DNA from: Phytoseiulus persimilis
Taxonomy: Eukaryota; Arthropoda; Arachnida; Mesostigmata; Phytoseiidae
DNA length: 64,000 nt
Assembly (NCBI GenBank): GCA_037576195.1
Contig: CM075102.1
Coordinates: 29,384,745 to 29,448,744, forward strand
Direction: 5' to 3'
The notes under the pieces are model-generated. The model was not told the DNA's origin. It worked only from the letters and a program-made list of their open reading frames with translations, and ran no database searches. Positions 1 to 64,000 of this stretch are shown here, piece after piece. Position numbers and translations under genes: made by a program. The first letter of the stretch is position 1, and the number at the start of each line of letters is the position of its first letter.

Positions 1-3000
1 CCGTGCGCGCGAGGACCTGTCAAGCCGCAGCGCTCGACGCAAACTAGCGGACTTTGGGGAGCTGTCCGCTGGTTCTGCCGGAGGAACGACGGAATCCAAG
101 AGCTCAAGTGGATGAATCGTGCTGTGCTGGCCAAGGGACAGGATGACTCGAATCCTAAGAACCGATGGTGAGAGCGCTCTCGCGCTGCCTCGCACGACTT
201 CGACCAGTGACTACCAAGCGTAAAATTACGCTTGCATCGAGAAAGCGAAAGTCGGGAAGCAGTCGAGAGCGGTGGAGACGGACGGACAAGCCGCCAGGCA
301 GGAGGCCTGGCTCAGGCCGACGTGCTCTGGGAACAGCAGCCAAAGGAAGGAGAAGAGACGGCGGAGAAAAGGTTCTAGGCAGCAGGGCCTGATGGCGGGG
401 CCGTGTCATCATTCTCAGATTAACTCGTTCTCACGGCTAAACACTGCGGTACACCTGGCGTGAGCGCGGTGACTTCGATTCGCGAATCTCGTCTTCTCGG
501 AATCGGCTAGGAATCGCATCGTCAGGAGATTGTGGAGGAATTTTATCGAGTTGGTGCGCGGTTATCCAACAAACCTGTTCTGGGGTCTCGGAGGTTCGTT
601 TCTCCTGATTCCGGCCTTCGTGATTGTTTGAAACGAGAAGCCTAACGGTCGAACGCAGTCGAGGCGCGGCGGAGAGAACGAGGGGTGCGCCCCTCGCATC
701 ACATAGAGACGAACTGCGTGATCGAAAACAAAGCACCGCTAGATCTATAATCTGGAAGTAAGCGGCACGACCTTCGGAACGGAAACGGACCCGCAGCTCA
801 CGTGTCGATGAGGCAACAATCTATGAACTGAGAAATCTATCTTCGAAAGTATTCAACGCTCATTCATGCCTGTACGATTTCCGCCATGAGTTGCGTTTTC
901 ACATCCTGATGCGAGGCCTGGCTTGGCAGAGGAATTTTATCCGCTTCAGTGTCAGCAGAGAGCAAGCTTGAAAATAGCCGCAGATGTTTCGAAACGAGCT
1001 GAGCTCGTAGAATATCACGTGTTTCCTACGTTTGGGGACAGAAAACAAGTTCGAGCATGCCGGGAAAACAAGGCAAAATATATCTGTCGTGCAGGAGCGG
1101 ATAGATGTGTGTCCGATGTGCTTCTTCGCTCCGCTGCTTCTGCGTGGGCGAACGAGCGATGCAGGGAGCGAGTCAGCGACGGAACAAACGACTACGCGTT
1201 CATATATAGCTTCTCAATAGCGGAGCTGTATGATTGGAGTTAGTTTCTAGAAATACCGAATCGCTCCGCTATTCGAGGCACGCGACGAAGCGGACGAGGG
1301 AACTTCCACTCGAATAGTGCGCCAGGAATTCACTTCTGACTCTCATATTGCCCTTGTGCCAACAGCCCGCGTCGACCGTGTCGTTTCCGGAGGCCCCCGA
1401 AGAGAGGGTCAGCTCCGGGATGATAGTGGAGCTGCAGTCCGTCTTTCCGGCTCGGGACATGATCGCGAGGTCAGAATGGAATCAGTTCAAACGGTTGGAA
1501 ACGGGTCTAAATCAGAGACGAGGATATTTCACTTGAAAGATTGGCGCGAGCGGGAGTGAATTGAACTTTCCAGGTGTCTGTCTCCGCTCGCCACAGAAGT
1601 TGACTTCGGCCGCTCCAATCCATCCCGGTTCAACTCCCAGGGTGAGTTTTTCCGGCTGGGATGATCTGAAATATCCCGCTTTCCACTCCAAGTAAACAAC
1701 GAGGAGTCCTGGAAACTCTGAGATCGGCGGGACGTCGGCAATGGTCGCCGTCTCGACCGAAGCCTGATATCTATGCAAAAGCCAGCTCCAGACTCGGTGA
1801 TAAGAGGAGAATATCGTCAAACATCGCACATGTCACGCAGCGAGCTTTTCTCTGTTAAGCAGCAACTCGACGTTCACCAGACCATAAGGGTGGAGTCCAG
1901 CAGACCATAAAATATTTGTCTTCTCCATGGAGGATTTTTTTTATGATGCCGCCTTCCTCCAGGCACTCGACTGTTAAGCTGCGTCGAAGCCGATGCCGGA
2001 GGCTGGAGCCAGCGTCGCGCAATTAAAGCTCGAGGACAAAAGTTAGTTCGCGAATATTGTCCGAATGTTATCAAGGTCTCTCGTGCACGTCGCCGTACAG
2101 TGCAGACGCCGTTGCGAACAACGCTGAGTTGGAACTTTTTTTCTTACTCAACGTAGGAGCCACGATGTGCTGTCTCGACCTGAACTTTTGTTTTTCTTGT
2201 TTTTATGGGAACCGCTTGGGATCACGTTGTGCGAGCCTCTACGTAAATGTTAGAAACAACACAATGGAATGTGAGCTACGCTCGGAGTGATTGATCCCGT
2301 CGCAGTGCCAGAGCAGCGGTCCTCGAAGATGGGCGCCGAGACGTCAGAAGGGAACTGCGATGGATCGCGTGAATCCTCCTGCCGAACGGGAGGACCCAGG
2401 GGGAAGCGTGGCGATTGATGGGGACGATCGAATGCTTCCAGCTCCATCGCTGGCATTCTCGGAATGGTCCGAGGGGTTCGAGACCCTCGACGATACTGGA
2501 TCTCGAAGTTAGCACAATGATTGAATGTGACAAAACCCGAGCCACTCTTGTTTTCCGCAGCGCGGAGTGGACGGGAGCATGCGAGGAGTGTTGCTCCGCT
2601 CTCTCTTTCTCTCGGCAGGAATGGATCGTCGACCATAAAGAATCGAGCCCCTTTCCTGCGGCTGTCTCGGGCTCCTGTCTCTGGAAGTCTCCGAGAACGG
2701 CTGCGTAGACGAGGAGCAACCCGAATCCTCCGCGTTCTTTCTTCAACCGGAAGGAAAGTTCGGGATCGCACTTCCTTCTCTTCCTTCGGATGGGAATGGG
2801 TAGTTGGCTGAGAGTTTTTGCGAGTGCCAAACAGTTTCTCCATCCAGCGACCGCGCACCGTACGAATGCGCTCCTCCCAGGTCGGCTCTCGTCCGTAGTA
2901 GTTAAACAGGGGATTGATCCGGGAGCAACGCCGCATTCCGCTAGATTCCGTCGCGAATAGGCTGATTCCCAAGCCAAATCCTCTCCGAGCTCGGCAACTT

Positions 3001-6000
3001 CCTGTCTCCGCTCTCGCCGGCCGGAGCTCGTTTATCATTCGAATGTTCGAGTTGCCGTATGCCGACACGAACTAGGTTACGAGACAGCCAGTCCCAACGG
3101 GATCCTGGTAGACGTTTCAGTGAGGGGAGGGCAATGTCAGAGAAGAGGAGCTAGTTGAATTGATAAAGAAGTGACTGGATAAGTCGCACGTAGGACATGT
3201 TGTCATGCGCCATATGTTATTCGCCTATTCACGGAACGCTCCATTCTCTGGCTTCTAGCCGTGGAAACCCCTGACGGTGGGTGGGCGGCCGTCAACTCGG
3301 CGGCCAGCCGAGGAGCAAACGACTGTGCAATATTCATCAAACTGGTAATGAGACCGCGCACACGCATCCGATGCAAGGTTATTAGCTGGCTAGCTTTCTG
3401 CTGAATCTATGTGCCCAGTCACACAGACCTTTCAACGAGCCTCTCAGAGGGACCGGTTTTCTTCGAGCATCTGTGACATGCGACCATGGACCAGACGAGG
3501 GTGTTAATCTTAAAGATTGCCGTGGCTCTTGATGGGGTGTACAACGGGCTCTGATTAGTGTTGCCGGGCGGGCTCTCCGGGGAGGTTCGATTGCGCTCAG
3601 CGTTTTCGCCGCGAGACCACGACGTCCTTGTTGAATGCTCGAATACGTGATGGGGATCCCCGCCTTGATCTCCACCCACGGACTTCTCTGTCGTGATCTG
3701 CTTCGAGCGACTCCCGGAGATGCTGAGTGCGCTCCGTCGCATACTCTGATTCTAAGTCCCAATATCCCGTGCCGTCTGAGGACTTTTCCTCGAACTCTAT
3801 AATCATCCGCCAGCGGCCTCTATATCTGAGCCGCTCGGTCGCTGCTCCAAACTAACAATTACAACAAACAGTTCGACCGCCGATGCGTTCGAGTTCCTCT
3901 CGGGAACTTTTATCTTCCGAACTCTGTCGGCCCCATCCATCTTGAAACTTCACAGGGAAGAGAGATTCCCAAATGAGCGGCAGACACTCGGAAAGGAGCG
4001 GGATGCTCTAAGGTTTGGCGTTGGTTTTTTAATACTTCGAACGCTCTGCCGATTTTTCTCCCCTTTGTGGAAGTGGAAGTGTGCGTCAGACGTTATTTCG
4101 GCTCTGGACGATAGAAATTACTTGGGAAGTGAAAAATCTCTCTGAGGAGGAACTTCATGCGGTCGAGCATGGAATTTCTTGATCGCACAGACCGGTCAAC
4201 CTATGGTGGAGTCCCTAGGAGTGAGCTTTCCTGGGAGAGCTCGTTCGTCGTCCCGCTTTCCTTCATTGTTTCAATATTCAAACGCTAGTATACGCAATTC
4301 TCAGATTTCCTCCCCGCGCTCGCATATTAGCGCTGTTCCGCCCATACCCTCTCAGAATTCACCCGTGCTTTGAGAGACTATAGAGCTTCCTGTCCATTGA
4401 GGTCGACGCACAGGTTCCGAAACGATTCTTGCCAACGATCCACCAAGCTTGCTTCGTCACTGTTCTAAAAGATCATAGGTTTCTGGATCACGCCAAGGTT
4501 CGACGATTTCTGAGATATTCAGCTTGCCCAAAATATTTGATTTGAACAGGCATCCACAGTTGGTCCGCCTGCAAAGTTCTCATTGCAGATGGCCGGTCCT
4601 CTTTCTCGAACGTTCGGCTGCCGTCTCAATTATATGCCGCTCAACTAGAAGAAGATTCAGCGTCAACTTTCTGCACCTGTAATTCCTCATACTCGGCTCT
4701 CACATAGATACATAAAAATGTATTCGTGTCTTTAGGAAGTGAATGAGTTCTATTTCAACCCCATCGGAATGGGGAAGCACACACGATAGGCTAGGTACCG
4801 ACTTCGTCGACTCAGTGGTGTCCAACATTCTGCACCGAGTTCGCTCTTTTCAACTTGCGGCGAGAACTCTGAGCAGGAAGTGTTTCCGGGCGTTTTCCTC
4901 CCGGTCCCGTAGTTTCTGAGGTATTAGATCCAGGAAATCATAATCTTCACGAAGGGAGTCAATTGGGAGCGCTGGAGCTTCAGAAATCCGTAAGATCTCA
5001 TTGACCCTCTCGTGGTCTTGACTAAACAGTTACATGATCTTGCATATCTCATTCCTCATGGAGCATAAGAGAGGGGCGAATGAATCCTATGCATCATGTT
5101 CGGGGACTTTTTGAACAGAGAGGTTCTCAAGGGCACTCCCGCAGCACCCAGGGAACTGGAAAGCTCACAAGCTCAGTACGTTGCCTTCCCTATGCTGCAT
5201 GAGGAAGTCTTCCATAAAATCTCTGATTCAGGGAGTATATGAGTGGAATGTAGGGAAGAGAAAACCATTTCTAGAGCCAACATATACACATTAAATATGC
5301 TCAAGTTGAACTTGCTGAGCGATTAGAGTCTGCGCGAATAGGATTGAGTAAAATTGATCTTCCGATGAAACCCGGAATCCGGTTCGTTTCCGTCGTCATC
5401 AGTTGCTATTCAGGTTCTGAGCGTAATGAGGGATTCGCTCACGATTACTTTGGAACTGACCCGTTTGGGCCGATCAAGCGGGTTGGCTGTGATTTGGTTT
5501 TCCAGTTTCTGGTGAACGGATCTAGGTTTTCAGACAGGAAGCAGAGACCTCACGAATCACGGAGCCGGATGATCGTATTCACTGCGCACACTTGCCTCTT
5601 GGCCGCAAAAATAACATTCTCAAAGGTGGTCTGAAGGGTAGAAATCCAAGCACCTTCAAGTCGCTGTTGGCGTGTCTGAGTCTGACGGCGCTGTCCCAAA
5701 CTCACATTCAGTTGAGTCTTTCGTTTTGGAGTCGAAGCTCTCCCCAAACGCTCACTTCTCGAATCATGTGTGAAAGTATTCCATAACATGCCATACTTTC
5801 TCCTGACCTCCCGCTGAACCGCGTCCTCCGGCGGAGAGTCGGTGGAAATCCCTCGAAGATGACCGGATCGCGAGAAGAGGAAAAGGGAGTGTCCTCCCTC
5901 CAGAATCTGGTGCTCCTCCCTTAGCGTAGGCGGAACGAAGGGTTCAAAGGGGAATTCAACTCAGCAACGAGTCTCTCGAACCAATAAACATTTTCGAGAC

Positions 6001-9000
6001 TAATTCGTCCGCGCCTCGAGTTGTATCGACGAATGCATTCCGACGTGGATCCAATGATTTGGGTTCAGAACCCGGAGACGACGGCATCGAAGCTCCGCTT
6101 CCCCCCATGCAGCAAGCGTTAGGTGTTCTAGCTCCAGATATGGGGATCATGACCAAGCCGCCCTCAATGCTGCAGCAACAGTCCCAGGCGGTGCAGGACG
6201 AACGTGGAACACCTCGAGCGCGATGCTCTGCGCGCTTCTGAGGACAGAAACCGTCCTAACTGAGACCCTGAGTTTTCCCGAGTTTCGCCCGGCCGATTCA
6301 GTGGATTGGAATCCCGTAGTCTGGCTTTGGACTTTTCGCCCATAGTTTAGGTGAGCCGATCGAGAGGACTTTGCCGTTACTGCGGAGCACCTTTCATGAG
6401 CGTCGCTCGGGGCAGAGAATGCATGTTTCATCCAAAAAGAGATTGAGAGTTCAGGGCATCACCGTCACACTGATACTTCAGCGAGACCTGCAAACTCACC
6501 CAAACTCACACCGGAGTGGATTATCCGTCAAAACGATAATGCGATGGGAGAGAAACGAAGAATCTAGAGAGTTCTCTAACGTTATCCCACGGATGACTTA
6601 TCGGCCGCTGTCGTCGCAAAACTGAGTCGCTGAGGAAACCTGCCAGCGCTGGAGTAAACTGTGTCATTAATGAAGTTGGGAAATTCGGGGGGAATTCCTC
6701 GCCGCGGTTCCGGATGAGCTGGGTTAGGTTTTCTGCCTTCTGTCGCTGCTGTTGTTGCCGCTTCTGCTATAACTATCATTACTTTGGCTGCCCGACGACC
6801 GGACACCTGGACATTTACGACAAACATGTAAAACTCATCAGAGCTTGCCGCGTGTTGCACGTAAAACTCGACCGGGTCCCTTATGAACCATGGAGTTTTG
6901 CCTCAACGAGGAGGATAAAACGAAATGCTGCAGTCAAGCGAAATTGTTCGTGATACGAAGATGCTTATGTTGAACATCGTCTTCAGATTCGCGACACTGC
7001 CCTGGGCAGAGAACAGCGAGCGGACTCGTCATGATCCGACAGAAGTAGTCGAGAACATACCCGGCAGGAATGATACTCGATGCCTCTGAAATTGATCCAG
7101 GATAGGACTTGGTATTCTCGTATCTCGGCTGTCAGCAGGCTAGAGAGTCTATCGACCGTTTTCCGTTTAGCCGAGAATTCGAACCCCTCGATGCTTATCT
7201 CTCCGAAAAAGCCAATGCTGTGGAGGTTGTTTCAAAATCAGGAAATAGGAAATTGATTGTTGTAACACATGTGGACTCGACGAACGTAGCCCCGTCAACA
7301 TAGAGATGTGTGCCTGCGACGAGGATAACGTGTCATCAAAACCGAAAACGGATTTCGGCAGTATGCTTCATCTCCATGAGCATCCTTGCCTATGAGATCC
7401 TGCTCATCGTAATCCGCGCACGAACCCCACCATTGAACCGAATAGAGGTCGCTGAGTAAACCCTGCTGACATGAATCGTATTGGTGGGCGCGTGGACGTG
7501 TCGAGCCCGGGTTGCAAAAAACACTCTTCGGTGGATTCGATTGGATTCCGCAAAATGGAAACATACTACCACGCACACGAACTGAACATGAACGGAACTA
7601 AGGGACTCCATGATACTTCTGTGAGTATCCCAATGGGAGCCGGAGAGGGGACAACTGTTCGCCTATGGATACGTTTGGTTCCTATCTACCTCATGCACCG
7701 TATCTATCACGGATTCTGCACCTGGCGTTCGTTCCCCTCGTGCTATCTTGAGTTGAAACAGAACCAGGAGGGCATGACGCCGATGCTCGAATACCGAGAA
7801 TAAACAAAATATCCAGTATCCCATCATCCCAGAGGCTTTTTCCCAACCCGCCCCCGACAAATTTTATCTCAGGATCATGAGTGATTCGGAACTCTCATAT
7901 CATACAAGAATGTTCAAAGGGCGGTTCGACAACTAATCCGGATTTTTTAATTCTCCTCAACGGCCGCTGAGTGTTTCTAATGGGACGAGACCACAGTAAA
8001 CATGGTTTCTCCACTTGGTTTTGACACCCTTGACGAAGGCTAATAATTATTTTCCAGACCGAATCTGCCCGGAAGTCTGAGAGACCCTCTGTGCCCTCAG
8101 GCCTACGGGAACCCGGATCGTAGCCGAGCTGTGGGTGACGTTTTTGAGGTTCTCCACCACACCGATATGGTCCGAAAACCGAGGCCATAAAAATTGTACG
8201 CCGCAAAATGCTCGCTTTAGAAGAGCATGACCGCGATGCATTTAAAACGCAATCATCTTAGTACGAAGAGATTGCCAGCGACTCGTGTAGAGAATTACTC
8301 CCCTAAGACGTTGAAGCTAAGGCTCAGAAGGTCGGTTGGACTTTCCGTTTGGAATGCTCCCACGAGGTGGCTACAGTTTTAGCGGAAAAGGCACGGGAAG
8401 AGTTACGAGAGAAACAAGAAAGCACGAGTAGGCGAGCTCGTTGGCTTTCGTCGACAAGAACGAATAGCTTTATAATGTGATTTAAGGCGAGCGCCCTGGA
8501 AACGTTATTTTACTGCCACGTGAGTCTTGTTTTTCCCTTCTCTCCCCCTTTTTCTTGCTCGCTGGATTGGCCGCTTTCTCTCAGATCGACACGCCACCAA
8601 TACAAATCGTTTTGTCGGTCTTTGTTCCGAATGCTTCCTCAGCGAGCCAGGTTTGTTCAGATATTGTCGTTTCGGGTTTTACACGACCTTGAGAGCGGCC
8701 GATCGCATCGATGAGAAATATCCCAGAAATTCTGTTCGCGATGAACATTGTCGGATCCGCTCATGCAGCGGACGAGGTGATCGAAACCCCGATTGTGTTC
8801 ATCAGAAGATCTCAGCATTAAGATCATGATACACAATTCATACATTGGGAGGAGACCAGGTCGTGCTAGGTTCGACGGTGATTAGCGGGATGCAGAGTCG
8901 ATGTTCACTGCGCGAGGATAACAGCAAAGCCTGCGCCCTCGTGGAGCTGTACACTAACCGGATGATAAGGCTCAGATGGTAGATCACTCGCATCACGGCA

Positions 9001-12000
9001 ACCTAACCATGACAACGCTGCAGATCATGCTCATGAAGCCTGAATGCTTTCACCTCGATGAACATTGGTTTTGTCATCAGCGGACGATGTCATTGTGCCA
9101 GTTTTCGTGGACTTCAACACGAGCGTGCTATGATGCGTGGCTCAGGTGCGCGGCCACACGTTTCGTGGGGATGCCCAACACCCGGCCAACCACTTTCCGT
9201 TGGGGCCTTTTGTTGCTCGGGTTCATTCACCAAAAATTTGATAAATTTTCTGAGAACGACGATCTGCCGTATCCTCCCACTCCCATGATTCCGTCAGCCC
9301 TACCCTCCGGCCCCCATTGGACGCCCTCTTCAGCCATAGCAGTGGGGATTGAATCGCGGAAATCCGAGCTGGCGTCCGCCCGAAGAGAAAAGGAACGGTG
9401 GAAACCATTCCATCGGAGCCAGTCAAGAACGGGGTCTGCGAGTCCCCAAGTGTTCTCGACGGTCGTTTGGTCATCGGAGCCTATCCGAGATCACCACAGG
9501 CCTCGATGCTAATTGTTATCATCATCGAATTCCTCTCTCATCTAGAATGGAGTTAAACGGTCTTGTCCACACCCGAGTAGATTCCTGGGTGATTCCCTGC
9601 ACCAGACACACAAAACCTCGCATTCGCCGATATCGAGCCCGGAGCGGAAGTTATTCATGGATGAGTTGATGCTCTTCATTCTGCAGGTGTTGAACAATCT
9701 TTTCTCGCTATGAATAATTTCTGGCTGTTAGGCATGGACGAGAAGGATACGATGCGCATCCTAGCAAGCAATGCCTCCGAAATTTCGGGGTGCGCTCACA
9801 GTTGTTCGATTCCACTCGCTAAAAGTCGATTCCCGGCTGGTCACACACATTTTTTCCACAATAGCTTGATGCCAGGGTACATGGAGGTTGAAATTATCAA
9901 TTCTTTTACGGCTCGATTCACATTTCGGGATCCCCGCGATTCCGACGCTCCATTCGGGCGATTCTCGAGCGGAACGCCCAGCGAAGCTCGCGGTGGTCTT
10001 CCTTTCGTGTACATAAGTATGTGGCCACGGAGTAGCCCGATTCTAGAGATGAGGCTGGTCGTTCTGGGAGCGTTGTCGTTGTGATTTCGCTGGAATCGCA
10101 ACGGAAGCCTACGCGAAGTCCTCTACCGTGGTTGTCCTCAACTATGAGCTATGCGACCGAGTAAAAACAGCTGAAATCTGCGGAAACCGCTCGCTGGGAA
10201 CAATGTCGACCGGAATCGTAGAGGAAAGCGGGTACCATCAAAACAAGGAATAACGGCAGCGGTGGGGGTGATTTGCTTACGCCGGAAGTGTCCCGTCGTT
10301 GTGAGCGTTTGTGCGGTCGCTCTGTTGCTTTCTCTGCAAACGTCGACAAAATGCTGACTCCCATTTCGAATCTTGCGAAATCTGTCCTTCGCGTTCCGAT
10401 AGCAGGACAAACTCCGCTCCTCGGCTGGGTACCCAGACTCCCGGCAATACCTCATATCCTCCGGTCTCCGATTTGGCTTCCAACTTTTTGCATTCCTTTT
10501 CCCAACTTTCAACCTCACCGTCTCCTGCTTCTCCTCTCATCTTCAAGTTCACCTGCGCCACGCAAAACACCTCTTTTTGCCCTTATTCTCACTGCGCGCA
10601 GCCGCTGCTCGTCGTGTTGGCTGTCGAGTGCGAAACTCGAGCAGGATGGATTGGAACTAGAAACGACCAACCAATGTCAGCGAGGGAATCGCGTCCGTGC
10701 CTCACCACTGAACGCATTGAATTTCCGAATCGCAACTCGCTGACGTCGAGGAGACAAGGAAGAATTGGAAATGTCGTGAATATTTTCTCCGCGAGCGCAG
10801 CACTGCGTAGGCAGCCGAGACGCGAGCCCACCAGAAACGGCGAACCTTCACAAACAGCGACAGCGGACAACGTTTTTATTTGTCCAACACTGAGGCCAAC
10901 AGATTGCGCTCATTACTGATGCGGGAGCTGTGGCCGTTGCAAAACGAAGGCCGAGGCGGCATCGGACGATTTCTCTCCGCCAAACATATACCTGACGAGG
11001 GGAGGAGTGACTCCGAGCCGCTTCAGGAGGAAACTCCTCGGACAAAATGAGCTCTCGGGTCCGACCCGGTATGTCCCGATCGAGGAGTCTCGGCCAGAGA
11101 TGAAGCGCGATACCGTTCCCAGTTCCAACAGTTCTGACCCGTAGAAGATCCAAGTCTGCACTCCCTCTCGCGGACGAGTGCCGGTGGGACGTTTTCTCCA
11201 AAACTCGAAAACCGAATGGATAAAGAAGAAGAGGGTAGTTTGCGGAACTGTTCTCCGCCATCGAACGCTCTCGAATGACCTCTTCACGATCACTCATTGT
11301 GCCCACTCCTATGTTGTCAAGAACCTCCGTCCCCACTGTCTCTTCTCGGTATCTCCTGTTGCGATGACGTCGATCCCAACAACCTCGGCTGGTTCTCAGT
11401 CGTGATCACTGTGTCGATGGGAACAGGAATCGTCGGATTTATTTGTTTCTCCTCCTCTCATCAAATATGGCTGACTCAGCACCTGCGGATCCGAGTAAAT
11501 GAGCTTAAGGCCGTACAGGAAGAAAACCTGGGAGCTCGGCTTCGAACGATACTCTTAGAACGAAAGGGTTTTTCCACTTGGCAGATAACGCAACGCTGTC
11601 TACTCCTGTGTGTAGGCCCATATTCCAGCTCTACCACATAGCGGAGACTCCACAAACCTCTCGAGCTGTCTTCGGAAATTTTCAACCCCTTGACTCTGAC
11701 CCACTAGCTTGAACTTGAAGGAAAATTTGCCTTTTTTCTAAACAAGGTGCCGTCCAGAGTTTTCCTTAAAACTCTGGCCGAAGCTGATCCCGCCTTGGCA
11801 ATGGATTTCGCAGCTCAGACAGAGTCGAGCTCTCAGAAAAACCCAAGTTTCACCGACGAGCGCGTTGAGTACCCGTCCTGCGGTGGAGGGTGGCTGAGAA
11901 GCAGAGCTCTGGAAGGGAGGCGGGAAAATGCGAAGATATGCACTAGGGGCCATTACATCTGATCCTTTCAAGGAGACGGCGGACGCATACGAGCACTGCG

Positions 12001-12146
12001 CCATTATAACCGAAGGGAAGAAGCGTCAGTTCGCCAGTCGAAACCCGCGAGAGTTGCTTCTTTTTTTGTACTCTTCCCCCATCCGAGTCTTCACGGGTTT
12101 CGAGTCGCTCACAAGGAATAACTGCGGGAAGTGTGAGCGGATGGAT
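1..12146. other. Unassigned DNA, no supported gene
   Basis: I read the ORFs on both strands here and found no domain, catalytic motif or transposon terminus I can name. The longest open frame is on the minus strand at 2,250-3,068 (272 codons, listed separately). A plus frame at 10,311-10,919 (202 codons) and minus frames at 10,277-10,570 and 10,848-11,336 overlap other open frames and have no recognisable family signature. Spliced genes with short exons or very old repeats could be hidden here and would need homology searches to see. Confidence 0.5.
2250..3068 (-). CDS. Long unrecognised ORF, possibly spurious
   Basis: This is a 272-codon open frame from ATG to stop on the minus strand. It is rich in Arg, Ser and Pro, and a second minus frame (2,276-2,977, 233 codons) is open across the same bases. 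I see no signal peptide, membrane segment, zinc-binding pattern or family motif. Two long frames open together suggest a local shortage of stop trinucleotides in TCGA-rich DNA rather than selection for coding. It is listed because its length is notable for the window. No function is proposed. Confidence 0.12.
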   Translation of the reverse strand: MSAYGNSNIRMINELRPARAETGSCRARRGFGLGISLFATESSGMRRCSRINPLFNYYGREPTWEERIRTVRGRWMEKLFGTRKNSQPTTHSHPKEEKEVRSRTFLPVEERTRRIRVAPRLRSRSRRLPETGARDSRRKGARFFMVDDPFLPRERESGATLLACSRPLRAAENKSGSGFVTFNHCANFEIQYRRGSRTPRTIPRMPAMELEAFDRPHQSPRFPLGPPVRQEDSRDPSQFPSDVSAPIFEDRCSGTATGSITPSVAHIPLCCF

Positions 12147-12545
12147 ACAAGCTTGAGCGCTGGATGGAGCTGCTGCTTCCATCGCCAACGTGGGCCAAGG
12201 CTGACAAGGAGTGTGCACAAACTATACCACGCCGAGTTTTGTGATACATGAATGGGCATGTAGGGTGCGTAGGGAGTAATATGAGGGCGTATGGGACCTT
12301 TCCCCATGCTGCCTTGGGGTCTCAAGGAATGAAGATGAAATTCGTACAATCATCATCATAACATGCCTGAGCCCCACTCTAGAGTTACGTTCTCATGCTT
12401 CTCGGTCTCGAAACGGGCGAGAGTCGAGACTAAAGGAATCGATACAGTCTCGGCCTGATGCGTCACGTCGGCAGACGTCATCATACGAAAAAAATGCCCT
12501 ACCCGGCACCCAACTGGTTACAGACTAAAACAAGGAAAGGATGGA
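12147..12545 (+). repeat. Left inverted flank of the 12-16 kb element
   Basis: The reverse complement of this segment aligns along its length with 15,954-16,342, about 70-75% alike by eye. Its inner end runs into the start of the transposase-like frame. Confidence 0.6.
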
Positions 12546-13540
12546 ATGAGGTCAGAGAAACCTATTGCATTTCTTCACGGAAAATCACGAAGTTTATGAC
12601 CTATAGACACCATCAGAACCTCGGAGAAATCGAAAACCAATCAATGGAGGTAGTTCTCGATGATCAGGATAACACTTTGCCTCGTTTCGATACTGATGAA
12701 GTTTTCAAAACAAATCAGTCACCATTCAATTACATACCGACAGGACCTTGACCCACAACGGTTGAAGACACACGATTGTCATCAAAACTTCTCTGAACGC
12801 CCTCACCCATGGTTACACGACACAGCCGATTCCGAACATGAGCGGCGAGCTGGTTGGGAAGCTGTACGTGGATCTACAGGAGCCGAGCTGTGCTTTAGTC
12901 CCGTTAGCGTCAGTGACGTTGCCGAATCACCCGAACCTTCTGATAACGTGGCCGGATACCGGAGAAATTAAACAAAGGTCTCGTTCGGACCTGTCGTGAG
13001 CTTTTCGTTAGCGAAGTCGTCAACCGTCTGCCTTACCCAATATGCGTGCGAAAACCTTACGATCGATCTCTCTCGTGAGATTCGAGTTGGTTCTTTTCTG
13101 TTCATTGGGGAATCTCACAAGGATGGGCTCTCGAAGCGTTCATATAGATGCCCAGTTGTATAGCGTTACTCACAACGGAATCATGCTCAAGATTCCTTCG
13201 AAGGGTTCCAATGAGTCTGATCCAGCCCCTTGATATCTACTGCTTCATTCAGTGAGAGTACTCCGCCGAACGATTGACGGCACGATGTGCCTGCTCTGAC
13301 TATTGGATCAGCTGAACGACGCATTAAAACAGCACTCGCTGATCCACAACCAGTTCCCGCACCCTACCTTCCGACCGACGTGGATCTGCAGCTGACGCTA
13401 AGCGGGCTTCCTGGTGCCAGCAACCGTTTCCGAGCCTATATGTGAGCCTCGTTCGATGAACCATTCCAGTTCCGAATGCTCATTTTTCCCATTTATCGGA
13501 TGCGTTTCTCGTGAGCGGCCCCTGTAAGAAGAATGTTCCT
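12458..13540 (+). pseudogene. Decayed DDE transposase
   Basis: Pieces in several plus frames follow, in order, a transposase type that is multi-copy in arthropod genomes. A leading helix region at about 12,500-12,640 includes KITKFMTYR. The first catalytic block (usually TDQS.FNYE) appears as KTNQSPFNY near 12,705-12,731. Next come LNALTHGYTTQPIPNMSGEL and VGKLYVDLQEPS near 12,785-12,890, then IQPLDIY near 13,220-13,240 where the last acidic residue sits, then SLIHNQFPHPTF near 13,340-13,375 and a remnant Cys-rich tail. Stops and frame changes interrupt it and the first Asp is replaced by Asn, so it cannot be active. It probably belongs to the broad IS630/Tc1/pogo-related DDE group, but the family name is from memory and unverified. 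Confidence 0.6.
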
Positions 13541-13552
13541 TCGTGGATTACA

Positions 13553-15330
13553 CTGCCCGACAAAAAAATGTAACAAGGAAGCTGACACCTAGTCTTGGGG
13601 TGAATCGAGGTCGAACATCCCGAGTCCGTCAACCGCTTCCTCGGATTCGCTCTAGATTTTTTGTTATGCCGATTTTTCGGATTTTCATTATTTTTTCCAT
13701 GTTGGATTTCTCATCTCTGCTCCTGCGCGAGCCAGATCTGAGATGATTTGCGAGCAGGTAGAACCCGTTACAGAACTATCTCTGGTGAAAATTTCGTGCT
13801 ATTCGGAGCCACGGTCTCTGAGCTAGAAGAGATCAGAGGTCAAAATGCCTGCGGGGATAAGCGCCCCTTTTTTTTGGTCGGGCCGATTCCCTCCATGTTA
13901 TCCCGGCAGGCCCTTTCGTCGTTGAGCACCGAAAAACTGCCCCTTCTTCGGCGGAGAACGAAAACACTATAGCCCCCACAGCCAACTTCCATTGAGCTCT
14001 TTGACAGGAAATTCAATCGCGAACATTTCGAGACAAAGAGGAGCGTGATACGACGAGACATTCAGTTTTTATGCAGAAAAACGAAAGTCAGTGAAACTCG
14101 TCGGAACCAACAAAACATCTCGCGAGGGACTGGCTCGTGTGGGCCTGGCTCGAGTGGGCCTATCCGAGTCATCCCGTATCAGAGTCCAACAGTAGGCGGC
14201 CATAATGTGCACGTCCCATCTTCCCTGGTACCTCGCTTTCACTGTCGCTGTGTCTTTATGGAACCTTTCTCCTTGTTCATCACTCATAGCAATCAAATTT
14301 TTAGGGGAGCGTCCGAGATGGCTGAGCGCAGATAGTGAGTCTTGATCCCGACACCCTAGGACTCGAAAGCTCACGAGCATGTTCTTAACGAGTTGGACGC
14401 AGTTTCCAGCTCCCGTGTTCCCAGAGGAATTGTGAACGACCGGAACAAATGACCGCCAAGCATTGGCTTCTCGATGGCTCATGGAGTCAATGAAAACAGG
14501 TTCGTCGAGGAGCTTTCGGATTTGATGTCCATCCAAAACCCCCGCCTGAAGCATCACAGGATGCTTACAGCGTGCACTGTGCGCACGATTTAGTTGAAAC
14601 ATGAACCGTGCTTGTCCAATGCTACGACGAACTGTTTCATCGGACCCAATTTGATATGCCGCGGTGGAAGAAAGATTTTTTCCATCGGAACCGAAGCGCC
14701 TCTGAGCATGTTGGGCTGCCCAGGTCTCAGATATCCCCTTGAGAGCCAAACCGTTCGCTTCCAATGTTCGCCATCCGCTCGGCTGTCCCAAAGACAGAAG
14801 AAGCACGGGGTTTCGGTGTAACCGGCTCGTAGCCCTGAAATAATCGAGACCATCCTCTCGCTGTTCCCACACGTGATGCCGTGATTTTAGGTGAAGGAGT
14901 ATTTCCGTTGTTTCCACTTTTTGGCGATAAAAAGCTGAACGTATTTTCGGATCACGCTCAACTTTTTCTCAAGATGTCCGCGAATGAAATTCCCATCAAA
15001 AAGCTCAACTCGGCGGCTGAAGGAGAGGGAACTTTTCGGTGTTCTCCGACAAAAATTGACTTTTGATCTCTTCTAGCTCAGAGACCGTGGCTTCGAATTG
15101 CACAAAATGTTCACCAGGGATAGTTCTGTTATATGTTCACATGCTCCCGATTTTTATGAGCCTGGCTCACTTCAGGGCAGGGATTGAAATTTCCAACTGG
15201 AAAAAAAAATCGAAATAACGGAAAAACTAGAGTGAATTCGAGAAATCGGTTGAGAAATTCGGAATCTTAGACCCCGACTTACCCCAGCCCAGGTGTCAAC
15301 TTCTTCGTTACGCGGAAATATGTCGCCGAA
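13553..15330 (-). mobile_element. Element with long TIRs, inserted in the DDE transposon
   Basis: Bases 13,558-14,100 and 14,905-15,325 are inverted copies of each other. Matching landmarks include GACACCT near the outer ends and an exact shared run of 27 bases (13,813-13,839 against 15,063-15,089) that reads GAGCTAGAAGAGATC at its inner end; GAGCGTGAT is shared near the inner ends. The arms are about 420-540 bp and decayed. A minus-strand frame for a conserved arthropod protein spans the centre. The element sits just after the end of the older transposase coding region, so it arrived later. The superfamily is unknown to me. It is broken, with at least a few breaks. I found no convincing target duplication. 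Confidence 0.6.
14069..14917 (-). pseudogene. Element-encoded conserved protein, function unknown
   Basis: The longest frame here has 282 codons on the minus strand and contains MSDEQGERFH followed by RYQGRWDVHIMAAYCW, with VLDGHQIRKLLDEPVF and AWRSF upstream. An overlapping minus frame at 14,590-14,853 carries CFFCLWDSRADGEHW and FLPPRHIKLGPMKQF. Together these are the block order of a multi-copy arthropod protein that I recognise by pattern (HIKLGLMKQF, then GPQIR, then SDEQGERFHQD, then YQGRW, then DYCW). I know no established function for it. The copy is decayed and unlikely to be expressed as an intact protein. Its position between long inverted arms suggests it is the coding gene of this transposon type, but that is inference. 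Confidence 0.6.
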
Positions 15331-15953
15331 ACGGCACTTTTCAAGCCCGCTTCATAAAATGCGGGAACCAAACAGACTAGCGCATAGGGCATAGGCGGCG
15401 AGCCAGCGCAGGCAGAGAGAAGGAAGGCTTCAAGTAAACAGGGGCACGTGCCTCGAAAGGTCGGGGAGACCCTTAGCTATTGGAATCCGAACCTCAGAAC
15501 CCGAGCGCGGACCCTCTTCTGCACGGAGCAGTCCCACATGTTGGCGGCAGCCGTACTTGAAATAACGTTATCGACTCCCGCGATAGACACGCGCTGTATT
15601 CCTTAATATTTTCACAGAATCGAGTTGTAGGGATGAGTTCGTGGGGATTCAGAAAATGAGAGCCCTCTGTGTCGGTCTTTGAAGCTTGCATCGGATTCTT
15701 CATCAGCATCAGCAGGGAAACGACAGCTCCCACGAAACCATGACGCCCTTTTGATCAGATTTATTATCTCTCCTGTGAAGTCCGCCGCCGTGGAAACTTT
15801 GAATCCAAGCGCCGCGTCGTTCTCGCGACTCCGCTGCATGTTCGAGATCGCTCCCTGTGTCGGCGCGCTTTTCTAGCCTCAAGTCGCCCAAAACAGAGCT
15901 GCGGTAGCCAAACAGACTGCAACTCCATAAAGCTACTTCTGCTCCACCACACA

Positions 15954-16342
15954 TCATCCGCCCCTTGTTTCAGGCTGTAACCAGGTGAATACTGAATCGG
16001 TACTCTTTTCTTTCCAAATGACATCTCTCGACGTGAAGCATACGGCCTGGAATGTCTCGATTATCTTACTCGCGATTCTCACCCCATTCGAGATCGAAAA
16101 AGCATGAGAAAGTAGCTTCAGAAAGGGTCAAAGAGTGGTGATGATGATTCTACGAATTTCATCTTCATTTTCTGAGGCTCCAGGGCCGTATTGGGAAAAG
16201 TCCCGCCACGCCGCTGTCTGACCCCGACGCACCATACATGCCCATCCATGTATCATAAAAATCGGCGTGGTACAGTTAGTGCACACTCCTTCTGAGCGTA
16301 ACGGAGCCAGCGTTCGCGCCGAATCGTGGAGCGTTTCAAGTC
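15954..16342 (-). repeat. Right inverted flank of the 12-16 kb element
   Basis: This is the inverted partner of 12,147-12,545. The shared order includes ACCTGGTTACAG, the AATCATCATCA tract, ATGGGCATGTA and GGAGTGTGCAC, read on the minus strand. Confidence 0.6.
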
Positions 16343-19300
16343 AAACGGGAACAAACAACCTCTTCGTTCGGACAGGGAATGTCCCCGCCGGAGGGGTGTC
16401 ACTACTGCGCACAGTGATTGGCGTAGCCTGTGGTTAGCGAAGTAGAGCGGCATCCACGATCGCCCAGTCTCGTCCGGAGGAACTCGGATTCCTTTTCACG
16501 TCCAACCGGATTCCTGTTAGCGGCTGATCTAGTTTCCACCATATGTTGATGGAATGGCGCCTGGAGTGTCGCAGGAGTGATGATGTTGTGCAATATGAGC
16601 TGTCTGCCCCAGTTTTTGCTCGGAATGTCCATCAGCTGCCATATTGCTTCGTTCATCGAAACCCGGGCGCTAGTCGGGTTGTCGTTGTGCCCAGCATTGA
16701 TTCGTCCCATTCCAAGGAAGTGTGGCGAAAACATTCCCAGTTTTCTCGCAGCACAAAACCGGATAGATCAAAGGGCTCATGAACGGCAGATCATGCTCGG
16801 TCCAACAGAAGGAGGGAAGGGAATTGGTGTGATGCGAATCGGAATGGCAGATATCAACCGATACCAGCCGAGCTGGCTGACACACAACGACCCGAAATTG
16901 TTACCCTCGTTGCATGGCTCCGACCGTTGCTTGCGGAATGCTACAATAACAACGTTGTCCCGCTTGACACCGTCTCTTCCTTGTGTCCGTCCGTATCAAT
17001 CTCAGCAAACTTCCTTCTCACTCCCGACGCGTATCGTGCTGTGAGTTCCTCCGCTATGCGAGGCCGATGTTCGGAGTATGACAGTCTCGAACCCCTCCCT
17101 ACGCTCCAGACGATCTCCAGGACGTTTAGGCTTCTCGGCTCAGTTACAACCCGTGAAAAACCCCTCAAGATGATTGAATGCGACGTTGGCATCGGTCAGG
17201 AGAGGCTTGCCTTTCCGTCTCGTAATATTGCATCTTCCGCTCCTCAACTGTTCCAGTCTCATGTTTCAACCGTTTTTCAAGAGCACTGAAAAGGGACCGG
17301 CCGTGCGGACAGGATCCAAGATGTTCAAGGAGTTGAGCCGGATTTAGATCATCAAACTGAGCTTGAAGACAGAACAGCAAGGCGATCGACTTCGAATTCT
17401 CTCAATTAAAACGGAATCATCGAAAAAATAAAGTGGGAGGGAATCGCACACAGCGTGGTGTGCAAGTGCTATCATATCCGGTCAAAACCTCGGGAGAGCG
17501 GCCTCTGCACAGGAGAGGAAATCGCTTGTAGGAGATTCTCCAAAAAGTCTCCTATGGAGGATTCGACCGCATGTATTCTGATTTCCTCCCAGTGTAATGC
17601 CAGGGTATCCGAGTTAATCTGACTTTCACTTCTAAAGTTGGCTCTTACGCTGGCAAGCCCAGAACCTCGGGGACTTGAGACTCCTACTTTGTCATCGAAA
17701 AAACAGAGCGATTAATCTTCCACAGGGAGGACCGGAGCCGTGAGGGATGCAACTCACCGGAGAAGAAGTCAAGCGAAGGAGCCTTTTCGGGATCTGCGCC
17801 GACTCAAAAGCTGTCTCATCCCAAGTTTATCACGAAGACTTCCGACTCACAAGGATTACGCGCGTCAATCGAGCTCGAAAGAATGCGCCAAAAGCTCTTC
17901 ACTGCTACTTTTCAGCTCGAGTCACGGAGGGAGCCACTGTGCTCACTGTCTAACTCGTTACCGATTCCAGCTCTCTGAAACCTTCAAGGGGGTGTGACGA
18001 CAATTTCGGTCTTATATTTCGGGCACCAACTTCACTCTATGAACAGCCAGAGATTGGATAACGTAACCTTTGGTGGAGGAAGGCTCAGGTTATTCATTGA
18101 AAAAATAGACCGGCTCGACTTCATTGTACTCCTTGCCAGCACGGGCTTGAGTCTTAATTTTTCCTTATATGACGAAGAGATCTTTCGAATGAACTAAAAT
18201 GGAGAAGTTTCAATCACAGCGAGAATTTCTAAATGCGAATTTACGCCCCTTCCCCGCTCTCTTTTTTTTGGGGTCCGAGAAGATGAATGCGTCGAATGCG
18301 CACTGATTGAATTCTTGGATGACCTCGAATACGAAGAAAAAAGGCGAACTCTCCTATGGACTCCTCGAAGTTAAACTCATCCGTGATAGACATCCTGATA
18401 GATGCTACAGCGAGGTTTGTCATGATCCTTGGCTCGATCTCTGATCCGAGGCAGAAACTGAATGAACTGGACGTTGCCATTCGATCAGGAACGAGGACGA
18501 AAAATAGTTAAAATAGATGATGGCTCGTAAGCGGGGTAAAAATCAGATGCGACAATCGGACTTCGCCCCTACTCTGGCGATTCCGGAGAAAAACCCACCT
18601 GGAAGAGCTCAAGTTTCACAATGTGACGGACGTTCTGATGCCCGGGCCGAAGCGCCTTTCTCACGAGCGCGTGATAGCTTGGAGCTATGGTGCATCGGGA
18701 ATCTTGCCAGTTTTGTCTATCATACTTCATCTGAGAGGCTCGGTCGGCTTTCAATTTCATGAGATCCTCTTCCGAGGCGACGTAAACGGAGAACTTCAAG
18801 ATATTGCACGGGAATAGGTTTGGATAGAGGTTTTTTCACGAGTTCTCCACCTTCCTGGACCACTCAATCAAAATCGCTCCGTCAAATCGAAGCAAGACAC
18901 TCACCGATTTCGACTGCAATCATTGTCCGCGTTTGTTCCTCAGGACGTCTCACTCAGTAGCACCACGGAGCGACTTCGAGCTCGCACCATCGTTCTCGGC
19001 GTGCAAGAAACGGGAAGCGCTATCCTCAAGCATTATCGGCAGTGGTACGGGCGATGGGGTAGCTCTTGCTTGTGTAGGTAACATGAGTTCTCCGTGGGTA
19101 AGGATTGTTGACGCCCTACACAGCTTCAGTACGAGCGTTGAAACGTCGTACAGCTCGTTTAGTCGGAGTGCGTTCCTTGGCCCGCTCCTGCCTAATTTCC
19201 TAACCATTCTACAATAAAGATGTGTGTCCTGAGAGAGCCGGTCATTCCGCACTCGCACTCCGTCAACAGGCCGAAGACATTAAGGAATAAATATGTGTAC

Positions 19301-20677
19301 TCTCAGAATCTTCGCCTGGGATTCCGACCGTGGAGATCAGCTAGTTCCGAGGCAAACTAATATTTCGGATGGAGCTTCCACAGCTGCTCTAGAGAGATGC
19401 TGCCGGGTGACGGGGTCTTCCAATAGGGACGTTCGTTGGAAGAAAACTCTCTCTGATTCTTCGCTAAGTCTGGTATGTTTTCCTGCAAAACGCAATGGTC
19501 CAAGAAGACGGGTGACTAGCTTTTTTGGTGAGGGTGCTCTATACCTGTCCCCGCTCGACGGATCCGAGCGAACCATGATCCTCGCGTGTCTCACGCTCCC
19601 GAAGGATTTCGTCTCTCTCTGGTGGCTGCAGATCGATTGCTTCAGCACATGCGTTCCTGGAAGCTCTCATCGCGATCACATCCAAGGGGGAGCTCGATGA
19701 TGCCACAATGGCCGTCGAGGATTGTTGTTTGTATCGTAGTTGCGATCGTGTCGAGGCTTTCGCGATCTCAGTTCTTCGGTTGGGAACATGCAAGCACCCA
19801 GATTCGGGCATATCTTCATCAAACCCGTCGAATACTGGGTGTGCATTGACTGGTGATTTGTGTTTGGCTGAAGCTTCTGGTCGCACATCTGTCGATAGAA
19901 CAAGCTCTCAAACAACCCATGGGGAGCAAAGCCCTTGAGTTGAGATGCTTTCCCGGAACCAATCGGTCACATGTTGCTTGAGCGAATTCAGGATCTCCGT
20001 CCGGCGCTTTGTTCAGATCTCAGTCGGATGTCTCACAACTCTCTAGCAGTATTTTCTCGTGAGACGGGTTCCCCTAGCACAATGAAAGGTGGCTCCGTTT
20101 CATCGCGGGTTGCTGTGATCGCTCTCGTTTCTCATGGTCGGCTCGCGAGACTCCCGTTCTGGAGCCGTTCTGTATCGCAGTGAGGCTCTCATCCGCAGAA
20201 AACTGCGGAGGTTTTGGACCAAGGAACGCCCGACAAGATTCACTCACAACCTCGAAACTTCCAGGGAAATTTCTCGAGGAGTTCTCCCGTAAGGGGACGC
20301 GTTTGAGACATCTAATAACCAGGAGAGAATCTGGCCAGACACATGTGAAAATACTTCCTCACCTGTACGCTCATAAAAAATCATGAAGGTGTTCCGGATT
20401 TTAACGGAGGACTCCGCGGACGTTTTGGCCTCTCTGCCCAGTTCGAGGAGCGAAAAAACTCGGAAGGACCATATCGGACGACAATGCACGGTCATGCAGG
20501 TCCACACTGGCACTATATGAGGTGGGACTTCCATCGAGATCCGACTGGTTCTTCATCGCTCATTTTCAATCTCGATTACCCAGACCAGCACCAATCAGAG
20601 ACTCTCGTTCTCAAATATTGCATTCATCATGTTGATGACATTGTCCCCGCAGAAATATTCTCAGCTCCGTAAAAGTA
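16343..20677. other. Unassigned DNA, no supported gene
   Basis: Only short frames are present. A minus frame near 16,402-16,734 has a faint NDNPTS motif that recalls the C-terminal part of P/THAP9-like transposases, but the rest does not align and I do not call it. I recognise nothing else. Confidence 0.45.
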
Positions 20678-20740
20678 GGGTGAAAGTACCAGTTACAGCC
20701 CCCTTGCCAGTTTTGGGCCACCTACCAGTGGTGGGCCTGA
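20676..20740 (+). repeat. Left TIR and subterminal repeats of the Tigger element
   Basis: The sequence is TA, then the 15-bp TIR, then repeated CAG-GGCC-type motifs up to about 20,740. These face the similar motifs at 22,380-22,446. Such arrays are typical places for transposase binding; that role is inferred. Confidence 0.7.
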
Positions 20741-20865
20741 AGGGCAGTGAACCTCCACAAGGGGACCGTGGCTTATCTGGGAACGATATGAAGCCCTTTT
20801 CCCCCTCGGGAATCAGAGGTGTCAGTGAAAGCTTGATCTTGACCCCGGAGCGAGAAGGCAGACTG

Positions 20866-21957
20866 AAAATGCCAATCTTGAGAGCGCCATCGCTGAAGTC
20901 AACAAAGGTATGAGTCAGAGAGAAATAGCCCGTCGATTCAACGTCCCAAGGTCTACTATCATCAGGAAACTCCAGGACAATGACCTGGAAAAATGGCGGG
21001 GAACGGATTCTTGGGCAATCAGAAGCAGATATCGTGTCCCGGATAAATGAGACGGCGCATATGGGTTCTTCCGTGACCCGTCAAACTCTCCCAAAAGTGG
21101 CGGAGAAAAACGGTAATCATCGAGCGGACGACATCACCTCAAAAAAAAGAAGGTTAGACCCTCCCTGCGGCGCCACGAAGACATCGTGTTGCGGGCCCCG
21201 GGAGATTTGTCTAACGGGCAAGCTTCCGCGACTGAGATACGCGATCATTTCAGGAGAGTGGAGTGCCGTCGGGCGGTAGAGGACTAGTTGGATATTCTGA
21301 ATCAGCCAAGTTGGATTTCAAACACCGACGAAACAGGCATGTCGCTCAATCCCTCAGGGAGCAAAGTTTTGGCTAAGAGAGGGGCTCGGAGCGGCCACTC
21401 TCGCGGCGCATCAAACAAGGGAAATGTCACTCTTCTTGTCATCGGGTCCTTATCTGGCGTCGAAGCGCCCACCGCGGTCCTGCTGGCACGCAAGCATTCA
21501 CCTCCCGCCCCCACGGATTTGATCCGGGAAGGGTTCCGCCTTCTGAGATCTGAAAACGGATGGATGACCGGGGCAACATTCCACCAATACCTCGAAACTG
21601 TCTCGACGCCGTTTAGGGTTTCACGGCGCTGAATTGCTGAACAGCGGAATCGCTGTTCCTGGATAACCACCGCTCACATCTCACCATGGATGTGCTCGCA
21701 TACTGTCAGGCCAACGAAATTATACTGGTGCCCATCTTGCTCAATGCGACCCACGTCCCACAACCACTCGACGTCGCATTCCTCAAGCAACTCGAAAACT
21801 ATGTGGTATCACAGGGCTACGAGTTGGCTGATTCAATACGGAGATCAGCCTATGAGAAAGAGGAATTGATATCGCTTTTCCAAGATACCTTCAGTAATTG
21901 CGACAGAACTTGTTTGACAGCCGGCTTCCGCGCCAACTTTTCTTACTTATCCTGATT
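20866..21957 (+). pseudogene. pogo/Tigger-like transposase, decayed
   Basis: The N-terminal part near 20,866-21,000 reads as a psq/CENP-B-type DNA-binding helix (ESAIAEVNKGMSQREIARRF, then NVPRSTIIRKL). The catalytic core follows: NTDETGMSL with the first Asp at about 21,327, FLDNHRSHL with the second Asp at 21,662-21,664, and THVPQPLDVAF with the third Asp at 21,770-21,772. This gives a DD36D-like spacing near that of pogo enzymes. The parts lie in different frames with stops between the HTH and the core and another frame change before the second Asp, so the gene is dead. Its product would have cut and pasted the surrounding element. No host domestication is suggested. Confidence 0.8.
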
Positions 21958-22029
21958 ACTTTCCAACTCTGGAGGGGTGATTCTGGGACCAATCTGGCCA
22001 TTACTTTTGAACTCTAGAGGGGTGGTTCC
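21954..22029 (-). repeat. About 1.7 copies of the 45-bp minisatellite unit
   Basis: Read on the plus strand, CCAACTCTGGAGGGGTGATT is followed by a diverged second copy with AACTCTAGAGGGGTGGTT, 45 bp further on. This is the reverse complement of the unit repeated about 83 times at 25,574-29,360. It lies between the end of the transposase core and the right TIR of the Tigger-like element. Confidence 0.85.
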
Positions 22030-22379
22030 AACATATGTTCCACGATCCACGATATCCAGCAGGCTGTGGAGAAGATTCCCAGTCCGGTTGCGACACGAAG
22101 TCTACTGCATTTCTGCGGACAGCAAAGAACCTCCAAGAGTTTATCGAAGTGGAGTTTCTTCCGGAGTCCGCATTAGTGTTCTCAGATCAGCATACGATTT
22201 TGGCAGACATGGTAGGGGTGAAATCGAAATCGAGTGCGTTACTCTGATTTGGAGAGATGGGAGGGAGGAAATCATTAGATCGTTCCTCGATTCACCTCGT
22301 CACTAAGGAGAGGCGCTTCCTACCCACGGAAAGCCTTCGGTTGGAGCAGTACTTCGATACTCGGGGATGACCCATTACT

Positions 22380-22448
22380 GGTTGGTGGCTCATTGCTGGT
22401 AGGTGGCCCTTAGCTGGTAAGCGGCCTATACCTGGTACTTTCACCCTA
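22380..22448 (-). repeat. Right TIR and subterminal repeats of the Tigger element
   Basis: Three or four tandem motifs of the form CTGGT(A/T)GGTGGC lead into the terminal CTGGTACTTTCACCC and then TA. They mirror the left end. Confidence 0.75.
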
Positions 22449-23890
22449 TTCCGGCCAAATCAGACTCGTCCATTCATTCCCATCTCGCTCCGTCTTATTC
22501 AGTCGAGTCGTTGGACGAAGTTGACAACGTTTCACTGAGTTTCATCGAGAACATGCGCGTTATAGTCCGTCTATGGATGAGGTCTTGGCACGTGGATCGA
22601 AAGACTCACATAGTCTATGTCGCATTCGCCCCTCGGAACAGCAGAATCGGAGGAATCCGGTGACACAGCTACGAGTGCCTACAGGAATTGAGATCAGTGT
22701 GATGCTGCTCCCTCGTCGCAACGGCCCGAGTTCTACCGGGAGGTTCGCAAGGCACCCGGAGTCGGAGGAGGTGACATAGGGAAGTCTGGAGCAGATATGT
22801 GGCCGCTCCCAGTCTCCCCGTATGAACATCTGGTCAGTCCTATGAATGACGTGCCGAGGTAACTCTCTAATGAAACTCATCGAAACGCTATCATCGACAC
22901 ACAACAACCCGGGTGAATGAGATAGAGCGAGACGAATTTGATAGATGACTCTTATTCTGTCTGGAATATCCGGAAAACAGACAATTCGGAATTTTTCTGG
23001 AGGAAACGGTGTCCCAGGCAGAATGGTAGGAAGGTTCGGTGGAGAAAAGTCTCTGAACGGGGTCATACAGCGGAACAATGAACCATTATGAAACCTCTCG
23101 ATTCCGATGAAAGTCAGTCGTCGAATATCATTTATTTGGGGCCACATCTTGACTCGATAAGGAGCGTCGATCCGATGCGGGAGAGGAAATCTCTGAGAGG
23201 CGAAGGTCAACTTGGATAGCGAAATCGTGATCGAATCCTCCACACCTCCATCTCGGATTTTCCAATGCTTTGGATGATCGCGGAACATGATGGACGACCC
23301 TGTCTATGAAAACAGCTCAAGTGTTGCCCTTGAGGTGGTGGTCGGTGATCACTATGCATCTCGGAACTTTCAGGGATCTTGGGAGTCGACAGCCTGATTT
23401 CCGACTCCAGGGAGCCTCATTAGAACCAACGCATTCCTCCGATGCCATTCGAACAGGCCCCGTGACTAGTCACCCTCTTACAGCGGGATAATGCCGCGTG
23501 ATCATCGGTAAAAACGGAAAGTCGGACTCTTCCCTTCGATCGCATTGAACTCACTGAGGGTGGTCAACAAGGGTCGGAAATTCACTTACCCTTCCTTCTT
23601 GTGCTCATTGATCGGTGAAAAATCCTCGCCATTTCGTCAGCTAATCCGCGGAATCCTTTCCCCCTTCGATGAAACCCAAACGAAATCTTATGAAATATCC
23701 AGCGACGACTACACCCATCCTTGACTCGAGACGTTTCTTGGACAGTTTTCGGGGGAAATTCGAAAGCAATGAGGCATCTTCCGAACCTTCCTGGGAAAAT
23801 TCATGACGCAAACAGATAGGCGAAGTATGCGCCTTCCTCCCAGCTATTGATCGCAGAGAAGAAATCCAGAATCGAACCATTTTGTAACGT
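22449..23890. other. Unassigned DNA between two transposons
   Basis: This segment contains one long minus-strand open frame (listed separately) and no recognised domain. Its right edge abuts the GTAAT target duplication of the copia element. Confidence 0.5.
22560..23288 (-). CDS. Unrecognised 242-codon ORF
   Basis: This minus-strand frame runs from ATG to stop without interruption for 242 codons. It has a mixed composition with many Ile, Arg, Pro and Ser residues, a single short Cys-Arg-rich tail, no signal peptide and no membrane segment. I recognise no family. It lies between two mobile elements and could be a piece of an older one, a host exon, or chance. No function is proposed. Confidence 0.2.
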   Translation of the reverse strand: MFRDHPKHWKIRDGGVEDSITISLSKLTFASQRFPLPHRIDAPYRVKMWPQINDIRRLTFIGIERFHNGSLFRCMTPFRDFSPPNLPTILPGTPFPPEKFRIVCFPDIPDRIRVIYQIRLALSHSPGLLCVDDSVSMSFIRELPRHVIHRTDQMFIRGDWERPHICSRLPYVTSSDSGCLANLPVELGPLRRGSSITLISIPVGTRSCVTGFLRFCCSEGRMRHRLCESFDPRAKTSSIDGL

Positions 23891-23895
23891 GTAAT

Positions 23896-24017
23896 TGTTA
23901 ATTTACTGCAGCGATGAACAACGCCAGTGATACAGATATACAACGAAGTGAAGTTTATTTCCAAAACGAAAATCCTTTTATAGCACTCTGGACCGTGAGC
24001 ATGCGCAAAACCCAACA
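23896..24017 (-). repeat. 3' LTR of the copia element
   Basis: This is the left copy on the plus strand. Read on the minus strand it starts TGTTGGGTTTTGCGCATGC, has a TATA box (CTATAAAAGG, plus-strand 23,974-23,983), then AATAAA, and ends AACA, the usual order of promoter and poly(A) signals. A short purine tract (AAGGGAA) just upstream is the likely polypurine primer site. Confidence 0.93.
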
Positions 24018-24860
24018 CATTCCCTTGCGCATGACCACTTGGCCTCCGTTATCGTATTCCTAGCTTGGTTTGGCATTCTTAGAAATCGTCTACCCCCAAG
24101 CTTCTTGTCATCACGTGGGCGGTCAATCCGAGCTTGTCTCGATGTTTCTTGAACTTGTCGCCTGTCAAGCTCTTTGTCATTATGTCGGCAGCCATGTCGG
24201 ATGTGGGTACGAACTGGGATGTTCACCAAACCTTCTCTCACCATGTTCCTCACGATATTATGTCGTGAATCGATATGTTTCGGTCTCTGGTGTTGTATTC
24301 CGTTGGCCGTCAGCTGCATTGCGCCCTGATTATCGCATGAAAGCGACACCGATCGCCAGATTGAGGCCCCCGGAAGCTCCGCGAAGTTCAGAAGCCATTT
24401 TATTTCCTGGCATGCCGCGGAGACACTCATGTACTCTGCCTCACTCGTGGATAATGCAACAGTTGGTTGCTTTTTGCTCGTCCACGGAACGCACGCACCC
24501 GCGAGAATGAAAACATATCCATTGGTAGACTTTCGACTTTCCAGACAACCTCCCCAGTCCGCGTCGCAAACAGCTTCGATCGGCTTCTTGAGGTTCCCAT
24601 CGAACTTCAGTTGGAGGTCGATGGTACCCTTCAGGTATCTCAGGATCCTTTTCACTGCCTTCCAGTGTGCCAGAGACGGGTCCGAGCAAAGTTGGCTCAC
24701 TACCCCGACAGCGTGGCAGATGTCCGGCCTCGTCGTTTGAGACGAGTGGATCAGGCATCCAACGGCCTCTCGGTATGGTGCGTCGGCAGCCTCTTCGCTT
24801 TTCAGCCCGTTTCGTCAACCTTGCGCTCGTTTCCGCGGGCGTAGGCACTGCTTAACAATC
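24018..24860 (-). other. RNase H part of the copia element
   Basis: On the minus strand this contains the copia-type C-terminal blocks, including CDADWGGC and STSEAEYMS, with KRILRYLKGT upstream. These place it as the 3' end of pol. It is part of a fossil element and is not a host gene. Confidence 0.85.
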
Positions 24861-25573
24861 CGCCATGTTGAACCTTTTAAGAACTCGTCTGATGCTTTCT
24901 GCCTGGTCGAGCATGATAGCCCTCTCCTCTAGCCTCTGCGTGATCTTAATTCCTAGACAGTACTGAGCCGGCCCCATATCTTTAATGGGGAAAACCCCCT
25001 TCAGTTTCTCGATGATCTCCGTTTGCAAACCCAGGTCGTTGGTGAAGATCAGGAAATCATCCACTTATATGGTCAGCAGCAGGATGCTTTTGCCGCGCGT
25101 TATGAAGTAGCAGCATTGGTCCGCCCCAAACTCTGTCAGGTCGAGAGACTTCAGTGCCTTATTGAGGGTTTCGAACCATACTCTTCCGGCTTGCTTCAGA
25201 TCATACAGAGACTTCTTTAGCAGGCATACCTGATCTCCGACCTGAAACATACTCGGCTGCTCCATGAATATCTCTTCCTCTGATCTGGCGTGTAGGTAAG
25301 CCGTCTCGACGTCGAGTTGGTGGATTCTCCATCCTTCCTGTGCGGCGCGCGCGAAAAGGATGCGGAGCGTTGTGATCTTTACTGCAGGCGAGTAGGTTTC
25401 ATCGAAGTCCACGCCTTTAGTTTGGGCGCATCCGCGTCCCACCAGTTTCGCCTTATATTTCGTGACCAGCCGGCCTTCGGCCGACTGGAGTCGGCCGCGC
25501 TCCGCGCGGTTGGACGGCGCTACTTGCGATCGAGGCACTTTTCTCTCTCCTCACTGGGTCAGCAATATGGTTT

Positions 25574-28500
25574 TGAAAAGTATGGTCAGATCGGTCCCCG
25601 GATCAGCCCCTCAGACTTGGAAAGTAATGGTCAGATTGGTCCCGGAATCACCCCTCCAGAGTTGGGAAGTAATGCTCAGATTGGTCTCGGAATCACCCCT
25701 CCAGAGTTGGGAAGTAATGCTCAGATTGCTCTCGGAATCACCCCTCCAGAGTTGGGAAGTAATGCTCAGATTGGTCTCGGAATCACCCCTCCAGAGTTGG
25801 AAAGTAATGCTCAGATTGACCCCGGAATCACCCCTCCAGAGTTAGAAAGAAATGCTCAGATTGGTCCCGGAATCACCCTTCCAGAGTTGGAAAGTAATGC
25901 TCAGATTGACCCCGGAATCACCCCTCCAGAGTTGGAAAGTAATGCTCAGATTGACCCCGGAATCACCGCTCTAGAGTTGGGTAGTAATGCTCAGATTGGT
26001 CTCGGAATCACCCCTCCAGAGTTAGAAAGAAATGCTCAGATTGGTCCCGGAATCACCCTTCCAGAGTTGGAAAGTAATGCTCAGATTGACCCCGGAATCA
26101 CCCCTCCAGAGTTGGAAAGTAATGCTCAGATTGACCCCGGAATCACCCCTCCAGAGTTAGAAAGAAATGCTCAGATTGGTCCCGGAATCACCCTTCCAGA
26201 GTTGGAAAGTAATGCTCAGATTGACCCCGGAATCACCCCTCCAGAGTTGGAAAGTAATGCTCAGATTGACCCCGGAATCACCGCTCTAGAGTTGAGAAGT
26301 AATGCTCAGATTGACCCCGGAATCACCCCTCCAGAGTTGGAAAGTAATGGTCAGATTGGTCTCGGAATCACCCCTCCAGAGTTGGAAAGTAATGCTCAGA
26401 TTGACCCCGGAATCACCGCTCTAGAGTTGGAAAGTAATGCTCAGATTGGTCTCGGAATCACCCCTCCAGAGTTGGGAAGTAATGCTCAGATTGGTCTCGG
26501 AATCACCCCTCCAGAGTTAGAAAGAAATGCTCAGATTGGTCCCGGAATCACCCTTCCAGAGTTGGAAAGTAATGCTCAGATTGACCCCGGAATCACCCCT
26601 CTAGAGTTGGAAAGTAATGCTCAGATTGACCCCGGAATCACCGCTCTAGAGTTGGGTAGTAATGCTCAGATTGGTCTCGGAATCACCCATCCAGAGTTAG
26701 AAAGAAATGCTCAGATTGGTCCCGGAATCTTCCTTCCAGAGTTGGAAAGTAATGCTCAGATTGACCCCGGAATCACCCCTCCAGAGTTGGAAAGTAATGC
26801 TCAGATTGACCCCGGAATCACCCCTCCAGAGTTAGAAAGAAATGCTCAGATTGGTCCCGGAATCACCCTTCCAGAGTTGGAAAGTAATGCTCAGATTGAC
26901 CCCGGAATCACCCCTCCAGAGTTGGAAAGTAATGCTCAGATTGACCCCGGAATCACCGCTCTAGAGTTGAGAAGTAATGCTCAGATTGACCCCGGAATCA
27001 CCCCTCCAGAGTTGGAAAGTAATGGTCAGATTGGTCTCGGAATCACCCCTCCAGAGTTGGAAAGTAATGCTCAGATTGACCCCGGAATCACCGCTCTAGA
27101 GTTGGAAAGTAATGCTCAGATTGGTCTCGGAATCACCCCTCCAGAGTTGGAAAGTAATGCTCAGATTGACCCCGGAATCACCCCTCCAGAGTTGGAAAGT
27201 AATGCTCAGATTGACCCCGGAATCACCCCTCCAGAGTTGGGAAGTAATGCTCAGATTGGTCTCGGAATCACCCCTCCAGAGTTGGAAAGTAATGCTCAGA
27301 TTGACCCCGGAATCACCCCTCCAGAGTTGGAAAGTAATGCTCAGATTGACCCCGGAATCACCCCTCCAGAGTTGGGAAGTAATGCTCAGATTGGTCTCGG
27401 AATCACCCCTCCAGAGTTGGAAAGTAATGCTCAGATTGACCCCGGAATCACCCCTCCAGAGTTAGAAAGAAATGCTCAGATTGGTCCCGGAATCACCCCT
27501 CCAGAGTTGGGTAGTAATGCTCAGATTGGTCTCGGAATCACCCCTCCAGAGTTAGAAAGTAATGGTCAGATTGGTCTCGGAATCACCCCTCCAGAGTTGG
27601 GAAGTAATGCTCAGATTGACCCCGGAATCACCCCTCCAGAGTTAGAAAGAAATGCTCAGATTGACCCCGGAATCACCCCTCCAGAGTTGGAAAGTAATGC
27701 TCAGATTGACCCCGGAATCACCCCTCCAGAGTTGGGAAGTAATGCTCAGATTAACCCCGGAATCACCCTTCCAGAGTTGGAAAGTAATGCTCAGATTGAC
27801 CCCGGAATCACCCCTCCAGAGTTGGAAAGTAATGCTCAGATTGACCCCGGAATCACCGCTCTAGAGTTGAGAAGTAATGCTCAGATTGACCCCGGAATCA
27901 CTCCTCCAGAGTTGGAAAGTAATGGTCAGATTGGTCTCGGAATCACCCCTCCAGAGTTAGAAAGAAATGCTCAGATTGGTCCCGGAATCACCCCTCCAGA
28001 GTTGGGAAGTAATGCTCAGATTGGTCTCGGAATCACCCCTCCAGAGTTAGAAAGTAATGCTCAGAATAACCCCGGAATCACCCTTCCAGAGTTGGAAAGT
28101 AATGCTCAGATTGGTCTCGGAATCACTCCTCCGGAGTTGGGGAGTAATGCTCAGATTGACCCCGGAATCACCCCTCCAGAGTTGGAAAGTAATGCTCAGA
28201 TTGGTCTCGGAATCACCCCTCCAGAGTTGGGAAGTAATGCTCAGATTGGCCCCGGAATCACCCCTCCAGAGTTGGGAAGTAATGCTCAGATTGACCCCGG
28301 AATCACCCCTCCAGAGTTAGAAAGTAATGCTCAGATTAACCCCGGAATCACCCCTCCAGAGTTGGGAAGTAATGCTCAGATTGCTCTCGGAATCACCCCT
28401 CCAGAGTTGGGAAGTAATGCTCAGATTGGTCTCGGAATCACCCCTCCAGAGTTGGAAAGTAATGCTCAGATTGACCCCGGAATCACCCCTCCAGAGTTAG

Positions 28501-29360
28501 AAAGAAATGCTCAGATTGGTCTCGGAATCACCCCTCCAGAGTTGGGAAGTAATGCTCAGATTGGTCTCGGAATCACTCCTCCAGAGTTGGGAAGTAATGC
28601 TCAGATTGGTCTCGGAATCACTCCTCCAGAGTTGGGAAGTAATGCTCAGATTGACCCCGGAATCACCCCTCCAGAGTTGGAAAGTAATGCTCAGATTGAC
28701 CCCGGAATCACCCCTCCAGAGTTGGGAAGTAATGCTTAGATTGGTCTCGGAATCACTCCTCCAGAGTTGGGAAGTAATGCTCAGATTGACCCCGGAATCA
28801 CCCCTCCAGAGTTGGGAAGTAATGCTCAGATTGGTCTCGGAATCACTCCTCCAGAGTTGGGAAGTAATGCTCAGATTGGTCTAGGAATCACTCCTCCAGA
28901 GTTGGAAAGTAATGCTCAGATTGACCCCGGAATCACTCCTCCAGAGTTGGGAAGTAATGCTCAGATTGACCCCGGAATCACTCCTCCAGAGTTGGAAAGT
29001 AATGCTCAGATTGACCCCGGAATCACCCCTCCAGAGTTGGGAAGTAATGCTTAGATTGGTCTCGGAATCACTCCTCCAGAGTTGGGAAGTAATGCTCAGA
29101 TTGACACCGGAATCACTCCTCCAGAGTTGGGAAGTAATGCTAAGATCGGTCTCGGAATCACCCCTCCAGAGTTGGGAAGTAATGCTCAGATTGGTCTCGG
29201 AATCACTCCTCCAGAGTTGGGAAGTAATGCTCAGATTGGTCTCGGAATCACTCCTCCAGAGTTGGGAAGTAATGCTCAGATTGACCCCGGAATCACCCCT
29301 CCAGAGTTGGGAAGTAATGCTCAGATTGGTTCTAGAATCACCCCTCCAGCTTTTGAAAAG
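25574..29360. repeat. 45-bp minisatellite, about 83 copies
   Basis: A 45-bp unit is repeated head to tail for about 3.8 kb with very high similarity. The unit as written contains CCTCCAGAGTTGG, AGTAATGCTCAGATTG and CTCGGAATCA. Variation is limited to a few positions that come in linked forms, giving higher-order patterns; the block starting near 26,021 recurs at 26,696, exactly 675 bp (15 units) later. Because 45 is a multiple of three, frames stay open on both strands, including 1,140 codons on the plus strand with a 15-residue repeat around ELGSNAQIGLGITPP. I regard this as a consequence of the repeat, not evidence of a protein. Diverged edge units occur at 25,574-25,640 and 29,330-29,460. 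It lies inside the copia element. Confidence 0.95.
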
Positions 29361-29459
29361 TATAGTTAGATGAAAAGTATAGTCAGATATAGTCAGACTC
29401 GTATCGGAATCACCACTCCAGACTCGGGAGAGTATGTTCAGATTGGTCACAGAATCACC

Positions 29460-29530
29460 TTCATGTCTTTCAGAAAAAGTGCGGACAAACTGACAGACAA
29501 ACTGACAAACTGACAGACTAAGCCGATTAT
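29460..29530. repeat. Short GACAGACAAACT repeat beside the minisatellite
   Basis: A few copies of ACTGACAGACA-like sequence and then TATATATAG lie at the right edge of the minisatellite, before recognisable copia sequence resumes. The matching left edge near 25,468-25,500 is a GC-rich palindromic stretch (CGGCCTTCGGCCG, then ACTGGAGT). These may be the borders of an inserted satellite-bearing element; the two edges do not match each other. Confidence 0.5.
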
Positions 29531-30479
29531 ATATAGTAAGGATAAGGATGTCTCCTTCGCTGTTCCGTTTCAATTGGAAAACCCACTTCGAGGTTATCAC
29601 TCGCCTGTTTGATGGGCGATCGATCAGAATCCAGGTTCCGTTCTTTTCATGGGCCTTCATTTCGGTCTCCATGGCTGATCTCCACCGCTCGGCGTCTGCC
29701 CGCAACATCGCCTCCTGTACCGTGAGTGGTGAATCGTAGTTCGTTGTCGAATTTTGACAGCATACACACACGAATTCGTCCATCCACGCTGGCCGGGTCC
29801 GTTTTCGGTTAGGGCGGAACTCCAAGAACCCTGTTGGCTCGACTGGTTTTTCACCACTCTCATCACCTGTAAAAATACTTTCCTCATCTGAAGCCGCCGC
29901 TCCCGGTAGTCTTCCGGGTAAAATCATCAACAAACACAATGAAGTAGCGGTGCCTCCCGATGCTCACTCGACTCATTGGACCACATACATCGCTGTGCAC
30001 GAGTTCCAATCTTGATTTCGTGCCAAAATTGGACTTTGGGAATTCTTTCCTCCTCTGCTTCCCCCCTGCACATGGCCAACACGTTTGCTGGTGTCAGGGA
30101 CCACGCAATCAACGCCTTTCACAAGCCCCTTAGCTAGTTTCTTCACTCCTCCTGGTCCAAGATGGCCCAACCTCCTGAGCCAAAGATCGTACGCAGCGTA
30201 CGTCGAAGCAGTCAAGGCAGTCGTAGAACATGCTTGCAAGCGGTGAAGGTCAGTGTCCGTGCAGCAAGCTGTCGCACACACCATCCCCTCTTTGGCCAAG
30301 ATCTCGCACTTTTTATCTTTGAAAACGACGTTGAGCCCCTTTTTCGTCAGCTGTTTTACCGATACCAAGTTAACTGTATGTCCGGGCACGTACAATACAT
30401 CCCGTAACCTGGTATTTTGACACTTTCCACCAATATAACAACTTATGCGGACGTCTCCAAGCCCGGCCGACTGAAGGAT

Positions 30480-31793
30480 CTCGTTATTTGTAACAAACCG
30501 AGTGCGAGCGTCCTGATTGAAAAAAAAGAAACAACTCCTCTGTCCGGTCATATGCAAACTTGCCCCGGAGTCGATGAACCAATCGAACGGTGAACTTGAC
30601 GCGACCCTGGCTGTTGATGGGCATACAAGAACCCGCTCGAAATGCACGAACTCGGTTTGATTCTCGTTGGAATCGCGCGCTTCCGCAGATCTTTCCTCTC
30701 TCGCTTCGTAGGCAACCTTCCCGTGATCTGCACCCCTCCAACAGTTTCTTGCCAGATGTCCGTGTTTTCCACACTTGAAACATTGTGGTAACCCTTCGTA
30801 CGACCGTGCTCTTGATGGCTGACTGCGACCATGATCTACACGTCCTCCTCTCACTTGTCGACGTCCATGACCACGATAACCGTAGTTTAACTTTAATCCC
30901 ATCAGAGCTGATTCACGCTTTTGTGAGGCTTGTCTCGCGGCTTCACTCAGCAGCCTCTCCTTCACGAGCTCAGTTGTGACCTCACTCTGGGTGATGCTTT
31001 GAATCAGGGGTGAAAACTCTTCTGGGAGCTTCATCAGGATGAGCCCCGCCAAAAGTCGGTCTTTGATGTCTGCGTCGATGGCTCGGAGACGCTGGGCCGC
31101 CGTGATCTTCTTGTTGATATACGTCTCCATGTCTGGACAATCCGTATATTCGATGCTCGTCAGGTCCTCAAGGAGTGCCACCTCCCGATAGATCCCACAA
31201 GACTGATAAAGTTTCTCGAGTGTTCTCCAGATCTCCTTCCCAGATGTGGCGTCCCGAATCGACGAGAACAAGTGGCTTTTGATTCCCGAGATGATGGCGC
31301 CCCTAGCGCGCTTGTTCTGATGGGCATCTATTTTCGACCCATCAACATACTCCCAGAGATCACAGTTGAACAGATGCGCCTCCATGGCAAATCTCCAGTC
31401 CATGTAGTTAGTTGCTTCATCCAATTTCTCGAATGATGATGGTACGCTTACCATCGTTGTCATCGTGGATGTTTCAGTCAGCTCACTGGCTCGAGGCTCG
31501 ATGGGAACCTCAAGGTCGAATAGGAGCGCAGATTGTGCAGATTTCTTCGATGGCTGTGATGATGCCTCCTCCTCGTCGATGAAAGTAGTTTTCGGTGGAG
31601 CTCGCTTTCGCAGAACTGTAATCTCCTCCCGGGATAGTGGCGATTCCACGTCAACGCTCTTCATTCCCTCGGATTCGGGTTGTTTCCGCATGTTTCGGCC
31701 TATCGGTCCACGAGACACTTTCGCACGAGTATTTTCTTCACGTGCCACAGCCGCAAGCGCGACTTTCCGTCTCGTCACTCGTCCTGGGCCCAT
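30480..31793 (-). other. Gag and protease part of the copia element
   Basis: The minus frame from 31,793 contains a gag region with copia-type blocks (DWRFAMEAHL, then LWEYV), a CCHC zinc knuckle and an aspartic protease active-site block WFIDSGASLHMTG. It starts directly beside the primer-binding site. It is described as part of a fossil; no host role is implied. Confidence 0.85.
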
Positions 31794-31797
31794 AACC
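31784..31797 (-). other. Primer-binding site, tRNA-iMet half-molecule type
   Basis: The minus-strand sequence GGTTATGGGCCCAG directly follows the 5' LTR. It is the classic copia primer site, which matches an internal part of initiator methionine tRNA rather than its 3' end. Confidence 0.85.
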
Positions 31798-31919
31798 TGT
31801 TAAGTTACTGCAGGGATGAACAACGCCAGTGATACAGATATACAACGAAGTGAAGATTATTTCCAAAACGAAAATCCTTTTATAGCACTCTGGACCGTGA
31901 GCATGCGCAAAACCCAACA
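31798..31919 (-). repeat. 5' LTR of the copia element
   Basis: This is the right copy on the plus strand, 122 bp, differing from the left copy at three positions. It has the same TATA box and AATAAA. It is followed by the GTAAT target duplication at 31,920-31,924. Confidence 0.93.
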
Positions 31920-31924
31920 GTAAT

Positions 31925-34585
31925 GAGCAAAAGAAAGAAAGTCCCCGACCCGCGTTTACCGCCCTGTGTAAGGTATCTCTTCGAACGAGCATAGCTGATT
32001 TCATGCCAGTACCTCAGGAACCTCAAACCTGGGAATGTCATGCGATCGGAACTGTGTTTCCTGTCTTCCTTCAGAAGTTCATTCGTTCCATCTCGAACCT
32101 ATCGATGAAGTTCCCAAGTTGGATCGAAAAACCGATACAATTCCATCGAGCTCCCAACGTCTGGAGGTGTATGATGTTATCGCGTAAGGTTCAGAGTTGA
32201 CTCGAAATAACCGGCATATTCGCATTGGTACAATGAATCATGCTCCAGCCAGATAACTGAATTAGTGGACTGCGGCATATTCCGGCTGGACATTTCGGAG
32301 AGATCATCCGCGATTCTGTACCCAATGCCGGACGGATGAAGAGCGCGGACGATTGGCTGCTGATTCGATACACGACCAGACGTATTCAATAAGCATTAGC
32401 CGTATAGCGTGAGCGAGAGAAGCATCCACCTCACACAATCGAGCACCAGGGAAGTGTTTCCGATGGCCAGAGGCATCTCTCTGATCCCGGAGTCAATCAA
32501 AATAGTGCCTGCTAGGAACACGGGTGCGTTCCGCGTCGGATGAGAGCCACGGCGGAAGTTTCCCATTCGGATTTTCCAGCTCTGGAAATAATGCGCATGA
32601 AATTTGAATACTCTCGGTGACTGGGTTCTCCGACGACGAAGGCAGAATTCCCCCCTTCGCGTAGGACGTCCTGTGGTCCCTTATCTGACTCCTTGAGGAG
32701 AAGACTTCGAAGGAAATCGAGGAATTCAAGAGTTACTCGAACCGTCACCGCAATGCTGTCGCTCTTGACTCCGAGCTTCTGTGCAAATCAAATTCCCCAT
32801 ACTTCGACATGTCTGAGAAAAGAACTGCTAATGGGATTTCTCATGAGAATGAGCGGGTGAAATGCGGGAGCTTTGTAAGAAGACGAGTATCGAGGTCGAT
32901 GTCACTGAAGCGACAACTCTGATAGTCTGTCCGACATTTTCCCCATACTGGAGAACCATGACGACATTATTTGGGTCTCGTTCTGAAGTTCTTGGTTCAG
33001 GCTTCGGAATGGAATGCAGACGAGCTCGCTGACTCATTCGCTGTGCAGATGGCGAGCATCGCAGGATATGCGTTCTGGTGTTCCACAAATTTCGGCTATT
33101 CCTCAACGATCGCACCATCACGATACAAAAGCAGTGCTCCACTTGCAAAGCTCCCGAAGTCGGGATCAGATATCATTCCATTCGAAGGCAACAGCAACGC
33201 AGCTCTCTCGTTCGTTCGCTCCTTCCCTCATCACAACAAAGAAGACGGAAGAGCCGCCAAGGAGCAAACTTGCACCACGCGAACCGCTCGCTTTTCTTAG
33301 GTTCGAATTTGAATATATCATTGAGAACAATTGGAAATCGAAGCCCTCGTGAAGCATCGAGTGGTTCACAATGGTTCTTGGGATTTTTCTCATTGGTAGC
33401 ATTGGGGAGAGCGAGTTTTATTCAGGAATCTACCACACTATACGCCTTATAGTGTCCCTCTTCTGAACGTCCATCCATCTACCCATCGATCAGACAGTGA
33501 GTTCGCGGTGACGACGGCTCACTGTCAAATCGACTAATTTTCGTCGATCGGCTCCCTGTTGCCTGAGTTCGCGCTCGGGCTTTTCACGATCTGTGACAAC
33601 GCTCGATTCATCAACTCGAGTTTCGATTGTAGACCTCGGCGTCGATCGGAAGGCGGAAGTTGGATGGTCATTGAAAAACCGTTCCCGCTCACTCAATCTG
33701 TTGCGAGTCCCCGCGCCGAGCATTTCAGGGGGGAGAGCGCGCTCATGACGTTTACTCCTCAACCTACGAAGGGGACAAGAACTTGGAAACGAACCACCAG
33801 CTTTGTCGAACGATCCATGAACATCATCGGGGTAATTATGCGGGTCCCGTTCAGAAGAGCCGGCATCTTCTCCCGCTAGAATTCCGCCGCCCCCGTCAGA
33901 ACCTATCGACGCACCCCGAGAATATTTCTCGGAAGAACAGCACAGCGACAATTCAGGGGACTTCGACACAAAGTTCCAAGCCAGGACATTTGAGTACGTA
34001 GGAATGTTTGGTGAACTCTGGGTCAACAAGATTTCGCATCTTTATCCGTTCCTTCAGATGAAGTATTAACAGCATATTGGCATGACAGATTATGCCTCGA
34101 AGAGTCCTAGTGTCGATGAGTATCGTCGTTCAACAGACTTTGTCTGATCGCAGAGGGACCGAAAGTTGTACCACCGCTTATTGACGAGAAACAACATCTC
34201 GACCGCAGGACCAAAATTCGCGGCGTTTGCGAACGCGGATATTGGACGCCGTGGCTGCTGCCTGCGAAGAGGCAAAAACATGCAACGCCTTGGGGCACCT
34301 TCTGACGATGTTTGCCATGAATGTCCGACAGTCTTAGTATGCCGGTGAGAAAGGAGGCTCGACTCGTTTGTATGGCTGTTCTCCGGATGAAAGAGTGAAA
34401 TCTATCGGAAATGCAGGCGGATAACTGCAAGCTGAGCCACGATCATGGTCGTCCGTCTGTTGCGCATAGCTCAGCCGTTAGTGGTTTTCTTTTTGGTCCG
34501 TTCCTTTCGTTCTTCGACTCCACAGAAGACGCATCAATTTCGAGAATCGGTTGAGAATTGGTGATTTCAGAGCATGTCTAAGTTG
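31925..34585. other. Unassigned DNA, no supported gene
   Basis: This holds only short overlapping frames. The longest (minus, 33,490-34,029, 179 codons) is Ser/Arg-rich with no recognised domain. No transposon termini were found. Confidence 0.45.
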
Positions 34586-35080
34586 TGTTTTTTTCGACTA
34601 CAAAATTCAACAGGCTCGTGGATCGTCGATTCTCAATGGATCGGTGATTTCCAGCGCGAACTCGGAGAATGGGAAAATTTGGAGAAAAAATTACACTCGA
34701 CCGATCATCGTAGCAACTCACTGCTGCAATGATCCACCGCTGATACTTTCATCAGCTATCCAAAAATGTTTGATCGGTGCAGGGTCGAAATATCGAAAAA
34801 AAAACACGAGATTTCGGATACTTCGTTCAAAAAGGAGTTTTCTCTCTGCCGGGAAGATTGTTTGAATCGGCCAAAGAGCCACGGGCGATTCAGCGGAGGG
34901 ACCAAACTCAGGGAGAGGGGCGTGGTGCAATTTTTCCAAGCGCTCCAAGCTCGCGCTGGATCCGCGCTAAAGGTTGCATATTGGAGTGGGATGAAGGACG
35001 AATCCCACCCATTTTGAAAATTGCCGATCCATTGAGGATCGACGATTTACAAGCCCGTCGAAGTTAGGGGTCGGAAAAAG
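34586..35080. mobile_element. Short inverted-repeat element, decayed
   Basis: Bases 34,586-34,652 and 35,016-35,080 are inverted copies, about 75% alike over 65 bp without gaps, around the shared core CCGATCCATTGA and ATCGACGAT. The ~360-bp centre shows no coding motif. Weaker matches continue outward (for example TTTTTGGTCCG at about 34,489 and its complement near 35,309), so the true ends may lie further out and overlap the MITE at 35,198-35,403. Family unknown. Confidence 0.5.
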
Positions 35081-35197
35081 CGAATTGCACGAACAAAACA
35101 AAAAAAAGATGCATCTTTCAAAAAGCTATCGAATGAAAAAAGATCGGGCTTCATCACGGTCTACGACCGTGAACTCTCGCACGAAGGATACATCGCA

Positions 35198-35403
35198 CAC
35201 TATGCGATTTGTGCTCGATTTTTCCCTGGGTTTCTCGCCGATTCTAGGAGAAGTACGCCACTTCGAACACAGGAGCGAAAATCGGAAGAAGTAAAGCCGG
35301 TAGTTCGGGATAGATCGGACCAAAAAGCCAGAAAAAATTGGCCACATTCTCCTACAGGCGGTCGTCTGGAGCAGGTAATTTCGAGCACGAATCGCTCACT
35401 AGG
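35198..35403. mobile_element. Transib-like MITE
   Basis: The left end reads CACTATGCGATTTGTGCTCG and the right end, reversed, CCTAGTGAGCGATTCGTGCT. The arms align for about 65 bp, including a shared TAGGAGAA. The left end has the CACWATG-type heptamer of Transib elements, and the same GCGATTTGTGCTCGA core begins the foldback element at 62,233. At 206 bp it is non-autonomous. I could not find a matching 5-bp target duplication, so the right end may be eroded. Confidence 0.6.
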
Positions 35404-35454
35404 CGTCGACGAAATTATTCCGGGTATTCGAATTATAGAGTTCGTTAGGAACCA

Positions 35455-36003
35455 TTCCGTCGGTGATGTGTCCATGCACTCCTCGTAACCCGCGGCATCC
35501 CGAAAAAGTTGTCCGAACCAGATGACGCTGAAGTTTTGGAAGCTTCCTGCGTGCTAAGATTTTCATTCGCGGAAGACGGGTCTCGGACTTAATGGAAGTC
35601 AAGACAGAACCGCAGGGAACGCCGCTCTCCTGTACTTTTGTTGAGGTTTGAGTTGTTCCTTTCGTCCTTCTTCAAAAATGTTTCATGTGGAGCAGAAGTT
35701 TGGTGGTGATGTATCCGCGGGCACTTCGTAGCCTGCGTCCTCACGGAAAAGTCGTTAGACCAAAATGGAGCTTTGGCTTGTTGGGTACCGGCGGGTTAGG
35801 TTAGGTTAGGCCTGCGGATACCAAAGCAACATATCGATGACTTCAACACCGCGGCGGCTGGTATCAGCTGAACTGCGAGAAAGACCAAAATGGAGCTTCA
35901 GGTTCGGGCAGCTCCTCGCGTGCACGGCGTGTGTGTAATTTTCATATGCGGCAGACAGGTATCAGAGGCTTCAGGGAGACCACGATGGAATCTCACGGAA
36001 CGA
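35455..36003. repeat. Diverged tandem duplication of a ~190-240 bp unit
   Basis: The stretch from 35,461 (GGTGATGTGTCC, later GCGTGC, ATTTTCATTCGCGGAAGAC) recurs from 35,704 (GGTGATGTATCC) with its second half displaced to 35,882-36,003 (GCGTGC, ATTTTCATATGCGGCAGAC). The displaced half is separated by a 108-bp insert. Similarity between the copies is about 70% by eye. Confidence 0.6.
35757..35898. repeat. 108-bp insert with (TTAGG)3, flanked by 17-bp direct repeats
   Basis: AGACCAAAATGGAGCTT occurs at 35,757-35,773 and again at 35,882-35,898. Between them, 35,774-35,881, lies a segment with GGTTAGGTTAGGTTAGG, the common arthropod telomeric repeat in three copies. The direct repeats look like a target duplication made at insertion. 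Confidence 0.65.
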
Positions 36004-36124
36004 TCGTTTTCGGAAGCATCATTGAGCCTTGAATCAAGATCTGTGCCCGAGTCAAGGGCGGCTCTAGAACAGAGACTTGTGTGTGATACGTTCGCGGACG
36101 CCGGTTGAACCGCGTCTCCTAGAG

Positions 36125-36908
36125 CACCGGTGGCCGAACTTTTCACCTCCGTGGTCCCTTTTGCAGCCAGTTCGAACTCCGTGGGCCTTCGTACATTTCA
36201 TTACGTTTCTGCAGAAACATTTCAAAGAAAAAGGAAGGAATTTACTGTTTAAGAGCATTGACGAATACATTCGATCGACACTGTGCGAAAATGTTGCACA
36301 TCATTGGGCAGGAACTACAGAAACTCTGAGCAGATGCTCAAATCGGGACTTGAATGTGATTGTTGCTGTTGCTGCTTCTACGAAATGTCTCAGAATCGTG
36401 GCTCCATCGATGTGATGACAAGTCTTCGAACAGCATTGGGAATACATCAGACACCCTCCTTCTATCTCTCGTCTATCAGTTCGTCCGTGGCTGTGAATAT
36501 CGGTTTGGAGGGAGCAATTTCAGTCCTACTTGGATGATAGTTGATTAGCAGCGCACAGGATAAAGTTCGAAAAAGCAGCAACCAGCGGCTCAGCTCCGGC
36601 CGCTCAGTGATGTCATTTTTGCTCCACTTTAGAGCGTCAACACTTCGGGGAACTGCCCGCCAAAACTCTCGGTTTCATCAGGAGTTGGTTGACGCCCAGT
36701 ATGGAGCAGCCCGAGCATTGTTTTCAACGCTCTCTACCCGAAGTGAAACGCGCCCGACCGTGTTTTCTCGGTGAGAATTCCGTGTTCCCGTGGGGCAGAC
36801 TTGACCCTGAGCAACCGCGGTGGTCAGTTTGGGAGTTATGCTCGCAAGGCCCCCTGAAATTTCTTGGTGGCCCCATAGGGTGCCATGGCCCCCGGTTGGC
36901 CACCGCTG
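36125..36908. mobile_element. hAT-like non-autonomous element
   Basis: The ends are CACCGGTGGCCGAAC at the left and, reversed, CAGCGGTGGCCAACC at the right, a usual hAT terminal form (CAGNGGTGGCCAA). A perfect 8-bp target duplication, TCCTAGAG, lies at 36,117-36,124 and 36,909-36,916, and 8 bp is diagnostic for hAT transposons. The 784-bp body has no transposase; a short open frame (36,077-36,415) crosses the left border and is not a gene. Probably an internally deleted derivative. Confidence 0.85.
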
Positions 36909-36916
36909 TCCTAGAG

Positions 36917-39900
36917 AGACTCGTCCGACCAAGATGCGACCGTGGGTCGAGTAGTATCTCGCGGAGCGAACCGTACGTGACCCGCGAGTCCACGAGAATG
37001 CCGCTCGATCAATGTAAAGTTCTGACTCTATACGTGGTGGCGGACAGACGCTGCACCTCATCGATAACATCCAACCCAGGCACGGCTCAGCATGAGCTGA
37101 TATGCAGGGCTTTCATCAAGCAACCGGCGCAGAAAATCCTCTTGATGTACATTTGCTGGTCCTTCACCTACAACAAGAGTTCACCCACTACACTGATGTC
37201 GAAAATTCGCGTCGAATCCTAGGGCTCGGTAAAAACACTCGCCTCATCTTGAGGTCATGACCGAAGAGCAAAATACCGTTCCCAGGACTCAAAGACTGCG
37301 TTTGATGATACGTATCCTACGTCAAAGAAAAAACAGATATGAAAAATATCCTTTAGCGGCTGAGTCATGGCCGAGAGAAAGGCGGCCATGATCGTGGCTT
37401 ATAGATATCCCCCCGTATATCTAGTGTGTATCTTTCGGTTTGCTACACCGAACGCATGAAAATCCGATGGTCTTCCGGTATGGAATGCGTCTAGCTTGGG
37501 CAACCATGGGCGAAGGATTCCCCACGTGCGACTCGCGTGCTGAACGAGAAGTGAGCCTAGGAATTCAGTTTGGATCGTGAATCCTGCGCGTCCTGAAGGA
37601 ACCTGGTTTCCCGAGGCAATCTCGTTTACCTGCCGACCCGTCTACGCCAGAATTCGTCCTGGCTGGGAGAAAATTACGTCATATGATCATTACTCCTGTC
37701 ATATATGAGGGAATAGCTCGGGAGTTCTTCTCTCATCCGGTCCGGGAGAAGGACCCGCCATGTGCTCAGATGGCAGCCCCTTCGTCTCTCCGTTGAGCCG
37801 CCTACTGCCAGGAATAAAGAAGTAAATCGGCTCCAAATTTGCCTGAACTCCTTGGTCGGGAATGGGCTGATGGAACGAGCGGAACGCAAGGGTCCACCCT
37901 ATATGCTAGAGACGGGAACATTTTTCTGTTCTCGAACAAACGAACAACGCCGATTTCACTTCTCGAGAGACTCCGCCATGATCGCAGATTCACGCTGTGG
38001 GACACGACATGCTGGGAACATCGAATCGACCTTGGACGCTACTGACGAATATCGAAACAACTGCGTGGTGCATGCCGGCAATTTTCCCTCGGCTTGCACG
38101 TGGTGTTCTCACAGCAGTTTGCCACAGCCAGGCGATTCAGCCGGCTACCGCGCAGGTTGCCGCACAGCAACAGTACTTTGTCACAGGGAACCTCCGAAAT
38201 TGATGCTTTTGGAGGGATCGGGTCCGATGCTTCCCCTCTCACTGATATCATCATTTCCAGCCAGAACAACGTCCATTATGGGGCACAGTGGCCTCCAGCG
38301 AGCTCCAGATTATTGCGGGACGGGGAGACCGCTGAGCCCTTCTTGAAGCCTGATTGAATCTTGAGGCAAGCGACGAATGTTTTCCACACAGATGGAACTG
38401 GGAAGTAGCGGGAAGGAAAACGAATCGAATACACTAAGCATGAGGCTACGAAACTCGATTGAGACTCGCTCAGCGGTACAGCTATCGGTGCCGAAAGCGT
38501 GAGGAGCAAAGCGCGGCACTTTTATTCCAGAGCCCTTCTCGGAGCAAATGCACGCTTCAATAAATCCCAGTGGGTAGCAGCGCACTTCGAAACCAGAGGC
38601 GTACAGGACACTCTCGCGGTGGTTTTGTTCTTCGCGTGAAACGGAAACGAGGCTCACAACAAAGTGCATATCCGCGTTTTCGCCCAATCCGTGGACACAG
38701 CTTCAGAGCGAAACATTTCGAAACGAATCGTGCGGCGTTCCGGCATGCTCCGCTAGTTCGCCGAAAGAATTCGGAAGCTCCTCGCGACTGCGAAGAACAC
38801 TTATCAGGCTTTCCCAATAACGCCAGAAGCGAGAATATACCCCGGCCTTTGACGCATCGTGACTAGCGGGCGTCGCAACCCACCTTGGTCGCAAATCATG
38901 GCGCCGTAGGGCCAGCCGAGGCTCCGCGACGCACGAGTGGGTCGCGGCAAAAACCGGCATGGCGATTCGTGAAACCAACGAATGCGAACTACGATATCGA
39001 AGGGCTGAATTATCGCCTTCGTACTCGACCGGAAGCTCCTTCGTATTTGAGCAAGGCATTGGCTGCCGGAAAACAGAGGGGGCGCTGATGATTCTGAAAA
39101 CAACCGTGAGACGATAGGTACCGATTCCCCTCTCTGCTGCCATCTGAGAGAGGGAAATATGTGCCGATTCTATTGAGAAGGTCTAGTTCGTTATCTCCAG
39201 CGACGATTTCCTTTTGCGGTTCCGTTTTCGTCCGACGGTACAGTCGTTTCTCACAAACCCATCGCTGGAAATGTCAGCGACGTTGTGAGATGAACCGCAA
39301 AGATACTTGTTAGGGAGAAGTTTCGATGGCGGAACACATTCGTGCGCTGTCATCGGAGTCTTGCAAGGTATGATTTGGCCGAGGAACATCCCCGCCAGGT
39401 GAGCCGGGTCTCCTTGAACGTCTCTGGGTGTATTCATAGCTGGCGAGAGGGTCAGCCATGATGTGAACGGTGTAATCAGTCAGAGACCCTGTTCCACTGA
39501 GCCGTGCAGGGAAAATTCCCGCGAATGGGAGAATACTGATTCTGCCTGATCTGACCGCCTTGTGAGTTCTTTCAGCAGTTGTACCTGGAATTAGAAGGTG
39601 GTCGGTACGATGAACGTCTGAGGATTTCCCCGAGTCAGAATGTGTCTGCGGGATGGATAACTGTGAGATATTTGGGGTGGTTAACAGCCGTGTAATGTCG
39701 CAGATGGAACCTCTCCGTTTAGAGCTATTACATCGCGGGCCCGCTCGGAATGCCGTGCCGCGGGTTGGATTCGCGGCAGCTTAGCGAGAGGCATTCCTGG
39801 CTCGCTGTCGCACCGAGCTGAACCGCCGCGCCAACAACGATGTCGCCCAAATAAACAAACACGCAATGTCGGCCAAAATATTACGTCGTTGGCTCTGAAT

Positions 39901-42231
39901 GTGTCGTCGAGTTTGGCCGGCACCATTCTGCATCGGATCCGTTGCATAACTTATCACATTAGATCGTGTTCGCTACGTTCTTTCTTCGGATGTTTGATCT
40001 CTTCGACCTCTTGCTCGCGTCGTTGCAGATCCCCCGACGCTGCATCATGGACACGATTAGGAACAAGCGTGTTCACCGTGTTGTGGTTGCCAACCACGAA
40101 GTCAAACCGGTGAGTCTCGGTCGAGCATGGAATGCCATTAATACATGAAGCTATGTGTATATATCGCGGGCCGCCACTTGATGGTCGTCTCATGTCTGAT
40201 GTCGATGTGCGTTAATGCATTCGTCCGCCGCTCGGTTGGATTACCCGAGTGAGGTCTGTGTGCGAGCGAGTCGACATTTCGAATATGCGACATTTGACAG
40301 CCATCAGATATCGCCCTTCGCAGCCGCCCCTTGGCCGCCGCGCGAAGGATCGGATGAAGGAGATCCCGGTTCTCCCCGACCGTGTTCCCTCTGCTCTGCC
40401 CTCAGTGTCGGTCAAGTCGTCCCTGCAGAAGCGCGTTCGTCTCGGAACGTCATGCCCTCAAACGCCTCCTCAAACAGAAATCAACTGTTCTAATGATAAA
40501 GAGTCTGTTCCGCGTCCGTGAGGGCAGCGTTTCCCTGGAATTATTTCTCCTATTCAGTTCATGAATGCGGGCCTCCTAATTCCCCTCCTGACCACTCGCA
40601 GTCGGTTCCTCGAGGCGGTCATTCCCGCGGATGGCCCCACGAGACTCGAGAAGCCACCAGCTTCGGCTTCCTGTTTTATCAATACGAGCGAGTCAGTCCC
40701 TTCGCTCCGGCTCCACTTCTCATCGACGCTCGTGATATCGCTCAAATCAATATTCTCCCTTTAGGAGTTGGAACAACTTGATCTTTGTGCTGTCCTTGGC
40801 TCGTCGAGTGTTCTCAGGGATTCCCCCAATCCGAGAACTAGTTGAGCCCTCTGCACTGACCATCATGATTATTTAGAGTGTTCGCCGCTCATGATCTTCG
40901 AATGCGGAACTCTTAAATACTCGTTCGGCACCGCTTCGGGTCATCCCGTTAGTCCCTGATGCGCTCGCCCCGTCCCGTCAAAGTGCTCGTTCGCAGCTTT
41001 CGCGCACCCGATGCCCGGCGGGGGATAGCGACCGCTTTCGAGAGCGTTCGTGGTGAGCGGGGGACAGGACAACATTTCCCTCCACAATTCGCTTCTTTTC
41101 GGTTGAATTTGAGGACCTTGCTCACCTCGAAGCCTCAATTCGATCCAACAGCTTGCTGGCCCGTCTCCTATTTGCCCCGAGGCAATGGACTGTTTTTGAA
41201 CGAAGCACGCAGGAAACGATGAGAAGAGCAGGGAGAGGAGGCCCCGAACTCGAGCCAGACGAGAGGACAGCAGAAGAAAATTCAATCTGGGCTCCGGAGG
41301 AGCGTTTCACTTCGGGCAGCGGCGGAGCACTTTGAGACAAGGCCATACAAACGCTCCGCTCACCCGCCGCCGCCGCCACTCATCCTGTCCCTCAGCATCG
41401 TTCTCGAGTATCGCCGGCACCGCCAACATCGGAGGCTCCCGAGAGCTCGGTACACTCGAGATGTGACAAGCTTCTCGAGGATGACCGCGGCATAAAGCTC
41501 GAAGCTCGGGGGAATCTGTAAGCTCGCGTTGATAGTTGACGCTCGGACTGACCGTCGGGAGCGCTCCGGATGTTTCGTCGAAATTCATCGAGGTCTACGT
41601 GCTCGAAAAATGCGTTCCGAGCCTCCCAACGGTGGGGGGAGGAGGGCCCTGCTGCGAACCCCAACCCCTGCGTAGCTTCTCGTGATTCCTCAGGATCCAG
41701 CGATGCTCCGAAAATCGACTCCGGAGATCAGAAACAGATTGTATACCAGGAGCTTCACTCGGACATCAGCAGGCGAACAGCATGAAAGTCGAGAACGAGG
41801 CAGCAAAACAGTTAGAAATCTAGATTGATGATTGTGTCATCTTGACGGAAAGGTTGGATTCGGTCGAGCTCTGTCGGGGAATTCCCAGGTGCCAGTATGT
41901 CACCCAGCACATAAATTCTCATTCAGCGGAGTGGAGAGGGAAGTCACGTGTTTAATCGTGAGCCCAGATTATTTGGTTATCTCTATCCCTGTTTTGATCC
42001 GCGAGTCGTTATCATGACTTTTCGAACGGGGTTTCTCTCGGCTCTGTTTTCGGCTGAACCTCTCAGCCAGCCCTCAGGAGTGTCCCGGAATCACCTTTCG
42101 GTATTGCTTCAGTAACACTCCCTATCGCCTCGCAAATCCCATTGGGGGCGGTGGGCTTGGGTCTTAAGATGGTTCAGATTTAATTCTGATGTAAATTAAA
42201 TCTTTTTTTTTTTACCACTTAAGAAATTTTG
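36917..42231. other. Mostly unassigned DNA with one candidate exon
   Basis: Apart from the candidate exon at 40,029-40,109 I recognise no gene or repeat family. The open frames are short and overlap on both strands. Confidence 0.45.
40029..40109 (+). CDS. Candidate 81-bp coding exon
   Basis: A pyrimidine-rich tract of about 50 bases ends in GTTGCAG at 40,028, and a consensus donor GTGAGT starts at 40,110. The exon between them is 81 bp, open in the frame reading IPRRCIMDTIRNKRVHRVVV and then ANHEVKP. An ATG with a strong context (ATCATGG) lies at 40,047, so it could be a first coding exon starting MDTIRNKRVH. I do not recognise the protein and found no partner exons. The call rests on splice-site quality alone. 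Confidence 0.25.
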
Positions 42232-42315
42232 TGGTCCCGGCCGGGGATCGAACCCGCGATTGCTAGCTTAGCGTGGCACCCAAGGCGTTGGTTTATGCCA
42301 CACGGCCAACGGACC
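42232..42315 (-). ncRNA. tRNA-derived SINE-like head
   Basis: The minus strand has an 84-nt tRNA-like segment: 5' GGTCCGTTGGCCGTGTGG (A-box-like) and an exact B box GGTTCGATCC (plus 42,245-42,254), with GGTCC able to pair with the terminal GGACC. An anticodon arm with a normal 7-nt loop is not evident, so I do not call it a working tRNA. It is followed on the minus strand by an A-rich tract and a short AT-rich hairpin near 42,168-42,205, as expected for a SINE body or tail. It could instead be a degraded tRNA-Leu/Ser pseudogene. Confidence 0.6.
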
Positions 42316-45300
42316 GGTTTGGTTTCTCTCGGCTAATCGCTGCAAGTCTCACGGTGGCCATTGCGTCAAGAGTGCTTTTCTTCAAGGCTTCCGGCTTCGA
42401 GAGCGTCAGGAAGACCTGGACGGGAAAAGGGTGGGGGCGAGGGGCCCGTTCAGAAATTGGGCCAAGAGCGATTCCGCCCACGGTATCGAAGAGTGTCGCT
42501 CATCGCCGGAAAGCAGGATTCGCGGGTTCGGAGCACCGTAGCACCCTATGGTTATTTTCAAATCGAGCGAATTCGCTCGCTCGAAGCTAGGAGCCAAACA
42601 TCCCGTTCGAAGTGAGAGAGTCCTCGCTGTCCTCAGATAGCGCGATTGCCGACTCGAAAATCATCGAGAGATCTGGACGGAACGATGTCTACACTCTCAA
42701 CCATAGCTGGGTCTCCTCACTGTAGACTAGATGACTTGGAAGTGCCGGAGGGGATGTCAAATGCTCCGCTCGAGATTCGCATCGCAAGCCCGATGATCCA
42801 AGACAAATCCGTCGGATTTCCAAAAGGGGCGCCGTTGAACGAACTTGAAGCGGTCCGAAGAAGTGATTGACGTGATACGAGTGATTAGGAAGAAGAAGAA
42901 CCTGAACTTAGCCTCGCTCTCTGAGCTCTACCCATAAGGTACGTCAAGGTTCCAAGCGATCCATCCTCAGAACGATTCAGTGTGCCGGATCACACCTACG
43001 AATAATCAGAAGGTCTATCTGGGGGATATTTCGTCTCAGGTTCGGAGCCGTATGACATCCTGAAGTTCCCTCGACGAAGTCACGTGGTTCATCAGATCTG
43101 AACACATTCTCTACAGCTGAATCCGAGGCGTTGCGAGACCGCACTCCCAGAGTTTCGGCTCCACGACGATTCGACACGTGCAAGACGGCGTGCAATGACG
43201 TAACCGGTCGATGCGGGTTCGGCATGAGCGGTTGCCCAACGTTTGTCCTCATTCGTCTTCTGCCCATTATCGTGAACTGCTTCTCACTTGATGGACAGGA
43301 TGTAGGAGCGCGTTGACGGCCGAGACGAGGTTAGATCGGCCGTGAGGGAGCGAGGCTGGTGAGTGAGAGGATATCTGTTCGTTCACCGCTCGAACGAATC
43401 ACTCAACTGGGGGGCCGGCTCGTTCTCGCTCGTCAGGGGTGTTCGTTCTGTCGCGAGCCGTCGCCCGCCCGACAGCCATACGTAGAGTAGAACGAAGAAA
43501 GAGGTTCGTTTGAAGAGCGACAACCAGAGCATCGGGAGAACAGCAAGAGGAGGAGGAACGCCCTCTGGCACTCCTTCATAGCACTACCCTCAGCCGCTGG
43601 CGGCTCCAGCTTATCCGGCTTTCCCAGGATATTTGATGTATTTGCATACGAACAAGTGGCTGCGAGTCTGATTTGCTATGTTTGGTCAAATAACTTCAAG
43701 AGCAGGCGATCTAGGTCGACTACAAGTCGACCGATATCGTCGCAGTTCACGTCGGAACACCTTTCGAAGCCCGTTCGATCTGTGGCTTCTCGCCGACCGG
43801 GGAGAAAAGAGGCCGCAGAGGATCGACGGCGTGAGCCTGCTTTCACTGAAGCCAAGCGACGGAAACTGAGACCGTCCGGCTTCTCGGCAGCTTCTTCTAA
43901 GGGGAAGAAAGCAAGCTAGCAAACTCTGTTTCGGAAACTCCCTCCGAACTCAGACACGGAGTTTCATTTTTCACCCCTTGGAACACGGGTGTTTCGAGCA
44001 ATGTTTGATATGCTTACTCAAGACCAAACGAGTGAGAATCTGCGCTTTCCTTCGGAGGACCTGATCGGCAGCATCCACAAGCAGCGGGCTGAGCCTGTTC
44101 AAACATTGGCGCCGTACCCTCCTCCGGGCCCTTGCCGGGAAGGCCCTTCTCCAGTTGGTGGGTGGTGTTACGGTCGCCTTTCGCCCCACCATCCTCTTCT
44201 CCATCCAGTGCCCTTCCTCAGCCCGACTCCTCATCCTGAGCCATCCATGACCACCACCATCGCCAGCAGCAGCCCCACACCACCTTCACCCACAGCATGT
44301 AGCAAGGCGACCGATTGTCTCGGTTGCAGCTGCGCCCGTTGAATTTTTCCTAATCATTGGCTCATCGACGACAACTGGAAATAAATTGTGATTCGTGCTT
44401 TTGTGATTTTTGAGTAACTTGCTTCAAGCTCGTCGCTTGCCCGAGTGGAGATTTGTTGGGAAAGTTTTTGACGCCTCACCATCAGAGGAATAAGCCAGAG
44501 AAACATCGGAAGCCAAGGAATAACCGAGGAGCTTTTGGCCCAAAGGAATAGGTCGACGGGATCGAGTCCCGGCCGAAGTGCTAAGAGCAATAAGGTAAAG
44601 ACGACAGGGCCGACACCCCAACTGCAGCCGCAACAAACCCTCCCAAGGAACAACTGTGATTTCGTCGGTTCGTTGTATCTCGTGGATTTCGAGCAGGATG
44701 GAAAGTGCTCCACAGGCCGTTGTTCGATTTGTGCCGACAAGAAGATGAACAACGCGTCCGTTGATGAAACTTTCGAAAGTGTTCCACGACCGAGACCGGC
44801 GGGAAGTGAGAATTTCTGGCTAGCACGCACGCACGCTGCCTGCGGCCTGGCTTGCTCGCAGACATACCATTCGACCACAGGCTGAGAGAGCACGCTGTCC
44901 GAGGAACGTTAGCGTAAAGCAGAAGAGGAATAGACGCAGAAAAGGGGAATCATGGAACCTGTGGTAAGTTGCTCGAGGAAGCGCTGTTGAACACTTCCTC
45001 TCTGGGGTCGTTTCAGATCAAAGTGCTCACTGCTTTCGTTAGCGGCTAAGCAGGCAGGCGAGCGAGTGCGCCGGCTGGAATCGAATCGTTGTCGCAGGAA
45101 ATCCCGCTCCTCAATTTCCTTCAACCGTCAGATATGTGAAGCAAGGCGAGAAACGTTCGCCGGGCTCTCGGTCCTCCCCGTCCAATACGGCTGGCCCACA
45201 ACCAACGGGATTCTCAATACGCTACTGACTACGGTGTTATTCCGTCAAGAAACTGACTGAAAACAAGGTGGCGGCCGTCGAGCGGACTCGCAGCGATGGT

Positions 45301-48300
45301 TGCTTTCCGAGGGGCAGCGGGTCGTACGACAGCTCTCGGTTCCGCCACTTGTTGGGAGCTTCAACATATGGGGCGAGGTAATCCGTTCAGCGGTTTCGGA
45401 GAACATCTCTGCTCGAGACTGGAATACCGGCAGAAGCGTAATCTCGATCCATCAGGGATTTTCGAATAACTCTGCGGCGTCGTCGAACGTTCGCACAGGA
45501 AGCGCTATGCGAGCTCGCAGTCAGGAATTTTCCGCAGCGAGCGTTGGCGAGCCTATCGGACTGCAAAGTTGTGTCACCTCTGAGGACTCGAGAAGCCACT
45601 GACTCATGCCTGTCAGCCTCCGTAGCCCGGGGCGCATCGAAGCTTGGCTGAATTAGCGATCAGCCATTTGTTATCTCTGGACGAGTTTCGATCTGATTCT
45701 TCGGCTTTCCGACGGAAAAGCAGCTCTGATCATGAGCGGGGATCCAGGCGAGCACAGCTCGGACAGAGACATCACGAGCTTCTCGAAAAAAAATCGTCGC
45801 GAGGCCCCGAATCCGGGGCGGGGGGCTCAGGATTTCTGCTCCGGCAGAGCAGAGTCTCCACTCGTGGTACTTCAGTCAACGGAGTTCCTCAGCAGCAACC
45901 CTCAGTCGTGTTGAAACTGCGCACGTTATGATCGAGCCGAACCGGGCCAAATGAGAACGTACGTTCTGAACATGCGCGGGTTATTATGATGCGTTGTACA
46001 GCGAGGCTACCGCGGCGAAGTTCCTTCGGCGAGGGGCTCGTTTAAATCGTGGAGAAGATTTCAGCCTCTTGCGGATCCTTCTGAATTTTCGCTCGCTCAT
46101 CGTCGGTGGGGGAGCTGTCGAATTAATCACTGACCATAATGATTCATGATAATGCCAGCTCCGCTAATGCGGCGGGAAATCTCGCTGGTCATACGTACAG
46201 CTACGTCCATCTCCCCATCGGAGCAGCAGCGAGACGCTTCTCAGAGAGAAGGGATCGTCGATTATCGAAGTTGGCTGTTGTGCTCCCGGAAGCCTCCCCT
46301 TCCTGTTCTCTAACCAACCCCGGCCGAATCTCCTTCGGCGTTCTTCTGCCTCGTTCTCATCGCAGCGGAGATAGTTGCCAAGTGCACCAGTCCAGTGAGC
46401 CCGTCTGTTTGGGCGAGAAGGGGGCGAGGGGTTGGGAGTTCGTCGATTACGGATTGTGGCCACGTTGCTGGGAATGAAGCTACCAACAGCCGTGACGAGA
46501 GAGGAAACGTTGAGTGACGAACAACGAGCGCGTTGAGCCGAGCGTCGTCGTTCGCGTGTCTTCTCCCACTGTTCATGCAGTGTGCGAGTGTGGGTGTCCA
46601 AACGTCCCGAACGGCGTTCTCCCTCTGCTCCTATCCGGTGCTGTTCTTTCCGCTCCCCTTAATCACTTAATTTTATTTCCGGCGTTCCCGCGTTGCCTCG
46701 AGTGTTTCCGCCGGAATTACCGTCACCAGACACTCTAGGCGATTCGTCCGCAAGAGGAAGCGCGATCACCGCAGTTGACGAGGAGTCGAGCTCGATATTG
46801 ATGGCGCTCGGGCTGTCCACAGACCGCGTCTTCAAACATCCACCAGCTTTCGAGCAGCACGATGGAGCTCCGGACCACCGAATATCTGGAGAATGCAGCT
46901 TCCTTTATTTCGAGTGCGATTTCCCCCGATTCCGAGCCGCTGGTCCACCGAACTTTCCGAGGTTCAAAACTGTCCCAAGGTCTGATTCGAGCTCTGCGTG
47001 CTCCTAGAGTGCGGGTCATCGGCTCAGGCCAAGCTTTGCATCGAGATGGCTTCAGTGGTTTCGTCACACCGCCGAGAGCGTCGAAGGCAGCGAAAGTGCG
47101 TAAGACGGAGAAGTCTCTCTTACCCGGTGAGGGCATTCCCGGCAGAAACCGAGAGGATCAACACTGGGCTCTGAGCCACGCTCTGGATTGCTCGGCCCCG
47201 AGACTCGCGTTTGCCGTCAGGTGCTTTTTCCGGCTATCGAAACAGTTCTCAAGGTCGCTTCGTCAACAACTTTCGCTCCTTCATTTTGCTCGGTGGCTCC
47301 CAGAGCCGTTACTGATTCTCTTTCTCGGTTCTCTCTCGGCTTGCACCATTGCGTGCTGGAGCGTGCAAAAGCAGAAGAAGAAGGAACGAAGAAAAATAAG
47401 GAGCCCTGAGAGAAGTGGAGGAGGAAAAAAACTGACCGCCACGGCTACTCCTGCTGGCGGCCAAGTCAGCGGCCGCCTCTAGCAGCGGCAGCATCACCCA
47501 CAGCTCGGTGTCAGGTATCCTGCGAATCCGGGCGCGAGCTCAAAGAAAAAAAAGTCAACGCTGGAGCCTTCATCCACTCGTTTGCTTCCCACTCGACGGC
47601 TTGCCTGCCTAGTTTGCAGTTTTTTTCCCTGGCTCTTTTCTCGTTTTGTCTGTCTCAACGAACGAGAGAGTGCGCGCAGCTTCTGCAAACCGAGCCGCCG
47701 CGATAAACAAAGCCTCCACATCGGTGCAATGCGATGTCATGAACGACACAATCGAGAGCATGACTTTGCGGACCGAACTTGAGCGGTGTCGACCTCCGTA
47801 GATACGATGCCGCTCCGGATCAGTCACGTGGCTGCTATGGCGGTATCGAGCAAAGAACAAGAAACAAAATTATTCCAAGTCAGGCGCCACTCAAAGAACC
47901 TCACGGAGTAAATCCGACAGGACCTCAGCGGGGTTTTAATTCTTCCAAGTAGAGCTGAGAGCGCAGCTCAAACGCAGAACTTGCTCGAGGACCCAGGCAA
48001 GTGAATTCTGTTTGAACTCCTTGTCAGCAACGACATGAACGACATACTTACGCGAGACAACGAATGCTGAGTCATCGTCCGGGCAGGGTCACCGGTTTTC
48101 GAGGTCACAACTTGAACGTGCCGAAGTGACCGCCCGGTTGTGCCGCATTGCGTGATTACGCGCGGTCAGGGTCTGGCCGACAAACAAAACGAACGGGACG
48201 GATGGAAAGAAGACGGAAAGGATCAAAAATCGGTATCCGATCCCGCTGTGATAGCTTTCTGCGTCGGCGTTGGACCCGCCCTCGCAACGGTTAGTGATGC

Positions 48301-51300
48301 CCACGCCTTTTGTCTTTGCATGAGATGCTGCTCTCCAACTCCGCTCAGCTGTCCGTACGTACGTACGTCCGCGCGCCTGCCCGATCCGTCGAACCGCCCC
48401 TGAGCGGATCGGACGGCAGGCGGGCGAGCATTCGGGCCCGGGGTGTTCTTCTGTCTGTTGGAAGGCCTTCTCCTCTCCGCGTTTTTATTGTTTCCCAAAT
48501 AAATTCCCTCGTGCCGAACTCCAAAAATGCCGATACGAGCCGTCAGAAGGAGGAAAAGAGATGGAAAGAAAAGAGCGATCCATGTTAATGAATCTCTCAG
48601 GACGTATCGACGAACCATCGGACTGCCACAGAGGCTACAGCGCGGATGCCGTAATGAGAATTGGAGCAGTTTATCCAGAAGCCACCAGGTCGAAGAGCTC
48701 GGAAATTATATGACTCGCTCGGCTCAGGGAGAAAATCCGAAACTGCGAACAACCGTTCGGGGAGCGCTCTTGGATTCAATTTTTTTTTTCTAAATCGAAT
48801 CAGCTCTTCGTCGCAGCGCGAACGATATAGTGCGCGCCGCTGGAGTAGTTTTTTGCTGTTCTCGGGCACAATCAATTGGAGACTGGAAGATGAGTGTTCA
48901 TGGTTAGTTTCAGATCGCTCCGATACCCCGACTGTACCCGTTAATCCTGTACTGATGCGATACTTGCCCAATATTGGGTTTGGGAAACGTCGTCTCTGTG
49001 ACGTTGACGTTCGACTGGCTGAGAACGAATAAGAAAAAGCTGGTGTATTGTGGGCTTCCGCCGGAGTGGAGCATTTCCGCAGCGAGCTGACAGTTGTTCT
49101 CGTCCGTCGTCAACTCCGACAGCCGTCGACTTCGGATGGTTGATAACATTTTTCAAACCTCGAGCGAAAGTTGTTTCTCCTTCTCATTTTTCTCCGCGCT
49201 GACTCCGAACGTCCTTGGCTAACTTTTTCCATTTTTCGCAATTCCGTTGTTTTCTCGCTCGCAATGTTGGAAACAGCTCTGGCCGAACGACAGCATGAGC
49301 GAGCCACCGAGAGCAACGCAACACTGCACTGAGAGGGTAACCGAATGGATGAAATGAAGCCACCCAGAAGATATTGATAAGGAGCGAGACGAGGGAATCC
49401 CGAGCGAAGAGGAATTTGTACGCGATCCTGCTTTGGAGCTGGAGCGACGGTCGGGGAAAAGGGCACGAGCTCGAGAGTGCCAGCCAATTGACTGTGAGAG
49501 CAAAAGCCAGATGGTATGAAAGGACACAGAAACATCGTTGCCGCTGTTGTTGTTGTTGTTGCTCGATTCCTCGGAAGCGCGATCCGAGGCAAAGAACAGA
49601 GCAAACAACCGCTTCGCGCGGCGAGTTACGACAAAATCTTGACTCGTCGAGTTCTGTTTCTAGAAGCGTTCGACAGTCGAGAAACCCTCGGAGAGATGCT
49701 TTGCAGTCGTGATCGTTGGGTTTCTCGGCTCGCTCGAGCATTTCGAACACGGAGCAGGTCCGGTTGACAGCCTGAGGCGCGAGAGGAGGAGGAACGGCGA
49801 CACTCAGACTTGTTCAACTGAAAAAGAGCTCTGAAAGTAGGCGCAAAGTCGGTTGACAACATCTGAATCGGATCCCCCAGGCGCGTCGACTTCTGCCGGG
49901 GCTCGGAGCAATCGCGGACGTCATCGATCATTGGTAATCTGCAAAGTGCAAACTCGCAAGAGGAATGTTTACCGTCCTCAGCGGAGCCGAGCGAGTCTTG
50001 TGTCCGGTTATCGTCAACTGAGCTCGAACGACGCTGCACCAAGGGTCAACCGAATCGAGCCGTTGCAGGACCGAGTGCCGGCTCGTCCGGTGGGTTACCT
50101 CCTCAATTTTGCCCACAAAAGTTTCGTAATTTATGCGCGCTCTCAACTGGAGCCTCCCATTCACAAGAATGAACGGAGTCGAAACCTTTGACGAGCGGAG
50201 CGGAAAGTCAGTTTCGAGCGTGGGCAGGGAATCATCATCCCGACAGAGTGAGAGAGAGAGAGAGAAACCCAATTGCGTTATACCGCTCGGGAGGAGAGTC
50301 ACGGACCGGCGTTAGGTGCTAAACACTGTTTTCTCACGAAGTGCATCGAGCGAGAGCGCGTAAGGCCGAGCTTGCCGTCGCTGTCGTGCGGTCAGCGTCG
50401 TCGGAAACGTCTCCTATAAGCAAGGGAGCCTTTGTCGAATTCAACTCGGCCGGCCAGCTACCCCTCACGCTGTTCTGTTGCTAAAGCAGGAGGCCAACTA
50501 GCCGGTGAGCATGAAGCGGGCTTCGAGAACGGCTTTCCGCGGCCCGAGACCGCAGACTGGCCGATGAGGTTGGCCGACCAACCGACTGCGCGCTGGGCTG
50601 GCTGGTGGTGAGCTAGGTCGGTCGTTTAGTTTCTAAGATCTTCCTCTACCTATCCGCCTCCACAGCCACCAGTCGGCCCGCAGATTTTTTCCACAGCAAA
50701 CTTGAGCTAATCCCCCTTCACCACACGGTGGATTCCCGAGCAACCGCCCACCCGCCCGCCAGACCGACCGACCGTCCTTCCGGCCAAGGGAAGGACTGGC
50801 CGCCGAGCCCTGAAAGCACCGATCTAACTAGTTGACTCGGAATCGGCAGGAAAAAACACGGTCACAATTTGACCGGAAGCTCGGTCGTTCGAACTTGTCG
50901 ATGCTGGCGGAACATAGCGCCGTATGTTCGTGGCTACAATCCTGCAGTCGTTAAACCTTCCGCCACCGACGCAACGAAAGTCTAATGTGGCCGGTTCTAC
51001 GTCTTCACTCCCGTCCCGGCGTCTTCCCCGCAGTCGGTTCGCCAACAGTGAACGGCGCAGAAAGAAAAAGATTCGTCGGCTGCCGGCGTTATCTGTTTGT
51101 CTGCGCTGAGTCTGCCTCCCTGTTTTTCCTTCTCCGCTCCCTCAGCCCGTGTCTTCCCCTCATATCCGACAACAGAACTCTCAGACGTCGAAAGAGGGAG
51201 GCGGAGTTTTGAATATTCGCTCTGGTGCGTCAGAGGTCAGACATGGCTAGTATCCTTGGTTCCAACCTGTTGTTCGGCCGGAACACAGACGCCTATTCGC

Positions 51301-52653
51301 AGGTTCGATCGTTCATCCCCGGAGCCTTTTTCCCCACCATCCGGCTGGACCGCTGTCCTACGTGTAGCTTGACGGCGTGAGGAGGAAACACGGAACGGTA
51401 AAACCAATCCACAGTTTCGCTGCGCGCCCCCGTTCCATCGCTCCTCATTCCTGAGTTTGTTCCCCTTGACTAGTTGGCTAACCGACTGCTCAGCTGGCCG
51501 TGAGGCGCACGCACCGATCGGGCAGCGATGCCTTCCAGCCGACCCTCTCTCGGTCTGGATGGTGACTGGTGAGATTGGTTTCTTGGTTCGCTGAGTCGAA
51601 GTCCAGCGGCTGCCCTGTATCGTCGTTCGGCTCGCGGCCCTTTTGCTCTCTCGATCCTGGAAGAGTTGGCTCACTCCTCGTTTTACAATTGGGTGCTTTG
51701 CTCTGTTTGCTGTTCGTTTGCCGCTCGTCCGTTCTCCTGGCGCTTGCGCGCTCTTCGAAGGAAACAACGGCCGATAGTATTGTTGTTCGTGTAGGTATTA
51801 AAACCTTTCACGGAAAGCCGTTGGCTCGACAGCAAGCGAATCGCCAGACGAGCGACGGCACACACGAAAGAAGAAGGTTGACAAAGTGGAAAAGGGAAGC
51901 CGTAGGGAAAAATCAACTTCGGGGAGGGTGATCCCGGGAAAATAAGGGAGCCCGGCTGTGGGAAAGGGGAGACTTCAGCAGAGGAGGAAGGAAGTGGCGT
52001 AACGGGAGAAGGGGTCCGTACCGTCTACGACGAGACAGGGCCCACGCAGTTCTCGACGACAACAACGACAACGACAGCGGCAGGCTGGCTCCGCCAGGTG
52101 CTCGGCGCCGGCGCCTCGCAGCTATATCATACGAAAACTTCCTCCTCCACCTAGCACTTCCCACCAGCCCGCTGCCCAAATGACTGGCTGGCTAACTAAC
52201 TGCCGTCACCGTCAGTTCTGTGAGACCTTCCGGCCGTTTTACCTGACCGGCTCCCCCGAGCCGGTGCATTTCATTCTCGTGGCCCCGCTGCGCGTTTTCG
52301 CCGCCGTTCGATTGTTCGGCTAGCGGCTCAAAGATCAGAGAGGGCCCGAACGCGACAGTGAACCCAACATGCGGAAACAGCGCAGACAGGAGCATTCGCT
52401 GATAGCGTTGTTGTTCTCTATAAACAGTGCCCTCCACGAGAAGAGGACTTTCCCAACATTGAAGGACAAATGCTTGTTTATGAGAAGTCGTACGAGCCGA
52501 GCAGGCATCTGAGTCAGACACGCACGGAATCGATCGAAGTGTCCAGTGGCGACGTCACCTCGACCAGTAGATAGTCCGAAACCGTTCGATCGTCGTAGTT
52601 GGAGGGGAAGAGCCACCTCACGGCGGTACTAACAGTTTCTGTTTCTGTTGCAG
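42316..52653. other. GC-rich region upstream of the receptor gene
   Basis: This stretch has pyrimidine-rich tracts and short microsatellites: ACGT repeats at 48,353-48,368, GTT repeats near 49,540-49,562, GA repeats near 50,249-50,266. Frames of about 180-206 codons (44,354-44,893 minus; 46,862-47,482 plus; 49,184-49,750 minus) have no recognised domain and overlap others. The receptor's 5' UTR exon and promoter should lie here. One weak candidate is an exon ending at a GTGAGC donor at 50,505, with a TATAAG motif near 50,415. Confidence 0.4.
52627..52653 (+). promoter_or_regulatory. Branch point and 3' splice site of a 5' UTR intron
   Basis: A perfect TACTAAC branch sequence (52,627-52,633) is followed by a short pyrimidine tract and TTGCAG ending at 52,653. 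The last exon of the receptor gene would start at 52,654, 142 bases before the start codon, so an intron probably lies in the 5' UTR. Confidence 0.7.
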
Positions 52654-52718
52654 TTCGATCCGGTTTCGCTCCGAAGCAGGCCGTGGCACGGCTAGACCCA
52701 CGAGTGGACCGACTGCCA

Positions 52719-52777
52719 ATGGGTCCCGTACGACTGAGAGCACGGCCACCCCTCAAATGAGTCGAAGTTCAACTTAG
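52719..52777 (+). promoter_or_regulatory. Two overlapping uORFs in the receptor leader
   Basis: The first runs from ATG at 52,719 to TGA at 52,758-52,760 (13 codons). The second starts at ATG 52,757-52,759, overlapping that stop as ATGA, and ends at TAG 52,775-52,777 (6 codons). Both finish before the main ATG at 52,796. If transcribed they could lower translation of the receptor; that effect is inferred. Confidence 0.55.
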
Positions 52778-52795
52778 CTCCAACGACGGGGCGCT

Positions 52796-54706
52796 ATGGC
52801 CTCGACGAATCCCCCGCTGCTGCTGAGTGGGACCGTGGTGCCGACACCGGAAACGAGCACTGCGACGTTCTACTCCGGTCCTAAAATCTGGGAAAAAGCT
52901 TTAAACTATACAATTCTGCAAGTCAACCTTGACAATGTCGTCCAGACGAACAACGACAGTGTCACGACGACGCTGCTCGGCGTTCTCAACGACACGATGG
53001 CCGGAACGATGGCGGGGGCCAACGGCACAGGATCTGCGGCGAACGATGCGTTACACACAAACCTCGAATTCATCCTGATCGCGTTCATGGGAGCGTTCTT
53101 CTCCATAATCACCATCGTCGGCAACCTTATGGTGATGATCAGCATCAAGATGGACAAGCAGCTTCAAACGATATCAAATTACTTTCTCCTGAGTTTGGCG
53201 ATAGCCGATTTCTCGATAGGGATCATATCGATGCCCTTGTCGACGTACTACATGCTCTACAACTACTGGTATCTAGGTCCGTTCATGTGCGACACCTGGC
53301 TAGCGTGGGACTACCTTACGAGTAATGCGTCAGTGCTGAATCTGTTAATCATTTCGTTCGATAGATACTTTTCGGTGACGCGTCCGTTAACGTATCGAGC
53401 GTTTCGCACAACGAGACGTTCCGCCCGGTGGATAGCGATCGCGTGGGTGATATCATTGTTGTTGTGGCCTCCGTGGATCTACGCCTGGCCTTATATCGAA
53501 GGGAAACGATCCGTGCCCGAGGGACAGTGCTATATCCAGTTCTTCGAGACGAACATTTACGTCACGTTCGGCACGGCGTTGGCGGCCTTCTACATTCCAG
53601 TGTGTGTAATGTGTATACTCTACTGGCGGATTTGGCAGGAAACCGAGAAACGTCAACGAGATCTGACGCATCTCCAGGCGGGCAAAGGTATCCCATCTTC
53701 CAGCGGCTGCAGACGCAACAAGTCCGGCGAGCTCGGGCTCGGGGGAGGGAACGGCGGCGGCGGCAACTTCAATCAATTAGCCGGAGACGGTGGGAATCAG
53801 CTCGATCACAACAATCGGACAGCGAGCACTTTGTGTTTGGAAACCGGTCGGTATCTCCCTTCGTCGTCGTCGGCGGCGGCAATAGACGCCTCAGCAGCGG
53901 CAAATCTCAGGGGGGGCAATTCACGGACGGCGCCTAACAAGCAACGCAGAAGCCTCAGAGACGTGCTGTTCGCTTGGTGTCGCAGCGACAAGGTGCACGA
54001 CGATGACTCGTGCTCGAGCCACGGGTCGCCAAATGCCCAAACACCGACCTCGGCAGAAACGCCCATTAGAGCTGACAGCATGCAGTACAAGCCGCTGCAG
54101 AACATTCCTCTGACGGACAGGCAGCACCAAACCTCGACGCGCTCGTTCTCGAGCGACTCCGTCTACACGATCCTTATCCGACTGCCGACTCAGACGAGCG
54201 TCGATCTCGACGGTGAGATGTCCCAGGCGTCGATCCGGATGATTCTCGAGGACGACGGACCACCTCCGTGCCAGTCGACGAAGCCGATCCCTCGCAGCAA
54301 GTCGGCGTCTAGTAACGCGCCCTCGCGCGAGCCTCTGCTGCTGAACACGAAGCTCGTTGCTCAACAGGCAACGAAACGTTTGCCCAAGAAGAAACGGAAA
54401 CATCAGGAGCGAAAGCAGGAAAGGAAGGCTGCCAAGACTCTATCGGCCATCCTGCTGGCGTTTATCGTCACTTGGACGCCGTACAACGTTCTTGTGCTCA
54501 TCAAGACGCTCAGCCCTTGCGACGATGACAATGACTGCATACCTCAGGGCTTGTGGAACTTTGCCTATTGTCTCTGTTACATAAACAGCACAGTGAACCC
54601 GCTGTGCTACGCGTTATGCAACGCAAATTTCCGTCGGACGTACGTGCGGATCCTCACCTGTAAATGGCACACGAAAAAACAGCGTCATCGAGGCTACTTC
54701 AGTTGA
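52796..54706 (+). CDS. mAChR-A: Muscarinic acetylcholine receptor, A-type
   Basis: This encodes a 636-residue class A G-protein-coupled receptor for acetylcholine at the plasma membrane. The N-terminus carries possible glycosylation sites (N37, N53, N65, N76). Membrane segments fall at about 90-114 (N110), 127-150 (D138), 163-188, 211-232, 254-277 (P268), 547-571 and 582-606. The amine-binding Asp172 and Tyr173, then S176 and N177, and DRY at 189-191 are present. Thr257, Thr260 and Ala264 in helix 5, W560, Y563 and N564 in helix 6, and Y591, C594, Y595 and NPLCY (601-605) in helix 7 complete the muscarinic pocket. C165 and C245 form the usual disulphide. The third intracellular loop is long (about 278-546), with Gly- and Ser-rich runs. 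The stretch LLIISFDRYFSVTRPLTYR and the WPYIEGKR loop match arthropod A-type, which in insects signals through Gq. The whole coding region is in one exon. The ATG context (GCTATGG) is good and it is the first in-frame ATG without a stop. Confidence 0.97.
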   Translation: MASTNPPLLLSGTVVPTPETSTATFYSGPKIWEKALNYTILQVNLDNVVQTNNDSVTTTLLGVLNDTMAGTMAGANGTGSAANDALHTNLEFILIAFMGAFFSIITIVGNLMVMISIKMDKQLQTISNYFLLSLAIADFSIGIISMPLSTYYMLYNYWYLGPFMCDTWLAWDYLTSNASVLNLLIISFDRYFSVTRPLTYRAFRTTRRSARWIAIAWVISLLLWPPWIYAWPYIEGKRSVPEGQCYIQFFETNIYVTFGTALAAFYIPVCVMCILYWRIWQETEKRQRDLTHLQAGKGIPSSSGCRRNKSGELGLGGGNGGGGNFNQLAGDGGNQLDHNNRTASTLCLETGRYLPSSSSAAAIDASAAANLRGGNSRTAPNKQRRSLRDVLFAWCRSDKVHDDDSCSSHGSPNAQTPTSAETPIRADSMQYKPLQNIPLTDRQHQTSTRSFSSDSVYTILIRLPTQTSVDLDGEMSQASIRMILEDDGPPPCQSTKPIPRSKSASSNAPSREPLLLNTKLVAQQATKRLPKKKRKHQERKQERKAAKTLSAILLAFIVTWTPYNVLVLIKTLSPCDDDNDCIPQGLWNFAYCLCYINSTVNPLCYALCNANFRRTYVRILTCKWHTKKQRHRGYFS

Positions 54707-54841
54707 GCAGGGGTGAGGGTACGCCCGCGGGATCGTTCAGCAGACGGCGTTTGAGATCCCTGTCCACCGATACCTGTAACGGTTCCCACTCGGTTCCATC
54801 ACGGCAACTCATTGCTCAATATTCAAACTGACAGAAACTCC

Positions 54842-54847
54842 AATAAA
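54842..54847 (+). terminator. Poly(A) signal of the receptor gene
   Basis: AATAAA lies 136 bases after the stop codon. It gives a short 3' UTR if used; a more distal site is possible. Confidence 0.5.
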
Positions 54848-57800
54848 TTGCCACACAATAATCATAACTATGGAACTATGGTATTTGACGACGACGATGT
54901 TAGCGAACGTCGAGAAAGTCACGTGATGGCGGTGGTCATCTCCCTATTAAGCTGTAATGGAGCAAAAGGCGCTTGATGAGCCTGACTTCAGTAGATGAGG
55001 TATTTTACGGAGTGGAAACTCGATGTCGAAACGGCACAAAACGTTGAATGACGACATTAAGCAATCGCACGCCGACTCAGAGATGAAGGAACACAAACGT
55101 CCTTCCTGACCGAGTAGCCTCAGTGCCTATCGTTGACGTGCCATGCCCTGGACGCGAAGCGAACTCGACCTTGAACTCACTCAACCGTTCGCGAGGATTT
55201 CCCCCTAATCACTGCGGGAGAGCTTTCTATCTCTCTCTGCTATAGCTGACCCATTTATCAAGCTACCGGGAGCGAGCCCGATCAGAGTCTGCAGGAAAAC
55301 GGGGAGAGCTTTGTATACTGTTGACTCGCCCGTTGGTCGGCGGCTCGGTTGGACGGTGTTTGTTGGCTGGCTGGCTGGCTGGCTGTTTGTTCGGAGAGAA
55401 GAATTCGCAGAGGAAATTAACTTTCGCCATCGTCGCTCTTAGGCTGTGCCTATCCGTTTCCTCCCTCGCCAGCTGCTTCGGAGCGCTGATCTTTCCGAGG
55501 CGTTTACGCCGAACGGGACGCACTCAGACAGGGAGAGATGATTTGTGAACACCGTCCACCTCTCCCCATGGGAGCTGAGTCTTCTGTTTGCCAAATACGC
55601 TTCTCTGCCGAAACGAAGTTGCGCCACCATGAGTCGGAGAATTCGGCCGCATTCATGCTTGCGTTTGATGTCCGCTTGATTGTGACAAAGCACATGAGAT
55701 CTTTCGAGGATCACGGTTGTCGCTAGAAATCTCACAATGGATCGGCGTAGGAATGAGATTAGCAAGCCGGATGAATTGATTGATTGGTCGATCGATCGAG
55801 CGGTGAGCTGACCGCCCGCCTGCTCGAGCGCTCTAGTTATGAGCGATGAATCTGTTCGGAGGCTACGTTGGAAACTGAACACACACATGACGCAAGCCAT
55901 TGTTTTGGCCAATTTCATTCGAGATTCGCGAACGTAATCCCTCTTCCTCCTCTGTTCGACCTCGCAAACTGAGTGACCGACCGTCGGTCCAGCTGATCGC
56001 TCCGATGGTCACTTGTCTGCCTCACTGACTGGCTCTCGGAAGCAATTCTCCGTTTTCCGCCGTTCTCTGAGCGAGCGAGTAGGGAAGCCAAATGAGCTGG
56101 TAGGAGGGAAGCTGGATGGCAGCGAAAGAGCCCTTTCGTTCGACGGCAGCAGCAACGACCGCAGTTGCTCCAACATCTGCAAGATCTGCTCCTTCTGTTG
56201 CCGAGACGATAGAGCCAGCCAGGCACCCATCCATCCAGCCCGCCCGCCCGCCCGCCGGCCGGTCGGCAGGCGAGTGATCAGCCGACCTTGCGCTGCCCAA
56301 GAGCTCCTCACACTTGGCTGCGTCGTGGGTCCTCGCTTCCAGGCGCGGCATCGATTGTTGTTACTGGAACTGTCAACGATAGCCCTCCTGATTTCCGTTC
56401 TCCTCCGCGTTTTTCCCTCTCTGTGATCGCCGCATTCAGACTCGAGTTTTCGTTTCGTTTATGGTTCCGCCCGATCGGGCCACTCCCTCGCTCCAAATGT
56501 GATAGCTTCTTACTTTTGTTACGGTACATAAGTTTACAATGGAAACTAACGTTGGAGAATCTGTCGCAGGATACACGCGGCAGTGAGCTCATTCATGGAT
56601 TTGAGGCTCTACTCTCGGACGGCTCACGGGCGTTCAATAGGGACGATAAGGAGAAGCTTCCACAGCCGTTATTGGCTCGACTGAAAGTCGTAGGAATTCT
56701 AAATCAGTGAAATCGAGTACGAAATGACCAAAACGATGCCAGGAGCGCAAGGGACGAGTGGATCGTTCCTGCAGTGTCTGCCTCCACGTAGTTGGTTGTA
56801 AGCGACTCGATATTCTTGACGTCGCCCGAAAATTCGCGAGCGAACGGATCGCAAGTTCGGGGGGAGATTCTCGATGAGTGACAGCGGAAAATCGTGAGGA
56901 AAGACTATGCAACCGAGTCGAAGCAGCTCGATCTATCGAACCGCACGAGAACTTCGCAATCTGGTCCCAATCATTTTCTCAGTCAGGTCAGAGGCCGTCG
57001 CCGAGCACATCCATTCTTTGCTCCATTTATCACTCGCTCGCTCGCGGCCCACACTTTCGTTATCGGTCTCTTAATCATCAAGTTCACCAATTTATAAAGC
57101 CAATTAGGATACGGCACGAGCGAAATTACCCTCACCACAGATCCTAGACTTTCTAGAGGGCCCGGCCGAGCGGGCAAGGGAAGAAGGGCGATCGCTGAGG
57201 CAGCCGAGCGAGATGTGCGTTGTGAGGTGCACTGTCAACTATCGTCCGAAACCTGCGAAGCCACAGGCATCTCGCTTTGACAGTTATCTGAACTTTCTTC
57301 GCGTAACCCTGGCTTTCAGACAGGCTGAACCGTCTAGAAGCGTCGATGTGTAAGCTCACTCTGAGACGGAGAACATCCATTGTATAATGTTCCTCAACTC
57401 TTTTGATACGGGGAACCGAGAGGTTCGCGAAGTCACTAACCGGACCCATCTGACTGTTCGGAGTCTATAATCGGCTGGGAAGTCACAAAAAAATGGACTT
57501 TCGGGCTGGCCCGTGTTGGACACGGAACGCTGGGCGACCGATTTGGCTCAGTTCAACGTGACAGAGAGCTGAATCAAGCGGAGAAATCACGGATGACAGA
57601 GCGGCTAAGGTATGCTTGATTCAAGTGGTCGTGTGTTGATACTCATGTGTGGGAGTGACTGATTGAGTGCGAGTTTTTGTACAAAGAATACATCCGTTAG
57701 CTCTGAAAGTTTTGTTCCTGGCATACAGTCAAACACCAACTGTCGTAACCTAACACCAACGACGGAAGCTCCGTGCCCGCTTGTTCGCGGGATCAGGGCG

Positions 57801-58961
57801 AAGAACAATAACGCCGCCGCCGAAGAGGACAATTATGAACGAGCATGACGGCCACAGCTACCACCGCGACAGCAATGACTTGATCGGAATATTAGAGATT
57901 GACTGCAAGGCCAACATCCTTGCTTTCCTGAACAGCATCGGTCTCCTGGGGCCGATGGGGATGTTTCTCACCCGCTGTAGGATAATGTCCTGATTGCGGG
58001 ACTCGCCCGAACACAAACTGTCCCCATCCCCTCCTGACGGTTCCTTCAGCTGAGCTGCTCTCTATTCGGTCATAATTCTTTCTGGCGATTATCTCTGGGC
58101 TCCTTTCTCCCGCTCTTCTTCTTGTGGTTTTCCTCATGTCCTCCTCAGCAGCAGCGTTCTACCGAGCGCCGTTTTTCACGACGACGGCTCCGCCGATACA
58201 GATGGCGTCTTCGTTCCTCCTTCGATATACGTGAATGGAACGCGAAGAACTAACAATGATTGCTCGTCGTTCTCTAGCACGTGTGTCAGCGCAATTCGTT
58301 GGAGGTCCTGGGGGCTGCTGGTGTGGTCCTTAGTGTGAAGCAAGAGAAAACCAGGGCGACAGGGGCGGGCCTTGCACGCCTGAGCCTCCGTGTCAAAGCG
58401 AGAAAAAAGTTGAGCCGAGCATGCCATGTCGAAGCGGGGCAGTTGCAGCTGCCGTTGCAAGGCCAGCTGCAGGGCCGAATCTTCCAGGAGATTATATGGG
58501 GAGTTCCGGAGCTACTTAGCGATCAGGCGAATCTTCATCTCTCAGAAACTGACGGATAAGAGAACTGCGGGAAGGAGCTCTCAATCGGTGCAATTAGCGT
58601 CTGAGTTGTGTTCACGAGTATGCGTGACCTGGTCTTCGTTTGTCATTCATTTGACAGGGTCGGCTGGCTGCTGTGCGGTTCAGGTAGGAAAGATTTCGCT
58701 GGCGCGACGGTTGGCTTCCGCTTGGCAGCTTGCTGACGCGCATGACTGTTCAAGGCCTGATCTATAATCGATTCCCGATCGCCGACGATCGTCCAAATCG
58801 TCGGAACAGTCGCCCGTTTGCTCTCGTTCATTCGTCCGTGTGTCAAGGCGTGAAATTCGCGGAGGAAAGAAGAACGCGTCCGACCCCCGCCTCGGCGGCT
58901 GCTGAATAGAGGTGCTCTGTTAAGTTTTCCCGGGTGGAGAAGTTTCTTGGCAACGACGGCG

Positions 58962-58972
58962 GGTATATATTC
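58962..58972 (+). promoter_or_regulatory. Possible TATA box
   Basis: GGTATATATTC lies in otherwise GC-rich sequence. No gene downstream is recognised, so its role as a promoter is uncertain. Confidence 0.25.
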
Positions 58973-59362
58973 AGCGCGATTCTTGGAAGATGTATCCAGG
59001 GCATGTTTGGTTCTTAACTGATTGTTCGAGCTATGATCTTCTATTCGGAAGGATGACGTTCCTGAACGAAATCCATTCTTGTTGTCACGCAGAGGTCAAG
59101 GCGAACCTGAAAACTGTCCAATGTTATTGAAATGTTCGATGGGGTCGTGCTGAATTCTGTTGAGCCGCGTTTTAGAACGACCTCATCATTGCTCGTTTCG
59201 TAAACTGTTGAATCATTATAGGCGTTCGACTCCGGTAGCTTGTGCAGCCGTGTGTGGAAAATGGAGATACTGGTCGTGGCTACATTTAACTTCAACGCTC
59301 CCAACGGACAGCGGTTTTTCCCGTCCGTTTGAGCCGGCCCCCGACGGGCCAACCAGCGGGCC

Positions 59363-59483
59363 GGATCTCTGGATGCTGGTCCTCGTGTTCATCGCGCCTT
59401 CGCCGACTCACATCATTGTCGACTCCGCCGGCCTCGCGTGGTCATCGAGCGAGGCCGTAATGAACACGAGGATCTTCAGATCC
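59363..59483. other. Nested hairpin
   Basis: TCCTCGTGTTCAT (59,380-59,392) pairs perfectly with its complement at 59,460-59,472. GGATCT at 59,363 pairs with AGATCC at the far end, and an inner pair CGGCCTCGC/GCGAGGCCG lies at 59,429-59,437 and 59,449-59,457. It could be a structured RNA, a small relic of a palindromic element, or chance. I match it to no known miRNA. Confidence 0.4.
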
Positions 59484-62232
59484 ATAGCTGGGTTCATCTT
59501 TTCGAATGAGAAGCAACCGAGCGAGAATATATAGCCACACTGTGAGTAAGCTGAAGGAAAAGATTATTGAGTCACGGAGCAATGATTGTGTTCTTGGCCT
59601 CAGGAGGAAATTCTCGCTGAAGAATCATGACTTATTGTGATATAATGTACGGTTGGAATGAAGAGGACTATAAAGGACATACCTTACTACACTATCTAGC
59701 TATTGAAGATCACGCGCGTGGATAATTGAATATACATTAACACTGACCTAATTAAGGACCTCTCAACTGCTCGACTGAGCACGTACTCATTAATAACCTC
59801 AGATTCAATCAATATGAACGTGGATGCATATACCTTGAACGCGTTATTATTGTTCAGGTGTCTCCAGGTCGTGCATTTGTGTACGGAGAGCGTGCGCCGT
59901 TAGAGATGTTGCGATCGTATGATGAGTTGTCGACTGAAACTTTTGAGACCTGCTGATCGGAGAGGAATCGGAGAGAATAAATATATGTAAAATATGATCA
60001 TCAGATCTGAGCTCTTTCATTTTCGGAGCGAGTATGGTTCAATATGCGACAAGGTCGGAGGACAAGAGCTGCCTCTGATCGAGACATCTCGTAGATTTTG
60101 CGTAACATTGAAACACCAGATCCCGACACGGCCTCCGCATGGGATCTCGTAGATCGAGCGGCTTTCCGCTCATCCAATCTCACTCGTCTGGCTCGTTTCT
60201 AGTCTCACACGATGTTTGCAGAGCTTGCCCTGAGAAGAATCCTCGTCTTGTAGCGGGACAACCCGTCCCGGTAGGTACGTAGAAAAATCCGAAGAATGTT
60301 ATTGCAGATTTAGTGCGATGATGTACTCATGGAGATCTTCCTCTCATGGTATTGCCTTCCAAGGCCGTCGCGATGAAACGTCACAAGGCATATCGAAGGC
60401 AGACTAGAGGAAGCGCCTCCGCCATCGCCTGAGCAGAAGAGCCCGATATATGTCGCGTTATGCCCCTTGGAATTGGGAGATCTCAACAAACAGCGAAGCA
60501 TGCATTTCTCCACAACGGGGCTTTTTCAGGGAAATCCGAGGCCCGGTCTCGTTTTGACCGTAACTTTTTCTCTTTTCGGAATTCTCCCGAGAGTCGAGAG
60601 GGGGTCGATAAAGAATTTCGGAACGGTCATTCCTTCGCTGGAGCGAATATGAGGGAAATCGCAGCCAGGTGGTGGTTCTTTAAGTGCCCTCCTTTTTTTT
60701 TGAAAAACGTCGAATTTCATCGAATCGGAACTTCCGGCTTCGCGGTTGACGCGCAAAAGGAAGCTGGTCATTAGCTAGAAAATCAATCCGAGTCATGTCG
60801 AGGCCTCGAGAAATGGTTAGCGGTGGAGAAAGTCAATGTCACTGACAGAGCATTTTCGAGTTTGAAAAACCGAATCAAGGATTTTCGAAGAGTAAGACTA
60901 GTTCTCTTTCCCCCTCACCTCCCCCCTCTATCTCTCTCTCGACGTTCTCGCCTCGAAACTCAGGGGACGAACTGGCTCCTTGAAGAGACGAGATGTGCAA
61001 TGGATCGATTGAAGTCATCAATGCGGCTCAGGCAACAGGGCAGCTCACGAAGAACCCCAAAAAAAGCTCGAAACTGCTGCGGAGTCACCTAATGGCAGTA
61101 ATTGCTGCACAGACGACAACGGCTGGCCAAATCTTTGATGCAATATTCTAAGACACACAATGCTTTCACCACTCCCTCATGGAATGGTCCCTACCCGAGA
61201 ATTCTATCGTGGTGGAGCGAGCCTTGCAGCGGTGATAAAAATGAGTTTTGAGGGTATTCGAGATTGTTCCGCTTTATTGCCCTGGAATTGAATAATCTCC
61301 CTGAGTGGAATCTGTCAGGAGGCCCATCTAGGAACTCTATCGAACACAATGAGCGCCGTGTACAGAACGTCGCCCCAGATGAGCTTTTGTGCAGCCCCGC
61401 GACTTTGCTCAGACACCGGGCTTATTAGTTTTTGTATGGATCACATTTTCTCGTTTTTTCCCTGGCTCTCTCGGAGGAAGCAGAAAGCATGATCTGGAAG
61501 CAATCTTACCATCAGAGAGTCGCGTATGGAAGAAGGAGATACCGGAGGGCTGATGTTACGATTCGATTCGACATGCTGCCAGCTGCCACTGCGTATACAG
61601 TTAGCATACGTGCATTCGTGATGAACGATTGCACACACAATATTTGGGAACATCGGAAGAACCAACATCAATATGCTCAGCTCGAATGACAAAATGAATA
61701 AAATGAAGCGCCCTAATCCTGTCGTGCTGACGAGAATCGGGCGGCTCTACGTGGTTCATATCTGGGAGCGGATTACTGAGGCGTTATACTCCTCGCCGGT
61801 CACCAGGGTCACATCGAGAATAATGTACAGCAGTACATACTTCAAGTCGGGGTTCAGCTGGTGCGTTCGTTCTCTGAACATCACAGCTCTTCGTTAGACA
61901 GCGTCCCGTCGCATGGGTGAAAACCACCTGTGAAGCGTGGTCGGTCGGAAGTCAATTGGTTCTTCTACAAGTTCGTTGATACCGACGGTCATTCACTCCG
62001 GGGAGGGAATCGAGTTGCCATAAGGATGTGGACAACGTAATTATCGGGGATGATTCCGCATGCTGCTTCATGACATATGTTTCACTCTTGTCGTTTGTGA
62101 TCGTGTTTCATCTTTCCGTATATCTTATCATCTTTGTCGCGTGTTTCATCTCTTCAGAATAGTCGCGACAGGATTCGACTCTTTCTTCGTCCTGTCCCGA
62201 ACATTTTTCGCATCCGAGGCGTACCTGCGCCG

Positions 62233-62814
62233 CACAGTGGGCGATTTGTGCTCGAAATTATTTTCGGCGATTTTCGCTGAAACTGATGTTATTTCATTAT
62301 TTTTTACACAGAAGCTGACGTCGTATGGAGTCGAGGCGGTGGCTTCGGATAGACAGGATCGAGGTCTACAAGAAGAGTTAACCAACACTCCATTCGCAGA
62401 CGGTCCCTTTTAGTACTAGCTAGTATATAACGCTATATTAGAGCGGATAGTGCTCCGCGGATAACCGGCCCCATTGCAATCCTAGCCGACTGCCCACACT
62501 CAGGAGAGTCCAACTGACCAGTTTTCAGCTGCCCCTTCGCACCTCGAGACACAATATACACGAAAATTTGGAAGAAAAGGGGGTGTTTTTGGCCCCTTCC
62601 GACTGATTTTTGATCTTCATTTCTGACGCTTGTTCTCGGCTCCACGGGCAGCGAGCTCGATCAGAATGACTGTTATCGCCATAATACTCCATAGATCCTC
62701 AGAAAAAAAAGCCTTCCGACCCGATCCGATCACTGGAAGTGTGTGTTTCAACTAACTCGCCTCGATTCATCATCATCACCATGATCATCATCATCATTGG
62801 AGTCGACGAAAAGC
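62233..62814 (+). repeat. Left arm of the foldback element
   Basis: This is the inverted partner of 63,119-63,699, with roughly 20-25 differences including one short indel in an A run. It contains a CATCAT-type microsatellite at 62,768-62,798 that is matched in the other arm. Confidence 0.9.
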
Positions 62815-63118
62815 ACCCATGCACACCATATCATGCACACCATGCTGGTGTCATCTAATCCGCTCATTTTCAGTTACAGGGAGCTGCGAGTGCGAGATGA
62901 CGATGAATATGACGAGGACGTTTTGGAGCTCTTAGAGAGTCGAGGAGGATGATGACTCCGACTCAGAATAAAGTCGATCGATCGCCTGCATCCAACTATG
63001 TTGATCGTTCTTGGATTTGAATTCATCGGTTCCTACCCTGCACGCGTGTTCCCTTGCATTTCAGGCGTCCAGAAACGCGAAAGTCACTAGTGGCTTTGGG
63101 TGGGACTCAAGGCGAATT
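62815..63118 (+). other. Loop of the foldback, exon-like cargo
   Basis: The loop has a splice-acceptor-like CTCATTTTCAG near 62,862-62,872. It is followed by an open frame reading RELRVRDDDEYDEDVLELLE and then SRGG and a stop, and then AATAAA at 62,967-62,972. An acidic tail, stop and poly(A) signal in that order resemble the last exon of a gene picked up by the element. The source gene is not recognised. Confidence 0.35.
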
Positions 63119-63699
63119 GCTTTTCTTCGACTCCAATGATGATGATGATCATGGTGATGATGATGAATCGAGGCGAATTAGTTGAAACACACACTTCCAG
63201 TGATCGGATCGGGTCGGAAGGCTTTTTTTCTGAGGATCTATGGAATATTATGGCGATAACAGTCATTCTGATCGAGCTCGCTGCCCGTGGAGCCTAGAAC
63301 TAGCGTCAGAAATGGAGATAAAAAATCAGTCGGAAGGGGCCAAAAACACCCCCTTTTCTTCCAAATTTTCGTGTATATTAAGTCTCGAGGTGCGAAGGGG
63401 CAGCTGAAAACTGGTCAGTTGGACTCTCCTGAGTGTGGGCAGTCGGCTAGAATTGCAATGGGGCCGGATATCCGCGGAGCACTATCCGCTCTAATATAGC
63501 GTTATATACTAGCTAGTACTAAAAGGGACCGTCTGCGAATGAAGTGTTGGTTAACTCTCCTTGTAGACCTCGATCCTGTCTATCCGAAGCCACCGCCTCG
63601 ACTCCATACGACTTCAGCTTCCATGTAGAAAAAAATGGAATAACATCAGTTTCAGCGAAAATCGCCAAAAATAATTTCGAGCACAAATCGCCCACTGTG
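63119..63699 (-). repeat. Right arm of the foldback element
   Basis: This is the inverted partner of 62,233-62,814. Its outer end CCCACTGTG is the reverse of the left terminus and is followed by the CGCCG target duplication. Confidence 0.9.
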
Positions 63700-63704
63700 C
63701 GCCG

Positions 63705-64000
63705 TCAGTGAAACGCAGCGAATAAGGGATGGAATCGTGGCCGGGCATTCCAGCCGTCTTCGGGGACGAACATGCGGGGGAATAGGATGAATGAAACGAA
63801 TCGTGGAAGCCTGGGCGCTAGATTGACTGCCTCAATCCGGAACACTTGGGGCTTTGAAATCCATGGACTGCTCATCGAGCTGCACGGCCAGCGGTCGAAA
63901 GTTTGCGCTCCTGCATCAGCTATGAGCGGCCATGCTGTGATCGCTCGAAATGAATGAGATTTCTCGCGCAGACAGTCAAGGAGTTCGATGGGACCAAATA
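63705..64000. other. Unassigned DNA at the window end
   Basis: I see no gene or repeat in the last 296 bases. A 61-codon plus frame at 63,772-63,957 has no recognised features. Confidence 0.5.

Follow-up and report, generated by a model that had tools for sequence, protein, structure and literature searches.

A decayed, long-armed transposon of probable Chapaev3 type in the genome of Phytoseiulus persimilis

The stretch of Phytoseiulus persimilis DNA analysed here (64,000 nucleotides of contig CM075102.1, hereafter the window) carries, with a probability of roughly 0.84, a cut-and-paste transposon of the Chapaev3 type (CMC/CMCT), in the form of a decayed copy with an internal deletion. This would most likely be a new Chapaev3 family, an assignment made on the diagnostic features as they have been described for the group and not by alignment with a Chapaev3 protein. 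The SDEQGERFH protein type that it carries is multi-copy across arthropods, where it appears under 'uncharacterised protein' labels. A preliminary description of the window had proposed that the protein belongs to a transposon with long inverted repeats, of a class that may be undescribed. The first part of that interpretation stands, as the protein is part of a transposon that is present in many copies, has long inverted repeats at its ends and makes a constant target duplication. The second part is unsupported, because the ends, the TWA duplication and the protein motifs match those published for Chapaev3 (PMC4079192); the protein type therefore probably belongs to a superfamily that already has a name.

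In the window, a minus-strand frame containing SDEQGERFH, YQGRW and YCW is flanked on both sides by long inverted arms, the whole running from 13551 to about 15321 (Table 1). When aligned with each other the two arms give a piece of 275 nt at 73% identity (E 9e-40), together with two shorter inner pieces. When the element's outer 600 bp are compared with each other in reverse complement the score is 148 bits, as against at most 31 bits for 55 other stretches of the window and at most 27 bits for 60 Markov-1 resamples, which bears out the earlier placing of the frame between inverted arms. The limits first proposed were also right to within a few bases, the left end lying 2 bp before the start given there and the right arm falling about 9 bp short. 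The left end carries the terminal motif exactly, and at up to one mismatch this is its sole match in the window; at least one such match is also obtained in 19 of 100 shuffles.

Table 1. Features of the element and of the adjoining repeats, in window positions.
Feature	Position	Strand	Basis
Left target-site duplication TTA, with A (13547) in front	13548..13550	+	sequence; right-hand duplication absent in window
Left terminal motif CACTGCCCGACA	13551..13562	+	sequence
Left terminal inverted arm, including ~69 bp (13845-13913) absent from other copies	13551..14081	+	arm alignments
Open frame of 299 residues, putative C-terminal transposase part, pseudogene	14072..14968	-	SDEQGERFH, YQGRW, YCW; tblastn
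Frame of 98 residues, upstream piece (GYTETPCFFCLWDSR, PPRHIKLG), in a different frame from the rest	14590..14886	-	2 stops
Junction where ~736 bp of internal N-terminal coding sequence are gone relative to copy L018	14857..14885	.	copy alignment
Right terminal inverted arm, tip absent	14918..15321	+	arm alignments
Third repeat, ~600 bp, which adjoins the element and cuts off its right tip	15322..15923	.	matches elsewhere
Surrounding repeat with long inverted arms, hosting the insertion	12200..16297	.	arms 12200-12552, 15946-16297

Relatives were sought in the species' own genome (181 Mb in 127 contigs). This genome has 112 matches to Chitin_bind_4, a typical domain of cuticle proteins in arthropods, in keeping with an arthropod host; 14 control genomes gave no such match. 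The whole element matched 183 candidate places, 40 of which were scored, and the protein matched 163, of which 131 were scored. Forty loci, the window copy counted in, were fetched. These were chosen among the top whole-element matches and are therefore biased towards complete copies, so that the shares given here are an upper view. An arm of at least 50 nt is kept on the left in 38 of the 40 loci, on the right in 32 and on both sides in 31, and inverted flanks thus recur in this genome. An intact full-length transposase frame is present in none of the scored matches. In a distant copy, L111, decay has gone too far for ends or arms to be visible. At a further place (G000:C1:6297921-6304339) the end motif and a fragment of the protein each occur four times, regularly spaced about 1.82 kb apart, and here a piece of the transposon seems to lie within a tandem array.

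Both ends of the element carry the motif CACTGCCCGACA, which is followed by a variable, A-rich stretch. Allowing up to three mismatches, we placed 35 left ends and 21 right ends among the 40 loci, the remaining ends being missing or too decayed to place; 19 copies have both. In 13 of these 19 the flanking three bases are identical (TWA in 11, TCA in one and TAT in one), and in the other six they are not. When flank partners were shuffled, an average of 5.2 copies had identical flanks, and 13 was reached in none of 10,000 shuffles. The constant target duplication expected of a transposon is therefore found, with a length of 3 bp. Taking the 56 ends singly, the flank is TWA in 40 and TNA in 46, with an A immediately outside in 48. 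The end motif with ATWA in front, ATWACACTGCCCGACA, occurs exactly at 41 sites genome-wide, while its reversed control occurs at none.

Empty sites give a direct view of the target. Two copies of the surrounding repeat (L109 and L110) read GTGGATTATCATT unbroken, that is, ATTAT, at the position where in the window GTGGATTA is followed by the element. Likewise, when the flanks of copy L020 are joined they match four related stretches in which TTA or TCA is present once at the junction; two of these lie in L025, one in L036 and one in the flank of L020 itself. From these sites it follows that insertion used a site of the A-TWA-T type, with the middle three bases duplicated.

The two arms of a copy align in one piece in 13 of the 19 two-ended copies, starting near the tips, with the left reaching to 457-478 bp and the right to 471-490 bp, in agreement with the 0.4-0.5 kb of the preliminary description; in the other six they align in pieces or in part. 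The one-piece pairs are 72-80% alike, whereas left arms of other copies mostly share 82-86% identity with the left arm in the window. As left arms from different copies are more alike than the two arms of a single copy, the divergence between arms probably predates the copies and was already present in their source.

The two-ended copies range from 1,473 to 2,500 bp and fall largely into size classes, with four at 1,741-1,774, five at 1,936-1,949, two at 2,224-2,226 and four at 2,470-2,500 bp; four copies lie outside these classes, one of them at 2,397 bp. Such classes would fit deletion derivatives that relied for their movement on a transposase from another source. Two copies of 2.22 kb, L029 and L033, are 98% alike in protein and yet lie at different places, which suggests that some movement was later than the rest.

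The coding part is best kept towards its C-terminus, with 320-349 residues in the best copies, L033, L029 and L020. An N-terminal frame of 210 residues with a CYFC pair is whole in one long copy only, L023, and pieces of it lie at eleven other places. Together with the stretch between them, these frames suggest a full transposase of about 600 residues. Conservation was counted as the identical residue among the copies covering each position, with frames taken by tblastn from the 40 loci. Numbered after L033, the candidate catalytic aspartates are kept in 19 of 20 (Asp 14, D1) and 23 of 25 copies (Asp 68, D2). The C(2)C pair, Cys 87 and Cys 90, is kept in 31 and 33 of 36, His 136 of the LH motif in 30 of 36, and the H(4)H pair, His 244 and His 249, in 33 and 36 of 38. 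The candidate catalytic glutamate lies within SDEQGERFH and would be that of SDE (Glu 263, kept in 36 of 38) or that of GER (Glu 266, kept in 29 of 38, with Gly in six).

Codon positions 1, 2 and 3 have single-difference rates of 0.066, 0.063 and 0.089 over 595 pairs from 35 copies, five of the 40 having been dropped for having fewer than 200 codons and codons with two or three differences being left uncounted. This mild third-position excess is as would be expected from past selection together with decay.

Searches for relatives of the protein were negative. Six frames (two from the window, three from better copies and the N-terminal one) matched no Pfam family, at E up to 10 for the five catalytic-part frames; the L023 N-terminal frame also lacks a Pfam match, its CYFC pair notwithstanding. 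Among solved structures neither phmmer nor a profile found a match. An AlphaFold2 model built from 17 rows, of which some run out of frame towards the ends, has a pLDDT of 37.6 and a pTM of 0.23. Strands and helices follow one another in it much as they do in an RNase H core, but the model is too poor to use or to count as evidence, and the DDE reading is for this reason without support from the fold. Among viral contigs, the search by protein returned three stretches that fit a pattern and no relative, and motif patterns returned 0, 0 and 7 stretches, the seven no better than E 0.027. A pattern derived from the alignment found 61 stretches in prokaryote genomes and no relative. One motif pattern matched 24 prokaryote stretches, the best of which (L088), with an E of 0.003 over 125 aligned positions, was put down to chance.

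Filing the element under Chapaev3 follows from its ends, from a TWA duplication lying between A and T, and from the C(2)C, LH and H(4)H motifs, all of which match the published description and are seen across the copies, the motifs by inspection. Zhang and colleagues describe for Chapaev3 5'-CAC and GTG-3' ends, the same three motifs, and TWA duplications, borne out by empty sites, that have an A on the 5' side and a T on the 3' side (PMC4079192). The families Merrow, Garfield and Conan share with the element here the CAC..GTG ends, the A-TWA-T target, the motifs and a similar length (PMC4079192). Two-exon copies measure 2,289-2,291 bp in Garfield and 2,451-2,455 bp in Merrow, the exceptions being one Garfield copy (2,092 bp) and one Merrow copy (1,922 bp) with a short second exon, and the Conan entries are given as 1,865 and 3,363 (PMC4079192). 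The present element differs from these families in sequence and host, and its predicted protein of about 600 residues compares with 556 in Garfield, 562 in Merrow (two exons summed) and 461 in Conan (PMC4079192). At about 480 bp its arms may be atypical of Chapaev3, for which the text of PMC4079192 used here states no arm lengths. An N-terminal Chapa zinc finger has also been described as a Chapaev3 feature (PMC4411706).

More broadly, Kojima characterises the CMCT clade by ends of the form 5'-CA..TG-3' and, in the protein, by C(2)C and H(3-4)H pairs that fall after the second Asp and before the Glu (PMC12730594). Such ends are common to most CMCT lineages, as here, and the C(2)C and H(3-4)H pairs are likewise shared with Transib and RAG1 (PMC12730594). 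Transib, however, makes duplications of 5 bp (PMC4411706), compared with 3 bp here. Against the Chapaev3 reading stand the silence of Pfam and of the solved structures, with no sequence tie to any named transposase, the six two-ended copies without identical duplications, and the survival of a whole N-terminal frame in a single copy, L023.

EnSpm elements have a less strict target than Chapaev3. An animal EnSpm/CACTA family is the nearest rival to Chapaev3, and we judge it very improbable. It would account for the CACTG..CAGTG ends and the 3-bp duplications, and its C(2)C and H(3-4)H pairs are also shared with the element here, these motifs being common across CMCT (PMC12730594). Fungal families filed under EnSpm on the strength of 5'-CAC..GTG-3' ends and 3-bp duplications provide a precedent (PMC12730594). 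The strict A-TWA-T target (A outside in 48 of 56 ends, TWA in 40 of 56) is nevertheless a published trait of Chapaev3 (PMC4079192) and fits that group better, and no Pfam transposase matched the element. Neither PF02992 (Transposase_21) nor KDZ has a match in the species' own genome, which tells little, as these searches were silent in their control genomes too. The SDEQGERFH proteins might instead form a separate, unnamed CMCT branch, sister to Chapaev3, with inverted arms of about 0.5 kb. The family library and the solved structures gave no match, and the strings SDEQGERFH, DEQGERFHQD and SDEHGERFH were not found in the open-licence literature searched, which speaks for such a branch. With the ends, the duplication, the target and the motifs of Chapaev3 all present, we consider this reading improbable, and Pfam possibly holds no Chapaev3 model at all.

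A PIF/Harbinger element, which we regard as scarcely credible, would agree with the TWA duplications found here, since PIF/Harbinger duplications are TWA as well. To our knowledge, Harbinger transposases have Pfam models and lack the C(2)C and H(4)H pairs. The five catalytic-part frames found no Pfam match at E up to 10, a result that weighs little against Harbinger because no other family matched either. The 3-bp length is also that of PIF/Harbinger (PMC12730594), but C(2)C and H(4)H pairs placed, as here, after the second Asp and before the Glu are traits of CMCT (PMC12730594). The long arms led us to consider a Mutator-like element as well. Target duplications of that group are 8-9 bp long. 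This candidate was rejected, as identity at 4, 5 or 6 bp is seen in none of the 19 copies and the 8-bp flanks are not repeated.

Under the Chapaev3 reading, complete members would measure about 2.4-2.7 kb, with a single gene of about 600 codons flanked by imperfect inverted arms, each about 480 bp long. The product would be a DDE transposase with its first two catalytic residues in F-L-D-S-S and V-C-x-D-L-K and, judging by the motifs, a glutamate within SDEQGERFH as its last; the C(2)C and H(4)H pairs would bind zinc. The enzyme may bind the arms and cut at the CACTG ends, and insertion into ATWAT with a 3-bp stagger would produce the TWA duplications. The sequence itself documents the ends, the stagger and the target, and the chemistry of the enzyme is proposed from its motifs. 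Deletion derivatives would presumably be mobilised in trans.

The window copy itself is much reduced. Between query positions 1305 and 1333, where copy L018 has 763 bp, it has 27 bp. Its left arm also contains an extra stretch, at which the matches of other copies stop (query 290-292) and restart (362). When the L020 frame is compared with the window by tblastn, residues 191-337 match in the 299-residue frame and residues 85-188 in another frame, and because the match is split in this way we regard the copy as frameshifted. The upstream coding piece has two stops within its matching stretch (query 76-189), and the H(4)H stretch is garbled. The expected right end, TGTCGGGCAGTG, is not found in the window copy, whose right tip and right duplication are lost where the third repeat begins, at about 15322. 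With some 736 bp of internal sequence lost, a frameshift and no right tip, the copy is to judge from its letters dead and should not be able to move.

Elsewhere in the genome the arms of the surrounding repeat, each about 350 bp long, are matched in pairs that extend over about 2.58 kb (C2:4104565-4107142, C1:43339097-43341680, C3:23285927-23288514 and C4:9760607-9763193). Four of its frames have no Pfam match. Beyond the third repeat it restarts at 15924, with 47 bp of its sequence missing. The third repeat has ten other matches, running from query 12-23 to 618-630 at 66-89% identity; about 100-150 bp from each of its two ends are also present where the middle is lacking, often paired on one strand.

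Further along the window are the remains of a Copia-type retrotransposon (29976-31799), with gag, Pol_BBD and a zinc knuckle. Beside them a tandem repeat with a 45-bp unit gives an open frame of 1147 residues (25296-28736), and the same tandem repeat adjoins the element copies L025, L029, L030, L031 and L039. The frame at 23981-24814 matches no Pfam family, and by eye we take it to be copia-like. At 52778-54703 an open frame of 642 residues encodes a rhodopsin-type receptor (7tm_1, E 1.4e-65), whose long third inner loop is similar to that of a muscarinic receptor.

If the Chapaev3 reading is right, a protein type that is unnamed in the scanned libraries would be the transposase of a known group, and a distant relative of the ancestor of RAG1. 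It should then be masked as a repeat and not counted as a host gene family. What the element adds would be no new class of transposon; it would be a long-arm family of Chapaev3 with an ATWAT target that is shown by empty sites.
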